A DNA stretch of 40,883 nucleotides from Okeania sp. SIO2B3. Its GTDB lineage: Bacteria > Cyanobacteriota > Cyanobacteriia > Cyanobacteriales > Microcoleaceae. Below, piece by piece: positions 1 to 40,883 of this stretch. How positions within the stretch are numbered: position 1 is the first letter of the stretch; each line of letters begins with the position of its first letter. The stretch is from contig NZ_JAAHGH010000068.1 in the NCBI RefSeq assembly GCF_010672525.1, positions 1 through 40,883 on the forward strand, given 5' to 3'. Made by a program: the position numbers and the translations under genes. The notes under the pieces are model-generated. The model worked only from the letters and a program-made list of their open reading frames with translations, was not told the DNA's origin and ran no database searches.

Positions 1-93
1 ACAAACGGGAAAATTTACCAACTTAGTTCACTCTCGAACCATAGCTTTTACTCTCAGGAGATTATTTCCATTGTTAAAAAAAAATTGTGTTGA

Positions 94-708
94 TTAGTTT
101 TCAGTTTTTACGTTGTAAAGTAATGCTAAATTGCTAAGGCCGAGAGCATAATGGGGATGGTCAACCCCGAAAGCTTTCTCCTTAATAATTAAAGCACGTT
201 GCAAAAGGGGCTCGGCTTCATCATACTTTCCTTGCTTGCGGTAGAGTTCTCCCAAGTTATTGAGGCTTTCTTCCAAATGGGGATGGTCATCTCTCAAGAT
301 TTTCTCTCTGATGGCTAAGGAGCGTTGCAAAAGAGGTTCGGCTTCATCATACTTTCCTTGGTAGTATTTCTTTCGACCTAAAAAACTGAGAACCATTGCA
401 GCAGCAGCGCTTTCAGGAGCTAGTTTGGGTATCCCTATCAATAATCCGTAGTAGAGGCCAATGATTACTACTACCCAGATAAAAGGAGAGATACGTTGGG
501 CTTTGTTTTTGTCTTTCTCCTGTTGCGACAACCGATCTGGTTGCTGGAAAATTCGCTCTACATCAACTTCCCCAGACTGTTGCGCTACCACAGGAGGTTG
601 AATTTCCCCCACCACTGGTTTAACCATCCCCACAGTTAACCCACAGATACCAATAAATGTTGCTCTCCACACCAGAGAATATCTAACTATTGCCCTCATT
701 ACATTCAC
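94..708 (-). CDS. TPR-repeat protein with N-terminal membrane segments
   Basis: A 204-residue protein. The first 35 residues hold a hydrophobic stretch that could be a signal anchor. Residues about 74-93 (start SPFIWVVVIIGLYYG) form a clear membrane segment. From about residue 110 there are two kinesin-light-chain-type tetratricopeptide repeats, each with the pattern Q-G-K-Y-D-E-A-E-P-L-L-Q-R followed by DHPH. Such repeats normally mediate protein-protein contacts, and many cyanobacterial proteins carry long arrays of them; with only two full units and the start of a third this is a short member. The TPR part should lie on one face of the membrane. The partner and function are unknown. The upstream spacer holds an 89-bp MITE-like element. 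Confidence 0.75.
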   Translation of the reverse strand: MNVMRAIVRYSLVWRATFIGICGLTVGMVKPVVGEIQPPVVAQQSGEVDVERIFQQPDRLSQQEKDKNKAQRISPFIWVVVIIGLYYGLLIGIPKLAPESAAAAMVLSFLGRKKYYQGKYDEAEPLLQRSLAIREKILRDDHPHLEESLNNLGELYRKQGKYDEAEPLLQRALIIKEKAFGVDHPHYALGLSNLALLYNVKTEN

Positions 709-793
709 TCTTAAACTTGCTTCTATTCAATTATATTTCTTGACAATCAAGCACTTATGCAGTTTCTCAAAGCAATAGTTTAATAGCAAATAT

Positions 794-882
794 AGGACTT
801 ACGCAGATACGCTATATATAGCGCTCAAAACTATTGTCCAACAGTTACTTTACTCTATAAATAGTGCCTTTGCGTAAGTCCT
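794..882. mobile_element. MITE-like 89-bp element, copy A
   Basis: Non-coding element bounded by inverted repeats AGGACTTACGCA and TGCGTAAGTCCT (12 of 12 paired). The centre holds CGCTATATATAGCG, itself a palindrome. A closely similar 89-bp copy lies at 16273-16361, and a third of exactly the same length with a different centre at 2806-2894. No transposase gene for it is in the window. The terminal inverted repeats and fixed length suggest a miniature inverted-repeat transposable element. Confidence 0.65.
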
Positions 883-952
883 GAAATAAATAAATCCTTG
901 TAGAGATATTCCATGGAACACCCCTACATTCTTTATATTCAGTTCCGTAACA

Positions 953-990
953 GTTTTAACCAGAGGTAATTATCCATTATCAATTAATGA
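953..990. repeat. Gene-end repeat, copy downstream of porin
   Basis: The segment GTTTTAACCAGAGGTAATTA followed by TCCATTATCAATTAATGAAC recurs almost unchanged at about 3162-3199. Both copies lie just after the stop codon of a minus-strand gene (the porin here, the ABC binding protein there). It belongs with the GGTTTAAAGCC/AGAGG repeat family described in the findings. Confidence 0.5.
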
Positions 991-1007
991 ACTTCTTCTT
1001 TCTTTTC

Positions 1008-2681
1008 CTAAAACAAAAAAATCATCCGAATAATTCCCACAGTAATAGTTTCATTATCCTCATCATGTTCGGGATTAATAACTACTAAAACTCCCGGATT
1101 AATTGAAATATTGTCATTAATTTGATAGCGATAAAAACTCTCCAAATGCCAAGCTGTATCATCATCATCTGGACCATTATCAGTATCAGTTACTTTAGGT
1201 GGATTTCCAACTACAAAACCAAGCAAACTTCCCTGTTTACCTAAGTCAGTAAATCCGAAAGTAACCGCCCAATTAAAAATAGTTGCTTCATCTCCTTCCT
1301 TAACCATACCAACAGATTTTTCAGCATCAGCAAAACTCCATCCAGTCCAACCGGAAACTGTGAAATTATTCAAAGCACGCCAACTTCCTTGAATACCTAA
1401 ATGATCTGCAGAAGTAGGAACTAAATTACCAAATGGTGCATTTGCTCTTCTACTACCTGTTGCTGCTGAGACAAATAACTTCCTTTTTGGATAGTAAGAA
1501 CGTACATAAGTAACGCCAAAACGGAGGCGATCGCTTGGTCGAATATCTAGTTGTGCTAAACCTGCATTACTACCATTAAAAAATCCATTACTCTCTGTTG
1601 GATTTTCTGGATCTCTTGCTAAATATCCTAATGATAAAGTTACCGATTTATTAATATTATAAACAACTGTTACTCCAGCACCTCGTGCCCCTTGAGCATA
1701 GATAGGATTGAAGCGTCCAAACCTAGAAATTGCCCCTGATATTCTATTTGCAAAAAGTCTGTTGAAGTTATCAGAAACATTCATATTAAATCTACCGCCA
1801 ATAGCGTCAACATGAACTCTAAATTTTTTCCCTATTGGAAAGCGATAGAATAATTTACCAATATCAACAGTATTATTAGTATTTCTTTGAAATGCTAAAC
1901 GAGTCATATTTGTTCCAGTTATTGGTACTCCATAGGCAACAGTATCCAGAGCATCTAAACGAGTTCTAAATAAGTCTCGTCCTGTAAAGCTAGTATTAAA
2001 ATTCAAACTTACTCGATTATTTAAAACGGTATTATCTTCTAAACTACCACCGCCAGCTTTCTCTTCTCCAAAGACATTACTAATAGCAAATACAATTTCT
2101 CCACCTAGTTTAGTTGTGGTAGAAAACTGATTTGCTTCTAGTTCTGTAGTCCGTGCTTCTAGAGCATCTATTCTGCCTTTAATTTCTGCAAGTTCGACAG
2201 CAAAATCTTCTTGTAAACGTTGTAAAACTTCTAAATCATCTTTAGTTACTAAGTCTGCTGTAGAGGCAGCAATTAATTCGGTAATTCTGTCTAAACAAGC
2301 ATTTAAACCTGCGGCAAATTCATAGCGAGTCATAGGACGATTACCACGATAACTACCGTCGGGATAACCAACAATACAACCGTAACGTTCTACTAATGAT
2401 TGTAATGCTTGAAATGCCCAATCTGTGGGTTGAACATCGGATAATTGAGAGACAGAAGTAACTTGACCCATTGAGTCTGTATTTTGCTCAAGTTGATTTG
2501 GTTTAACAATAATTGCATCTTCAGAAACTGGAGTTATATTTGGTTTTGATGATTCTTTTTCTAATGTTTTTCTTTCAGAATTTATTTGTGTATATTTAAT
2601 TTCATTTGCTTGAGTTACAGCACAAAATATTACGGTTTTATAGAAGATTAATAAAAGACAATTAAACAAAATTTTTGACAT
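1008..2681 (-). CDS. SLH-domain OprB-type outer-membrane porin (iron-uptake porin family)
   Basis: A 557-residue outer-membrane protein. It starts with a hydrophobic signal sequence (about residues 1-25) and a polar linker. An S-layer-homology domain follows (about 78-140: DVQPTDWAFQAL, GYPDGSYRGNRPMTRYEFA), which in cyanobacteria anchors porins to the peptidoglycan-linked polymer. A short coiled coil comes next (about 145-185: EIKGRIDALEARTTELEAN). The rest (about 190-557) is an OprB/carbohydrate-selective-porin-type beta barrel ending in aromatic phenylalanine, as usual for outer-membrane barrels. Cyanobacterial members (SomA/SomB type) are general porins for small solutes and inorganic ions, and many are annotated as iron-uptake porins; which solute this one passes cannot be told from sequence. 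Confidence 0.9.
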   Translation of the reverse strand: MSKILFNCLLLIFYKTVIFCAVTQANEIKYTQINSERKTLEKESSKPNITPVSEDAIIVKPNQLEQNTDSMGQVTSVSQLSDVQPTDWAFQALQSLVERYGCIVGYPDGSYRGNRPMTRYEFAAGLNACLDRITELIAASTADLVTKDDLEVLQRLQEDFAVELAEIKGRIDALEARTTELEANQFSTTTKLGGEIVFAISNVFGEEKAGGGSLEDNTVLNNRVSLNFNTSFTGRDLFRTRLDALDTVAYGVPITGTNMTRLAFQRNTNNTVDIGKLFYRFPIGKKFRVHVDAIGGRFNMNVSDNFNRLFANRISGAISRFGRFNPIYAQGARGAGVTVVYNINKSVTLSLGYLARDPENPTESNGFFNGSNAGLAQLDIRPSDRLRFGVTYVRSYYPKRKLFVSAATGSRRANAPFGNLVPTSADHLGIQGSWRALNNFTVSGWTGWSFADAEKSVGMVKEGDEATIFNWAVTFGFTDLGKQGSLLGFVVGNPPKVTDTDNGPDDDDTAWHLESFYRYQINDNISINPGVLVVINPEHDEDNETITVGIIRMIFLF

Positions 2682-2805
2682 ATTTAACTCCTAAAAAAAA
2701 TTGATTTTATTAAAAATAGAACTCTAAAATAAATGCTACTAATAATTCCTATATCACTACGGCAATGGGGAGTGTAATTACCAAAACCCTAGAGTAAACT
2801 GTATC

Positions 2806-2894
2806 AGGACTTACGCAAATCAACCTTTAACCCAGGATTTGTAGGGGCGAATGGCATTCGCCCTCGCTATATGTAGAGTCTCTGCATAAGTCCT
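2806..2894. mobile_element. MITE-like 89-bp element, copy C (different centre)
   Basis: Same terminal sequences as copies A and B (AGGACTTACGCA at the left, TGCATAAGTCCT at the right, one mismatch) and the same 89-bp length, but the centre carries another palindrome, GGGCGAATGGCATTCGCCC. That palindrome also occurs near 13316 and, with a change, near 8820. The element therefore looks like a chimera of two repeat families. Confidence 0.55.
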
Positions 2895-3043
2895 GTGTAT
2901 GATTAATTTTTATCCGTTAAAATAGAATTTATTTCCTCGCCAATAAATAAAGTTCTTGGTTTGCTATATATAGCATTTTAGGGAACAGATTAACTAGGGA
3001 ATATATCTCATTGATCAGAGAAACTCTATATCTATTATTACAA

Positions 3044-3094
3044 TTAACAATTAATAATTAATAATTAATAATTAATAATTAATAATTAAATAAT
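3044..3094. repeat. Heptamer tract (ATTAATA)n
   Basis: At least six near-perfect ATTAATA units in a row. A shorter tract of the same unit lies at 4266-4293, on the other side of the ABC binding-protein gene, so the gene is bracketed by the same heptamer. Confidence 0.75.
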
Positions 3095-3243
3095 TCTGGT
3101 TTAAAGCCGACCCTTTTAAGGGAAAAAAAAATAATATTTCCTTATTCTCAATCCTCTCGGTTTTAACCAGAGGTAATTATCCATTATCCATTAATGAACA
3201 CCCAATTAGTTTCTTCAGCGATTAATAAATTATGTCATATTTA

Positions 3244-4260
3244 TCATCCATAATAAAATTTATCATCGGGCAAACTGCCACCAAAAAGTTTAGGATTTTG
3301 CTCCAATAAACGAGAATACCAAAACTCTAAATCCTCTTTTGCATCTTTCGCACTCACCATTTCTAATGGCGTATATCCCAGAGATTTTTTAATAACAGGA
3401 GCTTTCAAACCTAGATATTTTGCTCCCAAAGCAGCAGCATCATCAGGATTTTTTTGAGACCAATTTACAGCCTCAACTAATCCATTTTGAATAATCTGAA
3501 TTATATCGGGATATTTATCGATTAAAGAAGTTAAAGCTAAAGTTCCTGCCTGGGGAAAACGAGGCGCTCTACCTGTCACTTTTCCCCATTCTTCTTGTAA
3601 ATTAATTGCCAGTTTTATATCTAATCCTTGTTGTTGACCGCGAAGTTCAGCACCAGTACCCGCAGGTTCAGATAAAAGAGCTGCATCACCACGACCAGCT
3701 AATAATAATTGCACTGCTTGAGCAAAGTCTGTGGTGTATTGAATTTTTAAATCTTTCTCTGGGTCTAATCCATTTTCTTTGGCTAAATAAAAGAATAATT
3801 GAGCAGGCAAACCGCCCCGGAAAGCTATTAGTAATGTTTTGTTTTTTAAATCTTCAAAACTGCGGATATTTTGGCTAGACCAAATATTTAACACTCCCCA
3901 AACCAGTACATTAAGTAATTTTATCGGAACTTTTCTTTGATATAGATTTGCTGCGAGGGATGTGGGAGTTGCTGATACTTGTAGCTTTCCTGAAACAGCA
4001 TCTGCTCGGAGTTGGTCGTGAGTTTTCCAAATACGGAAGTCTACTGTTTCTACTAAGTTTTTAATTGAACTTTGTTCTGCTAAATAGGCTAGCAGAATTG
4101 TAATCATAATTGGAGAGCCACCAATGGCTAAGTTTGCCAGTTTTTCCTGAGACTGAGCGATAATTTTTTCTGCTTTTCCCTCAGATAAATTAGTAGTAAA
4201 TGTTAAACCAGTAGTAGCTAATATTAATTGTAAAAATTGACGACGTTTTTGATTAAGCAT
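3244..4260 (-). CDS. ABC transporter substrate-binding protein, NitT/TauT (NMT1/SsuA-like) type
   Basis: A 338-residue periplasmic binding protein. The N terminus KRRQFLQL followed by a hydrophobic run is a twin-arginine-like export signal; mature protein probably begins near residue 30. The body has the NMT1/THI5-like fold pattern: LANLAIGGSPIMITILLAYLA near the start, FEDLKNKTLLIAFRGGLPAQ in the middle, and a lobe containing RGDAALLSEPAG. Relatives bind nitrate, sulfonates, taurine or pyrimidine precursors; the ligand cannot be read here. The ATPase gene lies upstream on the same strand after a 281-bp gap, and the permease lies 3.6 kb further upstream beyond chrA. Together the three would make one importer. 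Confidence 0.85.
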   Translation of the reverse strand: MLNQKRRQFLQLILATTGLTFTTNLSEGKAEKIIAQSQEKLANLAIGGSPIMITILLAYLAEQSSIKNLVETVDFRIWKTHDQLRADAVSGKLQVSATPTSLAANLYQRKVPIKLLNVLVWGVLNIWSSQNIRSFEDLKNKTLLIAFRGGLPAQLFFYLAKENGLDPEKDLKIQYTTDFAQAVQLLLAGRGDAALLSEPAGTGAELRGQQQGLDIKLAINLQEEWGKVTGRAPRFPQAGTLALTSLIDKYPDIIQIIQNGLVEAVNWSQKNPDDAAALGAKYLGLKAPVIKKSLGYTPLEMVSAKDAKEDLEFWYSRLLEQNPKLFGGSLPDDKFYYG

Positions 4261-4265
4261 TCTTA

Positions 4266-4335
4266 AATAATTAATAATTAATAATTAATAATTTCCTCTT
4301 CTTTTCAAGGAGAGGCTTTAAACCTTAATTATTCG
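4266..4335. repeat. ATTAATA heptamers plus AGGCTTTAAACCTTAATTATT repeat
   Basis: Four ATTAATA-type units are followed by AAGGAGAGGCTTTAAACC and TTAATTATTCGGTAA. The second part recurs in inverted orientation at about 35200-35255 and in related form near 5850, 28755 and 37200. It sits directly upstream of the binding-protein start codon, so it may lie in its leader. The function is unknown. Confidence 0.55.
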
Positions 4336-4541
4336 GTAAAATTAGAATCAAAAAAAGTAGACGACTAACGTAAGCAGTCAGCTAGCCTCTTCCAGAGGAA
4401 CTGCGTTAACAACAACAAGAATATCTCCTTCAGGAAAGTGTTTAAATTAATAACTGACTTTAAGAGCAAGGGAGGTCACTTTTGTAGTAAGACAATTAAT
4501 TTTGCTCCTAAACTAAAAGCAATAGCTGATAACTGAAATGA

Positions 4542-5291
4542 CTAACTTTTAGAACCAACAAATAATCCAGTTGATAGTCGGAAACAAGTGGCTACTTCTG
4601 GAATCATCAAAAGTTGAGAAAGTGTTTTGTAAATGTATGCTTCATCTCTTGCTGTTGACGGTCTATCGGGTTGCCACTCATAGACAATATTACTGGGAGA
4701 GGGTGATAAAATAATCAAGTTGTCTGCTACTAAGACTGCTTCTGCTAAGTCATGGGAAACTAAAATAGCTGCCATATTACGTTCGCTCAATAACTTTAAC
4801 AATAGCCTCTGAAAATCGCGTTTTCTACCAATATCTAAAGCACTAAAAGGCTCATCTAACAAAAGTAGATCGGGTTCCACTGCTAATGCTCTCCCCAAAG
4901 CAACTCGCTGCTGCATTCCACCACTAAGTTGATGTGGGTATTGGTTAGCTGCTTTATTAATACCTAATTGTTGAGCTAGAGCGATCGCTATTTTTTGACG
5001 TTGTTTTTTAGTTATTCTTTTTGCTTTTAAACCAAAAGCAATATTTTCTAAAGTAGTAAACCAGGGAAGTAGTCTTGCTTCTTGGAAAACATAACTTGTC
5101 TGTACAAATTGATTTTTTACCTTACCTGAAGTTGGTTTAATTATGCCTGCTATGATTTGTAAAAGAGTAGTTTTTCCGCAACCAGAAGGTCCTGTTAAGC
5201 ATAAAATTTTACCTGGTTTTAGGTGAATATTAATATTATTAAGTACCGTGAGGTTACTGTATTTATGGTGAATGTTTTCTAAGACAATCAT
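4542..5291 (-). CDS. ABC transporter ATP-binding protein, NitT/TauT (SsuB/TauB-like) type
   Basis: A 249-residue ATPase with a full motif set: Walker A GPSGCGKT (34-41), Q-loop glutamine about 70 (YVFQEARLLPWFTTLENIAF), signature LSGGMQQR (122-129), Walker B LLLLDEPFSALD (about 142-153) and H-loop histidine 180 (VSHD). The sequence around the Q-loop is typical of the nitrate/sulfonate/taurine importers. It should power the importer formed with the binding protein at 3244-4260 and the permease at 7900-8712. A heptamer tract begins ten bases upstream of its start codon. Confidence 0.92.
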   Translation of the reverse strand: MIVLENIHHKYSNLTVLNNINIHLKPGKILCLTGPSGCGKTTLLQIIAGIIKPTSGKVKNQFVQTSYVFQEARLLPWFTTLENIAFGLKAKRITKKQRQKIAIALAQQLGINKAANQYPHQLSGGMQQRVALGRALAVEPDLLLLDEPFSALDIGRKRDFQRLLLKLLSERNMAAILVSHDLAEAVLVADNLIILSPSPSNIVYEWQPDRPSTARDEAYIYKTLSQLLMIPEVATCFRLSTGLFVGSKS

Positions 5292-6147
5292 ATTAGCTTG
5301 AAGAAGGCAGAAGGCAGGAGGCAGAAGGCAGGAGGCAGAAGGGAAAATTGTATGGGGATTCTAACCCCAAATAATTTTAAGCACCGTTTAGACGGTGGGG
5401 TATTAAGCCTATAAGGGAAAAGATAATTACTAACTATAGGAATAATTTTTAAATCTTGGTTTAGTGGTATTTTGGATGCTTATTTATTAAATTTCTAGAT
5501 TTTATTTTGTAATGAATTATTTTTTTAGCTCCTAATATAATGGCGCTTAGTATCATAAGTAATAGGTTTTACTCTGTCAAAAGACAAGCCGTCAAAGTTC
5601 CTCTCTTCCTGTCGCTTAGTTGATTTAGAAGCTCTTAACATTTATTTTAATATTTCCAAAAAATTACTTGACTTATGCAAATAAATATATAATTCTTACT
5701 ACTAATCACACTGAAAAAAATATCGATAAATGTACTATAGACATTCTGAAAATAGCTATGTTCAATAATTAATTATTAATAATTAATTATTACTTTCCCT
5801 AGAAAAGAAGAGGATTGACTCAAAGGTTTTTTTCTTGTTTCTCCTTTAAAGCAGAGGCTTTAAACCTTAATTTTTCAGTAAGTAAATTATTTGGCACAAA
5901 TCAAACAAGTTGTAAGAGAAAATAACTCTGAAAATATCCAGCTAAAAACCCCTTGGTTAACTGATAAAATAATTTATTAATTAGTTTAAAATTACGGTAA
6001 TTAATTGCAAAATTTACTCCTTAAAATATAAAAATCAAATATATTATAAATTAATGCTCCTTAAAAAATAATTATAATAGGGATTCAACTATTTTAAGAG
6101 ATGTTTATATAGTAATTACTTAGAAAATTAGTTAAGGATAAAAGTCA
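5292..6147. other. Gene-less spacer between ABC ATPase and chrA
   Basis: 856 bp without a credible gene. Contents: a GAAGGCA/GGAGGCA heptamer tract at about 5301-5343; two hairpins close together, TGGGGATTCTAACCCCA (5353-5369) and CACCGTTTAGACGGTG (5382-5397), which resemble the end structures of IS200/IS605-type elements; and a copy of the CTTTAAACCTTAAT repeat at about 5790-5880 preceded by AGAGGATTGACTCAAAGG, a string also found near 37160. The promoters of the divergent ATPase and chrA genes must be here. Confidence 0.55.
5301..5343. repeat. Heptamer tract (GAAGGCA/GGAGGCA)n
   Basis: Alternating GAAGGCA and GGAGGCA units with strict 7-bp period, ten bases upstream of the ABC ATPase start. 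It is a short tandemly repeated repetitive (STRR) sequence of the kind known from filamentous cyanobacteria. Confidence 0.75.
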
Positions 6148-7341
6148 TTGATTAGCAAAGAAAAATTGCAACGACTCCTCGAACTAGCAAGTGTTTTTCT
6201 CAAAGTAGGTAGTATCGGTTTTGGTGGTATGCCAGCCATTATTGCTATGATTAAATCTGAAGTTACTGATAAGCGAAAATGGCTTACTCAAGACCAATTT
6301 ATCGACTTTTTTGGTGCTACCAACCTGCTCCCTGGACCAAATACTGTGGAAATTGCTACTCATGTTGGTTATTTGCAAAGTGGATGGTGGGGATTTGCTA
6401 TTGCTGGTCTTTGTTTAGTTTTCCCATCAGCTCTAATTGCAATTGCTTTGGCTATCCTCTACAATCAATTCGGCTCACTTCCTGAAGTTACACCTTTTCT
6501 AGATGGGATTAAACCAGTTGTTCTATCTCTAATTTTACTGCCTGTCTATAAGTTGGGCAAAACAGCAATAAAACACTGGAGTTTGGCAGTAATTGTCATC
6601 TTTGTGATACCAGCATCAATCTTGGGATTAAATAACATAATTGTTATTCTTCTTGGGGGATTTTTGGGTATGTTTTGGCTTCATTTTTATCGGGAATTTA
6701 CCACTGAAACTCCGGCAAATATACCTTCGGAAAATACTAGAATTCGATTACCAAAAACACTGATAATCTTATTGATACTCCTGGGAGTATTTTTATTAAT
6801 TGATATCCTGACAACATCCGAGATTTCTCTATGGAAACTCAGTAGTTTTTGCCTGAAGGTAGGCAGTTTATTATATGGCAGTGGTTATGTATTAATTGCC
6901 TTCCTACAAGATTTAGTAGATCAGTTTCATTGGTTAACTCAGCAACAATTGTTGGATGCTATTGCTATCGGACAAATTACACCAGGTCCTTTGATTTCCA
7001 GCGTCACTTTTATCGGCTATTTATTATTAGGATTACCAGGGGCAATAGTAGGGACTATTTCAATTTTATTACCTGCATTTTTGTTTAGTGCTGCACTCAA
7101 TTCTTTGGTGCCACAAATGCGTAATTTTCGCTGGACTTGTGAATTACTTGATGCGATTAATGTTACTTCTATTGCTTTAATGGCATCTGCTTTTCTGACA
7201 TTATCTAGATCGACACTTATTAATTGGCAAACATTGTTGATTGCTCTATGTGCTTGTCTGATAAATTTTCGTTGGAAGGTAAATATTATTTTGATGATTT
7301 TTGTAGGTGCTATTTCTGGTTGGATACTATTCAGATTTTAA
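6148..7341 (+). CDS. chrA: ChrA-type chromate transporter (CHR family)
   Basis: A 397-residue polytopic membrane protein of the long CHR family, with two homologous halves. The first half has FGGMPAIIAMIKSEV, WLTQDQFIDFFG and LLPGPNTVEIATHVGY. The second half repeats the pattern with GSGYVLIAFLQDLV, WLTQQQLLDAIAIGQ and TPGPLISSVTFIGY. The start is TTG at 6148, preceded by AAGGA at 6134-6138 with good spacing. CHR proteins export chromate; cyanobacterial relatives (SrpC of Synechococcus plasmid pANL) are sulfur-regulated, so a link to the neighbouring sulfonate-like ABC genes is plausible but unproven. The gene lies between the ABC ATPase and permease genes in the opposite direction. Its 3' end is duplicated downstream. 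Confidence 0.9.
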   Translation: MISKEKLQRLLELASVFLKVGSIGFGGMPAIIAMIKSEVTDKRKWLTQDQFIDFFGATNLLPGPNTVEIATHVGYLQSGWWGFAIAGLCLVFPSALIAIALAILYNQFGSLPEVTPFLDGIKPVVLSLILLPVYKLGKTAIKHWSLAVIVIFVIPASILGLNNIIVILLGGFLGMFWLHFYREFTTETPANIPSENTRIRLPKTLIILLILLGVFLLIDILTTSEISLWKLSSFCLKVGSLLYGSGYVLIAFLQDLVDQFHWLTQQQLLDAIAIGQITPGPLISSVTFIGYLLLGLPGAIVGTISILLPAFLFSAALNSLVPQMRNFRWTCELLDAINVTSIALMASAFLTLSRSTLINWQTLLIALCACLINFRWKVNIILMIFVGAISGWILFRF

Positions 7342-7517
7342 TTGTTAACTTCAAATAGACAGTACTGCAAAATCTATAAGAATAAAGTAATAATAATAAA
7401 AAAACTCTGAATAAAATTGCCAAAAATAATTCTCTTTAGAAATACTGAAATTATCTTTACTTTTGTTTCTTCCTTCTTTGTTCCCTCCTGTCTCCTGTCT
7501 CCTGACTCCTGACTCCT
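7172..7517 (+). repeat. Tandem duplication unit 1 (chrA 3' end plus trailer)
   Basis: This unit comprises the last 170 bp of chrA, its AT-rich trailer and a CTCCTGT/CTCCTGA heptamer tract (about 7478-7517). It is directly followed by a second copy from 7518 that repeats the coding end, the trailer and the heptamers with a few substitutions and indels. The start-to-start distance is 346 bp. Confidence 0.85.
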
Positions 7518-7687
7518 TTGCTTTAATGGCATCTGCTTTTCTGACATTATCTAGAACGACACTGATTAACTGGCAAACTTTGTCGATCGCTATATGTGCT
7601 TGTCTGATAAATTTTCGTTGGAAGGTAAATATTATTTTGATGATTTTTTTAGGTGCTATTTCTGGTTGGATACTGTTCAGATTTTAA
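7518..7687 (+). pseudogene. Duplicated C-terminal fragment of chrA
   Basis: This encodes a second copy of the last 55 or so residues of ChrA (ALMASAFLTLSRTTLINWQT to the identical terminal GWILFRF), with a handful of changes. It is preceded in frame by the CTCCTGA heptamer tract, so an ORF can be drawn from 7463 that reads the tract as protein, but there is no sign that it is expressed. One last membrane segment alone cannot transport. I take it as a remnant of a tandem duplication. Confidence 0.8.
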
Positions 7688-7899
7688 TTGTTAACTTCAA
7701 ATAGGCAGTACTGCAAAATCTATGAAGAATAAAACTCTGAATAAAATTGCCAAAACAGCTTTTTTGTCAAAAATAATTCTCTTTATAAATACTGAAGTTA
7801 TCTTTACTTTTGTTTCTTCCTTCTTTGTTCCCTCCTGTCTCCTGTCTCTTGACTCCTTCTTCCCTCCTGACTCCTGTCTCCTGTCTCCTGACTCCTTCT
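7688..7899. repeat. Second chrA trailer copy with heptamer tract
   Basis: This is a copy of the chrA trailer (TTGTTAACTTCAAATAG through TCTTTACTTTTGTTTCTTCC) ending in a tract of CTCCTGT/CTCCTGA/CTTC heptamers (about 7831-7898) that runs right up to the stop codon of the ABC permease at 7900. It is convergent with the permease gene. Confidence 0.7.
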
Positions 7900-8712
7900 T
7901 TACTTATTTTTTTCACCATAATTCCAAGGTTCTAAAAATCTACGGATGGGGCGAATAACTAAATATTCAGATATCAAAATTAATACCACTGTTACAACCA
8001 CCCATGCCATTACTTCCGCCGTATCAAGATTAATTCTAGCTAGATTCATTTCTGCACCAATACCTGTTTCTGATGATAATAATTCAGACATTATTGCTAC
8101 TCGCCAAGCCAATCCTAATCCAGATGTTATTGAAGGAAATAAACTTGATAATAAATGTGGATAATATAAGTCTAATAATAAATTTTTGATAGGGATTTTA
8201 AAAGTAAAAGCCATTTCGATTAGCTGTGAATTGATATTTCTCACACCTTCCACAGCACCAATAAAAATAATTGGTAAAGTAGCAACAGCAACGGTAAATA
8301 TTGAAGTAGAATTACCAGTGCCAAACCAAAGTAATGCAATTACAATCCAAGCAATAGGTGGTACTCCTTGCAAAGCAGTAATCAGAGGTCTGACTGCTCG
8401 ACTAATCAAAGGTTTTATACCAGCTATTATTCCGAGCAAACTGCCACTTAATGTTGCTATTGTGAAACCACTAATGGCATTTAAAGTAGTAGTTAAAATA
8501 GCCAAAGTTAATTTATTTGCCGTTGCCAAATTTTTCAGAGCAACTAGAGTTTCTAGGGGAGAAGGTAGAATGATTGAACTATAGTGCATTGCTAGTATTT
8601 GCCATATAGTTATAAATCCTAGAAAACCTATTAATTCAGGTAAAATAACTTGAATTAGTTTGAATATATTTTTATAAAATTTATCGGATTTAATTATCAA
8701 CTTAATCACCAA
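7900..8712 (-). CDS. ABC transporter permease, NitT/TauT (SsuC/TauC-like) type
   Basis: A 270-residue inner-membrane protein with about six membrane segments. The central cytoplasmic loop (about residues 160-190, LIEMAFTFKIPIKNLLLDLY) matches the EAA loop that contacts the ATPase. Just after it SITSGLGLAWRVAIMSELLS is typical of the nitrate/sulfonate/taurine permeases. It is probably the missing membrane subunit for the binding protein and ATPase 3-4 kb downstream on the same strand. The separation by the oppositely oriented chrA makes a single transcript with them unlikely. The stop codon lies next to a heptamer repeat tract. Confidence 0.9.
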   Translation of the reverse strand: MVIKLIIKSDKFYKNIFKLIQVILPELIGFLGFITIWQILAMHYSSIILPSPLETLVALKNLATANKLTLAILTTTLNAISGFTIATLSGSLLGIIAGIKPLISRAVRPLITALQGVPPIAWIVIALLWFGTGNSTSIFTVAVATLPIIFIGAVEGVRNINSQLIEMAFTFKIPIKNLLLDLYYPHLLSSLFPSITSGLGLAWRVAIMSELLSSETGIGAEMNLARINLDTAEVMAWVVVTVVLILISEYLVIRPIRRFLEPWNYGEKNK

Positions 8713-9034
8713 CTGTTGTTTTAAAAGAACTTGACAACACTCTAGTGTAGGATGGCAGAAATAACTAACCAGTTACAAAATCCTAAAAGCTTTACCAATT
8801 AATACTTTTGACTTTTGTAAGGGCGAATGGCATTAGCCCCTACGACTTTTGACTTCCGCGTAGCGGCACTAGACTAATGGGTAATTTAGGTGAGTAATTA
8901 AATAGGTACAAAACATCCGATCCTTGACTACATAATTACCATAAATATCTGTTCTATAAAACTGAGACAAAGCGTCACATAACGAGACGAATTGATGTTT
9001 ACTTCCTGCTTCTACTGAGGCCGTCGGCGGTTAC
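8713..9034. other. Spacer with probable right end of the IS605-type element
   Basis: 322 bp with no gene. Next to tnpB (8990-9034) lies sequence likely to be the right end and 3' part of the guide RNA. Further left are the palindromes GGGCGAATGGCATTAGCCC (about 8821) and CCGCGTAGCGG (about 8856), members of dispersed repeat families. The start of the ABC permease is at 8712, so its promoter should be in the left part. Confidence 0.5.
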
Positions 9035-9110
9035 TCATCCACAGGCATTCACGGTCGAGCCGACCGCATCTCTCAAATTTATACTTGCGTTTAAATCTCT
9101 ATCTATTGAC
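8985..9110 (-). ncRNA. Candidate omega (reRNA-like) guide RNA at the tnpB 3' end
   Basis: In IS200/IS605 elements the TnpB guide RNA overlaps the 3' end of tnpB and runs out through the right end. Here the minus strand after the stop codon contains a CCGCCGACGG hairpin region followed by AGTAGAAGCAGGAAGTAAAC, which resembles the right-end sequences of many cyanobacterial tnpB elements. GGTCGGCTCGACCG near the tnpB stop is also a palindrome. The exact ends are not determinable by eye. Confidence 0.4.
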
Positions 9111-10117
9111 AACCCACATTCAGGGCAATCATAAGTCCGATTATTTAATGGCATATCCTGAACATGACCACAGTTAGAACAAGTCTTCGATGATGGAAAA
9201 AACCTGTCAACTAATACTAACTCAGAACCGTACCACTGACACTTATATCCAAGTTGTCTCCTAAATTCATAAAATCCTTGGTCTGCAATTGACTTAGCTA
9301 GCTTATGGTTAGCTAAGATACCGCGAACATTCAAGTCTTCTATGACAACACCGCCGTGGTTTTTGGCTAAGTATGTTGTCAATTTATGAAGTACGTCTTT
9401 GCGGATGTTAGCTACTTTTGTGTGTAGCTTCGCAATTTTAAGTTGTGCTTTTTGCCAATTAGTAGAACCAACAATTTTATTCCGATTGAGGTATTGTAGT
9501 CGGGAAAGCTTGGCTTCAAACTTACGGTATGAGTTCGCACTTTCAAATACTTTTCCATCACTTAAAGTTGCTAATGTCTTAATACCTAAATCTACACCTA
9601 CAACTTCAGTAGTTTTTGGAGTTGGAGCTTGAGTAAATTCATAGCTGCAACTTAAATACCATGAACCCGCTTGTCTACTAATAGTTATTTTTTGAGTTGT
9701 TGCCTCAATGGGTTCATAAGTTCTAACAACACCAATAAAAGGTAATTTGTGATTCCAACCATTTAGTTCTATCGGTTTTCCACAATTATCTATCGTGAAG
9801 GAATCGTGTTTGCCTTTCTTCTTAAACTTTGGATATTTACCTAACCCTTGAAAGAACCTTTTAAATGCCTCACCCAAATTGATGAAAGCATATTGATAAA
9901 CCCTAGAGGACAAGTTTTTCATCCAGGGATAAAAGGGTTTTGTATGGTTAGTAAAAACCTCTCTCAACTTACGAGCATTTGGTTTATAACCATCTTTGTA
10001 AGCTGCATTCCACAAACTTAACCCCCAATTATAACACCATCTGCCATAGCCTGCGTGTTGAGCCATCAGAGTTTTCTGCCGATTATTTAATTTGAGTTTG
10101 GTTCTAATGGATTTCAT
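9035..10117 (-). CDS. tnpB: TnpB, RNA-guided nuclease of IS200/IS605 family (OrfB)
   Basis: A 360-residue protein, full length for short TnpB. The N terminus is the OrfB helix-turn-helix region (LNNRQKTLMAQHAGYGRWCY). The RuvC catalytic residues are all present: D176 in GVDLGIKTLA, E260 in VVIEDLNVRGI, D341 in DRDLNASINL. A four-cysteine zinc knuckle (CSNCGH and CPECG, about 314-333) lies between the last two. No tnpA is next to it, so mobility would depend on a transposase elsewhere. Family members cut DNA next to a short target motif using a guide RNA made from the element's right end. The gene appears intact and could be active. Confidence 0.93.
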   Translation of the reverse strand: MKSIRTKLKLNNRQKTLMAQHAGYGRWCYNWGLSLWNAAYKDGYKPNARKLREVFTNHTKPFYPWMKNLSSRVYQYAFINLGEAFKRFFQGLGKYPKFKKKGKHDSFTIDNCGKPIELNGWNHKLPFIGVVRTYEPIEATTQKITISRQAGSWYLSCSYEFTQAPTPKTTEVVGVDLGIKTLATLSDGKVFESANSYRKFEAKLSRLQYLNRNKIVGSTNWQKAQLKIAKLHTKVANIRKDVLHKLTTYLAKNHGGVVIEDLNVRGILANHKLAKSIADQGFYEFRRQLGYKCQWYGSELVLVDRFFPSSKTCSNCGHVQDMPLNNRTYDCPECGLSIDRDLNASINLRDAVGSTVNACG

Positions 10118-10322
10118 ATACGGGTGAGCGCAGCCTGTCTAATAGTATGCTAATGCATTATATCGTTATTCTTTGATTAAGTCAATTCTCTTTGAACTGC
10201 TGACACTAAATCTTCAATCCTCCAATTTGTTCAAAATTTTTTAACGCGCTTGAACTCGATAATTTCGATTAGACAGCGATCGCTTTTTATTTATCCAGGA
10301 GTTCTGGGGTTTTGATTGCCAG

Positions 10323-10739
10323 CTAATTGTCTCTGAGCAAGGCATTAAACCCTTCTTGCGTAAAATGGCGATCGTAAGTCATTATTTCCCATAACCCCTG
10401 TTCTTTCATAACTAGCATGGAGGCGCAGTCGGTGAGACTATAGCCTTTGTCCAGTCGTTGTTGGTAGAACTTGATCGCATTCTCGAACTGGTCGGTGGTT
10501 TGGGGAATAATTTCTATGTTTGGATCGTCACGCAAAGCTTCAACAATTTCTATTGCAACCTGCCACAGATATTCTCCTCGGTTGGATAAAGCGTTCAGTA
10601 GTTCCGTTAGTACCATCTCCGTAGTTACACCACCATAGAAACCATTGCTTTCGGAGACTGCGACCGCTCGATCATGTAAGTCGTCGCGTTCGTCTGCCAG
10701 CGCTTGAAGATAAGAAGTATCTAAAAATATCCTTCTCAT
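10323..10739 (-). CDS. PIN-domain ribonuclease toxin (VapC-like)
   Basis: A 138-residue PIN-domain protein. The four acidic residues expected in the active site are visible: D7 (FLDTSYL), E46 (VLTELLNAL), D104 (SLTDCASM) and D123 (TYDRHF). Such proteins are Mg-dependent RNases and, in type II systems, are held inactive by the upstream antitoxin. The start ATG overlaps the TGA stop of the upstream reading frame (ATGA), which implies translational coupling. That upstream frame belongs to the antitoxin described next. Confidence 0.88.
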   Translation of the reverse strand: MRRIFLDTSYLQALADERDDLHDRAVAVSESNGFYGGVTTEMVLTELLNALSNRGEYLWQVAIEIVEALRDDPNIEIIPQTTDQFENAIKFYQQRLDKGYSLTDCASMLVMKEQGLWEIMTYDRHFTQEGFNALLRDN

Positions 10740-11096
10740 TCTTCTGTTGGTACTCCATACATATAGCTTTCAAAGTTGCGAGCAAAATCCTTTGGCAGTT
10801 TTTCCCATTCTTCCCGGGGAACTTTAGCGCCTATTTCTTTGATTTTTTGCCAGAAGGGTTTAACCGCAGGTTCCGAAGGGTTTTTTTTCGCTCGCAGGGG
10901 TTTTTGCATCGTCTTGAAGAAATTCTTCTAAGGCTTCCTCTGCTTGTTGCCCCAATTGCAATTGGGATTTGTCAGAGGCTTCTTGCACCCTTTTTTTCGA
11001 AGCAATCTCTTCTAAAATTAGAGTAGCAATGCCATCTTGTTCTGATTCTCGGAGTTTGGTTAAGGCTGCGATAGCCTCTTCTAATAGTTTTGTCAT
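10736..11096 (-). pseudogene. Antitoxin partner of the PIN toxin, frameshifted in a run of eight A
   Basis: From ATG at 11096 the frame encodes MTKLLEEAIAALTKLRESEQ and continues to residue 78 (ending KKPFGTCG). The stop comes soon after an A8 run (minus strand, 10888-10881). With one A fewer the frame would go on as NPSEPAVKPFWQKIKEIGAK, then VPREEWEKLPKDFARNFESY and MYGVPTEE, stopping exactly in the ATGA overlap with the toxin start. That tail, with W..I.EI...VP..EW.KLP.D and Y.YG, resembles the C-terminal part of common cyanobacterial PIN antitoxins. The full product would be 119 residues. It is either a decayed gene, a sequencing error, or a case of slippage at A8. Confidence 0.7.
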
Positions 11097-11445
11097 TTTC
11101 TGGTTTGATTGATTTTCTAGTAGGTTTGTTTGAAGTCAGAAGTTAGGGTTTTTCAAATTAGTTAAACCGCATAAAAATTATACCATTTACAGCAGTTTTG
11201 GAGTTGATGAGGTACAAAATTTGGTAGTCCTGCATAGTAATGGTATACAAGAAACAAGGGATGCTTGGCACGGGAGCAAGATGCTCCCACTAACGTATGT
11301 GGAATGGGCATCCTGCCTGTTCCTGTTCCGCACGACCATTAAAATGCACCACCACCCAAAATTTTAGGACTTTAGAGAGTAGGGAAAAAAATATTAATTT
11401 TAAAACTGTACCTCATTATCCTAAAAGAGGAAGCAAGTCAAAAAC
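11097..11445. other. Spacer between antitoxin and TldD-like gene
   Basis: 349 bp. A hairpin GGGAGCAAGATGCTCCC lies at 11272-11288 and belongs to a repeat type common in cyanobacteria. A 67-codon plus-strand frame crosses this hairpin and runs into the neighbouring gene; I do not believe it is coding. The antitoxin promoter should be near 11100-11180. Confidence 0.5.
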
Positions 11446-12933
11446 CTACGAAGCACTACCAATCACAATATCGCGCACTCGCACAGGTACACAACTATGA
11501 GTCATTTGAGCTAACTGCATAGGTTCCCCTTTCCCACAAATATTCGTACCGCACTGCTCCCTTTCTGCAACACTTCCCACCGCATCAACACTATTCCAAA
11601 AATCTGTAGTCATTGAATGATAAGTAACATCTTTCAACATTCCCACAACCTTCCCTTTTTTCACCTGCCAAAACGCATCTCCACCAAATTGAAAATTCCG
11701 TCGTTGTTGGTCAATAGAAAAACTACCAACACCATCAATTAAAATCCCATCTTCAGTATCAGCAATCATTTCGTCTAAAGTCGCAGTATGACTACCATCA
11801 TCAGGACCCGCTTCTAACCCCAAATTCGGAATGCGCACCATCGGTACACTCGACCAACTGTCAGCAAAAGCACAACCATTACTACTACCACGTCCAAGTC
11901 GATAAGCTGTTTCTCTGTCTGTGAGATAATCAACTAATACCCCATCCTTAACAACATACCACTCTTGTGACTTCACACCCTCATCATCATATCCCATAGT
12001 ACTACGGCCACCTGGTTGAGTGCGATCGCATTTAAAATTCACCCAGGGAGCAGCATATTGAAGTTTACCCATTTTATCTGTAGTGGCAAAACTGGTACCA
12101 GCAAAATTAGATTCATAACCATAAACCCTATCTAATTCCGTGGGGTGTCCAACAGATTCGTGGATGGTTAAAAATAGATTCGTTGGTTTTAAAATTAGAG
12201 TGGAGCGAATATCCGCAGGTCCTTTGGGAGCATAAACTTTTTCAATTGCTTCCTCAGCAACTCGCTCTACCTGACTCAATAGATCCGTGGGGTTAATATG
12301 CTCATAACCAATATTCAAAGGAGGTCGTTCATAACTACGACTTTGAGCATCACTATTAGCAATAGCTGTGCAAGAAAACCCAGGATAACTGCGGTAAATT
12401 GTTTGTTCAATTAAGGAATCATTTGTAGAAGCAAATATTTTCTCTTCTTTACTAAAGCGGAGAAAAGAAGCAGCTTTTTTCACTCCCCGCTCCTCATAAC
12501 TCAATAACTTCTCATTCAAATTTAAAAGTAATTCTGCCTTTTCGCCAATAGGTACTGCAAAAGGGTCAATTTCAATTGGAGTAATATAACTATCGCGGTG
12601 GGTTTCCACAGGTACTAACTTTACTGGTGTCCGTTGAGAGAGACGACTACCCTTAGCAATATTTACTGCTAGAGCAACAATTCTAGCTACCTCTTCTAGA
12701 CTTTGGCGATGACTGGCAGCAAAACCCCATGAACCATTGAGCAAAACTCTCACCCCAAAACCAGAATTAACCTTATCTTCTAATCTATTGAGAGAGCGAT
12801 CGCGAGCTGTTAAATTTTGAGAATGATAAGTACATAAGCGAATATCTCCATATTCACATCCGGACTGACGAATTAGGTCTATTGCGAGGGTAGCTAATTC
12901 TGTAGTTTGAATTTTTGCTGGTGCTTGTACCAT
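11446..12933 (-). CDS. TldD/PmbA-family metalloprotease (TldD-like subunit)
   Basis: A 495-residue protein. The zinc site is present around residue 258 as HESVGHPTE (HExxxH), so this is the catalytic TldD-type subunit rather than PmbA/TldE. The N-terminal domain (CEYGDIRLCTYHSQNLTARD and GFGVRVLLNGSWGFAASHR) and the C-terminal part (GGDAFWQVKKGKVVGMLKDV) follow the family pattern. TldD with TldE degrades unfolded peptides and matures some ribosomal peptides such as microcin B17. No TldE partner lies in this window and no RiPP precursor was recognised near it. Confidence 0.9.
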   Translation of the reverse strand: MVQAPAKIQTTELATLAIDLIRQSGCEYGDIRLCTYHSQNLTARDRSLNRLEDKVNSGFGVRVLLNGSWGFAASHRQSLEEVARIVALAVNIAKGSRLSQRTPVKLVPVETHRDSYITPIEIDPFAVPIGEKAELLLNLNEKLLSYEERGVKKAASFLRFSKEEKIFASTNDSLIEQTIYRSYPGFSCTAIANSDAQSRSYERPPLNIGYEHINPTDLLSQVERVAEEAIEKVYAPKGPADIRSTLILKPTNLFLTIHESVGHPTELDRVYGYESNFAGTSFATTDKMGKLQYAAPWVNFKCDRTQPGGRSTMGYDDEGVKSQEWYVVKDGVLVDYLTDRETAYRLGRGSSNGCAFADSWSSVPMVRIPNLGLEAGPDDGSHTATLDEMIADTEDGILIDGVGSFSIDQQRRNFQFGGDAFWQVKKGKVVGMLKDVTYHSMTTDFWNSVDAVGSVAEREQCGTNICGKGEPMQLAQMTHSCVPVRVRDIVIGSAS

Positions 12934-13377
12934 TATATGTTAGTCTTAAACTTTATCTAATTTATAGCAGGGAACAGGGAATAGGGAATAGGGAATAGGA
13001 AACAGGGAACAGTAACAAAAGCTTTTCTCTGTCTCAGGTTCATCATCAACATAAACATAAGTCCTAACCAACTCGTTCCTTGCTATATTTTATATGATGC
13101 GCTATTTTTTTCCAAAATTTGGTGTCCTGCAACCGTAATGGTATTGATGGAATTTGGGATAAATTACCTAATAGATATCTCCTCCAAAAAGAGGGAACAG
13201 GGAACAGGGAACAGGGAGAAATAATTGATAATTTATGGATAAGAATTGATTTTATTTTTTATTATCGGAGATGTCTAATAATCAGGACTTACCCACGGAC
13301 ACTAAATACAGTGAGGGCGAATGCCATTCGCCCCTACATACCCACTCCCCCACTACCCAAAATTTGAGGAATTAGCT
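12934..13377. other. Spacer with heptamer tracts and palindromic repeat
   Basis: 444 bp between divergent genes. There are two tracts of GGGAACA/GGGAATA heptamers (about 12967-13010 and 13191-13222), an incomplete end of the 89-bp MITE family (AGGACTTACCC at about 13284), and the palindrome GGGCGAATGCCATTCGCCC (about 13316). The AMIN gene's ribosome-binding site GAGGA lies at 13366-13370. An 82-codon frame here translates these repeats and is not credible. Confidence 0.55.
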
Positions 13378-14850
13378 ATGCCCAATCAATATTTATCTCC
13401 AAAAAATCTGTTAAAATCAAAATTTTTATTAAAATTTATTGGATTAGTAGGAACACTGGTAATTCACTTTAGTTTTACTCGGCCAGTTTTTGCCGCCTTC
13501 TTAACAAACTGGTTTTTTGACCCAGACAATAATCAACTCCAGTTTACTCTCCCATCAGGTACAGCTCCTAGTTTTTCTTTGGAAAATAAACCAGCTCGTC
13601 TAATTGTATACATTCCCAATACAGAGGTTAGTGTAGATGTGACTGAGTTATATCCGGCAGGTTTGGTACGCCGAGTTAGTCTTTCTCAAGAGCAACCAGA
13701 ACAAGCAAAAGTTATTATAGATTTTGCTCCAGAAGTGGTTATCTCTAGCAAACAAGTACAATTAGAACAGGTCGAACCACAGGAAAATAGTTGGCAGTTA
13801 AGTTTACTTGTAGCTGAGGGGGAATTTTCAGAGCCAGCAGAGGCCATAATTTCAGATCGACAGCCAACTGAGCCAGAAAATACAGAATTAGAAAATTCTC
13901 AAACTAGCAACCAACAGCTAACTGAGCCAGAAAATACAGAATTAGAAAATGCTCAAACTACCGAAGAAGAAGAAAATAATCAAACTTCTACTCAACCAAA
14001 GCAAGATAGTGTAGGTTTATTAGACACTGCTCCGGAACAAGAATCTCCTTTACCAAACCCAGGGCCTTCTGCAGAGCCTTCCGTACCATTTTTGGTCATT
14101 CCCACTGACAGGCCAGGTAGACTTAGGTCCCCAGTAATAGATGCTCTGGGTAATGAAAAGCCGGAAACGGAAAGTTCTCAGGTTGTAGAAACACCCACAC
14201 TTGAGACTACAGAGGAAGAAGAGACAGTTATTTCACTTCCTCCAGAGTCCACAGAAAAACCCAAAGACAATACTACAGAATCAGTAGATATAATTACTTT
14301 TGGAGAACCTTTGCCTGGGTCATCGGGGCAAAAACAATCTGAAGATGATATTGCCATATTAATTGAGGAAGGAGAAGTCATAGGTTTAATTTATCCATCT
14401 CAAGATGTTACATTACCACGAGATATTGAGATACAGGAAGTTTTGCTACTCAAAGAGGCGATCGTTGACGAATCTGGTAGAGTTATAGTACCAGCTAGAA
14501 CACCTGTAGTTGGTGGTTTTGATACTACCACTCATGGAAGTAAATTTATCGCTAGGGCTATATATGTAGATGAGCGCTTAATTCCTTTTTCTGCTGAATC
14601 AGAATTACTCCGAGGCCATCGTAATATAAATGAAAAAGTTTTGGCGGCCAGTAGCGCTGGTGGGGGGTTAGGATTATTACTACTGACAGGTTCAGGTTTT
14701 GGTTTTCTGGCAGGAGCAGCTCTTGGTGCTGGTAGTGTTGTTTTTACTTCTCCTCGTCCTTTTATCCTAGAAGGCAATAGTATTATAGAGGTTCGTGTAG
14801 TTGAGGATTTACCTAGTTCTAGGTTTTACGAGGATATTGGCAGTTTTTAG
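13378..14850 (+). CDS. AMIN-domain protein with acidic Pro/Glu/Thr-rich centre and TrbI/VirB10-like C-terminal region
   Basis: I choose ATG at 13378 (TTTGAGGAATTAGCTATG gives a good ribosome-binding site); the open frame extends 57 bp further upstream through repeats. The 490-residue product has a signal sequence ending near residue 39 (PVFAA). An AMIN domain follows (about 41-140: FLTNWFFDPDNNQLQFTLPS, then VRRVSLSQEQPEQAKVIIDF); this domain targets envelope proteins to peptidoglycan or the septum. Then comes a long acidic linker with two copies of TEPENTELEN. The C-terminal third (about 320-490) reads VIVPARTPVVGGFDTTTHGS and has a Gly-rich hydrophobic stretch; its layout recalls TrbI/VirB10-type periplasmic domains, but I hold that loosely. 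It is likely periplasmic; its function is unknown. Confidence 0.8.
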   Translation: MPNQYLSPKNLLKSKFLLKFIGLVGTLVIHFSFTRPVFAAFLTNWFFDPDNNQLQFTLPSGTAPSFSLENKPARLIVYIPNTEVSVDVTELYPAGLVRRVSLSQEQPEQAKVIIDFAPEVVISSKQVQLEQVEPQENSWQLSLLVAEGEFSEPAEAIISDRQPTEPENTELENSQTSNQQLTEPENTELENAQTTEEEENNQTSTQPKQDSVGLLDTAPEQESPLPNPGPSAEPSVPFLVIPTDRPGRLRSPVIDALGNEKPETESSQVVETPTLETTEEEETVISLPPESTEKPKDNTTESVDIITFGEPLPGSSGQKQSEDDIAILIEEGEVIGLIYPSQDVTLPRDIEIQEVLLLKEAIVDESGRVIVPARTPVVGGFDTTTHGSKFIARAIYVDERLIPFSAESELLRGHRNINEKVLAASSAGGGLGLLLLTGSGFGFLAGAALGAGSVVFTSPRPFILEGNSIIEVRVVEDLPSSRFYEDIGSF

Positions 14851-15067
14851 AGGTAGGTCAAGGGAATTAGTAACCAGGTCTCTACAAAAAATTAGGCGTT
14901 GCTGATTTGATGTAGGAAATTCAACATCGGTATATATCACCCAAAACGATAGTGGGAATTATATCTATTTCTGACTCTAAAGTCACGGAAAAACTTCTTT
15001 CTAGCTGCTACTCGGTCCTCCTGAGTTCTGTGAAATCATCAGCGTAACACACCGAAAATTAAAATCC

Positions 15068-15103
15068 AGTAGGGTGCGTTACATTTCATTAACGCACCCT
15101 ACT
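15068..15103. terminator. 14-bp-stem hairpin between convergent genes
   Basis: AGTAGGGTGCGTTA pairs perfectly with TAACGCACCCTACT across an eight-base loop. It lies between two convergent genes, so it could end both transcripts, although there is no long T run. The same sequence type is a dispersed repeat in many cyanobacteria, so a repeat origin is equally likely. Confidence 0.5.
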
Positions 15104-15117
15104 AGATTGACTTCTCC

Positions 15118-15164
15118 CCTACTCCCCCACTCACCCACTCCCCTACTCCCTACTCCCTACTCCC
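15118..15164. repeat. Heptamer tract (CTACTCC)n next to a stop codon
   Basis: The tract starts irregular (CCCCCACTCACCCACTCCCC) and becomes regular CTACTCC units. It abuts the TAA stop of the DUF3172 gene (15165-15167), another case of a heptamer tract sitting exactly at a gene's 3' end. Confidence 0.65.
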
Positions 15165-15674
15165 TTAAAAGTTATTTTCAGGAGCATTTCCCCCTGGCCC
15201 TAATTGATCGGGTAAGAAGAGGTTTTGAGCACTATCGTTTTGATAGATACAATTAATCTCTGGGTCGTCATTAATATTTCCGGTATAACCAAAAGTATTC
15301 ATTCTGTTTTTACAATTGCGTACTTCCTCGTTGTTGACTAAGTTTCTTTTCTCCAGAATTGACCAGTTATTTCTGCGGATGACACACCCTGGTTTTATAT
15401 TTGGTTGAGATACATATACATTAAAAGGATTTAGAGTCAAGAAAACTCTCATATTCGTTACCATAGCACTAGCTCCAAACTGTACACAAAGTTCTGGGTT
15501 TGGTACGCTGCGATCGATAAATTCACGAGAGGCCACATTTTGGGGAGTAAAATTAGCGGTGGAGCTAAAGGCAATGCCGATGCCAATTCCTAAAACAAAT
15601 ACTCCTCCTAATATTGCTATAGTGGCATAGTTGAATCTAGATGGTTCGGTGGTAGTTTGAGGTCTACGTTTCAT
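15165..15674 (-). CDS. DUF3172 protein, single-pass membrane protein
   Basis: A 169-residue protein. One membrane segment at about residues 17-35 (starts NYATIAILGGVFVLGIGIGI) is followed by a soluble domain with conserved cysteines (NPELCVQFGASAMV, KPGCVIRRNNWSILEKRN, EVRNCKNRMNTFGYTG, EINCIYQND). The pattern matches the cyanobacterial and plastid DUF3172 family, whose role is not known. The C terminus (PGGNAPENNF) is complete. Four cysteines in the soluble part could form disulfides if it faces the lumen or periplasm. Confidence 0.8.
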   Translation of the reverse strand: MKRRPQTTTEPSRFNYATIAILGGVFVLGIGIGIAFSSTANFTPQNVASREFIDRSVPNPELCVQFGASAMVTNMRVFLTLNPFNVYVSQPNIKPGCVIRRNNWSILEKRNLVNNEEVRNCKNRMNTFGYTGNINDDPEINCIYQNDSAQNLFLPDQLGPGGNAPENNF

Positions 15675-16742
15675 ATAGATTATAAATAAAGTTAAGTTAT
15701 AGAACTTCTTAGATTATAATTCTCAAATTAGAGCGTTTGAGTCAAAATTTAAAAGTCAAAAGTCAGATAACCTCCTAATTTTGATTTTTTTGATTTACTT
15801 TATTGAGCAATGTTAAGTTTTATGTTATAATTATCTTAAGTATAATAAAATTTATACATAAATATAGTCATATATAGTCAAGTGATGTCAAATATCTTCG
15901 TTAGATTTGTACAAAAGTGATTAAATATTTGACAACATTTAATCACTTTTGACTATCTGTATTAATGGTATAATCAAATTTGCCCAGAGTTACTGGGTTA
16001 ATCAATGAGTTATGTGAACGGTTCTCTAAACATAATGAGAAAAGCAGCTCTCTTATATCTTTGACTATGGGATAGAGAAGCCAGTGCGCCCTTGCGGGTT
16101 TCCCGACAGTCACGCAACTGGCGTGGTGTTGTAGTGCCTCCTCCGGAGGAGCTGCGCTAACACGAGTGTCAGGGTAACTCCTGCAAAATAAGGATATGTC
16201 ATATTTGACTATATTTTTATGAACTATATACTTACAATATCTGGGTATCATAAACATTCAAAACAAATATATAGGACTTACGCAGATACGCTATATATAG
16301 CGCTTAAAACTATTGTCCAATAGAACTTACACTCTATAAATAGTGCCTTTGCGTAAATCCTGATATAGTTAAATATAGTCATATGGTCTCCAGAAATTTG
16401 GGCGACTATTGACATAATCTAACAATGTCTGTGATATAACGAAAATCAAATATCCTCAAGAGTCAACGATCTGAGTTCAATAGGGTGAAATTCCTGGACT
16501 GACACGCTACCTCTAGACACATCAGAACCTATGTCCAAGCCTCTGTATTATGACCAAGTAGAAATTGAATCAGGGAGATAATCATGCAAAGAGGAAAAGA
16601 AAAAAGCAGTCCCAAATGCTTTTAGCTATGGGATAGAGGGTGTTGTAGTTTACCCAGTCAAGGTAACACTTGCAAAATAATGATACGTCATATTTGACTA
16701 TATTTTTATGAACTATTAGTATTTTTTAATCAGGATAGAGTA
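15675..16742. other. 1.07-kb repeat-rich spacer upstream of clpS
   Basis: No credible gene. It contains an 89-bp MITE-like element (16273-16361) and two diverged copies of a segment: TGCAAAATAAGGATATGTCA then TATTTGACTATATTTTTATG near 16178-16225, and the same with small changes near 16671-16716. The second copy ends about 25 bases from the clpS start. Several scattered TATAGTCA strings occur. A 104-codon minus-strand frame crosses a GC-rich palindromic repeat (CCTCCTCCGGAGGAGCTGCG at about 16137) and is rejected. Confidence 0.55.
16273..16361. mobile_element. MITE-like 89-bp element, copy B
   Basis: Same ends as copy A (AGGACTTACGCA and TGCGTAAATCCT, one mismatch) and nearly the same centre, including CGCTATATATAGCG and CTCTATAAATAGTGCC. 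The length is exactly 89 bp. It lies 380 bp upstream of clpS. Confidence 0.65.
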
Positions 16743-17030
16743 GTGTCTGTCGAGACTATAGAAAAACGTTCCACTTCCACAGTCCGTAAACCTGCACCAC
16801 GTTATCGTGTATTACTCCATAATGATGATTTTAATAGTATGGAGTATGTAGTGCAGGCATTGATGAAGACAGTGCCGAGTCTAACTCAACCCCAAGCTGT
16901 CGATATTATGATGGAAGCTCACAGTAACGGTATTGCATTGGTTATTACCTGTGCTTTAGAACACGCTGAGTTTTATTGCGAAAATTTAAAAAATCAGGGA
17001 CTAACTAGCACTATAGAACCTGATGATTGA
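16743..17030 (+). CDS. clpS: ClpS, adaptor of the ClpAP/ClpCP protease
   Basis: A 95-residue adaptor. It starts at GTG 16743, with AGGA about eight bases before it. The core matches ClpS: YRVLLHNDDFNSMEYVVQAL with the N-degron pocket Asn-Asp-Asp, then QAVDIMMEAHSNGIALVITC and ALEHAEFYCENL. ClpS delivers proteins with destabilising N-terminal residues to the Clp ATPase. The length is normal. A hairpin 15 bases downstream probably ends the transcript before the CPBP gene. Confidence 0.95.
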   Translation: MSVETIEKRSTSTVRKPAPRYRVLLHNDDFNSMEYVVQALMKTVPSLTQPQAVDIMMEAHSNGIALVITCALEHAEFYCENLKNQGLTSTIEPDD

Positions 17031-17045
17031 TTTAATTGTAATATA

Positions 17046-17079
17046 GAAACCGAGTTTCGACCTTGAGAAGCTCGGTTTC
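17046..17079 (+). terminator. Hairpin after clpS
   Basis: GAAACCGAG pairs with CTCGGTTTC around a 16-base loop, followed by TCATTTG. The position right behind clpS fits a terminator, though the T run is weak. GAAACCGAGTTTC is also a common cyanobacterial repeat motif. Confidence 0.5.
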
Positions 17080-17100
17080 TCATTTGTATAGGTGTTGGTA

Positions 17101-18078
17101 GTGCCTAATTTATCATTCAGCAAAATAGCAAAGTTTCCGGTTCCTATAAGAGTAGGAATTTTTATTTTAACATTACTTCTGAGTTGGATACCACTAGCAG
17201 CACCAATATATTTTTTTGGGCAAGATGCAAATTTGGCGAGTATATTGGCGATCGCTCTCCTATATATAGAGTTTATTATTTTGGTCCAGTTTTGGGGAAA
17301 GAAAGTTTATCAACAACCACATCTACTACGTCGCTACGGTTTAGAAATAAGTAGGCGCAACTTTCAGAATTTTTTTCAAGGTTTAGGAATAGGTTTATTT
17401 AGCTTATTTGGTTTTTTTATTTTAGAAGCGCTCCTGGGATGGGTAATATGGCAGTCACCTTCAGCAAAGTTACCTCAATTTATTCTGGAAGGTTTCTTGG
17501 TATCTCTGGGTATTGGTTTTGCTGAGGAGTTACTATTTCGAGGGTGGTTATTGGATGAGTTGGAGCGAGACTACAAACCAAAAGTAGCTTTGTGGGTAAG
17601 TAGTTTTGTATATGCTTTACTACACTTTATTAAACCAGTTGAGGAAATTTTGCGGACTTGGTTTCAGTTTCCTGGTTTGGTGTTGTTAGGTTTAATCTTT
17701 GTTTGGGCAAAACGTGATGAAGAAGGAAGAAGGAAGAAGGAAGCAGGAAGAAGGAAGCAGGAAGAAGGAAGAAGGAAGCAGGAAGAAGGAAGAAGGAAGA
17801 AGTGGATGGAGACTAATTGTAAAGACCTTGTAGATAGGGGGGTATTAAACTCAAAAGAAAAAGATAAATGGATTTATTATCAACAAGAATTATTGGGTTT
17901 GCCTATTGGTATTCATGCTGGTTTTGTTTGGGGTTATTACATTATTAATGTGGGTGGTTTAGTTAAGTATTCTAGTGTAGTTGGAGAGTGGATAATTGGG
18001 ATAAATGGTAATCCTTTGGCGGGTGTAATGGGGTGGTTTTTTTTAGGAGCGATCGCTTTATTTATTCAGCGAAAGTGA
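17101..18078 (+). CDS. CPBP-family intramembrane glutamic protease with an in-frame heptamer-repeat linker
   Basis: A polytopic membrane protein of the CPBP/Rce1-like family. I prefer GTG at 17101 as start (TATAGG lies just upstream; 17092 is an alternative giving 328 residues). The conserved motifs are present: EELLFRGWL, then FVYALLHFI, and in the last third GLPIGIHAGFVWGYY with the third-motif His. Between the second and third motifs lies a charged insert of four 7-residue units (EEGRRKK, EAGRRKQ, EEGRRKQ, EEGRRKK), encoded by exactly 12 heptamers at 17719-17802. The last 91 residues, from WMETN to the end IQRK, are repeated four more times downstream. Family members process prenylated proteins or peptides, or act in bacteriocin immunity; the substrate is unknown. 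Confidence 0.88.
   Translation: MPNLSFSKIAKFPVPIRVGIFILTLLLSWIPLAAPIYFFGQDANLASILAIALLYIEFIILVQFWGKKVYQQPHLLRRYGLEISRRNFQNFFQGLGIGLFSLFGFFILEALLGWVIWQSPSAKLPQFILEGFLVSLGIGFAEELLFRGWLLDELERDYKPKVALWVSSFVYALLHFIKPVEEILRTWFQFPGLVLLGLIFVWAKRDEEGRRKKEAGRRKQEEGRRKQEEGRRKKWMETNCKDLVDRGVLNSKEKDKWIYYQQELLGLPIGIHAGFVWGYYIINVGGLVKYSSVVGEWIIGINGNPLAGVMGWFFLGAIALFIQRK
17719..17802 (+). repeat. In-frame heptamer tract, 12 units of GAAGAAG/GAAGCAG
   Basis: Nine GAAGAAG and three GAAGCAG units run without interruption, 84 bp, giving 28 residues with a 7-residue period. Since 7 is not a multiple of 3, gain or loss of one or two units would shift the frame of the following third conserved motif, while a change of three units would keep it. 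Confidence 0.95.
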
Positions 18079-18144
18079 AAGGAAGAAGGAAGAAGGAATA
18101 AGGAAGAAGGAAGAAGGAATAAGGAATAAGGAATAAGGAATAAG

Positions 18145-18421
18145 TGGATGGAGACTAATTTTAAAGACCTTGTAGATATGGGGGGTATTAAACTCAAAAG
18201 AAAAAGATAAATGGATTTATTATCAACAAGAATTATTGGGTTTGCCTATTGGTATTCATGCTGGTTTTGTTTGGGGTTATTACATTATTAATGTGGGTGG
18301 TTTAGTTAAGTATTCTAGTGTAGTTGGAGAGTGGGTAGTTGGGATAAATGGTAATCCTTTGGCGGGTGTAATGGGGTGGTTTTTTTTAGGAGCGATCGCT
18401 TTATTTATTCAGCGAAAGTGA
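18145..18421 (+). pseudogene. CPBP C-terminal module, copy 2 (frame broken)
   Basis: A copy of the last third of the CPBP gene without the first two motifs. One extra base near GTAGATATGGGGGG, compared with the in-gene copy, puts the first 25 codons out of frame with the rest. Only GLPIGIHAGF onward is open, from a TTG. It differs from copy 1 by VV for II in GEWVVGING. Confidence 0.85.
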
Positions 18422-18473
18422 AAGGAAGAAGGAAGAAGGAAGAAGGAAGAAAGAAGAAAGAAGAAGGAAGAAG

Positions 18474-18750
18474 TGGATGGAGACTAATTTTAAAGACCTT
18501 GTAGATAGGGGGGGTATTAAACTCAAAAGAAAAAGATAAATGGATTGATTATCAACAAGAATTATTGGGTTTGCCTATTGGTATTCATGCTGGTTTTGTT
18601 TGGGGTTATTACATTATTAATGTGGGTGGTTTAGTTAAATATTCTAGTGTAGTTGGAGAGTGGATAATTGGGATAAATGGTAATCCTTTGGCGGGTGTAA
18701 TGGGGTGGTTTTTTTTAGGAGCGATCGCTTTATTTATTCAGCGAAAATGA
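18474..18750 (+). pseudogene. CPBP C-terminal module, copy 3 (frame broken)
   Basis: This has seven instead of six G after GTAGATA, so it is frameshifted at the same spot as copy 2. The rest matches copy 1 with D for Y in WIDYQQ. It cannot make a full protease alone. Confidence 0.85.
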
Positions 18751-18774
18751 AAGGAAGAAGGAAGAAGGAAGAAG

Positions 18775-19050
18775 TGGATGGAGACTAATTTTAAAGACCT
18801 TGTAGATAGGGGGGTATTAAACTCAAAAGAAAAAGATAAATGGATTGATTATCAACAAGAATTATTGGGTTTGCCTATTGGTATTCATGCTGGTTTTGTT
18901 TGGGGTTATTACATTATTAATGTGGGTGGTTTAGTTAAATATTCTAGTGTAGTTGGAGAGTGGATAATTGGGATAAATGGTAATCCTTTGGCGGGTGTAA
19001 TGGGGTGGTTTTTTTTAGGAGCGATCGCTTTATTTATTCAGCGAAAGTGA
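18775..19050 (+). pseudogene. CPBP C-terminal module, copy 4 (open frame)
   Basis: The frame is intact for 90 codons from ATG at 18778, encoding METNFKDLVDRGVLNSKEKD through the third-motif His and both last membrane segments. No ribosome-binding site other than the purine-rich heptamers (GGAAGAAG) lies upstream; these could by chance act as one. It would give a two-helix protein lacking the Glu-Glu and first His motifs. Confidence 0.75.
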
Positions 19051-19109
19051 AAGGAAGAAGGAAGAAGGAAGAAGGAAGAAAGAAGAAGGAAGAAGGAAGA
19101 AGGAAGAAG

Positions 19110-19385
19110 TGGATGGAGACTAATTTTAAAGACCTTGTAGATAGGGGGGTATTAAACTCAAAAGAAAAAGATAAATGTATTGATTATCAACAACAATTAT
19201 TGGGTTTGCCTATTGGTATTCATGCTGGTTTTGTTTGGGGTTATTACATTATTAATGTGGGTGGTTTAGTTAAATATTCTAGTGTAGTTGAAGAGTGGGT
19301 AGTTGGGATAAATGGTAATCCTTTGGCGGGTGTAATGGGGTGGTTTTTTTTAGGAGCGATCGCTTTATTTATTCAGCGAAAGTGA
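19110..19385 (+). pseudogene. CPBP C-terminal module, copy 5 (open frame, most diverged)
   Basis: Six G, so the frame is intact. Changes against copy 4 include C for W, Q for E, E for G and VV for II. An open frame can be extended upstream to 19005 through the heptamer tract and the tail of copy 4 in another frame, again giving GRRKKEEG-like residues. It is probably not expressed, but nothing in it rules that out. Confidence 0.75.
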
Positions 19386-19585
19386 AAGGAAGAAGGAAGA
19401 AGGAAGAAGGAAGAAGGAAGAAAGTTTTTTTGATCACGCTCTTATCCGGACATGATATTAGTTGTGTTTTGACTGAAGCTTATCACCCAAAAATGGAATA
19501 AGTCAATTCTCCCCATCTCCCAACTTCTTCATCTCCCCATCTCCCTATCTCTCCCAACTATATAATAGGTATTCAACCGGATTTG
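19386..19585. other. Spacer after the CPBP array
   Basis: It begins with a last GGAAGAA heptamer tract (19386-19422). GCTCTTATCCGGACATGATA at about 19438 recurs near 40310. A C-rich irregular tract (CATCTCCC units, about 19512-19555) follows. No gene was seen. Confidence 0.5.
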
Positions 19586-19709
19586 ATATAGCGTTTCTCA
19601 GTAAGCGTGAGGTACACTATTGTCTTTACTTCACTATTGCCTGTTGCCAGATGATCTGTTGCCTAAAGCAAGTAGTTATGTACCTCACTCTTTTTGGGAA
19701 TTGCTATAT
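19586..19709. mobile_element. MITE-like 124-bp element with about 32-bp inverted ends
   Basis: The left end ATATAGCGTTTCTCAGTAAG then CGTGAGGTACA is matched in inverse at the right end (TGTACCTCACTC then TTTTTGGGAATTGCTATAT), with about three quarters of 32 positions pairing. It is non-coding and ends two bases before the next element. Confidence 0.55.
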
Positions 19710-19711
19710 TT

Positions 19712-19996
19712 AGGGTTTGCGCTCAAAAGTCTTTTAGTAGGGGTAGGAGACAACCCACCCGCGGGTCCCTCCCAACCCACCCGCGGGCCCCTCCCAGAAG
19801 GGGAGGGGGAGACAGGAGACACGGGGAATGAGCGAGGAGGTAGAAGTAAGAATTGTCCCTAAATTTTTCTGTCCTTGATTTGCCCAAAATGCGCTCCTTT
19901 TTGAACGTTTTTGACTAAAACAAGCGCACTTTTTGGGAATATCAGAAGGCTAAAACCTTTATCTATCAATGCTTTGATAATTAATCAGCAAGCCCT
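19712..19996. mobile_element. MITE-like 285-bp element abutting the NRPS stop codon
   Basis: Inverted ends AGGGTTTGC and GCAAGCCCT (longer in the sister copy at 33794-34068: AGGGTTTGCTGA/TCAGCAAACCCT). Both copies are flanked by ATTT on each side, a possible 4-bp target duplication. The inside holds a C/G-rich composite repeat (19751-19812) and TAAAACAAGCGCACTTTTTG, shared by both copies. The NRPS stop codon overlaps the right-hand ATTT. Confidence 0.65.
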
Positions 19997-19998
19997 AT

Positions 19999-22900
19999 TT
20001 AGAGGCAAGTTTCTAACTGCTTGGCCAAAACCTCAATACCTGGTTCGCGTAGAACCCCATAGTGGTCTCCAGGAATAGTATAAATTTCCATCGCTTCCGT
20101 AACTAAAGAACTCCAACCTCGCTGTGAGACTTCATCGCTAGCACAAAACAGAACTGTGCGACCAGAGTAAGGTGATGGTAGATATTCATACATCGCTTTG
20201 AGGTTAGCCTTGAAGACCTCGAACAACCGATCCATCTGTTTTATACTGATATCGGGTGGCAAAATATTCAGGCGTTTAGCTTCTTGGAGGATGCTATTTA
20301 ATTGTTCCTCTGGCAAAAGTTGCTGGAGTTCGTTGGCAGAAATTGATAACTCCTTGCCAAATATACCGCCGATATCGGTGACTAGAGAATTAGTCAGAAA
20401 AGTGTCATCGATTTGTTCTTGAATAACCGTGGGTGCGTAACTATCAATTAAAGCCAACAGTCCGACTTCTTGTCCCAATGCTTGCAATTGCTGTGCCATT
20501 TCCCAAGCAACGACACCACCCAAAGACCAACCACCCAAATAATAAGGTTCTCTTGGTTGAACCGCCTGCAAAGCTTCAATATAACAAGTAGCCATGTCTT
20601 TAATGTTAGTTAACGGTTGAGAATTTCCAGATAAACCGGGGGACTGCAAACCGTAAAACGGTCGGTTATTTCCTAAAAGATCGGCTAATTGTGCATAACA
20701 CAAAACATTGCCTCCCACGGGATGAACGCAGAAGAAAGGTGGTAAGTCTCCTGTTTTCTGAATAGGGACTAAGGGGGAAAAAGGTTGCGCCTGAGTGGTA
20801 TCACTTAACAAACTAGCTTGGCATTCGATAGTGGGTTCGGTAAACAAAGTTGCTAAAGGTAGATGAGTTCCTAACTGCTGTTCGATGCGAGCCATCAAAC
20901 GCACTGCTAACAGGGAATGACCACCCAACTCGAAGAAATTATCTCGCACTCCCAGGGTAGGAATATTGAGAACCTCCGACCAAATTTGTACCAGTTTCAG
21001 TTCTGTAGTGGTGCGGGGAGTTATTCCTGCTGTTTGAGACAGATGAGAAGTATCTGGTGCGGGGAGAGCGCGACGATCGCTTTTGCCGTTGGGAGTTAGA
21101 GGGATGGCCTCTAAACAGACGAAAGCAGAAGGTATCATGTAGTCTGGTAGCTTTGTCTTCAAGAAACTGCGTAACTCAGAGGATGCTACTTCTTCTTTAG
21201 CAACAATATAGGCAACGAGGCGCTTGTCTCCTGGAGTATCTTCTCGAACAATAACGACAGCTTCGCCCACCTCTGGATGTTGAGTTAAAACTGCTTCAAT
21301 TTCTCCGAGTTCGATGCGGAAACCTCGAATTTTTACCTGGTTGTCGATACGTCCAATAAATTCGATGTTGCCATCCGGGAGATAGCGTGCTTTATCGCCT
21401 GTTTTGTAGAGGCGAGAACCAGGTTCATTATTAAAGGGGTTGGGAATAAATTTTTGCTCGGTTAATTCAGGGCGATTGAGATAACCTCTGGCTAATCCCG
21501 CGCCGCCAATATGGAGTTCGCCAGGTACGCTAATGGGGACAGGTCGGAGATGGCGGTCTAGAATATAGATTTGAGTATTAGCAAGAGCACGTCCAATTGG
21601 CACCTCTTGCCCTATAGCGAGGGATGGTGTTATTTTCTGGAGCGTTGCCATCACTGTTGCTTCTGTTGGTCCGTAACCATTAAACAGTTCTGGATAAACG
21701 GCGACATATTTTTGCCAATTCTTCACTGACTCCGGAAGCACTCGTTCTCCTCCAATAGTGACTAGACGCACTGAGTCGGGAAACACCTGTTGGATTGAAG
21801 TATCTAATTCTGCTATGATTTTTTGCCAGTAAGCTGTCGGCAAATCCAATACTGTTATGCGCCACTCCTGACAGGTTTGCATAAATTTCGAGACAGAACT
21901 CAACATTTCTTCATTTCGGAGAATCAGAGTGCCTCCAAAAACCAAGCATGGGTAAATTTCTTCCACTGCTGTATCAAAGCTAATTGAGGCAAATTGGAGA
22001 ACACGATCGTCCTTATTGATGCCATACTCAGTATGAGCTACTTGCACGAAGTTGCTCAAAGACCGATGCTCTATCTCTACCCCTTTTGGCTTTCCTGTGG
22101 AACCTGATGTGTAGATAATGTAAGCTAAGGAGTCCGAAGGAACTTGACTCACATTGTTTTCTTGGCTATAGCAAGAAATATCGTTCCAATCTTTGTCTAA
22201 ATAGATAAATTGTAAGTTATCTTTTGGTAGTTTATAGCTCGACTTCTCATTTGCTAAGAGAAAATGAACCTGGGAGTCTGAGACAATATAAGCCAAGCGA
22301 TCGCTCGGATAATCTGGGTCTAAGGGTACATAAGCTCCACCTGCTTTGAGTATTGCCAACAATCCTATTATCATTTCTAGCGATCGCTCTACGCAAATGC
22401 CTACCAGAACTTCTGGTTTGACTCCCAAGTTTTGCAAATACCGTGCCAGTTGATTTGCTTTCTCATTCAAGTCGCGATAGGTAAGTTGTTCGTCTTCAAA
22501 AACAACTGCCACTGCGTCGGGAGTTCGTTCTACTTGTGACTCAAATAACTGATGAATACACTGATTTTGAGGATAGGTTGTTTTGGTATCGTTAAGGTAG
22601 CGTGCCTGATATTCAGTTTTGTAAAGATTGGAGTTCGGTTCCGTGCTAAAGGGATTAGGAATAAATTTTTGCGCGGTTAATTCCGGGCGATTGAGATAAC
22701 CTCTGGCTAATCCTGCGCCACCAATGTACAATTCTCCTGGTACACCGACGGGGACTGGTTGGAGATGCTTGTCGAGAATATAGATTTGGGTGTTGGCGAT
22801 CGGGCGACCGATGGGAAAGGTTGATCTGCTCTCTATGGATGACTCTTGGTTGAACTGATAAGTCAACACTCCTACAGTTGTTTCTGTTGGTCCGTAATGG

Positions 22901-25900
22901 TTAAAGATAGAACAGTAAGGAACTTGAGATTGCAGGGACTTAACCCACTCAGGATTAGAGGGTTCGCCACCTAAAATCAACACTTGACGTGGTAACAGTC
23001 GTTCTGGGTGAGACGCGCTTTGCAATGCTATCAGATGGGAGGGAACAATTTTGACGCAATCAATTTCCTGATGCTGGATATAATCAGCTAGGGTATCGGG
23101 TTCAGATGCTTTTTCTTGGGAGATAATGTGAAGACACCCTCCTGTACATAAGGCAGGAAAAACAATTGTGTTACCTAGATCGGTAGTAATGCTGGAAACT
23201 AATGCAAAGTTACGACAAGAGTTGAGATTAAATTGTTGAATAATGCTATTGAGGTAGTTTGTCATCGATTTGTGTTCGATCTCTACTCCTTTGGGTTGAC
23301 CTGTAGTTCCTGATGTATAGATAGTGTAGAGTAAATTTTCCGGCTGGACTTGATTCACTAAATTACGGTCACTTTCTTGTGCTATTTTCAACCAATCTAC
23401 GTCTAAGAAAACCTGATTTACTTGAGGTTGTAGCGGTACGCAATCTAATTTTTTCTGAGTTAACAAAACCGATATCTGGGAATCTGAGATTTGATAGGTT
23501 AATCTTTCTGGAGGAGAATTTGGGTCTAACGCTACATACCCTCCACCAGTCTTGAGAATGCCCAGTATTCCTACTAACATTTCCAGCGATCGCTCAACAC
23601 AGAGTCCCACGAGTACCTCTGTTTTGACTCCCAAGTTTTGCAAATACCGTGCCAGTTGATTTGCTTTCGCGTTCAACTCACGATATGTCAGTTGTTCGCT
23701 CTCAAAAACCACTGCTACCACATCGGGAGTCCGTTCCACCTGTTCCTCAAATAACTGATGGATGCACTTATCCTGTGGATAGGTCGCCTGGGTATTGTTC
23801 CATTCTACTAATAACTGATGGCGTTCTCCTTCTGTTAACAATGGTAGTTCCCCAATACGCATTTGTGGATGAGTAGCGATCGCTTGGAGCAAAGTCTTAA
23901 AATGTCCGATAGATCGATGAATAGTTGCTGGTTCAAACAAATCCCGATTATATTCCCAATATCCAATTAATCCTTTTTCTGTCTCCTCCATTGACAAGGT
24001 TAGATCGAATTTTGCTTTTGCACTTTCCATCTGCAACCAATTAAAACTCACCCCCGGTAAGTCCAGAGGTGCCATCGGGGCATTTTGCAGGGCAAACGCC
24101 ACCTGAAATATGGGCGTGTAACTTAGACTGCGTTCCGGTTGCAGTGCTTCTACCAATTGCTCAAACGGTAAATCCTGATGAGCGTAAGCATCCAAAGCAG
24201 TCTGCCGTATCTGATGCAATAATTCAGTAAAACTGGGATTATCTTCAAATTGAGTTCGCAGCACCAAGGTATTGACAAAAAAGCCAATTAACCCTTCTAT
24301 TTCACTGCGGTTGCGGTTAGCAATGGGTGTACCAACAACTATATCTTCTTGACCAGAATAACGATAAAGTAAAGTGCTAAAGGCAGTAAATAGAGTCATA
24401 AATAGAGTCACTCCTAATTCTTGACTCAAACCCTTGAGCTGTTTTGTGAAATCGACTCCAAGCTCAAAAAACTCTTTACCTCCAATAGCTGTCTGCACCG
24501 TTTTCCGAGGATAGTCTGTAGGTAATTCTAATAGAGGTGGCGCTCCTGTTAACTGTTGTTTCCAGTAATCTAGTTGCGGTGCTAGAATTTCAACAGTTGC
24601 AGGTTGCCGTTGCCAGCAAGCAAAGTCAGCATATTGAATTGGCAGTTGCGGTAAGGGTGAAGCTTTTCCTTGAACATAAGCTCCATAAAGCACTTCCAAT
24701 TCATGGCTAAATACACCTGTTGACCAACCATCAGTAATAATATGGTGCATTGTCAACAACAGCACATAATCATCGACTGCCAATTGCAATAGGGTAACTC
24801 GCACTAAAGAATCATTTGCTAAGTCAAAAGGTTGCTGAATTTCTCGTTCACCCAAGCGTTGCACTTCTTTTAGCTGTTCCTCTGATGGCAGCTGCTGTAA
24901 GTCAACAATAGGCATTTTCAAATCCAGTTCTGGGTGAATAACTCGAACAGGAGAACCAGCGATCGCCTGATAATTCGTCCGCAAGCTCTCGTGACTGCGA
25001 ACTATTTCTTGTACTGCTTTTTCTAATGCTTCGACAGAGAGGGAACCGGATAGACGCAACCCTTCTTGCTCGTTATAAACGACACTTCCTTCCTGCAATT
25101 GGTCTAAAAACCACAGTCGTTGCTCTGCGAAGGATAAGGGCAATTCTCCATCTCGCGACACTGGTTGTATAGGAGCTAATTGTTGGCGAGTCGCTCCTAG
25201 TATCAGTTCCCCAAATTCTGCCACTGTTGGAAATTCAAACAACCGATGCAGCGACAGTTCTATTTGGAAAGTATCGCGCACTCGTGAAATCAGTTGAGTT
25301 GCACCAATGGAGTCTCCTCCCAACATAAAGAAATTGTCTAATACTCCTACCTCGTTAAGACTGAGAATTTCTGCCCATATTCCTGCGAGAATTTCTTCTG
25401 TGGGAGTTCGCGGTGCAACTAATTCCACATCCAGAACCGGACGAGACTTATCTGGAGCAGGTAGAGCGCGTCGGTCAATTTTCCCGCTGGGTGTGAGGGG
25501 GAATTCGTCCACAACAACAAATGCTGATGGCATCATGTAATCCGGCAGTTTTTCTTGGAGGAACCCGCGCAACTGAGGAATTAATTGACTGTGTTTGGTT
25601 CCAGTGTATGGTTTATTAGCATAAGCACTCCAAGGTTTAAGTGTGGGGGGTGTGGGGAGTGTGGAACCCACCCCTCGCCCCTCCCCCTCCCAGGAGGGGA
25701 ATGTGGGAAGTGTGGGGAGTGAAAGACGATCCATTTCTTGCTTGAGCAACGTCATAGTGCTGTCTGCAATTAAATTAGTATCGTTTCGCACGAATATCAC
25801 ATTATAGTAACCATCAGCACCATTGCCAGACCAGGTAATTTTTATCCGATAAGGAACCTTTTTCTGCAATTCCCAGCATTCTTCCGGTTCAATTCCGTTT

Positions 25901-28332
25901 CGGGTAATTTTTTGTTGCAGTTCCCCTACAGTTTCAGGACAATTTGAACTTGCCAACAATGCCATTGCTTGCACATCTCCCCAAATTCTGGCGTTGGGAA
26001 TGCCAGCCACAACGAGCATTTCTGGGGAAGTTTCTATCAGTTGCTCGTGAACTTTGGCGATGGTTAAATTATCTTGTTCCCAGTTAAGAAATACGGGGGA
26101 AGTTGTCGCAGACGAGACTTTTTTCCCTAAATGGAGAACCACATCGTAACGGAAGCGAGTCAATTCATTTTGATAATACCCGCGCTTGAGTTGAATTTCT
26201 ACATGACTAATTTGGGGTAAATGCGCTTTGAGAGCAATAAAGAATTCGGGGTCAATAATTAGTCGTTGTTCTCGGGATAAGCGCGAAGCTATCCGTTGCT
26301 GTAATTCAGATATCGAAAGAGAAGCGGGAGCTTGATATAACTGCACCGAGGTATGAAACATTTCTAACAAAGGCAAACTCAGTATATCTCCCAGAAAAAT
26401 TTGACCTCCAGGTTCAACTAACTGTACCGCTGTTTCTATAACCTGAACTAGATATTCAATACTGGGAAAAAACTGAATCACTGAGTTGGAGATAGCTGTA
26501 TCAAAGGGTTCATTGACAATTTCTCCTAAACCATCCGCAGGTGTCTGACGCAGCACTACTGAGGATGCTAACTCACTATTACCAATTTGTCTTTCTAGGT
26601 AGCGAATTGCTTCCCCAGAAAGATCCGTAGCATAGTAATATTCACATTGAGAAGCCATCCGAAACAGTAGCAACCCCGTCCCACACCCGATTTCTAACAG
26701 TCGCTTGGGTTGCAAAGATAGAATCCGCTCAACGGTATATTCTACCCACTCTCGCACTTGTTCGGGGTCTAGGTCTTTCCCAGTATAGCTATCGTTCCAA
26801 CCACCGATATGAAAACTCGCGTCTTCCTCATTGTCTGGCTGAATATAAGCTTCATCCCAAATTTTTTGCCATTGTTCGGTTTGCTTGACTACATTTTCTG
26901 TATCTGCTTCGGAACCGGGAACCAGGTAAGCAACCAGGCGTTTTTGGTTGGGGATATCTTCCCGTGCAGTAACCACAGTTTGTTTGACATCGGGATGTTT
27001 GCTCAGGGTTGCCTCAATTTCTCCAACTTCGATGCGATAACCACGAATTTTGACTTGGTGGTCGATGCGTCCCAAGTATTCAATGTTGCCGTCAGGAAGA
27101 TAGCGTGCCTTATCTCCAGTTTTGTAGAGACGAGAGTTCGGTTCAGCGCTAAATGGGTTAGGAATAAATTTTTCTGCGGTTAGTTCTGGTCTATTGAGGT
27201 ATCCTTTCGCCAAACCTGCACCACCAATGTGCAATTCTCCAGGTTCGCCAATTGGTAATTGTTTCCGCTCCGGATCGAGAATATAAGTTTGAGTATTAGC
27301 AATTGGTCGCCCGATCGCTACTTCTCCTTCACCGGGTTTGACCTGGTAGATAGTTGCCCAAACAGTAATTTCTGTGGGTCCGTATAAATTCCAGAGGGAG
27401 TCACATTTTTCTAATAACTTGTCTGCTAATTCTCTCGATAACTTCTCTCCAGTAGAAATAATTTTCAGATTTTGACTACCTTGCCAACCAGCGTCTAGCA
27501 GCATTCGCCAAGTTGCTGGAGTTGCTGACATAACTGTAGGATTTTGGGATGCTAGCAACTCCATTAATTGTGGTGGGTCTTTCACTACTTCTCGACTAGC
27601 TAAGACGAGGCGACCTCCAATAGTTAATAGTCCGTATATTTCGGGAACTGAAACGTCAAATGATATAGTGGTGACAGCCAGCATTGTATCGCCAGCACCG
27701 AGACCCGGACAAGTAGCGATCGCCTGTAATAAGTTTACTACAGACTTGTGGGCAATTTGCACTCCTTTAGGTTTTCCAGTAGAACCCGACGTATAGATAA
27801 TGTAAGCTAAACTTTCAGAACTTAGCCTACTGTCTAGATTTTCTGGACTCTGTTGCGATATCTTCTCCCAGTTCTTGTCTAAGCTAACCATCAAAGAAGA
27901 CGTTGCCAGGGTTGCCAACTCCAGCAATTTTGTCCCTAGTTTTTCTTGAGTAACTACAATAGACAAACCCGCATCTTCAACCATGAAAGCTAAACGCTCT
28001 GTAGGATAAGCTGGGTCTAGCGGCACATAAGCGCCACCCGCTTTCAGGATTCCCAACATAGCGATAACCATGTCCAAAGAGCGATCGATGCAAAGACCCA
28101 CTAGCACTTCTGGCCCTACGCCCAAATCTTGCAAGTGGCGGGCGAGTTGATTAGCTTTGCCGTTCAATTCCCGGTAGGTTAGCTGTTTTTCCTCAAACAC
28201 TAATGCCACCGAGTTTGGGGTCTTTTCTACCTGTTGTTCAAATAACTGGTGGATGCACTTTTCCTGGGGATACTCCACAGCAGTATTGTTCCAAGAGGTT
28301 AAGAAGCGATCGCTTTCTTCTTTTGTCACCAT
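19999..28332 (-). CDS. Non-ribosomal peptide synthetase, A-MT-PCP-C-A(truncated)-A-PCP-TE
   Basis: A 2777-residue enzyme. Order: A1 (about 20-480, YTSGSTGKPKG near 180) with a SAM methyltransferase inserted after its A8 motif (about 485-860, LLEIGCGTG near 543; the start QTEQWQKIW resembles N-methyltransferases), then the A10 motif SGKIDRRALP; PCP1 with S1008 (LGGDS); C domain with H1196-H1197 and D1201 (HHIITDG); A2 (about 1515-1913), which stops at YKTEYQ, lacks GD of A7 and all of A8-A10; directly joined A3 (about 1914-2420), complete; PCP2 with S2473 (LGGHS); thioesterase with S2603 (GWSLGG) and GDHYGV at the end. Reading eight pocket positions and the assumed lysine gives DLTKIGHVGK for A2, an Asp-like code, but the lysine itself is missing. 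The first module has no C domain, so it may start the chain. A short peptide, perhaps a dipeptide, is expected. No transporter or tailoring gene adjoins it. Confidence 0.93.
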   Translation of the reverse strand: MVTKEESDRFLTSWNNTAVEYPQEKCIHQLFEQQVEKTPNSVALVFEEKQLTYRELNGKANQLARHLQDLGVGPEVLVGLCIDRSLDMVIAMLGILKAGGAYVPLDPAYPTERLAFMVEDAGLSIVVTQEKLGTKLLELATLATSSLMVSLDKNWEKISQQSPENLDSRLSSESLAYIIYTSGSTGKPKGVQIAHKSVVNLLQAIATCPGLGAGDTMLAVTTISFDVSVPEIYGLLTIGGRLVLASREVVKDPPQLMELLASQNPTVMSATPATWRMLLDAGWQGSQNLKIISTGEKLSRELADKLLEKCDSLWNLYGPTEITVWATIYQVKPGEGEVAIGRPIANTQTYILDPERKQLPIGEPGELHIGGAGLAKGYLNRPELTAEKFIPNPFSAEPNSRLYKTGDKARYLPDGNIEYLGRIDHQVKIRGYRIEVGEIEATLSKHPDVKQTVVTAREDIPNQKRLVAYLVPGSEADTENVVKQTEQWQKIWDEAYIQPDNEEDASFHIGGWNDSYTGKDLDPEQVREWVEYTVERILSLQPKRLLEIGCGTGLLLFRMASQCEYYYATDLSGEAIRYLERQIGNSELASSVVLRQTPADGLGEIVNEPFDTAISNSVIQFFPSIEYLVQVIETAVQLVEPGGQIFLGDILSLPLLEMFHTSVQLYQAPASLSISELQQRIASRLSREQRLIIDPEFFIALKAHLPQISHVEIQLKRGYYQNELTRFRYDVVLHLGKKVSSATTSPVFLNWEQDNLTIAKVHEQLIETSPEMLVVAGIPNARIWGDVQAMALLASSNCPETVGELQQKITRNGIEPEECWELQKKVPYRIKITWSGNGADGYYNVIFVRNDTNLIADSTMTLLKQEMDRLSLPTLPTFPSWEGEGRGVGSTLPTPPTLKPWSAYANKPYTGTKHSQLIPQLRGFLQEKLPDYMMPSAFVVVDEFPLTPSGKIDRRALPAPDKSRPVLDVELVAPRTPTEEILAGIWAEILSLNEVGVLDNFFMLGGDSIGATQLISRVRDTFQIELSLHRLFEFPTVAEFGELILGATRQQLAPIQPVSRDGELPLSFAEQRLWFLDQLQEGSVVYNEQEGLRLSGSLSVEALEKAVQEIVRSHESLRTNYQAIAGSPVRVIHPELDLKMPIVDLQQLPSEEQLKEVQRLGEREIQQPFDLANDSLVRVTLLQLAVDDYVLLLTMHHIITDGWSTGVFSHELEVLYGAYVQGKASPLPQLPIQYADFACWQRQPATVEILAPQLDYWKQQLTGAPPLLELPTDYPRKTVQTAIGGKEFFELGVDFTKQLKGLSQELGVTLFMTLFTAFSTLLYRYSGQEDIVVGTPIANRNRSEIEGLIGFFVNTLVLRTQFEDNPSFTELLHQIRQTALDAYAHQDLPFEQLVEALQPERSLSYTPIFQVAFALQNAPMAPLDLPGVSFNWLQMESAKAKFDLTLSMEETEKGLIGYWEYNRDLFEPATIHRSIGHFKTLLQAIATHPQMRIGELPLLTEGERHQLLVEWNNTQATYPQDKCIHQLFEEQVERTPDVVAVVFESEQLTYRELNAKANQLARYLQNLGVKTEVLVGLCVERSLEMLVGILGILKTGGGYVALDPNSPPERLTYQISDSQISVLLTQKKLDCVPLQPQVNQVFLDVDWLKIAQESDRNLVNQVQPENLLYTIYTSGTTGQPKGVEIEHKSMTNYLNSIIQQFNLNSCRNFALVSSITTDLGNTIVFPALCTGGCLHIISQEKASEPDTLADYIQHQEIDCVKIVPSHLIALQSASHPERLLPRQVLILGGEPSNPEWVKSLQSQVPYCSIFNHYGPTETTVGVLTYQFNQESSIESRSTFPIGRPIANTQIYILDKHLQPVPVGVPGELYIGGAGLARGYLNRPELTAQKFIPNPFSTEPNSNLYKTEYQARYLNDTKTTYPQNQCIHQLFESQVERTPDAVAVVFEDEQLTYRDLNEKANQLARYLQNLGVKPEVLVGICVERSLEMIIGLLAILKAGGAYVPLDPDYPSDRLAYIVSDSQVHFLLANEKSSYKLPKDNLQFIYLDKDWNDISCYSQENNVSQVPSDSLAYIIYTSGSTGKPKGVEIEHRSLSNFVQVAHTEYGINKDDRVLQFASISFDTAVEEIYPCLVFGGTLILRNEEMLSSVSKFMQTCQEWRITVLDLPTAYWQKIIAELDTSIQQVFPDSVRLVTIGGERVLPESVKNWQKYVAVYPELFNGYGPTEATVMATLQKITPSLAIGQEVPIGRALANTQIYILDRHLRPVPISVPGELHIGGAGLARGYLNRPELTEQKFIPNPFNNEPGSRLYKTGDKARYLPDGNIEFIGRIDNQVKIRGFRIELGEIEAVLTQHPEVGEAVVIVREDTPGDKRLVAYIVAKEEVASSELRSFLKTKLPDYMIPSAFVCLEAIPLTPNGKSDRRALPAPDTSHLSQTAGITPRTTTELKLVQIWSEVLNIPTLGVRDNFFELGGHSLLAVRLMARIEQQLGTHLPLATLFTEPTIECQASLLSDTTQAQPFSPLVPIQKTGDLPPFFCVHPVGGNVLCYAQLADLLGNNRPFYGLQSPGLSGNSQPLTNIKDMATCYIEALQAVQPREPYYLGGWSLGGVVAWEMAQQLQALGQEVGLLALIDSYAPTVIQEQIDDTFLTNSLVTDIGGIFGKELSISANELQQLLPEEQLNSILQEAKRLNILPPDISIKQMDRLFEVFKANLKAMYEYLPSPYSGRTVLFCASDEVSQRGWSSLVTEAMEIYTIPGDHYGVLREPGIEVLAKQLETCL
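25640..25722. repeat. Composite palindromic repeat read in frame inside the NRPS
   Basis: Short GTGTGGGGA-type units of about 9 bp on each side enclose ACCCACCCCTCGCCCCTCCC and GGAGGGG. Closely related composites stand in non-coding DNA at about 19751-19812, 32129-32190, 33821-33888, 38318-38396 and 40203-40258. Here it encodes residues about 872-898 (LPTLPTFPSWEGEGRG and GSTLPTPPT), between the methyltransferase and the A1 C-terminal subdomain. Confidence 0.85.
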
Positions 28333-28899
28333 CGTTAATTTTTCCGCTAATCCTACAAGGGTAGTATTTTAACCGAATTTATCTTTTTAGTCTAAGGGAC
28401 ATCTCCTATAAAGTAGGGGCGTTTTGCTAGCACACAACTATGTTAACGCCCCGCGACATATAAAGCGACAGCTCTACCTTAGCAAATGGCCATTAGCTAG
28501 CAACTACGTTAACGCTCCTACTGCCCTGATTATCCGCAACATTCTTTTTCCACGCTTGGTATGATATGAAATACGGAAAGTCATGCTACGAATAATGGCC
28601 TTACTTAAAAGACTTTACTAAAAACAGAGTTTGACTTTAACCAAATAATCTATAATAACAAATTGATCAATATTTGCTAAAAATAGCTAGGATATTTTTT
28701 AGGAGTCAACCCTACCCCTAACCCAAGCCACCCCTCGACCGCTTGTTTCTCCTTTAAAGTAGAGGCTTTAAACCTTAATTATTAGGTGACAAAAGTTTTA
28801 GTATTTCATATTATTTACCACTCAAAAAAGTGTCTTTAATTGAATAAATAAAAATCAAAAATCTCAACCATTTGGGTTGATAAAGTAGAGAGATAAAAT
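28333..28899. other. NRPS upstream region with long palindromic repeat
   Basis: 567 bp. An imperfect inverted repeat spans about 28415-28520: AGTAGGGGCGTT on the left and AACGCTCCTACT on the right, with AACTATGTTAACGCCCC inside. A related 50-bp form is at about 37906-37956. A copy of the TAGAGGCTTTAAACCTTAAT repeat lies at about 28759. The NRPS promoter is probably here, but I cannot place it. The sequence before the ATG has only a weak GGAAAAAT. Confidence 0.55.
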
Positions 28900-29844
28900 T
28901 CAAATATCTTGTCTATTTCTGGCATCTAAAAATTTTAATTGTTGATACAACATCCCAATTTTATCTAGTTGAATACCTGCTGCACCTGCCATTCGTAAGG
29001 GGTTGCCAATAATACTTTCTATTTCTAAAGGTTGTCGTCGCTCATAATCAATTTTCATGCTAGTTAAATAAGGCTTTAGTTTGTCAGTATCGTCTAACAT
29101 ATTTTGAATATAACTATCTGAAATTTGGCACTGACAACTTTTTGCACCCTCCAATACTTCCTGCATTATTTCTGTAATTAAGTTTCTAGTATGAGTATCT
29201 CCCATCATTTCATCAGTTCGAGCATCTAGAATTACTGACAAGCTGTTATAAGGAATATTCCAAACTAATTTTTTCCATCTTTCTCGGAATAAATCTTCAC
29301 TCAAATTAACTTGTATTCCAGCACTTTCAAAATCCTGGGAAATTTCACGCATTTTATTAGTAATATTAGCAGGTTGATAATTTGTGGTATATTTTCCGAT
29401 TCTAATTAGACCATAATCTACATGGCGAATATGACCGTAACCTATTTTATTAGAAGCAATATTAGATACTCCTCCAATTACTCTTTCTTCACCAATAATT
29501 TTGGCTATTTCAGGTTCTGCACCCAATCCATTTTGTAAGAGTAAGACAACGTTATTTTCTTGGCATAAAGGTGGAAGTAATTCTGATAATAAATGGTTTT
29601 GTGTTGTTTTTAATGCTACGAGAATCACATCACATTTTGGCATTTTATTGGTATTGTTATAGGCGTTAATTTGAGGGAGGGTAAAGTCGCCATATTTGGA
29701 TTCTATGATTAAACCATTTTTGAGAACGTGCTGATAATCACTACGCAGTAAAAAATGAACTTCTAATCCTGCTTTTTGTAGTTTTGCACCGTAAAAACCT
29801 CCTAGTGCGCCACTGCCAATAATAGCGTAAGTATTTTTTGACAT
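28900..29844 (-). CDS. Ketopantoate-reductase-family protein (PanE/ApbA-like)
   Basis: A 314-residue NADPH-dependent reductase. The N-terminal Rossmann motif is IIGSGALGGFYGAKLQKAG (G10, G12, G15). The middle has VILVALKTTQ and LLLQNGLGAE, and the C-terminal domain FRERWKKLVWNIPYNSLSVI includes the conserved Lys and Asn of the family. PanE reduces 2-dehydropantoate to pantoate for CoA synthesis, which also supplies the NRPS phosphopantetheine arm, but paralogues of other specificity are common. It lies on the same strand as the NRPS, 567 bp upstream; that gap holds repeats, so co-transcription is uncertain. Confidence 0.85.
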   Translation of the reverse strand: MSKNTYAIIGSGALGGFYGAKLQKAGLEVHFLLRSDYQHVLKNGLIIESKYGDFTLPQINAYNNTNKMPKCDVILVALKTTQNHLLSELLPPLCQENNVVLLLQNGLGAEPEIAKIIGEERVIGGVSNIASNKIGYGHIRHVDYGLIRIGKYTTNYQPANITNKMREISQDFESAGIQVNLSEDLFRERWKKLVWNIPYNSLSVILDARTDEMMGDTHTRNLITEIMQEVLEGAKSCQCQISDSYIQNMLDDTDKLKPYLTSMKIDYERRQPLEIESIIGNPLRMAGAAGIQLDKIGMLYQQLKFLDARNRQDI

Positions 29845-29972
29845 TTTATTGTTCTTAAATTCGACTCTGTTTATATTTTATTGAATCAGGAATAATAAAG
29901 CTGTATAAATCAATTTTTAACTGGTAAAAATATTGTGTTATTATCATAACGATGAAAGTCTCCTTGAAGATT

Positions 29973-30409
29973 ATGGATAATACTTTTCAAGCTCTAGAGT
30001 GCGATACTGATATTTTGATGATTGGTAAAGATACTTTTACTGTTGAACGATTTAAGGAGTTGACAAGAAAAAGAATTCAGAGAAGTTATGAAAGCGATGT
30101 GATATATAGATCAAGACAAAAATACTTCTAAGTCAATTGCCTCTAGGTTTTTTCAAGAAAAGCTAGAAATTATTGAAAATGAAGTAAGAATTATCTTCGG
30201 AAATATAAAGTTAATTTTCCCAATAGAAGGTATTGAGTGTAAGATATTAAAACTTGGCTCTAAAACTTGGAAACCTGGTAAGCTGAGAATTCAAGTAATA
30301 CTCAAAAATGCTAGTATTCAAACTATGGAATTTGAATTTTTGTTATGAAGAACCCCCACAACAAGAATCACCATTAGATCATATTCGACAAAGAGAAAAT
30401 TATCAATAA
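29973..30409 (+). pseudogene. KGK-domain protein remnant, two frameshifts
   Basis: ATG at 29973 opens MDNTFQALECDTDILMIGKD, then TFTVERFKELTRKRI, as in the cyanobacterial KGK family, but stops at 30129. A second frame from about 30110 continues FQEKLEIIENEVRIIFG, then GIECKILKLGS and TWKPGKLRIQVILK (the KGK-like box), stopping at 30346. A third frame gives EEPPQQESPLDHIRQ and stops at 30407. Two frameshifts would restore a single protein of about 145 residues. The family function is unknown; the copy is probably dead. It lies divergent from the PanE-like gene. Confidence 0.7.
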
Positions 30410-30701
30410 CTTTTAAATAATCAATAAACTTATTACTGGCAAACTGGAAAACTAAAAAAATATCCAGTGTGACACTACTAATGATGCTGTAAGTATTATT
30501 TTAAATTTATTGATACAGTAGATTTTGCCTAAGTTAGATATACCAGTAGCGGAGAAAATATCCACACCACAAAAGTTTTATTTAAACCCTGTTATTAAGA
30601 GCGAGGTCTTAAATTTTTGTACTTCATATACTTGCATTTTGCTGTATTAAACTCAGCTCTATCATTATTTTATCTGTTCAAATTTTTCAACTTTAATTTT
30701 G
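30410..30701. other. Gene-less spacer after KGK remnant
   Basis: 292 bp of AT-rich DNA in which I see no gene or clear repeat, apart from GAGCGAGGTCTTAAATTT at 30599, which distantly resembles the CTTTAAACC repeat family. Confidence 0.4.
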
Positions 30702-30995
30702 CTACATGAATAGTCTTTCCATTATCCACTTTGAGATTTTTCCTAAAGCAAATCCTCCTGCCAATGCTAAGAAAATATAATTTATATTTATAACTCCAGC
30801 TTCACCTCCTGGAATATTCTGAATAAAGATAGAAAAAACGGTAGCAAGGAAAAACAAGATTAAAGCTAAAATTATAGTTTTAAGAAAAGTTATACTTCTA
30901 AATGCTGCAACAAAAGCAACTACAAAGAAAAGTATTGTAAATCCTATCATCAGCGGATCTATTATCAAATCAAAAAAAGGTTTAAATATATCCAT
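30702..30995 (-). CDS. Small three-helix membrane protein, unknown function
   Basis: A 97-residue hydrophobic protein. Three membrane segments are apparent: about 15-34 (IGFTILFFVVAFVAA), 36-58 (FLKTIILALILFFLATVFSI), and 70-86 (NYIFLALAGGFALG). It starts five bases after the thioesterase stop, so the two genes are probably co-transcribed. I recognise no family. Confidence 0.65.
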   Translation of the reverse strand: MDIFKPFFDLIIDPLMIGFTILFFVVAFVAAFRSITFLKTIILALILFFLATVFSIFIQNIPGGEAGVININYIFLALAGGFALGKISKWIMERLFM

Positions 30996-31000
30996 AAATT

Positions 31001-31468
31001 CTATTTTTCGTAAAATTTATTCAACTCTAAACTAGAAAAACTCAATAACCATCTCCTCATTTCATCAGATAATTTTTGCCGATTTCTACTTTGAGGATGA
31101 ATACAAACGTGCTTCGTAAAAGCCCTGGCCGCCCACTTATCTCCTGTTTCTTTTAAAAATACTTGATAGGAAATCTCAAACTCATCATCTCCCCAACTTT
31201 TAGGAATTAATTCAATAGTTAACTCATCCCCACAAAACATCGGGCGACGAAAATCAACATTAGCATGAATAATCGGAATAGCCATTTCTTGATTACTAAA
31301 AAAGACTTTCATATTAATACCAAATTCTACTAAAGATGCTTCATAAGCTTCATGGCACATTGCTAAAACATTAGCAAAATAAACTACTCCAGCAGCATCA
31401 GTGTCTTGAAAATGAACTATTCTTATATAGTAAAAAGACATTTCATTTATAGATATAGATTTTATCAT
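31001..31468 (-). CDS. 1,4-dihydroxy-2-naphthoyl-CoA thioesterase (hotdog fold)
   Basis: A 155-residue 4HBT-type hotdog thioesterase. The active-site region HFQDTDAAGVVYFAN (20-34) and MCHEAYEASL match the cyanobacterial DHNA-CoA thioesterase (Synechocystis Slr0204 type), which releases 1,4-dihydroxy-2-naphthoate in phylloquinone synthesis. Other conserved parts are HANVDFRRPMFCGDELTI and RAFTKHVCI. Met10 (MSFYYIR) is an equally good start and would give a more usual N terminus. It is the first gene of a likely pair with the small membrane protein. Confidence 0.85.
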   Translation of the reverse strand: MIKSISINEMSFYYIRIVHFQDTDAAGVVYFANVLAMCHEAYEASLVEFGINMKVFFSNQEMAIPIIHANVDFRRPMFCGDELTIELIPKSWGDDEFEISYQVFLKETGDKWAARAFTKHVCIHPQSRNRQKLSDEMRRWLLSFSSLELNKFYEK

Positions 31469-31641
31469 TAAACCATTTCTCTATGAATTTGCCCTTAATA
31501 AAAGATGATAATTATCAGAATAATAAGGTCAGAGCAAAAATTATTAAGTGCATCGTTACAAAGAAATGATATTAAGTTGAATAAAGTTTTAGGTAATAGG
31601 TAATAGGTATTAGGTTCAATTAAAAATTAAACTCTAACCAG

Positions 31642-32106
31642 TTATAGAATTTGTTCGGGATGCTGGCGAAAGTAGGAAAAAATATCCGTTTGATACACCT
31701 GCTTAAAGGCGTATTTTCCTGTTTATAAACTATTCAACAGCGAGCCCCAAGGTCTATATCCACAGTCATAATGGGCTAAAATAGGTATAATTGAATCAGT
31801 GGTATCTGGACATAAACGCAATCCTTCATCCGTTAACAGATAACGATTTTTCTCATCTTTTTGAACTAAATTGAGGGTTTGAGCAATTTCCAACAGATGT
31901 TCTAACATCCATGTTTCAACTTGAAAGGCTTTTCCGATCTCGGATAAGTCTTGACTACCCTGTTGGTGTAAATATTCGGGTAATTTCAAGTGATATAGGG
32001 TAAAAATCGCTTGACTGAGGCGATAGCTGGATAATATTTCCTCTAGAGACAGAGAAGTAAATTCAGACTTTCTATTGAGTTTAGAAGACATAATACCATT
32101 TCTCAA
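31642..32106 (-). pseudogene. O-methyltransferase remnant with internal stop and lost SAM domain
   Basis: An open frame of 127 codons (from 32106) encodes the N-terminal winged-helix dimerisation domain: ILSSYRLSQAIFTLYHLKLP, then VETWMLEHLLEIAQTLNLVQ and RYLLTDEGLRL, ending RPWGSLLNSL. After a TAA (31723-31725) the same frame continues with TGKYAFKQVYQTDIFSYFRQ, then HPEQIL, which is the expected next segment of such enzymes, and then stops at 31642. The whole C-terminal SAM-binding domain is absent. This is a decayed gene. Confidence 0.8.
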
Positions 32107-32368
32107 AAACTTTTCTACATTTTCTTGAGTAGGGGACCCACCCCTAACCCCTCCCAGGATGGGAAATAGGGGAGTGGGGGAGTGGAGGAGAAGTAAACAT
32201 AAGAATAATTAACATTAACTAGGCTGCTAATTAGCAACAAAGCCTAAAATTAGTGTTAATAACTTAATAACTGAAGTGTTACCCAAGTATAGCATTACTT
32301 TTAAGAATTGGTATAAGAGGGTTTTTGAATCAATTCAAGATGAAATTAATTAATATTTGAGACAGAAT
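32107..32368. other. Spacer with composite C/G-rich repeat
   Basis: It carries GGGGACCCACCCCTAACCCC, then TCCCAGGATGGGAAATAGGG and GAGTGGGGGAGTGGAGGAG at about 32132-32190, a member of the composite repeat family that also sits in the NRPS. No gene was seen. Confidence 0.6.
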
Positions 32369-33295
32369 CTAACTGATATTGGGTAAAAAAGAAATAGGTT
32401 CAACAGGGGCAATATGATTAGCTAAACTTTCCATCTCGGCTAAACTACCATGACAATACAACGCTAAATCACAACCGGCTGCCAGACTATCTCTAACCTT
32501 GACGACCACATCACCGGACAAAGCTTTCATGCTTAAATCATCGGTCACCAGTACCCCTTCAAATCCAATATGCTGGCGAATCACTTCCTGAATCACTTTT
32601 TGGGAAATGGTGGCACAACGCTCTGTATCATAGGCAGTATAAATCACATGGGCAGTCATCGCCCAAGAAACAGATTTAGCCAAGGCTTGAAAAGGTAAAA
32701 AATCACGGTTACACAGGTCTTGTCTGGATGCATCCACCACTGGCAATGCTTCATGGCTATCGACTAAAGCCCGACCATGACCAGGGATATGTTTAATCAC
32801 CGGAACCACACCCCCTGCTTGATAACCTCTAATTACAGCCTCAGCCATCGTAATAATCTCTTGAGGAGAACTGCTATAAGCGCGTTCTCCAATCACTGGG
32901 TCAGCGTCCGGTATGGGACAGTCTAGCACCGGGGCGCAATTAACATTAATGCCAAGGGCTATTAATTGCTCTGCATTACGTTTTGCATCTGCTTCTGCCA
33001 AACGAGCAGCTTCTGTAAGATCGCTGGTTTGCTGTAAATAAGAAACCGCAGCGGGTGCCAGCCACCAGTGGGGTGCATCCAGACGAACCACGCGCCCCCC
33101 TTCTTGGTCAATTAAAATTGGAATATTTTCTTGATTAACACAATCTCTCAAAACATCGGTTAACTGTTTCGTTTGCCTAGGGGTTTCACAGTTGCGTTTA
33201 AACAGAATAAATCCAGCAGGTTGACAACGGGTAAATAGTTGTCGCTCTGCTTCAGATAATGTGCTACCAGCACAAGAAAAAATAATGGGTAACAT
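32369..33295 (-). CDS. nagZ: Beta-N-acetylhexosaminidase, NagZ-like (glycoside hydrolase family 3)
   Basis: A 308-residue GH3 enzyme. Key parts: PAGFILFKRNCETPRQTKQL, the substrate-binding LIDQEGGRVVRL, the general acid/base loop KHIPGHGRALVDSH, and the nucleophile Asp in VTDDLSMKAL (about 249-258). NagZ removes N-acetylglucosamine from peptidoglycan fragments in cell-wall recycling, in the cytoplasm. There is no signal peptide. It is slightly short at the C terminus compared with the usual 330-340 residues. The sequence style (short form, starting MLPIIFSCAG) recalls alphaproteobacterial NagZ, so transfer is possible. Confidence 0.88.
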   Translation of the reverse strand: MLPIIFSCAGSTLSEAERQLFTRCQPAGFILFKRNCETPRQTKQLTDVLRDCVNQENIPILIDQEGGRVVRLDAPHWWLAPAAVSYLQQTSDLTEAARLAEADAKRNAEQLIALGINVNCAPVLDCPIPDADPVIGERAYSSSPQEIITMAEAVIRGYQAGGVVPVIKHIPGHGRALVDSHEALPVVDASRQDLCNRDFLPFQALAKSVSWAMTAHVIYTAYDTERCATISQKVIQEVIRQHIGFEGVLVTDDLSMKALSGDVVVKVRDSLAAGCDLALYCHGSLAEMESLANHIAPVEPISFLPNIS

Positions 33296-33515
33296 TTTGA
33301 ATTGTAAATGATGAAATTATCGGGAAATTAGTAGAAGATTTAATGAAGTTTAATCATCATAAATTACCATGTTACATAAATGGAATTAAAGCCATGAATA
33401 AACTACTTAATATTTAATTATTTCTGAGCAACTAAAATTCATAAAAGTGAGTTTTTTGATAATCTGATTTTAGAGGCTAGCTTGAACTATTATTCAACGC
33501 AGGTGGGGGGTGTGG

Positions 33516-33641
33516 CAGGGCCAACGCATCTGATTTTGAAGTTCTGACAGGGCAAGGATGTTAGACTTATAAGTATTTCTACTCATTACTTTTCTCAAGC
33601 TTAACAACAAAAGCTTCCAGAATTTAGATGCGTTTGCCCTG
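33516..33641. mobile_element. MITE-like 126-bp element, CAGGGC ends
   Basis: CAGGGCCAACGCATCT at the left pairs with AGATGCGTTTGCCCTG at the right, 15 of 16 positions. The inside is non-coding. No clear target duplication. It may be an insertion-sequence relic cut down to its ends. Confidence 0.6.
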
Positions 33642-33793
33642 TAATGGTTCCCTTTCTGTTGAAGTATTCTTCAGCTTATTCGATAAGTCCATCTCTATAT
33701 ATAGCTTTCAACTAGCTTGTCACCCCGTGAGCTAGAAACTACATATCTGTAACGTTATAGTTTTTCCTCGCTATATCTTTATATAGTTTATTT

Positions 33794-34068
33794 AGGGTTT
33801 GCTGAATAAACTATGAGTAGTAGGGGTAGGAGGTAGGAGACAACCCACCCCTCGCCCCCTCCCCCTCCGGTGGAGGGGAAGTCAGGAGAAATGGGGAATG
33901 AGCGAGGAGGTAGGAGCGGGCGTTTTGTCCCTCAATTTTTCTGTCCTTACTTTGCTTTTGATGCTAACATGCATGAGGGTTTTAGACTAAAACAAGCGCA
34001 CTTTTTGGGAATCCAAGAAAGCTCAAACTTTTACCTGTTAATGGTTTGATAATTAATCAGCAAACCCT
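33794..34068. mobile_element. MITE-like 275-bp element, sister of 19712-19996
   Basis: Perfect 12-bp inverted ends AGGGTTTGCTGA/TCAGCAAACCCT, flanked by ATTT on both sides. It shares with the sister copy the composite C/G-rich repeat (33821-33888), GGGGAATGAGCGAGGAGGTA, TTTTTCTGTCCTT and TAAAACAAGCGCACTTTTTG. It is inserted within the 142-bp repeat region, separating the partial unit from the three full ones. Confidence 0.7.
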
Positions 34069-34070
34069 AT

Positions 34071-34495
34071 TTACTTAAATTCCGGATCGCCTGACACCTA
34101 CCATTCAAGAAAGGGTAGGGAGGATAAATCATATATTTAGGAATTAGGGATTTTTGAGTTTTAAACACTACATATCTGTAACGTTATAGTTTTTGCTCAC
34201 TATATATACTCTGTTTACCTAAATTCTGATAACCTAACACCTAGCACTAAAGTCCCGGTAGAGAGGATAAATCATATATTTAGGACTTAAGTATTTTTGA
34301 GTTTTAAACACTACATATCTGTAACGTTATAGTTTTTGCTCACTATATATACTCTTGACCTAAATACTGATCGCCTACCACCTAACACTCAAGGAAGGGT
34401 AGGGAGTATAAATCATATACTTAGGAATTAGGTATTTTTGAGTTCTAAACACTACATATCTATAACGTTATAGTTTTTGTTCACTATATATAGTA
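34071..34495. repeat. Three tandem units of about 142 bp
   Basis: Units start near 34071, 34215 and 34356. Each begins TTACCTAAAT or similar, contains ATAAATCATATATTTAGGA, then ATTTTTGAGTTTTAAACACT and ACATATCTGTAACGTTATAG, and ends TTTTTGCTCACTATATATA. The 8-bp palindrome TAACGTTA is kept in every unit and in the partial copy near 33750. No frame stays open through it. It could be a protein-binding array or structured RNA; there is no direct evidence for either. Confidence 0.8.
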
Positions 34496-34660
34496 GTTGA
34501 AGCAAATGGTGCGGACATATCAAAAGCTTAAAACTCATACAACGCAAGATTTTTCAGTCCTTCGCTCCTTCCTTCTTCCTTTTTTGAACAATGAACAATA
34601 CTCAATTTTATTGTAGTAATTGTTCATTGAACATTCATCAGAATTAATTTTGTAATTAAA

Positions 34661-35107
34661 TTAACCCTTATTTTTAATCATCATTACATCAATAATATTA
34701 GTAGCTACTGCTTCAGAAATTTCCAAAGCATTATACAACTCATTCAAAAGTTGTTCCTCCTCTTCAGCAAGGTCTCCATCTACTAAAACCAAGTCTGTAC
34801 TAACAGCAAAAACTGTTTCTCTTAACTCCTGTGGAAGTTTAGCAACTGCCGCATCAAACAAAGGCTTTATTTCTTTATTTTTAATCATACCAAGGAGACG
34901 GTCTTGCATTTCTGTCTTACGTTCTTTTGGATAATCACTAAACAGTTGCATACGAGAGAAAATATTATTAATACCTTGAGATTCACTCCTAGTAATAACA
35001 CCATCAGCAGCAACAGCAATTAAGGCGATCGCTGCAAAAGCTTCTGCGGGTTCTAATTGAATATCAGTAGCTTGTATTGTTGTTGTTCCTTGATCGAAAA
35101 GACCCAT
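34661..35107 (-). CDS. TerB-like tellurite-resistance-family protein
   Basis: A 148-residue, all-helical acidic protein. It shows the TerB pattern of two acidic metal-binding-like turns: AAIALIAVAADGVITRSE (about 28-45) and VSTDLVLVDGDLAEEEEQLL (about 103-122). TerB-fold proteins are linked to tellurite resistance and membrane-associated stress complexes, and single-domain forms are common in cyanobacteria with no tested role. It stands alone; the DUF815 gene upstream on the same strand is separated by 187 bp containing a dispersed repeat. Confidence 0.8.
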   Translation of the reverse strand: MGLFDQGTTTIQATDIQLEPAEAFAAIALIAVAADGVITRSESQGINNIFSRMQLFSDYPKERKTEMQDRLLGMIKNKEIKPLFDAAVAKLPQELRETVFAVSTDLVLVDGDLAEEEEQLLNELYNALEISEAVATNIIDVMMIKNKG

Positions 35108-35194
35108 TTTAGTTACCTCGTTAATGATTTTTTTACCATCTCTATTTTGGGAAAATATTAGGTGTTATCAAATAAGTTTTATATTTAATCTAAA

Positions 35195-35285
35195 ACTTAA
35201 AATTTACCGAATAATTAAGGTTTAAAGCCTCTTATTTTCAAGGAGAGGTAATTATTAATTATTCATTATTAATTGTTAACACCTA
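35195..35285. repeat. GGTTTAAAGCCTC repeat, inverted relative to 4266-4335
   Basis: TTACCGAATAATTAAGGTTT then AAAGCCTCTTATTTTCAAGG and AGAGGTAATTATTAATTATT is the reverse complement, with few changes, of the segment upstream of the ABC binding-protein gene. Here it lies between the DUF815 stop and the TerB start. Confidence 0.65.
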
Positions 35286-35294
35286 CTACTTTTT

Positions 35295-36617
35295 TCAATA
35301 CTTCTCAAAAACTGCTAAATTAGCTTTGAGAAAATCAATAAATTGTCGTGCCGTTCGCCCAGAGCGACCATTATGTCTAGTAGCCCATTGTAAGGCTTGA
35401 TAGTCTAAATCTTCAGAATTTAGATTGATTTTTGCCTGTTTTGCCAGATGTCTAACAATTGTTAAATAAGTATCCTGGTTAGCAGGCTCAAAAGTTAAAG
35501 TTAAGCCAAAGCGATCGCTAAAAGAAAGCTTTTCTTGAACTGTATCCCAATTATGAACCTCATCACTATCTTTTGGGCGAGGGCGATCGTTAAAAAATTC
35601 TCTAATTAAATGCCTTCTATTTGATGTAGCATAGACTACCACATTTGCTGGTCTAGCAGTTAAATTACCTTCTAAAACTACTTTGAGAGCTTTAAAAGTA
35701 TCATCATCTTCTTCAAAGGAAAGGTCATCCACAAAGATAATAAATTTTTGTGGAATATCGCGTAATTTTTCTGCAATTAATGGTAAATCTTTTAAGTCTG
35801 ATTTAGCTACTTCGACTAAACGAAGATTGCGTTGACTATACTCATTTAATAAAGCTTTTATTAAAGAAGATTTGCCAGAACCGCGACTACCATATAGTAA
35901 TATATTCAGGGCTGAATATCCTGCTAGGAGAAATTCTGTATTTTTGATTAAGGTATCTTTTTGAAATTCATATCCGACTAATTCTTTTAATTCAACTGGG
36001 TCGGGGTAAGTAATAGTAAGTAGTTGACCGTTACGCCATTCAAAGGCAATTGATTCGGCGAATAAACCCGTACCATTCTGATGATAATGAGTTGCTAAGG
36101 TTTCAATAGCATCTGCCCAATTTTCCAAATTTATTAACTTTTTATATATAACTTCTTCTTTTCTTAATTGTAGTTCCCACGCAATAGGAGGCTTCTCTAA
36201 TTTTGCTATTGTTTGTATCCACTGACTAATTTTTTGACTACTACATTGATAAAGATTTTGTAAAATTTGCAAATCATGTTTTGCTGCTGAAATTAACGTT
36301 GGAGAAAGGTCAGTCAGTTTTCTTTGTTGAACTTGTTTGCTAAAGGGATTATCATCCTTAATAATCTGAGAAATTATATATTCTTGCCAGGAAATATTTC
36401 TACTAGCAATAGTTTTAAACCAATTACTATAAGCTTGAATACATTCAATTTCATTTACATCATTTTTAGACAGAGATTGTAATAATTGAATAAAAGTTTC
36501 ACCTACTGGATTTTTGAGAATAGACTGATATAACAACAAAGATGCTGTTTGCTTTTGTAAGTTGTGAATTTGGGCTATAGTTTGGTAATCTATAGTTTGG
36601 TAATCTAGAGAAGACAT
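35295..36617 (-). CDS. DUF815 AAA-type P-loop ATPase
   Basis: A 440-residue protein. The N-terminal half is helical and poorly conserved. The C-terminal half is the DUF815 ATPase: Walker A GSRGSGKSS (about 243-251, in LLYGSRGSGKSSLIKALLNE), Walker B FIIFVDDLSFE (about 290-300), YATSNRRHLIREFF as sensor-1 region, and FSDRFGLTLTFEPANQDTYL. The role of this family is unknown. The N terminus contains a direct repeat of the pentapeptide DYQTI, from a duplicated ATAGTTTGGTAATCT. Confidence 0.88.
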   Translation of the reverse strand: MSSLDYQTIDYQTIAQIHNLQKQTASLLLYQSILKNPVGETFIQLLQSLSKNDVNEIECIQAYSNWFKTIASRNISWQEYIISQIIKDDNPFSKQVQQRKLTDLSPTLISAAKHDLQILQNLYQCSSQKISQWIQTIAKLEKPPIAWELQLRKEEVIYKKLINLENWADAIETLATHYHQNGTGLFAESIAFEWRNGQLLTITYPDPVELKELVGYEFQKDTLIKNTEFLLAGYSALNILLYGSRGSGKSSLIKALLNEYSQRNLRLVEVAKSDLKDLPLIAEKLRDIPQKFIIFVDDLSFEEDDDTFKALKVVLEGNLTARPANVVVYATSNRRHLIREFFNDRPRPKDSDEVHNWDTVQEKLSFSDRFGLTLTFEPANQDTYLTIVRHLAKQAKINLNSEDLDYQALQWATRHNGRSGRTARQFIDFLKANLAVFEKY

Positions 36618-36873
36618 AATTGATAATTTGATTGCCTTTTTAATAACTGCTAATTATTCAGCCATATTTGTTATTTATTAAGAGTAATTATGGGTTACTC
36701 TGAAAATAAGTCTACTCTCTATAGTTATAGAAAATTATTTTTTTAGATTAACTTAAGATATTGCAGATATTACTTCAGACAGAGGAAATAAATACTGATA
36801 TTTTTATAAGCTGCTGAAAGTAAGTCTTAATAGATAGGTATAACTTAACTTAAGGTTCATTACTAAGTAGAAC
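36618..36873. other. Spacer upstream of DUF815 gene
   Basis: 256 bp of AT-rich sequence; no gene, repeat or clear promoter recognised. Confidence 0.4.
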
Positions 36874-37065
36874 ATGGTGAATTTTGGGCGCTATGTATCA
36901 AATTTTAAATTAGCTGAAAAGTTTATATTCATTGCCTTGAGGTGTTTTTTGATTAAAAATGTAACGTCTTTTTTTGAGCCTGCTCTACTTACTAACAATA
37001 TTTTTGATTATTTGATTGAGTTTGTTGGAAAATTAATATCTGGAATAAACCCTGAGAATCTTTAA
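36874..37065 (+). CDS. Short ORF of unknown function followed by a terminator-like hairpin
   Basis: 63 codons from ATG at 36874 (MVNFGRYVSNFKLAEKFIFI, ending GKLISGINPENL). No family is recognised and no good ribosome-binding site precedes it. The best support for a transcript here is the hairpin that overlaps its end. It could equally be a small RNA or nothing. Confidence 0.3.
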   Translation: MVNFGRYVSNFKLAEKFIFIALRCFLIKNVTSFFEPALLTNNIFDYLIEFVGKLISGINPENL

Positions 37066-37084
37066 CAATATTTTTCAGGGTTTT
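37047..37084 (+). terminator. Rho-independent-like terminator
   Basis: AAACCCTGA pairs with TCAGGGTTT around a 19-base loop and is followed by T and ATC. The A-rich left flank and T-rich right flank make it work best in the plus direction. It implies a plus-strand transcript covering the short ORF at 36874-37065. Confidence 0.55.
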
Positions 37085-37421
37085 ATCTATTTGAATTTGA
37101 AAAAAGTAGGTTTTGGTTCATAATTAAACAATTAACAATTACATCTCCTGAAAAGGATAGGATTGACTCAAAGGATTTTTTTCTCCTTGATGTGATTAGG
37201 CTTTAAACTTTAATTATCGTTACTTCGCTTCCATTACTAGTTAAGTTTTGCGGGACAGGGAATAGGGAAATGGGGAAGTTTTCTCCTTATTTTCAAGTTT
37301 TGATGAAAATCAAACGTAAAGTAATATTAAGATTTAATAAAAATTATAACTATTAGTAGAGCTGACTATAACAATAGCTGTATAAATTAATTTTAGTTCT
37401 TGAAAATTAATACTAATAATT
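37085..37421. other. Spacer upstream of TMEM14-like gene
   Basis: 337 bp with a diverged copy of the repeat seen at 5790-5880: ATAGGATTGACTCAAAGGAT, then TTTTTTCTCCTTGATGTGAT and TAGGCTTTAAACTTTAATTA (about 37155-37215). A single GGGAATAGGGAAATGGGG stretch lies at 37257. No gene. Confidence 0.5.
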
Positions 37422-37754
37422 ATGAATATTGCCATAATAGCAGCGATCGCCTATGGTATTTTAGCCATTGTTGGGGGCATTATCGGATATACCAAAGTGG
37501 GCAGCAAAATTTCCTTAATCTCTGGTAGTGTAAGTGGTCTACTACTAATAATTAGTGGTATTATCCAACTAATGGGTATGAATTGGGGTTTAATATTTTC
37601 TACAATTATTGCAACTATTCTAGTAATTACATTCATTATCCGTTTAGTGAAAACTCGTAAAATGATGCCTGCGGGATTAATGATTTTAACTGGTATTACT
37701 GCTGTAGCACTTATGGTGTATCAAATTAGTCTAAACAATTCAGCCACAATTTAA
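37422..37754 (+). CDS. TMEM14/FAX-like small membrane protein
   Basis: A 110-residue protein with four membrane helices. The glycine-rich motifs AYGILAIVGGIIGYTKVGSK and SLISGSVSGLLLIISGIIQL, then the polar turn RLVKTRKMMPAGLMILTG, match the TMEM14 (UPF0136) family. Plant FAX1 in this family exports fatty acids from plastids, and mammalian TMEM14C handles porphyrin; cyanobacterial members are candidates for lipid export. The ATG at 37422 has no strong ribosome-binding site. It appears to be a single-gene unit. Confidence 0.85.
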   Translation: MNIAIIAAIAYGILAIVGGIIGYTKVGSKISLISGSVSGLLLIISGIIQLMGMNWGLIFSTIIATILVITFIIRLVKTRKMMPAGLMILTGITAVALMVYQISLNNSATI

Positions 37755-38491
37755 TAGGGAACATCAGAGCTGGGAATAGAATAAAGACTTAATAAATATA
37801 TAAATATATAGTTTTCTAGTAGAAAAAATTTCCTCCTCTCTCCTAATATCAAATCCGGTAGCATCGATATAAAATCTTTTGAAGGTAGGAGTCAGGAGTC
37901 AGGAGTAGGGGCGTTAACAATAGTTATGCGAAGCAAATGGCCGTTCGCCCCTACAGGAGAAAAAACAGTTATAAAGATTTGGTAATGGTGAAGATGGACA
38001 ATATTTTTAGATCTAATTAGAGCTTGCTGATTAAATCTAAAAGTATGACAGATAAGGAATTTAGCCTTTTTAGATTGTATCATCACTCAAAGTCTTAACT
38101 TTTTCCTGAAACTAAGTCGCAATAATTTCAGCCATTTATTAACTCGGCGTTGGTAATTGGTAAGATGATTTCCTAGTAAGGTTAACATCCCTTGCCTACT
38201 CTGGTTAGGTATTCGGAGCTATCACAGGAGGATTACCCTTAAAGTTTCATCTCTTGATTTACCAACGCCAAACTTTCTCCTTCTATTCCTCTTTCTTCTT
38301 TCTTCCCTCCTGACTCGGTCTTCCTGACTTCCCCTCCCCTCCTGGGAGGGGCGCGCGGGTGGGTTGGGAGTGGCGCGCGGGTGGGTTGACTCCTCAGTAA
38401 TTAAGATTAATATCATACCCGCGCTTTACCAACGCCATTAACTCCTCAATCTCCAAGTTATTTACTGTCTGCTCATCAGCCATCTCAGCCT
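37755..38491. other. 737-bp gene-less region with palindromic repeats
   Basis: No credible gene. It contains a GTCAGGA heptamer tract (about 37883-37903), a 50-bp palindromic element GTAGGGGCG...CGCCCCTAC (about 37906-37956), a 124-bp segment bounded by GGCGTTGGTAA and TTACCAACGCC (38146-38269), and the composite C/G-rich repeat in opposite orientation with two copies of GGCGCGCGGGTGGGTTG (about 38318-38396). Two minus-strand frames translate these repeats and are not genes. Confidence 0.6.
38146..38269. mobile_element. MITE-like 124-bp segment, GGCGTTGGTAA ends
   Basis: GGCGTTGGTAA at the left and TTACCAACGCC at the right form perfect 11-bp inverted ends. A third TTTACCAACGCC stands alone near 38425. 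Non-coding. The ends are short, so chance or another repeat type is possible. Confidence 0.4.
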
Positions 38492-39091
38492 CTATGATTG
38501 AGATGGACTTAATACTCCTTGAAATAACAAATTTAATCCACGTCGAACATATTCTGACCAAGATTCAATTGTAGGCGGAAAAATTAGAGAATAGAGCATA
38601 ATTCCACTCATAGAGTCAAATACCAGACCAGAATCTAAATCAGCCTGAATTTCATTTCTCATCTTGGCTCGCTCAATTACAATAGCAAAGGCTTCTCGTC
38701 GAGGTTGCAGATATTTTGTCCAATAAATTTGAGCAAATTGAGAATTACTAGAAGCACTGCTGATAATCATGGCTACAGTTTGTCGTCCTAAAGAACTTTG
38801 AGTAATCTGTGCAGCATTTTCAATCAGCTCATCAAGGTCGCTCCAAATATTTCCAGTATCAGGGATCGTTACATCTTGTCTAACACTTTCAATCGCATCA
38901 GCGACTAATTCTTCCTTACTACTATAGCGTCGATAAATAGTAGTTTTAGCTACTCCTGAACGAGCAGAAATTGCTTCAATACTCATCGTTTCAAAACTAA
39001 CTTCTCCTAACAATTCTAAAGTAGCCTGTAATATGGCTTGATGAGATTTAGCACTACGAGGTCTTCCTAGTCTTTTTTTTGTATTGCTCAT
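38492..39091 (-). CDS. TetR/AcrR-family transcriptional repressor
   Basis: A 199-residue regulator. The N-terminal DNA-binding domain is clear: GRPRSAKSHQAILQATLELL, then MSIEAISARSGVAKTTIYRR and YSSKEELVADAIES (residues about 9-68). The C-terminal part is a helical ligand and dimer domain with PPTIESWSEYVRRGL near its end, as in the TetR_C_16-like group. It is divergent from the Coq4-like gene; an operator-like palindrome lies in the 50 bp between the two ATGs, so it probably controls itself and that neighbour. Confidence 0.9.
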   Translation of the reverse strand: MSNTKKRLGRPRSAKSHQAILQATLELLGEVSFETMSIEAISARSGVAKTTIYRRYSSKEELVADAIESVRQDVTIPDTGNIWSDLDELIENAAQITQSSLGRQTVAMIISSASSNSQFAQIYWTKYLQPRREAFAIVIERAKMRNEIQADLDSGLVFDSMSGIMLYSLIFPPTIESWSEYVRRGLNLLFQGVLSPSQS

Positions 39092-39108
39092 AATTGTTGT
39101 GATATACT

Positions 39109-39125
39109 TACGAAACAGTGTCGTA
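39109..39125. promoter_or_regulatory. Operator-like palindrome between tetR and coq4-like genes
   Basis: TACGAAACAGTGTCGTA is a 17-bp palindrome with one mismatched pair. It starts 17 bases upstream of the TetR start codon and ends 16 bases upstream of ATG 39142, where a repressor would block both promoters. The outer TTACGA and TCGTAA form a second overlapping inverted repeat to 39130. Length and form fit a TetR dimer site. Confidence 0.65.
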
Positions 39126-39141
39126 TCGTAATAATCAGATA

Positions 39142-39648
39142 ATGAGTAAGCATTTTCCTCCTAAGTACACTAATAAATATAGCACTCAGACTCTTCAGCA
39201 AGGATTAGAAGAATATTTTAAGGTAAATCCTAATATCACTGACCCCAGACAACAGCCTCCAGAATTCGCCAAAATCTTGTTGGCACACGATATTTCTCAT
39301 GTTCTCCTTGGTTGTGACACTGATATGTATGACGAAATCAAGTTATTACCATTATCTTTTTGGACAAGTGATTTTAAGTTTGATGATTATATAAATACCC
39401 GCAAAGACCCCAAAATCAGACCAGCAATAGACATTATGTATGATGACTTAATTAAACAGCATGGAGTTTTATGGTTGTATAGTTCAATTTTATTTGTATT
39501 GCCACGGTTACTACCAGAAGTCTTGATAATTTGGTTTAAGACTCGTGGCACAAGAAAATATTACCCTTTTCTAGATTATGAGTCTCTACTTAACCGTCCT
39601 CTTCTAGAAATACGTCAGGAGTTTGACCTATTAAAATTTATTGGGTAA
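39142..39648 (+). CDS. Coq4-like protein with HDxxHx11E motif
   Basis: I choose ATG at 39142 (168 residues); a GTG at 39118 would lie within the operator-like site. Residues H49, D50, H53 and E65 (AHDISHVLLG, then 11 residues after the second His to Glu) match the metal-binding HDxxHx11E of Coq4, which acts in ubiquinone synthesis in mitochondria and proteobacteria. Cyanobacteria make plastoquinone, not ubiquinone, so the role here must differ or concern another quinone or lipid. The remainder includes a hydrophobic region (WLYSSILFVLPRLLPEVLII). It is under likely TetR control. Confidence 0.7.
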   Translation: MSKHFPPKYTNKYSTQTLQQGLEEYFKVNPNITDPRQQPPEFAKILLAHDISHVLLGCDTDMYDEIKLLPLSFWTSDFKFDDYINTRKDPKIRPAIDIMYDDLIKQHGVLWLYSSILFVLPRLLPEVLIIWFKTRGTRKYYPFLDYESLLNRPLLEIRQEFDLLKFIG

Positions 39649-39934
39649 TAATACTTGTACATTTTTTCAGAGATAAAAAAATTCTGAAAGTTAAGGAGCC
39701 ATCTAAAAATAAGTTGTACAAATTTTATCTGGAATAAATTGTGAAATATAGCTCCCATCAAAAAAACTGTTCAGGTTATTTTTACACGAGTCCTAAGTAA
39801 GAAAAATTATTCGATCAATTTCAACTATTTCCTGTTTCTTCAATAAGTTCAAAATAACTATAAAAATCCTTAGATAGATCGTTTTCTAGCTGAATACTCA
39901 AACCACAACTGACGAAACATTGTTTCATTTTTTC

Positions 39935-40020
39935 TTCCTTCCTGCTTCCTGCTTCCTGCTTCCTGCTTCCTGCTTCCTACTTACTGCTTCCTGCTTCCTG
40001 CTTCTTCCTTCTTCCTTCTT
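39935..40020. repeat. Heptamer tract (CTTCCTG)n
   Basis: About ten CTTCCTG units with variants (CTACTTA, CTTCTTC), 7-bp period. It is the same base type as the GGAAGAA tracts of the CPBP array seen from the other strand. It lies ten bases downstream of the WD40 remnant's end, again a 3'-end position. Confidence 0.75.
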
Positions 40021-40029
40021 CGTTGCTGT

Positions 40030-40170
40030 AATTACTTATCGTTGCCAAAGTTTAATAGTTCTGTCCTTACTACCACTAGCAATACTATGACCATCAGGAC
40101 TAAAAGTAACCCAATAAATTTCATCTTGATGACCACTCAAAGTATGAACTTATTCCCCAGTATCTAATAT
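40030..40170 (-). pseudogene. C-terminal WD40-repeat remnant
   Basis: The minus strand encodes [20 protein letters not shown] and [12 protein letters not shown] followed by TAA, a complete WD40 repeat with GH and a terminal LW dipeptide, typical for the end of a cyanobacterial WD40 protein. Upstream the frame reads DTGE, a stop, VHTLSGHQ, so the repeat before is interrupted by a stop codon. No further WD40 repeat is seen to the right. It is the tail of a lost gene. Confidence 0.75.
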
Positions 40171-40320
40171 CATGTCCGGTTGAATAGTTATTATTAAGAT
40201 AGTAGGGGAGTAGGGGAGTAGGGGACCCACCCGCAGGCCCCTCCTGGGAGGGGAAAATAGAAAGATTTACTGTTTAAGCACTCATGATCAGTTTTTTCCA
40301 GATCGCTCTTATCCGGACAT

Positions 40321-40373
40321 GAGATCAGACCTCAGACCTACCACCTCAGACCTAAGACCTCAGACCTAAGACC
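40321..40373. repeat. Heptamer tract (AGACCTC/AGACCTA)n
   Basis: Seven consecutive heptamers: AGACCTC, AGACCTA, CCACCTC, AGACCTA, AGACCTC, AGACCTA, AGACCTT. No gene near. It adds a heptamer of yet another sequence to those in this window. Confidence 0.75.
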
Positions 40374-40883
40374 TTGAATAGTCAATGTAGCAATATTTTT
40401 TGAAAATGGTATCAGAATATTTTCCTGATTCCAAAACTGAAAATTAGAAGTTTAATTGTCACCTTTAATCATTAAATTGATAGGTAAGCATTTCCTGGGG
40501 AATGCGGAGCTAACAGCCATCATTCATCAGCTATTGCTTTGAGTTTGAGAGCAAAGCTTGAGTAATTGAGTCAGAATTTATACTTACCCCTAAAAGCTAG
40601 CTGAAACAGTCTATATTCATTAAAACCCTGTCATAATAGCTTATAGCTAACAGCGAGCTAGCTGAATGCTGACATTGATAGAGATATGTTACTCCAGAAC
40701 ACAAATTGATTCTGCTCAAAAGTCTCATATAGAAACCAAAATCAGAATTTGGGCCGCTCAAAACCACAGCACAATTTCGGTAGTGCTATTATAGATAGAA
40801 CCAAAGCTCAAATCAGGTATAGGGAGTTAAGTGGATGAGTCATGAAATTATAGCAATTAGGAGACCTGTTAGGCCAAAACAGC

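Follow-up and report, generated by a model that had tools for sequence, protein, structure and literature searches.

A dispersed coding repeat of Okeania and an associated tandem array of protease gene tails

In this analysis, we describe a short repeat that is dispersed through the genomes of the cyanobacterium Okeania, and an array in which the 3' end of a protease gene, with a copy of this repeat inside it, stands five times in a row. The window (the whole stretch analysed, 40,883 nucleotides) is contig C215 of the 10.0-Mb genome of Okeania sp. SIO2B3 (G000), which we compared with four further Okeania genomes: SIO3B5 (G001), O. hirsuta PAB10Feb10-1 (G002), SIO2C9 (G003) and SIO1I7 (G004). 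The explanation that we favour, with a probability of about 0.75, is that an in-frame copy of the repeat in the hinge of the protease and crossing-over between heptamer tracts together gave rise to a neutral array of gene tails. The element behind the array, more than the array itself, is the finding worth following.

The protease gene and its array of tails

The gene that precedes the array is predicted to encode a CPBP / Rce1-like intramembrane protease. In support of this, PF02517 matches residues 129-206 (positions 3-73 of the 93 in the profile, E 1.3e-13) with a score of 51.5 bits, above the gathering score of 22.4, and it reaches 79 and 90 of the 93 profile positions in two orthologues that lack the hinge insert. 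Orthologues are present in 58 of the 59 genomes searched, G000 counted. In an alignment of 29 of them, from which an orthologue cut by a contig end (L024) was excluded, E145, E146, R150, H178 and H275 are invariant, and N286 is nearly so (at least 90% of the 29 sequences). We take E145/E146/R150 to be the EExxxR motif, H178 to be the histidine of motif 2 and H275/N286 to be the His/Asn of motif 3; H275, found in 29/29 sequences, lies in the tail. The AlphaFold model (pLDDT 78.8) extends the last N-terminal helix into the charged stretch, followed by the tail helices, with low confidence at residues 242-253 and 256-265. The best Foldseek match is SpdC (6u0o), at a probability of 1.00 but with an E value of 0.12, and a sequence search of solved structures with the protease returned no match. 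Between G000 and G004 the N-terminal dN/dS is 0.26 (8 nonsynonymous and 9 synonymous changes), and the protease therefore looks to be under purifying selection. The N-terminal pS of this pair is 0.066.

The layout of the array is given in Table 1. Coordinates and alignment confirm what a preliminary description of this DNA had reported: the gene is followed by four further copies of its 276-bp 3' end, two of which (copies 2 and 3) are broken by one extra base at a G run and two of which (copies 4 and 5) are open. The extra base throws both of the broken copies out of frame, counted from their ATG. A heptamer tract leads every copy (84, 66, 52, 24 and 59 bp ahead of copies 1-5, with six tracts overall); GGAATAA units are restricted to the tract ahead of copy 2. 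One statement needs correction: the repeated unit is the protease 3' end in so far as H275 and N286 lie within it, but the first ~67 bp of each unit are part of an inserted dispersed element and not ancestral protease sequence.

Table 1. Features of the protease gene and of the tail array in the window.
Feature	Position	Strand	Detail
Predicted CPBP / Rce1-like intramembrane protease gene	17092..18078	+	328 aa; element in hinge between H178 and H275
In-frame copy of the dispersed Okeania element	17719..17869	+	head 17719-17802 (12 units), core about 17803-17869; BLAST
Tail copy 1, within the protease gene	17803..18078	+	276 bp
Heptamer tract with GGAATAA units, directly 3' of the gene's stop codon	18079..18144	+	66 bp
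Tail copy 2, frameshifted at G run	18145..18421	+	277 bp
Heptamer tract	18422..18473	+	52 bp
Tail copy 3, frameshifted at G run	18474..18750	+	277 bp
Heptamer tract	18751..18774	+	24 bp
Tail copy 4, open	18775..19050	+	276 bp; 90 aa from ATG 18778
Heptamer tract	19051..19109	+	59 bp
Tail copy 5, open	19110..19385	+	276 bp
Terminal heptamer tract after copy 5	19386..19424	+	39 bp

As had also been stated, the copies differ little, with ten variable columns in the alignment of the five and 2-8 pairwise differences per 276 bp. The changes are 7 nonsynonymous, 2 synonymous and 1 indel; since 7:2 stands against 217:56 sites, they occur at about the neutral ratio. Columns 86 and 178 separate copies 1 and 2 from copies 3, 4 and 5, columns 203 and 206 separate copies 1, 3 and 4 from copies 2 and 5, and all four combinations occur within 121 bp. 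These conflicting splits suggest exchange between copies. Site 203 of the tail also varies between species (in G002), so recurrent mutation could mimic such exchange.

An array of near-identical units invites the question of whether assembly error has made the number or order of the tails wrong. The 100-N gaps in sampled contigs of G000 were flanked by an exact 127-bp overlap in 8/8 cases, as is typical of a short-read scaffold built with k=127, and this calls for caution; several duplication clusters were discounted as gap artefacts on this basis (127-bp overlap around 100 N). The array itself holds three exact repeats longer than 127 bp, which makes some of the linkage between copies uncertain, and for copies 1 and 2 it is the linkage of their two halves that is uncertain across a 155-bp exact repeat. 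Against an error stand the lack of any N in the window, the presence of at least 219 unique 127-mer starts in each tail copy, and the length of the tracts: every tract is shorter than 127 bp, so that the tail-tract-tail junctions fit one k-mer. We consider it very unlikely that the array was misassembled in copy number or order.

The dispersed Okeania element and its host genes

BLAST of the protease gene against G000 gave many matches that run through the heptamer tract and ~67 bp past it. The element so delimited consists of a (GGAAGAA)n head and a ~79-bp core with the consensus TGGATGGGGACTCAAACCCCAACCAATTGTCAACACCCTGTAGACGGCGGGGTATTAAACCCAAAAGAAAAAGATA, which was drawn from 22 copies picked by pattern among 41 loci offered (16 of the 22 were also used in a later step), and its readable frame encodes EEGRRKKWMGTQTPTNCQHPVDGGVLNPKEKD. 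Twenty loci with element matches hold the head, the core or, mostly, both; in the protease, the peptide match spans 17791-17868 within the open frame of 328 aa. The preliminary description had recognized neither that the tract within the gene is the head of such an element nor that the element lies in frame in many further genes.

G000 contains the word GAAGAAGTGGATGG 15 times, four of these within the tail array; the word is present 13 times in G001, 6 in G002, 6 in G003 and 12 in G004; read backwards, it occurs 0 times in each of these five genomes. The 30-aa element peptide matches 74 places in G000, 74 in G001 and 83 in G004, at least 76 in G002 (from 150 of 190 candidates) and at least 100 in G003 (from 150 of 167). 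Outside Okeania, one weak match each was found in G016 and G021, and none in the other 32 of the 39 genomes covered by the peptide search. The element is therefore dispersed, short, present in tens of copies and lineage-restricted, with 74-100 matches per Okeania genome against at most one weak match in any one of the other 34 genomes. Heptamer tracts of at least 28 bp lie deep inside ORFs of at least 150 aa in only 3 of 196 cases, two of which are element copies. How the element moves we infer rather than observe; neither a target-site duplication nor a mobility enzyme was identified for it. Its core may form two short helices (90% paired), with covariation not above that of shuffles, and hairpin strength gave z values between -1.6 and -2.3 for three cores, the computed consensus among them, and of +0.4 for the CPBP copy. 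The hairpins look short and weak, and the element appears to be only weakly palindromic.

The element shows a clear bias of reading frame. In G000, 22 of its 74 matches are stop-free in open frames of at least 200 aa (19 ORFs; places within a shared ORF are not independent of each other). Of these 22 matches, two are weak, with E values of 0.004 and 0.0056. Control peptides from the other two frames that are open in the consensus, searched in G000, gave 1/73 (forward +2) and 0/69 (reverse) in open frames of that length, and these searches matched largely identical places to those of the element frame (Fisher, 1.1e-6 against frame +2 and 1.0e-7 against the reverse frame). Counting stop-free matches only, the element frame gives 22/47, frame +2 gives 1/~16 and the reverse frame gives 0/~40; frame +2 is the weaker control because most element copies have stops in it. 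The simplest reason for such a bias would be that selection removes out-of-frame insertions. Fifteen element places without a long frame were also inspected: 14 had ORFs of at least 100 aa in the locus, none of which held the full core. Six of the 15 places have an ORF on the same strand that enters the core or stops no more than about 75 bp from it.

The host genes recognized by Pfam are unrelated. Among them, the element lies inside the matched domain of CobN and of a phosphorylase-superfamily protein, between the domains of CbiG/CobJ and of a response regulator with Hpt, behind the repeats of a TPR protein, and, in a histidine kinase, before the matched part of the ATPase domain, of which the first 36 profile positions are unmatched. 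For two of these hosts, empty sites exist. The CobN site is filled in G000, G004 and G001 and empty in G002 and G003, where the flanks are joined cleanly, and 0 of the 10 non-Okeania genomes searched align through the insert. The phosphorylase-family gene carries the element in 5/5 Okeania genomes and has an empty site in G010. A gene that is PAS-like by eye holds a single match in G000 (L207), whereas its G001 counterpart (L188) holds four, spaced at 132-bp steps, and tandem in-frame growth of the element has therefore occurred elsewhere than in the protease.

Whichever of its three frames is read, the heptamer head encodes a single stop-free peptide cycle, GRRKKEE. As this holds for every frame and each unit adds 7 bp (1 mod 3), gain or loss of heptamers could tune the frame downstream. 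In CobN, the heads of the G000 and G004 inserts differ in length by exactly 21 bp. In the protease, the head is a tract of 12 heptamers, a unit that is not a multiple of three, inside an ORF, and slippage of this tract might turn the protease tail on and off as a contingency switch. Each 7-bp step would indeed shift the frame, the units of the tract match one another at 92%, and tract length differs between G000 and G004. The hinge is nevertheless in frame in 5/5 Okeania genomes, the difference between the heads of G000 and G004 being 42 bp, a multiple of 21; moreover, three of the twelve units are interrupted, and many other genes carry the same element. We regard a switch as unlikely.

Origin and age of the array

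The insert in the protease hinge is present in 5/5 Okeania rows and 0/24 non-Okeania rows of the 29-row alignment, and we propose that one copy of the element entered the hinge in or before the ancestor of the five Okeania species, where it would have added a charged linker to the protease. A search of relatives for the gene with one copy, as had been suggested, found a single protease tail in each of G001, G002, G003 and G004 (4/4 congeners); G001 has in addition an in-frame partial duplication inside the hinge.

It is well known that unequal crossing-over between direct repeats on either side of a sequence can duplicate that sequence in tandem, and the array resembles the products of this process: the protease unit runs from tract to tract, and a relative with a single tail has both tracts. 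This relative is the nearest one, G004, in which a 42-bp tract lies within the protease gene and a second tract right after the stop codon, and the two together, one on either side of the single tail, are the expected substrate for unequal crossing-over. In the G000/G004 lineage, a second tract would have stood just behind the stop codon, and crossing-over between both tracts would have raised the unit of tract, core and gene tail to five copies in G000. One of the two repeats falls within the coding sequence, and what is multiplied is therefore a gene tail together with its stop codon; in the CPBP gene, the grown unit would have extended past that codon. The earlier proposal that the tracts supply homology for unequal crossing-over is supported by the G004 arrangement and by the conflicting splits among copies. 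The spare tails would then drift neutrally and probably exchange sequence among themselves.

The 276-bp tail of G004 differs from the G000 copies by 5-8 changes. Provided the copies are neutral, this figure, together with the 2-8 differences among copies and the N-terminal pS, is consistent with expansion of the array after the split of G000 and G004; alternatively, the array may have been present already in their ancestor and then lost in G004. In a comparison of 388 genomes of the order, tail matches numbered 5 in G000 and, among the matches listed, no more than 3 in any other genome, a figure reached by 14 of them. In the two of these 14 that were examined (G014 and G032), the second tail lies behind a two-gene stretch, without heptamers, and the two genes gave no Pfam match. 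The tail duplication of G014 and G032 is a separate event from the Okeania array.

Could the array be of use to the cell? The preliminary description had offered two readings, a store of alternative C termini and a recent neutral expansion. Silent partial-gene cassettes are familiar from Neisseria pilS, Borrelia vls and orphan CdiA/Rhs tails, and the protease array is like them in holding 3' partial copies, led by shared sequence, behind one complete, intact gene. In a store of this kind, selected for variability, downstream tails would recombine into the gene and vary the C terminus of the protease; the exchange suggested by the site patterns would suit it, and a deletion from tract to tract would presumably supply the gene with a different tail, which would be in frame in about one third of cases. 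Donor cassettes, however, should be diverse and intact, and the spare copies here are nearly identical and half broken (two of the four are frameshifted), with no functional diversification seen. Their change ratio is near neutral, the variants in the membrane part are conservative I/V and G/E changes that are present between species as well, and the four congeners lack spare tails. A store is therefore not supported, and we hold such a function to be highly improbable; the recent neutral expansion fits better.

Another possibility is that the open copies are expressed as mini-proteins. Copies 4 and 5, together with an internal start in copy 1, would yield 90-residue, two-helix membrane peptides that complement or regulate the protease, the heptamer tract serving as a Shine-Dalgarno sequence before the ATG. 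Copies 4 and 5 do hold open ORFs, each of the five Okeania genomes has TGGATG behind the tract, and GGAAG ends six bases before the ATG in G000, G002, G003 and G004. TGGATG, however, belongs to the element core, which is present at many other places; the tail copies bear no purifying signal, and promoter-like sites number 8 against a shuffle mean of 7.5, which is not above expectation. Expressed mini-proteins are accordingly given little chance, and the tail array is most likely a neutral by-product of the inserted element, without use to the cell.

Known repeats and wider significance

Short dispersed repeats that lie in frame, as translated inserts, in unrelated housekeeping genes are described for Rickettsia, as its palindromic elements (RPE), and as coding palindromic repeats for Wolbachia and Methanocaldococcus jannaschii (PMC10969869, PMC2996958). 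The Okeania element is like RPE in being a short, dispersed, in-frame sense insert in unrelated genes, with empty sites in relatives. It differs in that its host belongs to another phylum, in being headed by a variable heptamer tract, in hairpins that appear short and weak where RPE have a long palindrome, and in its in-frame tandem growth and gene-tail growth. By description, and not by sequence, the element appears to work like RPE; because no strong palindrome emerged, we do not call it one.

Heptanucleotide repeats of cyanobacteria are known as the STRR type. In Calothrix and Nostoc these are tandem 7-bp units, mostly intergenic (PMC4692102, PMC4679880). Unlike them, the Okeania tract comes with a conserved ~79-bp core, and genes tolerate its presence within them. 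The open-licence papers searched contained no description of the Okeania element or of the protease-tail array.

In the literature consulted, in-frame invasion of genes by coding repeats is on record for few lineages (Rickettsia, Wolbachia and one archaeon). Okeania, marine cyanobacteria with genomes of 8.8-11.1 Mb, would be a good system in which to follow how inserts spread, why they are tolerated and how protein repeats originate, given the many matches per genome, a site that sister species share only in part and hosts such as CobN and a histidine kinase. The element sits between genes and, in one frame, inside unrelated genes, and the protease array would represent a further step, in which an inserted repeat makes a gene tail amplifiable. 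It is tempting to go further, although we would put the odds somewhat below even, and to see in the element a coding mobile repeat that is still spreading, whose head acts both as frame adjuster and as growth engine and so gives rise to in-frame protein repeats and, where a second tract stands behind the stop codon, to gene-tail arrays. If true, cyanobacteria would have an equivalent of the Rickettsia elements, one that carries within itself the means by which an insertion becomes a set of new repeats in a protein.

Two broader propositions were tried and rejected. One was that heptamers generally underlie local duplication. Of 58 tandem duplications within 1.24 Mb of G000, 15 touch a heptamer tract, with a random mean of 10.6, and 96 of 1000 random placements reach 15. 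Tandem duplications are thus not significantly richer in heptamer tracts, and the tracts are not a general cause of duplication. The other was that tail arrays are unique. Duplicated tails are common in this genome: the tail recurs within 2 kb downstream in 16 of 587 sampled ORFs, and the head recurs upstream in 11 of the 587, some of these duplicates being tandem paralogues; only the CPBP gene, among the 587, has four extra tails.

Second gene tails beyond the Okeania CPBP array

In two genomes of another genus (G032 and G014), the gene for the CPBP intramembrane protease is accompanied by a second tail, which begins at the hinge boundary, the same point as in Okeania, and is preceded by two small genes without a Pfam match. 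Ten neighbours of the same genus carry a single tail within the stretch compared, and the second tail of G032 bears the downstream flank common to four of these ten. It looks as if an inserted cassette brought its own replacement CPBP tail in these genomes.

The window itself contains a chromate efflux transporter gene whose 3' end recurs once downstream at 89.7% identity. Heptamer tracts of CTCCTGA/CTCCTGT lie at both the junction and the end of the duplication, which is the second case of a duplicated gene tail in the window and apparently the older one. On contig C195 of the window's genome, an 872-aa ORF also has its tail repeated downstream; part of that repetition is a scaffold-gap artefact (a 127-bp overlap around 100 N).

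Coordinates of the features described
Feature	Sequence	Position
Second CPBP tail	L061 (G032)	1461-2655
Second CPBP tail	L062 (G014)	1605-2665
Chromate efflux transporter gene	window	6148-7341
Chromate transporter tail duplication	window	7165-7857
Locus of the ORF with repeated tail	C195	245363-249156
Weak element-core match	window	5330-5419
Tandem repeat of a 141-bp unit	window	34085-34500
GATPRRRQTQ...DQERKK-type sequence	L180, L195, L199, L200, L210, L211	

Heptamer heads and other repeats

A second dispersed in-frame sequence, GATPRRRQTQ...DQERKK and variants, lies within or adjoining the heptamer head of the dispersed Okeania element, and the CPBP hinges of two congeneric genomes (G002 and G003) hold additional inserts, HPPLPPFERKK/IPPCPPLKG. 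Other repeats apparently use heptamer heads as landing sites.

Of the 196 heptamer tracts of 28 bp or more in the 1.24 Mb sampled from the window's genome, 14 belong to the AACTGAT (TAACTGA) class, which PMC4679880 reports from Beggiatoaceae and cyanobacteria. The weak match to the element core, close to an AGAAGGC heptamer tract, is perhaps a decayed copy. The window also contains a tandem repeat in which a 141-bp unit occurs 2.9 times.
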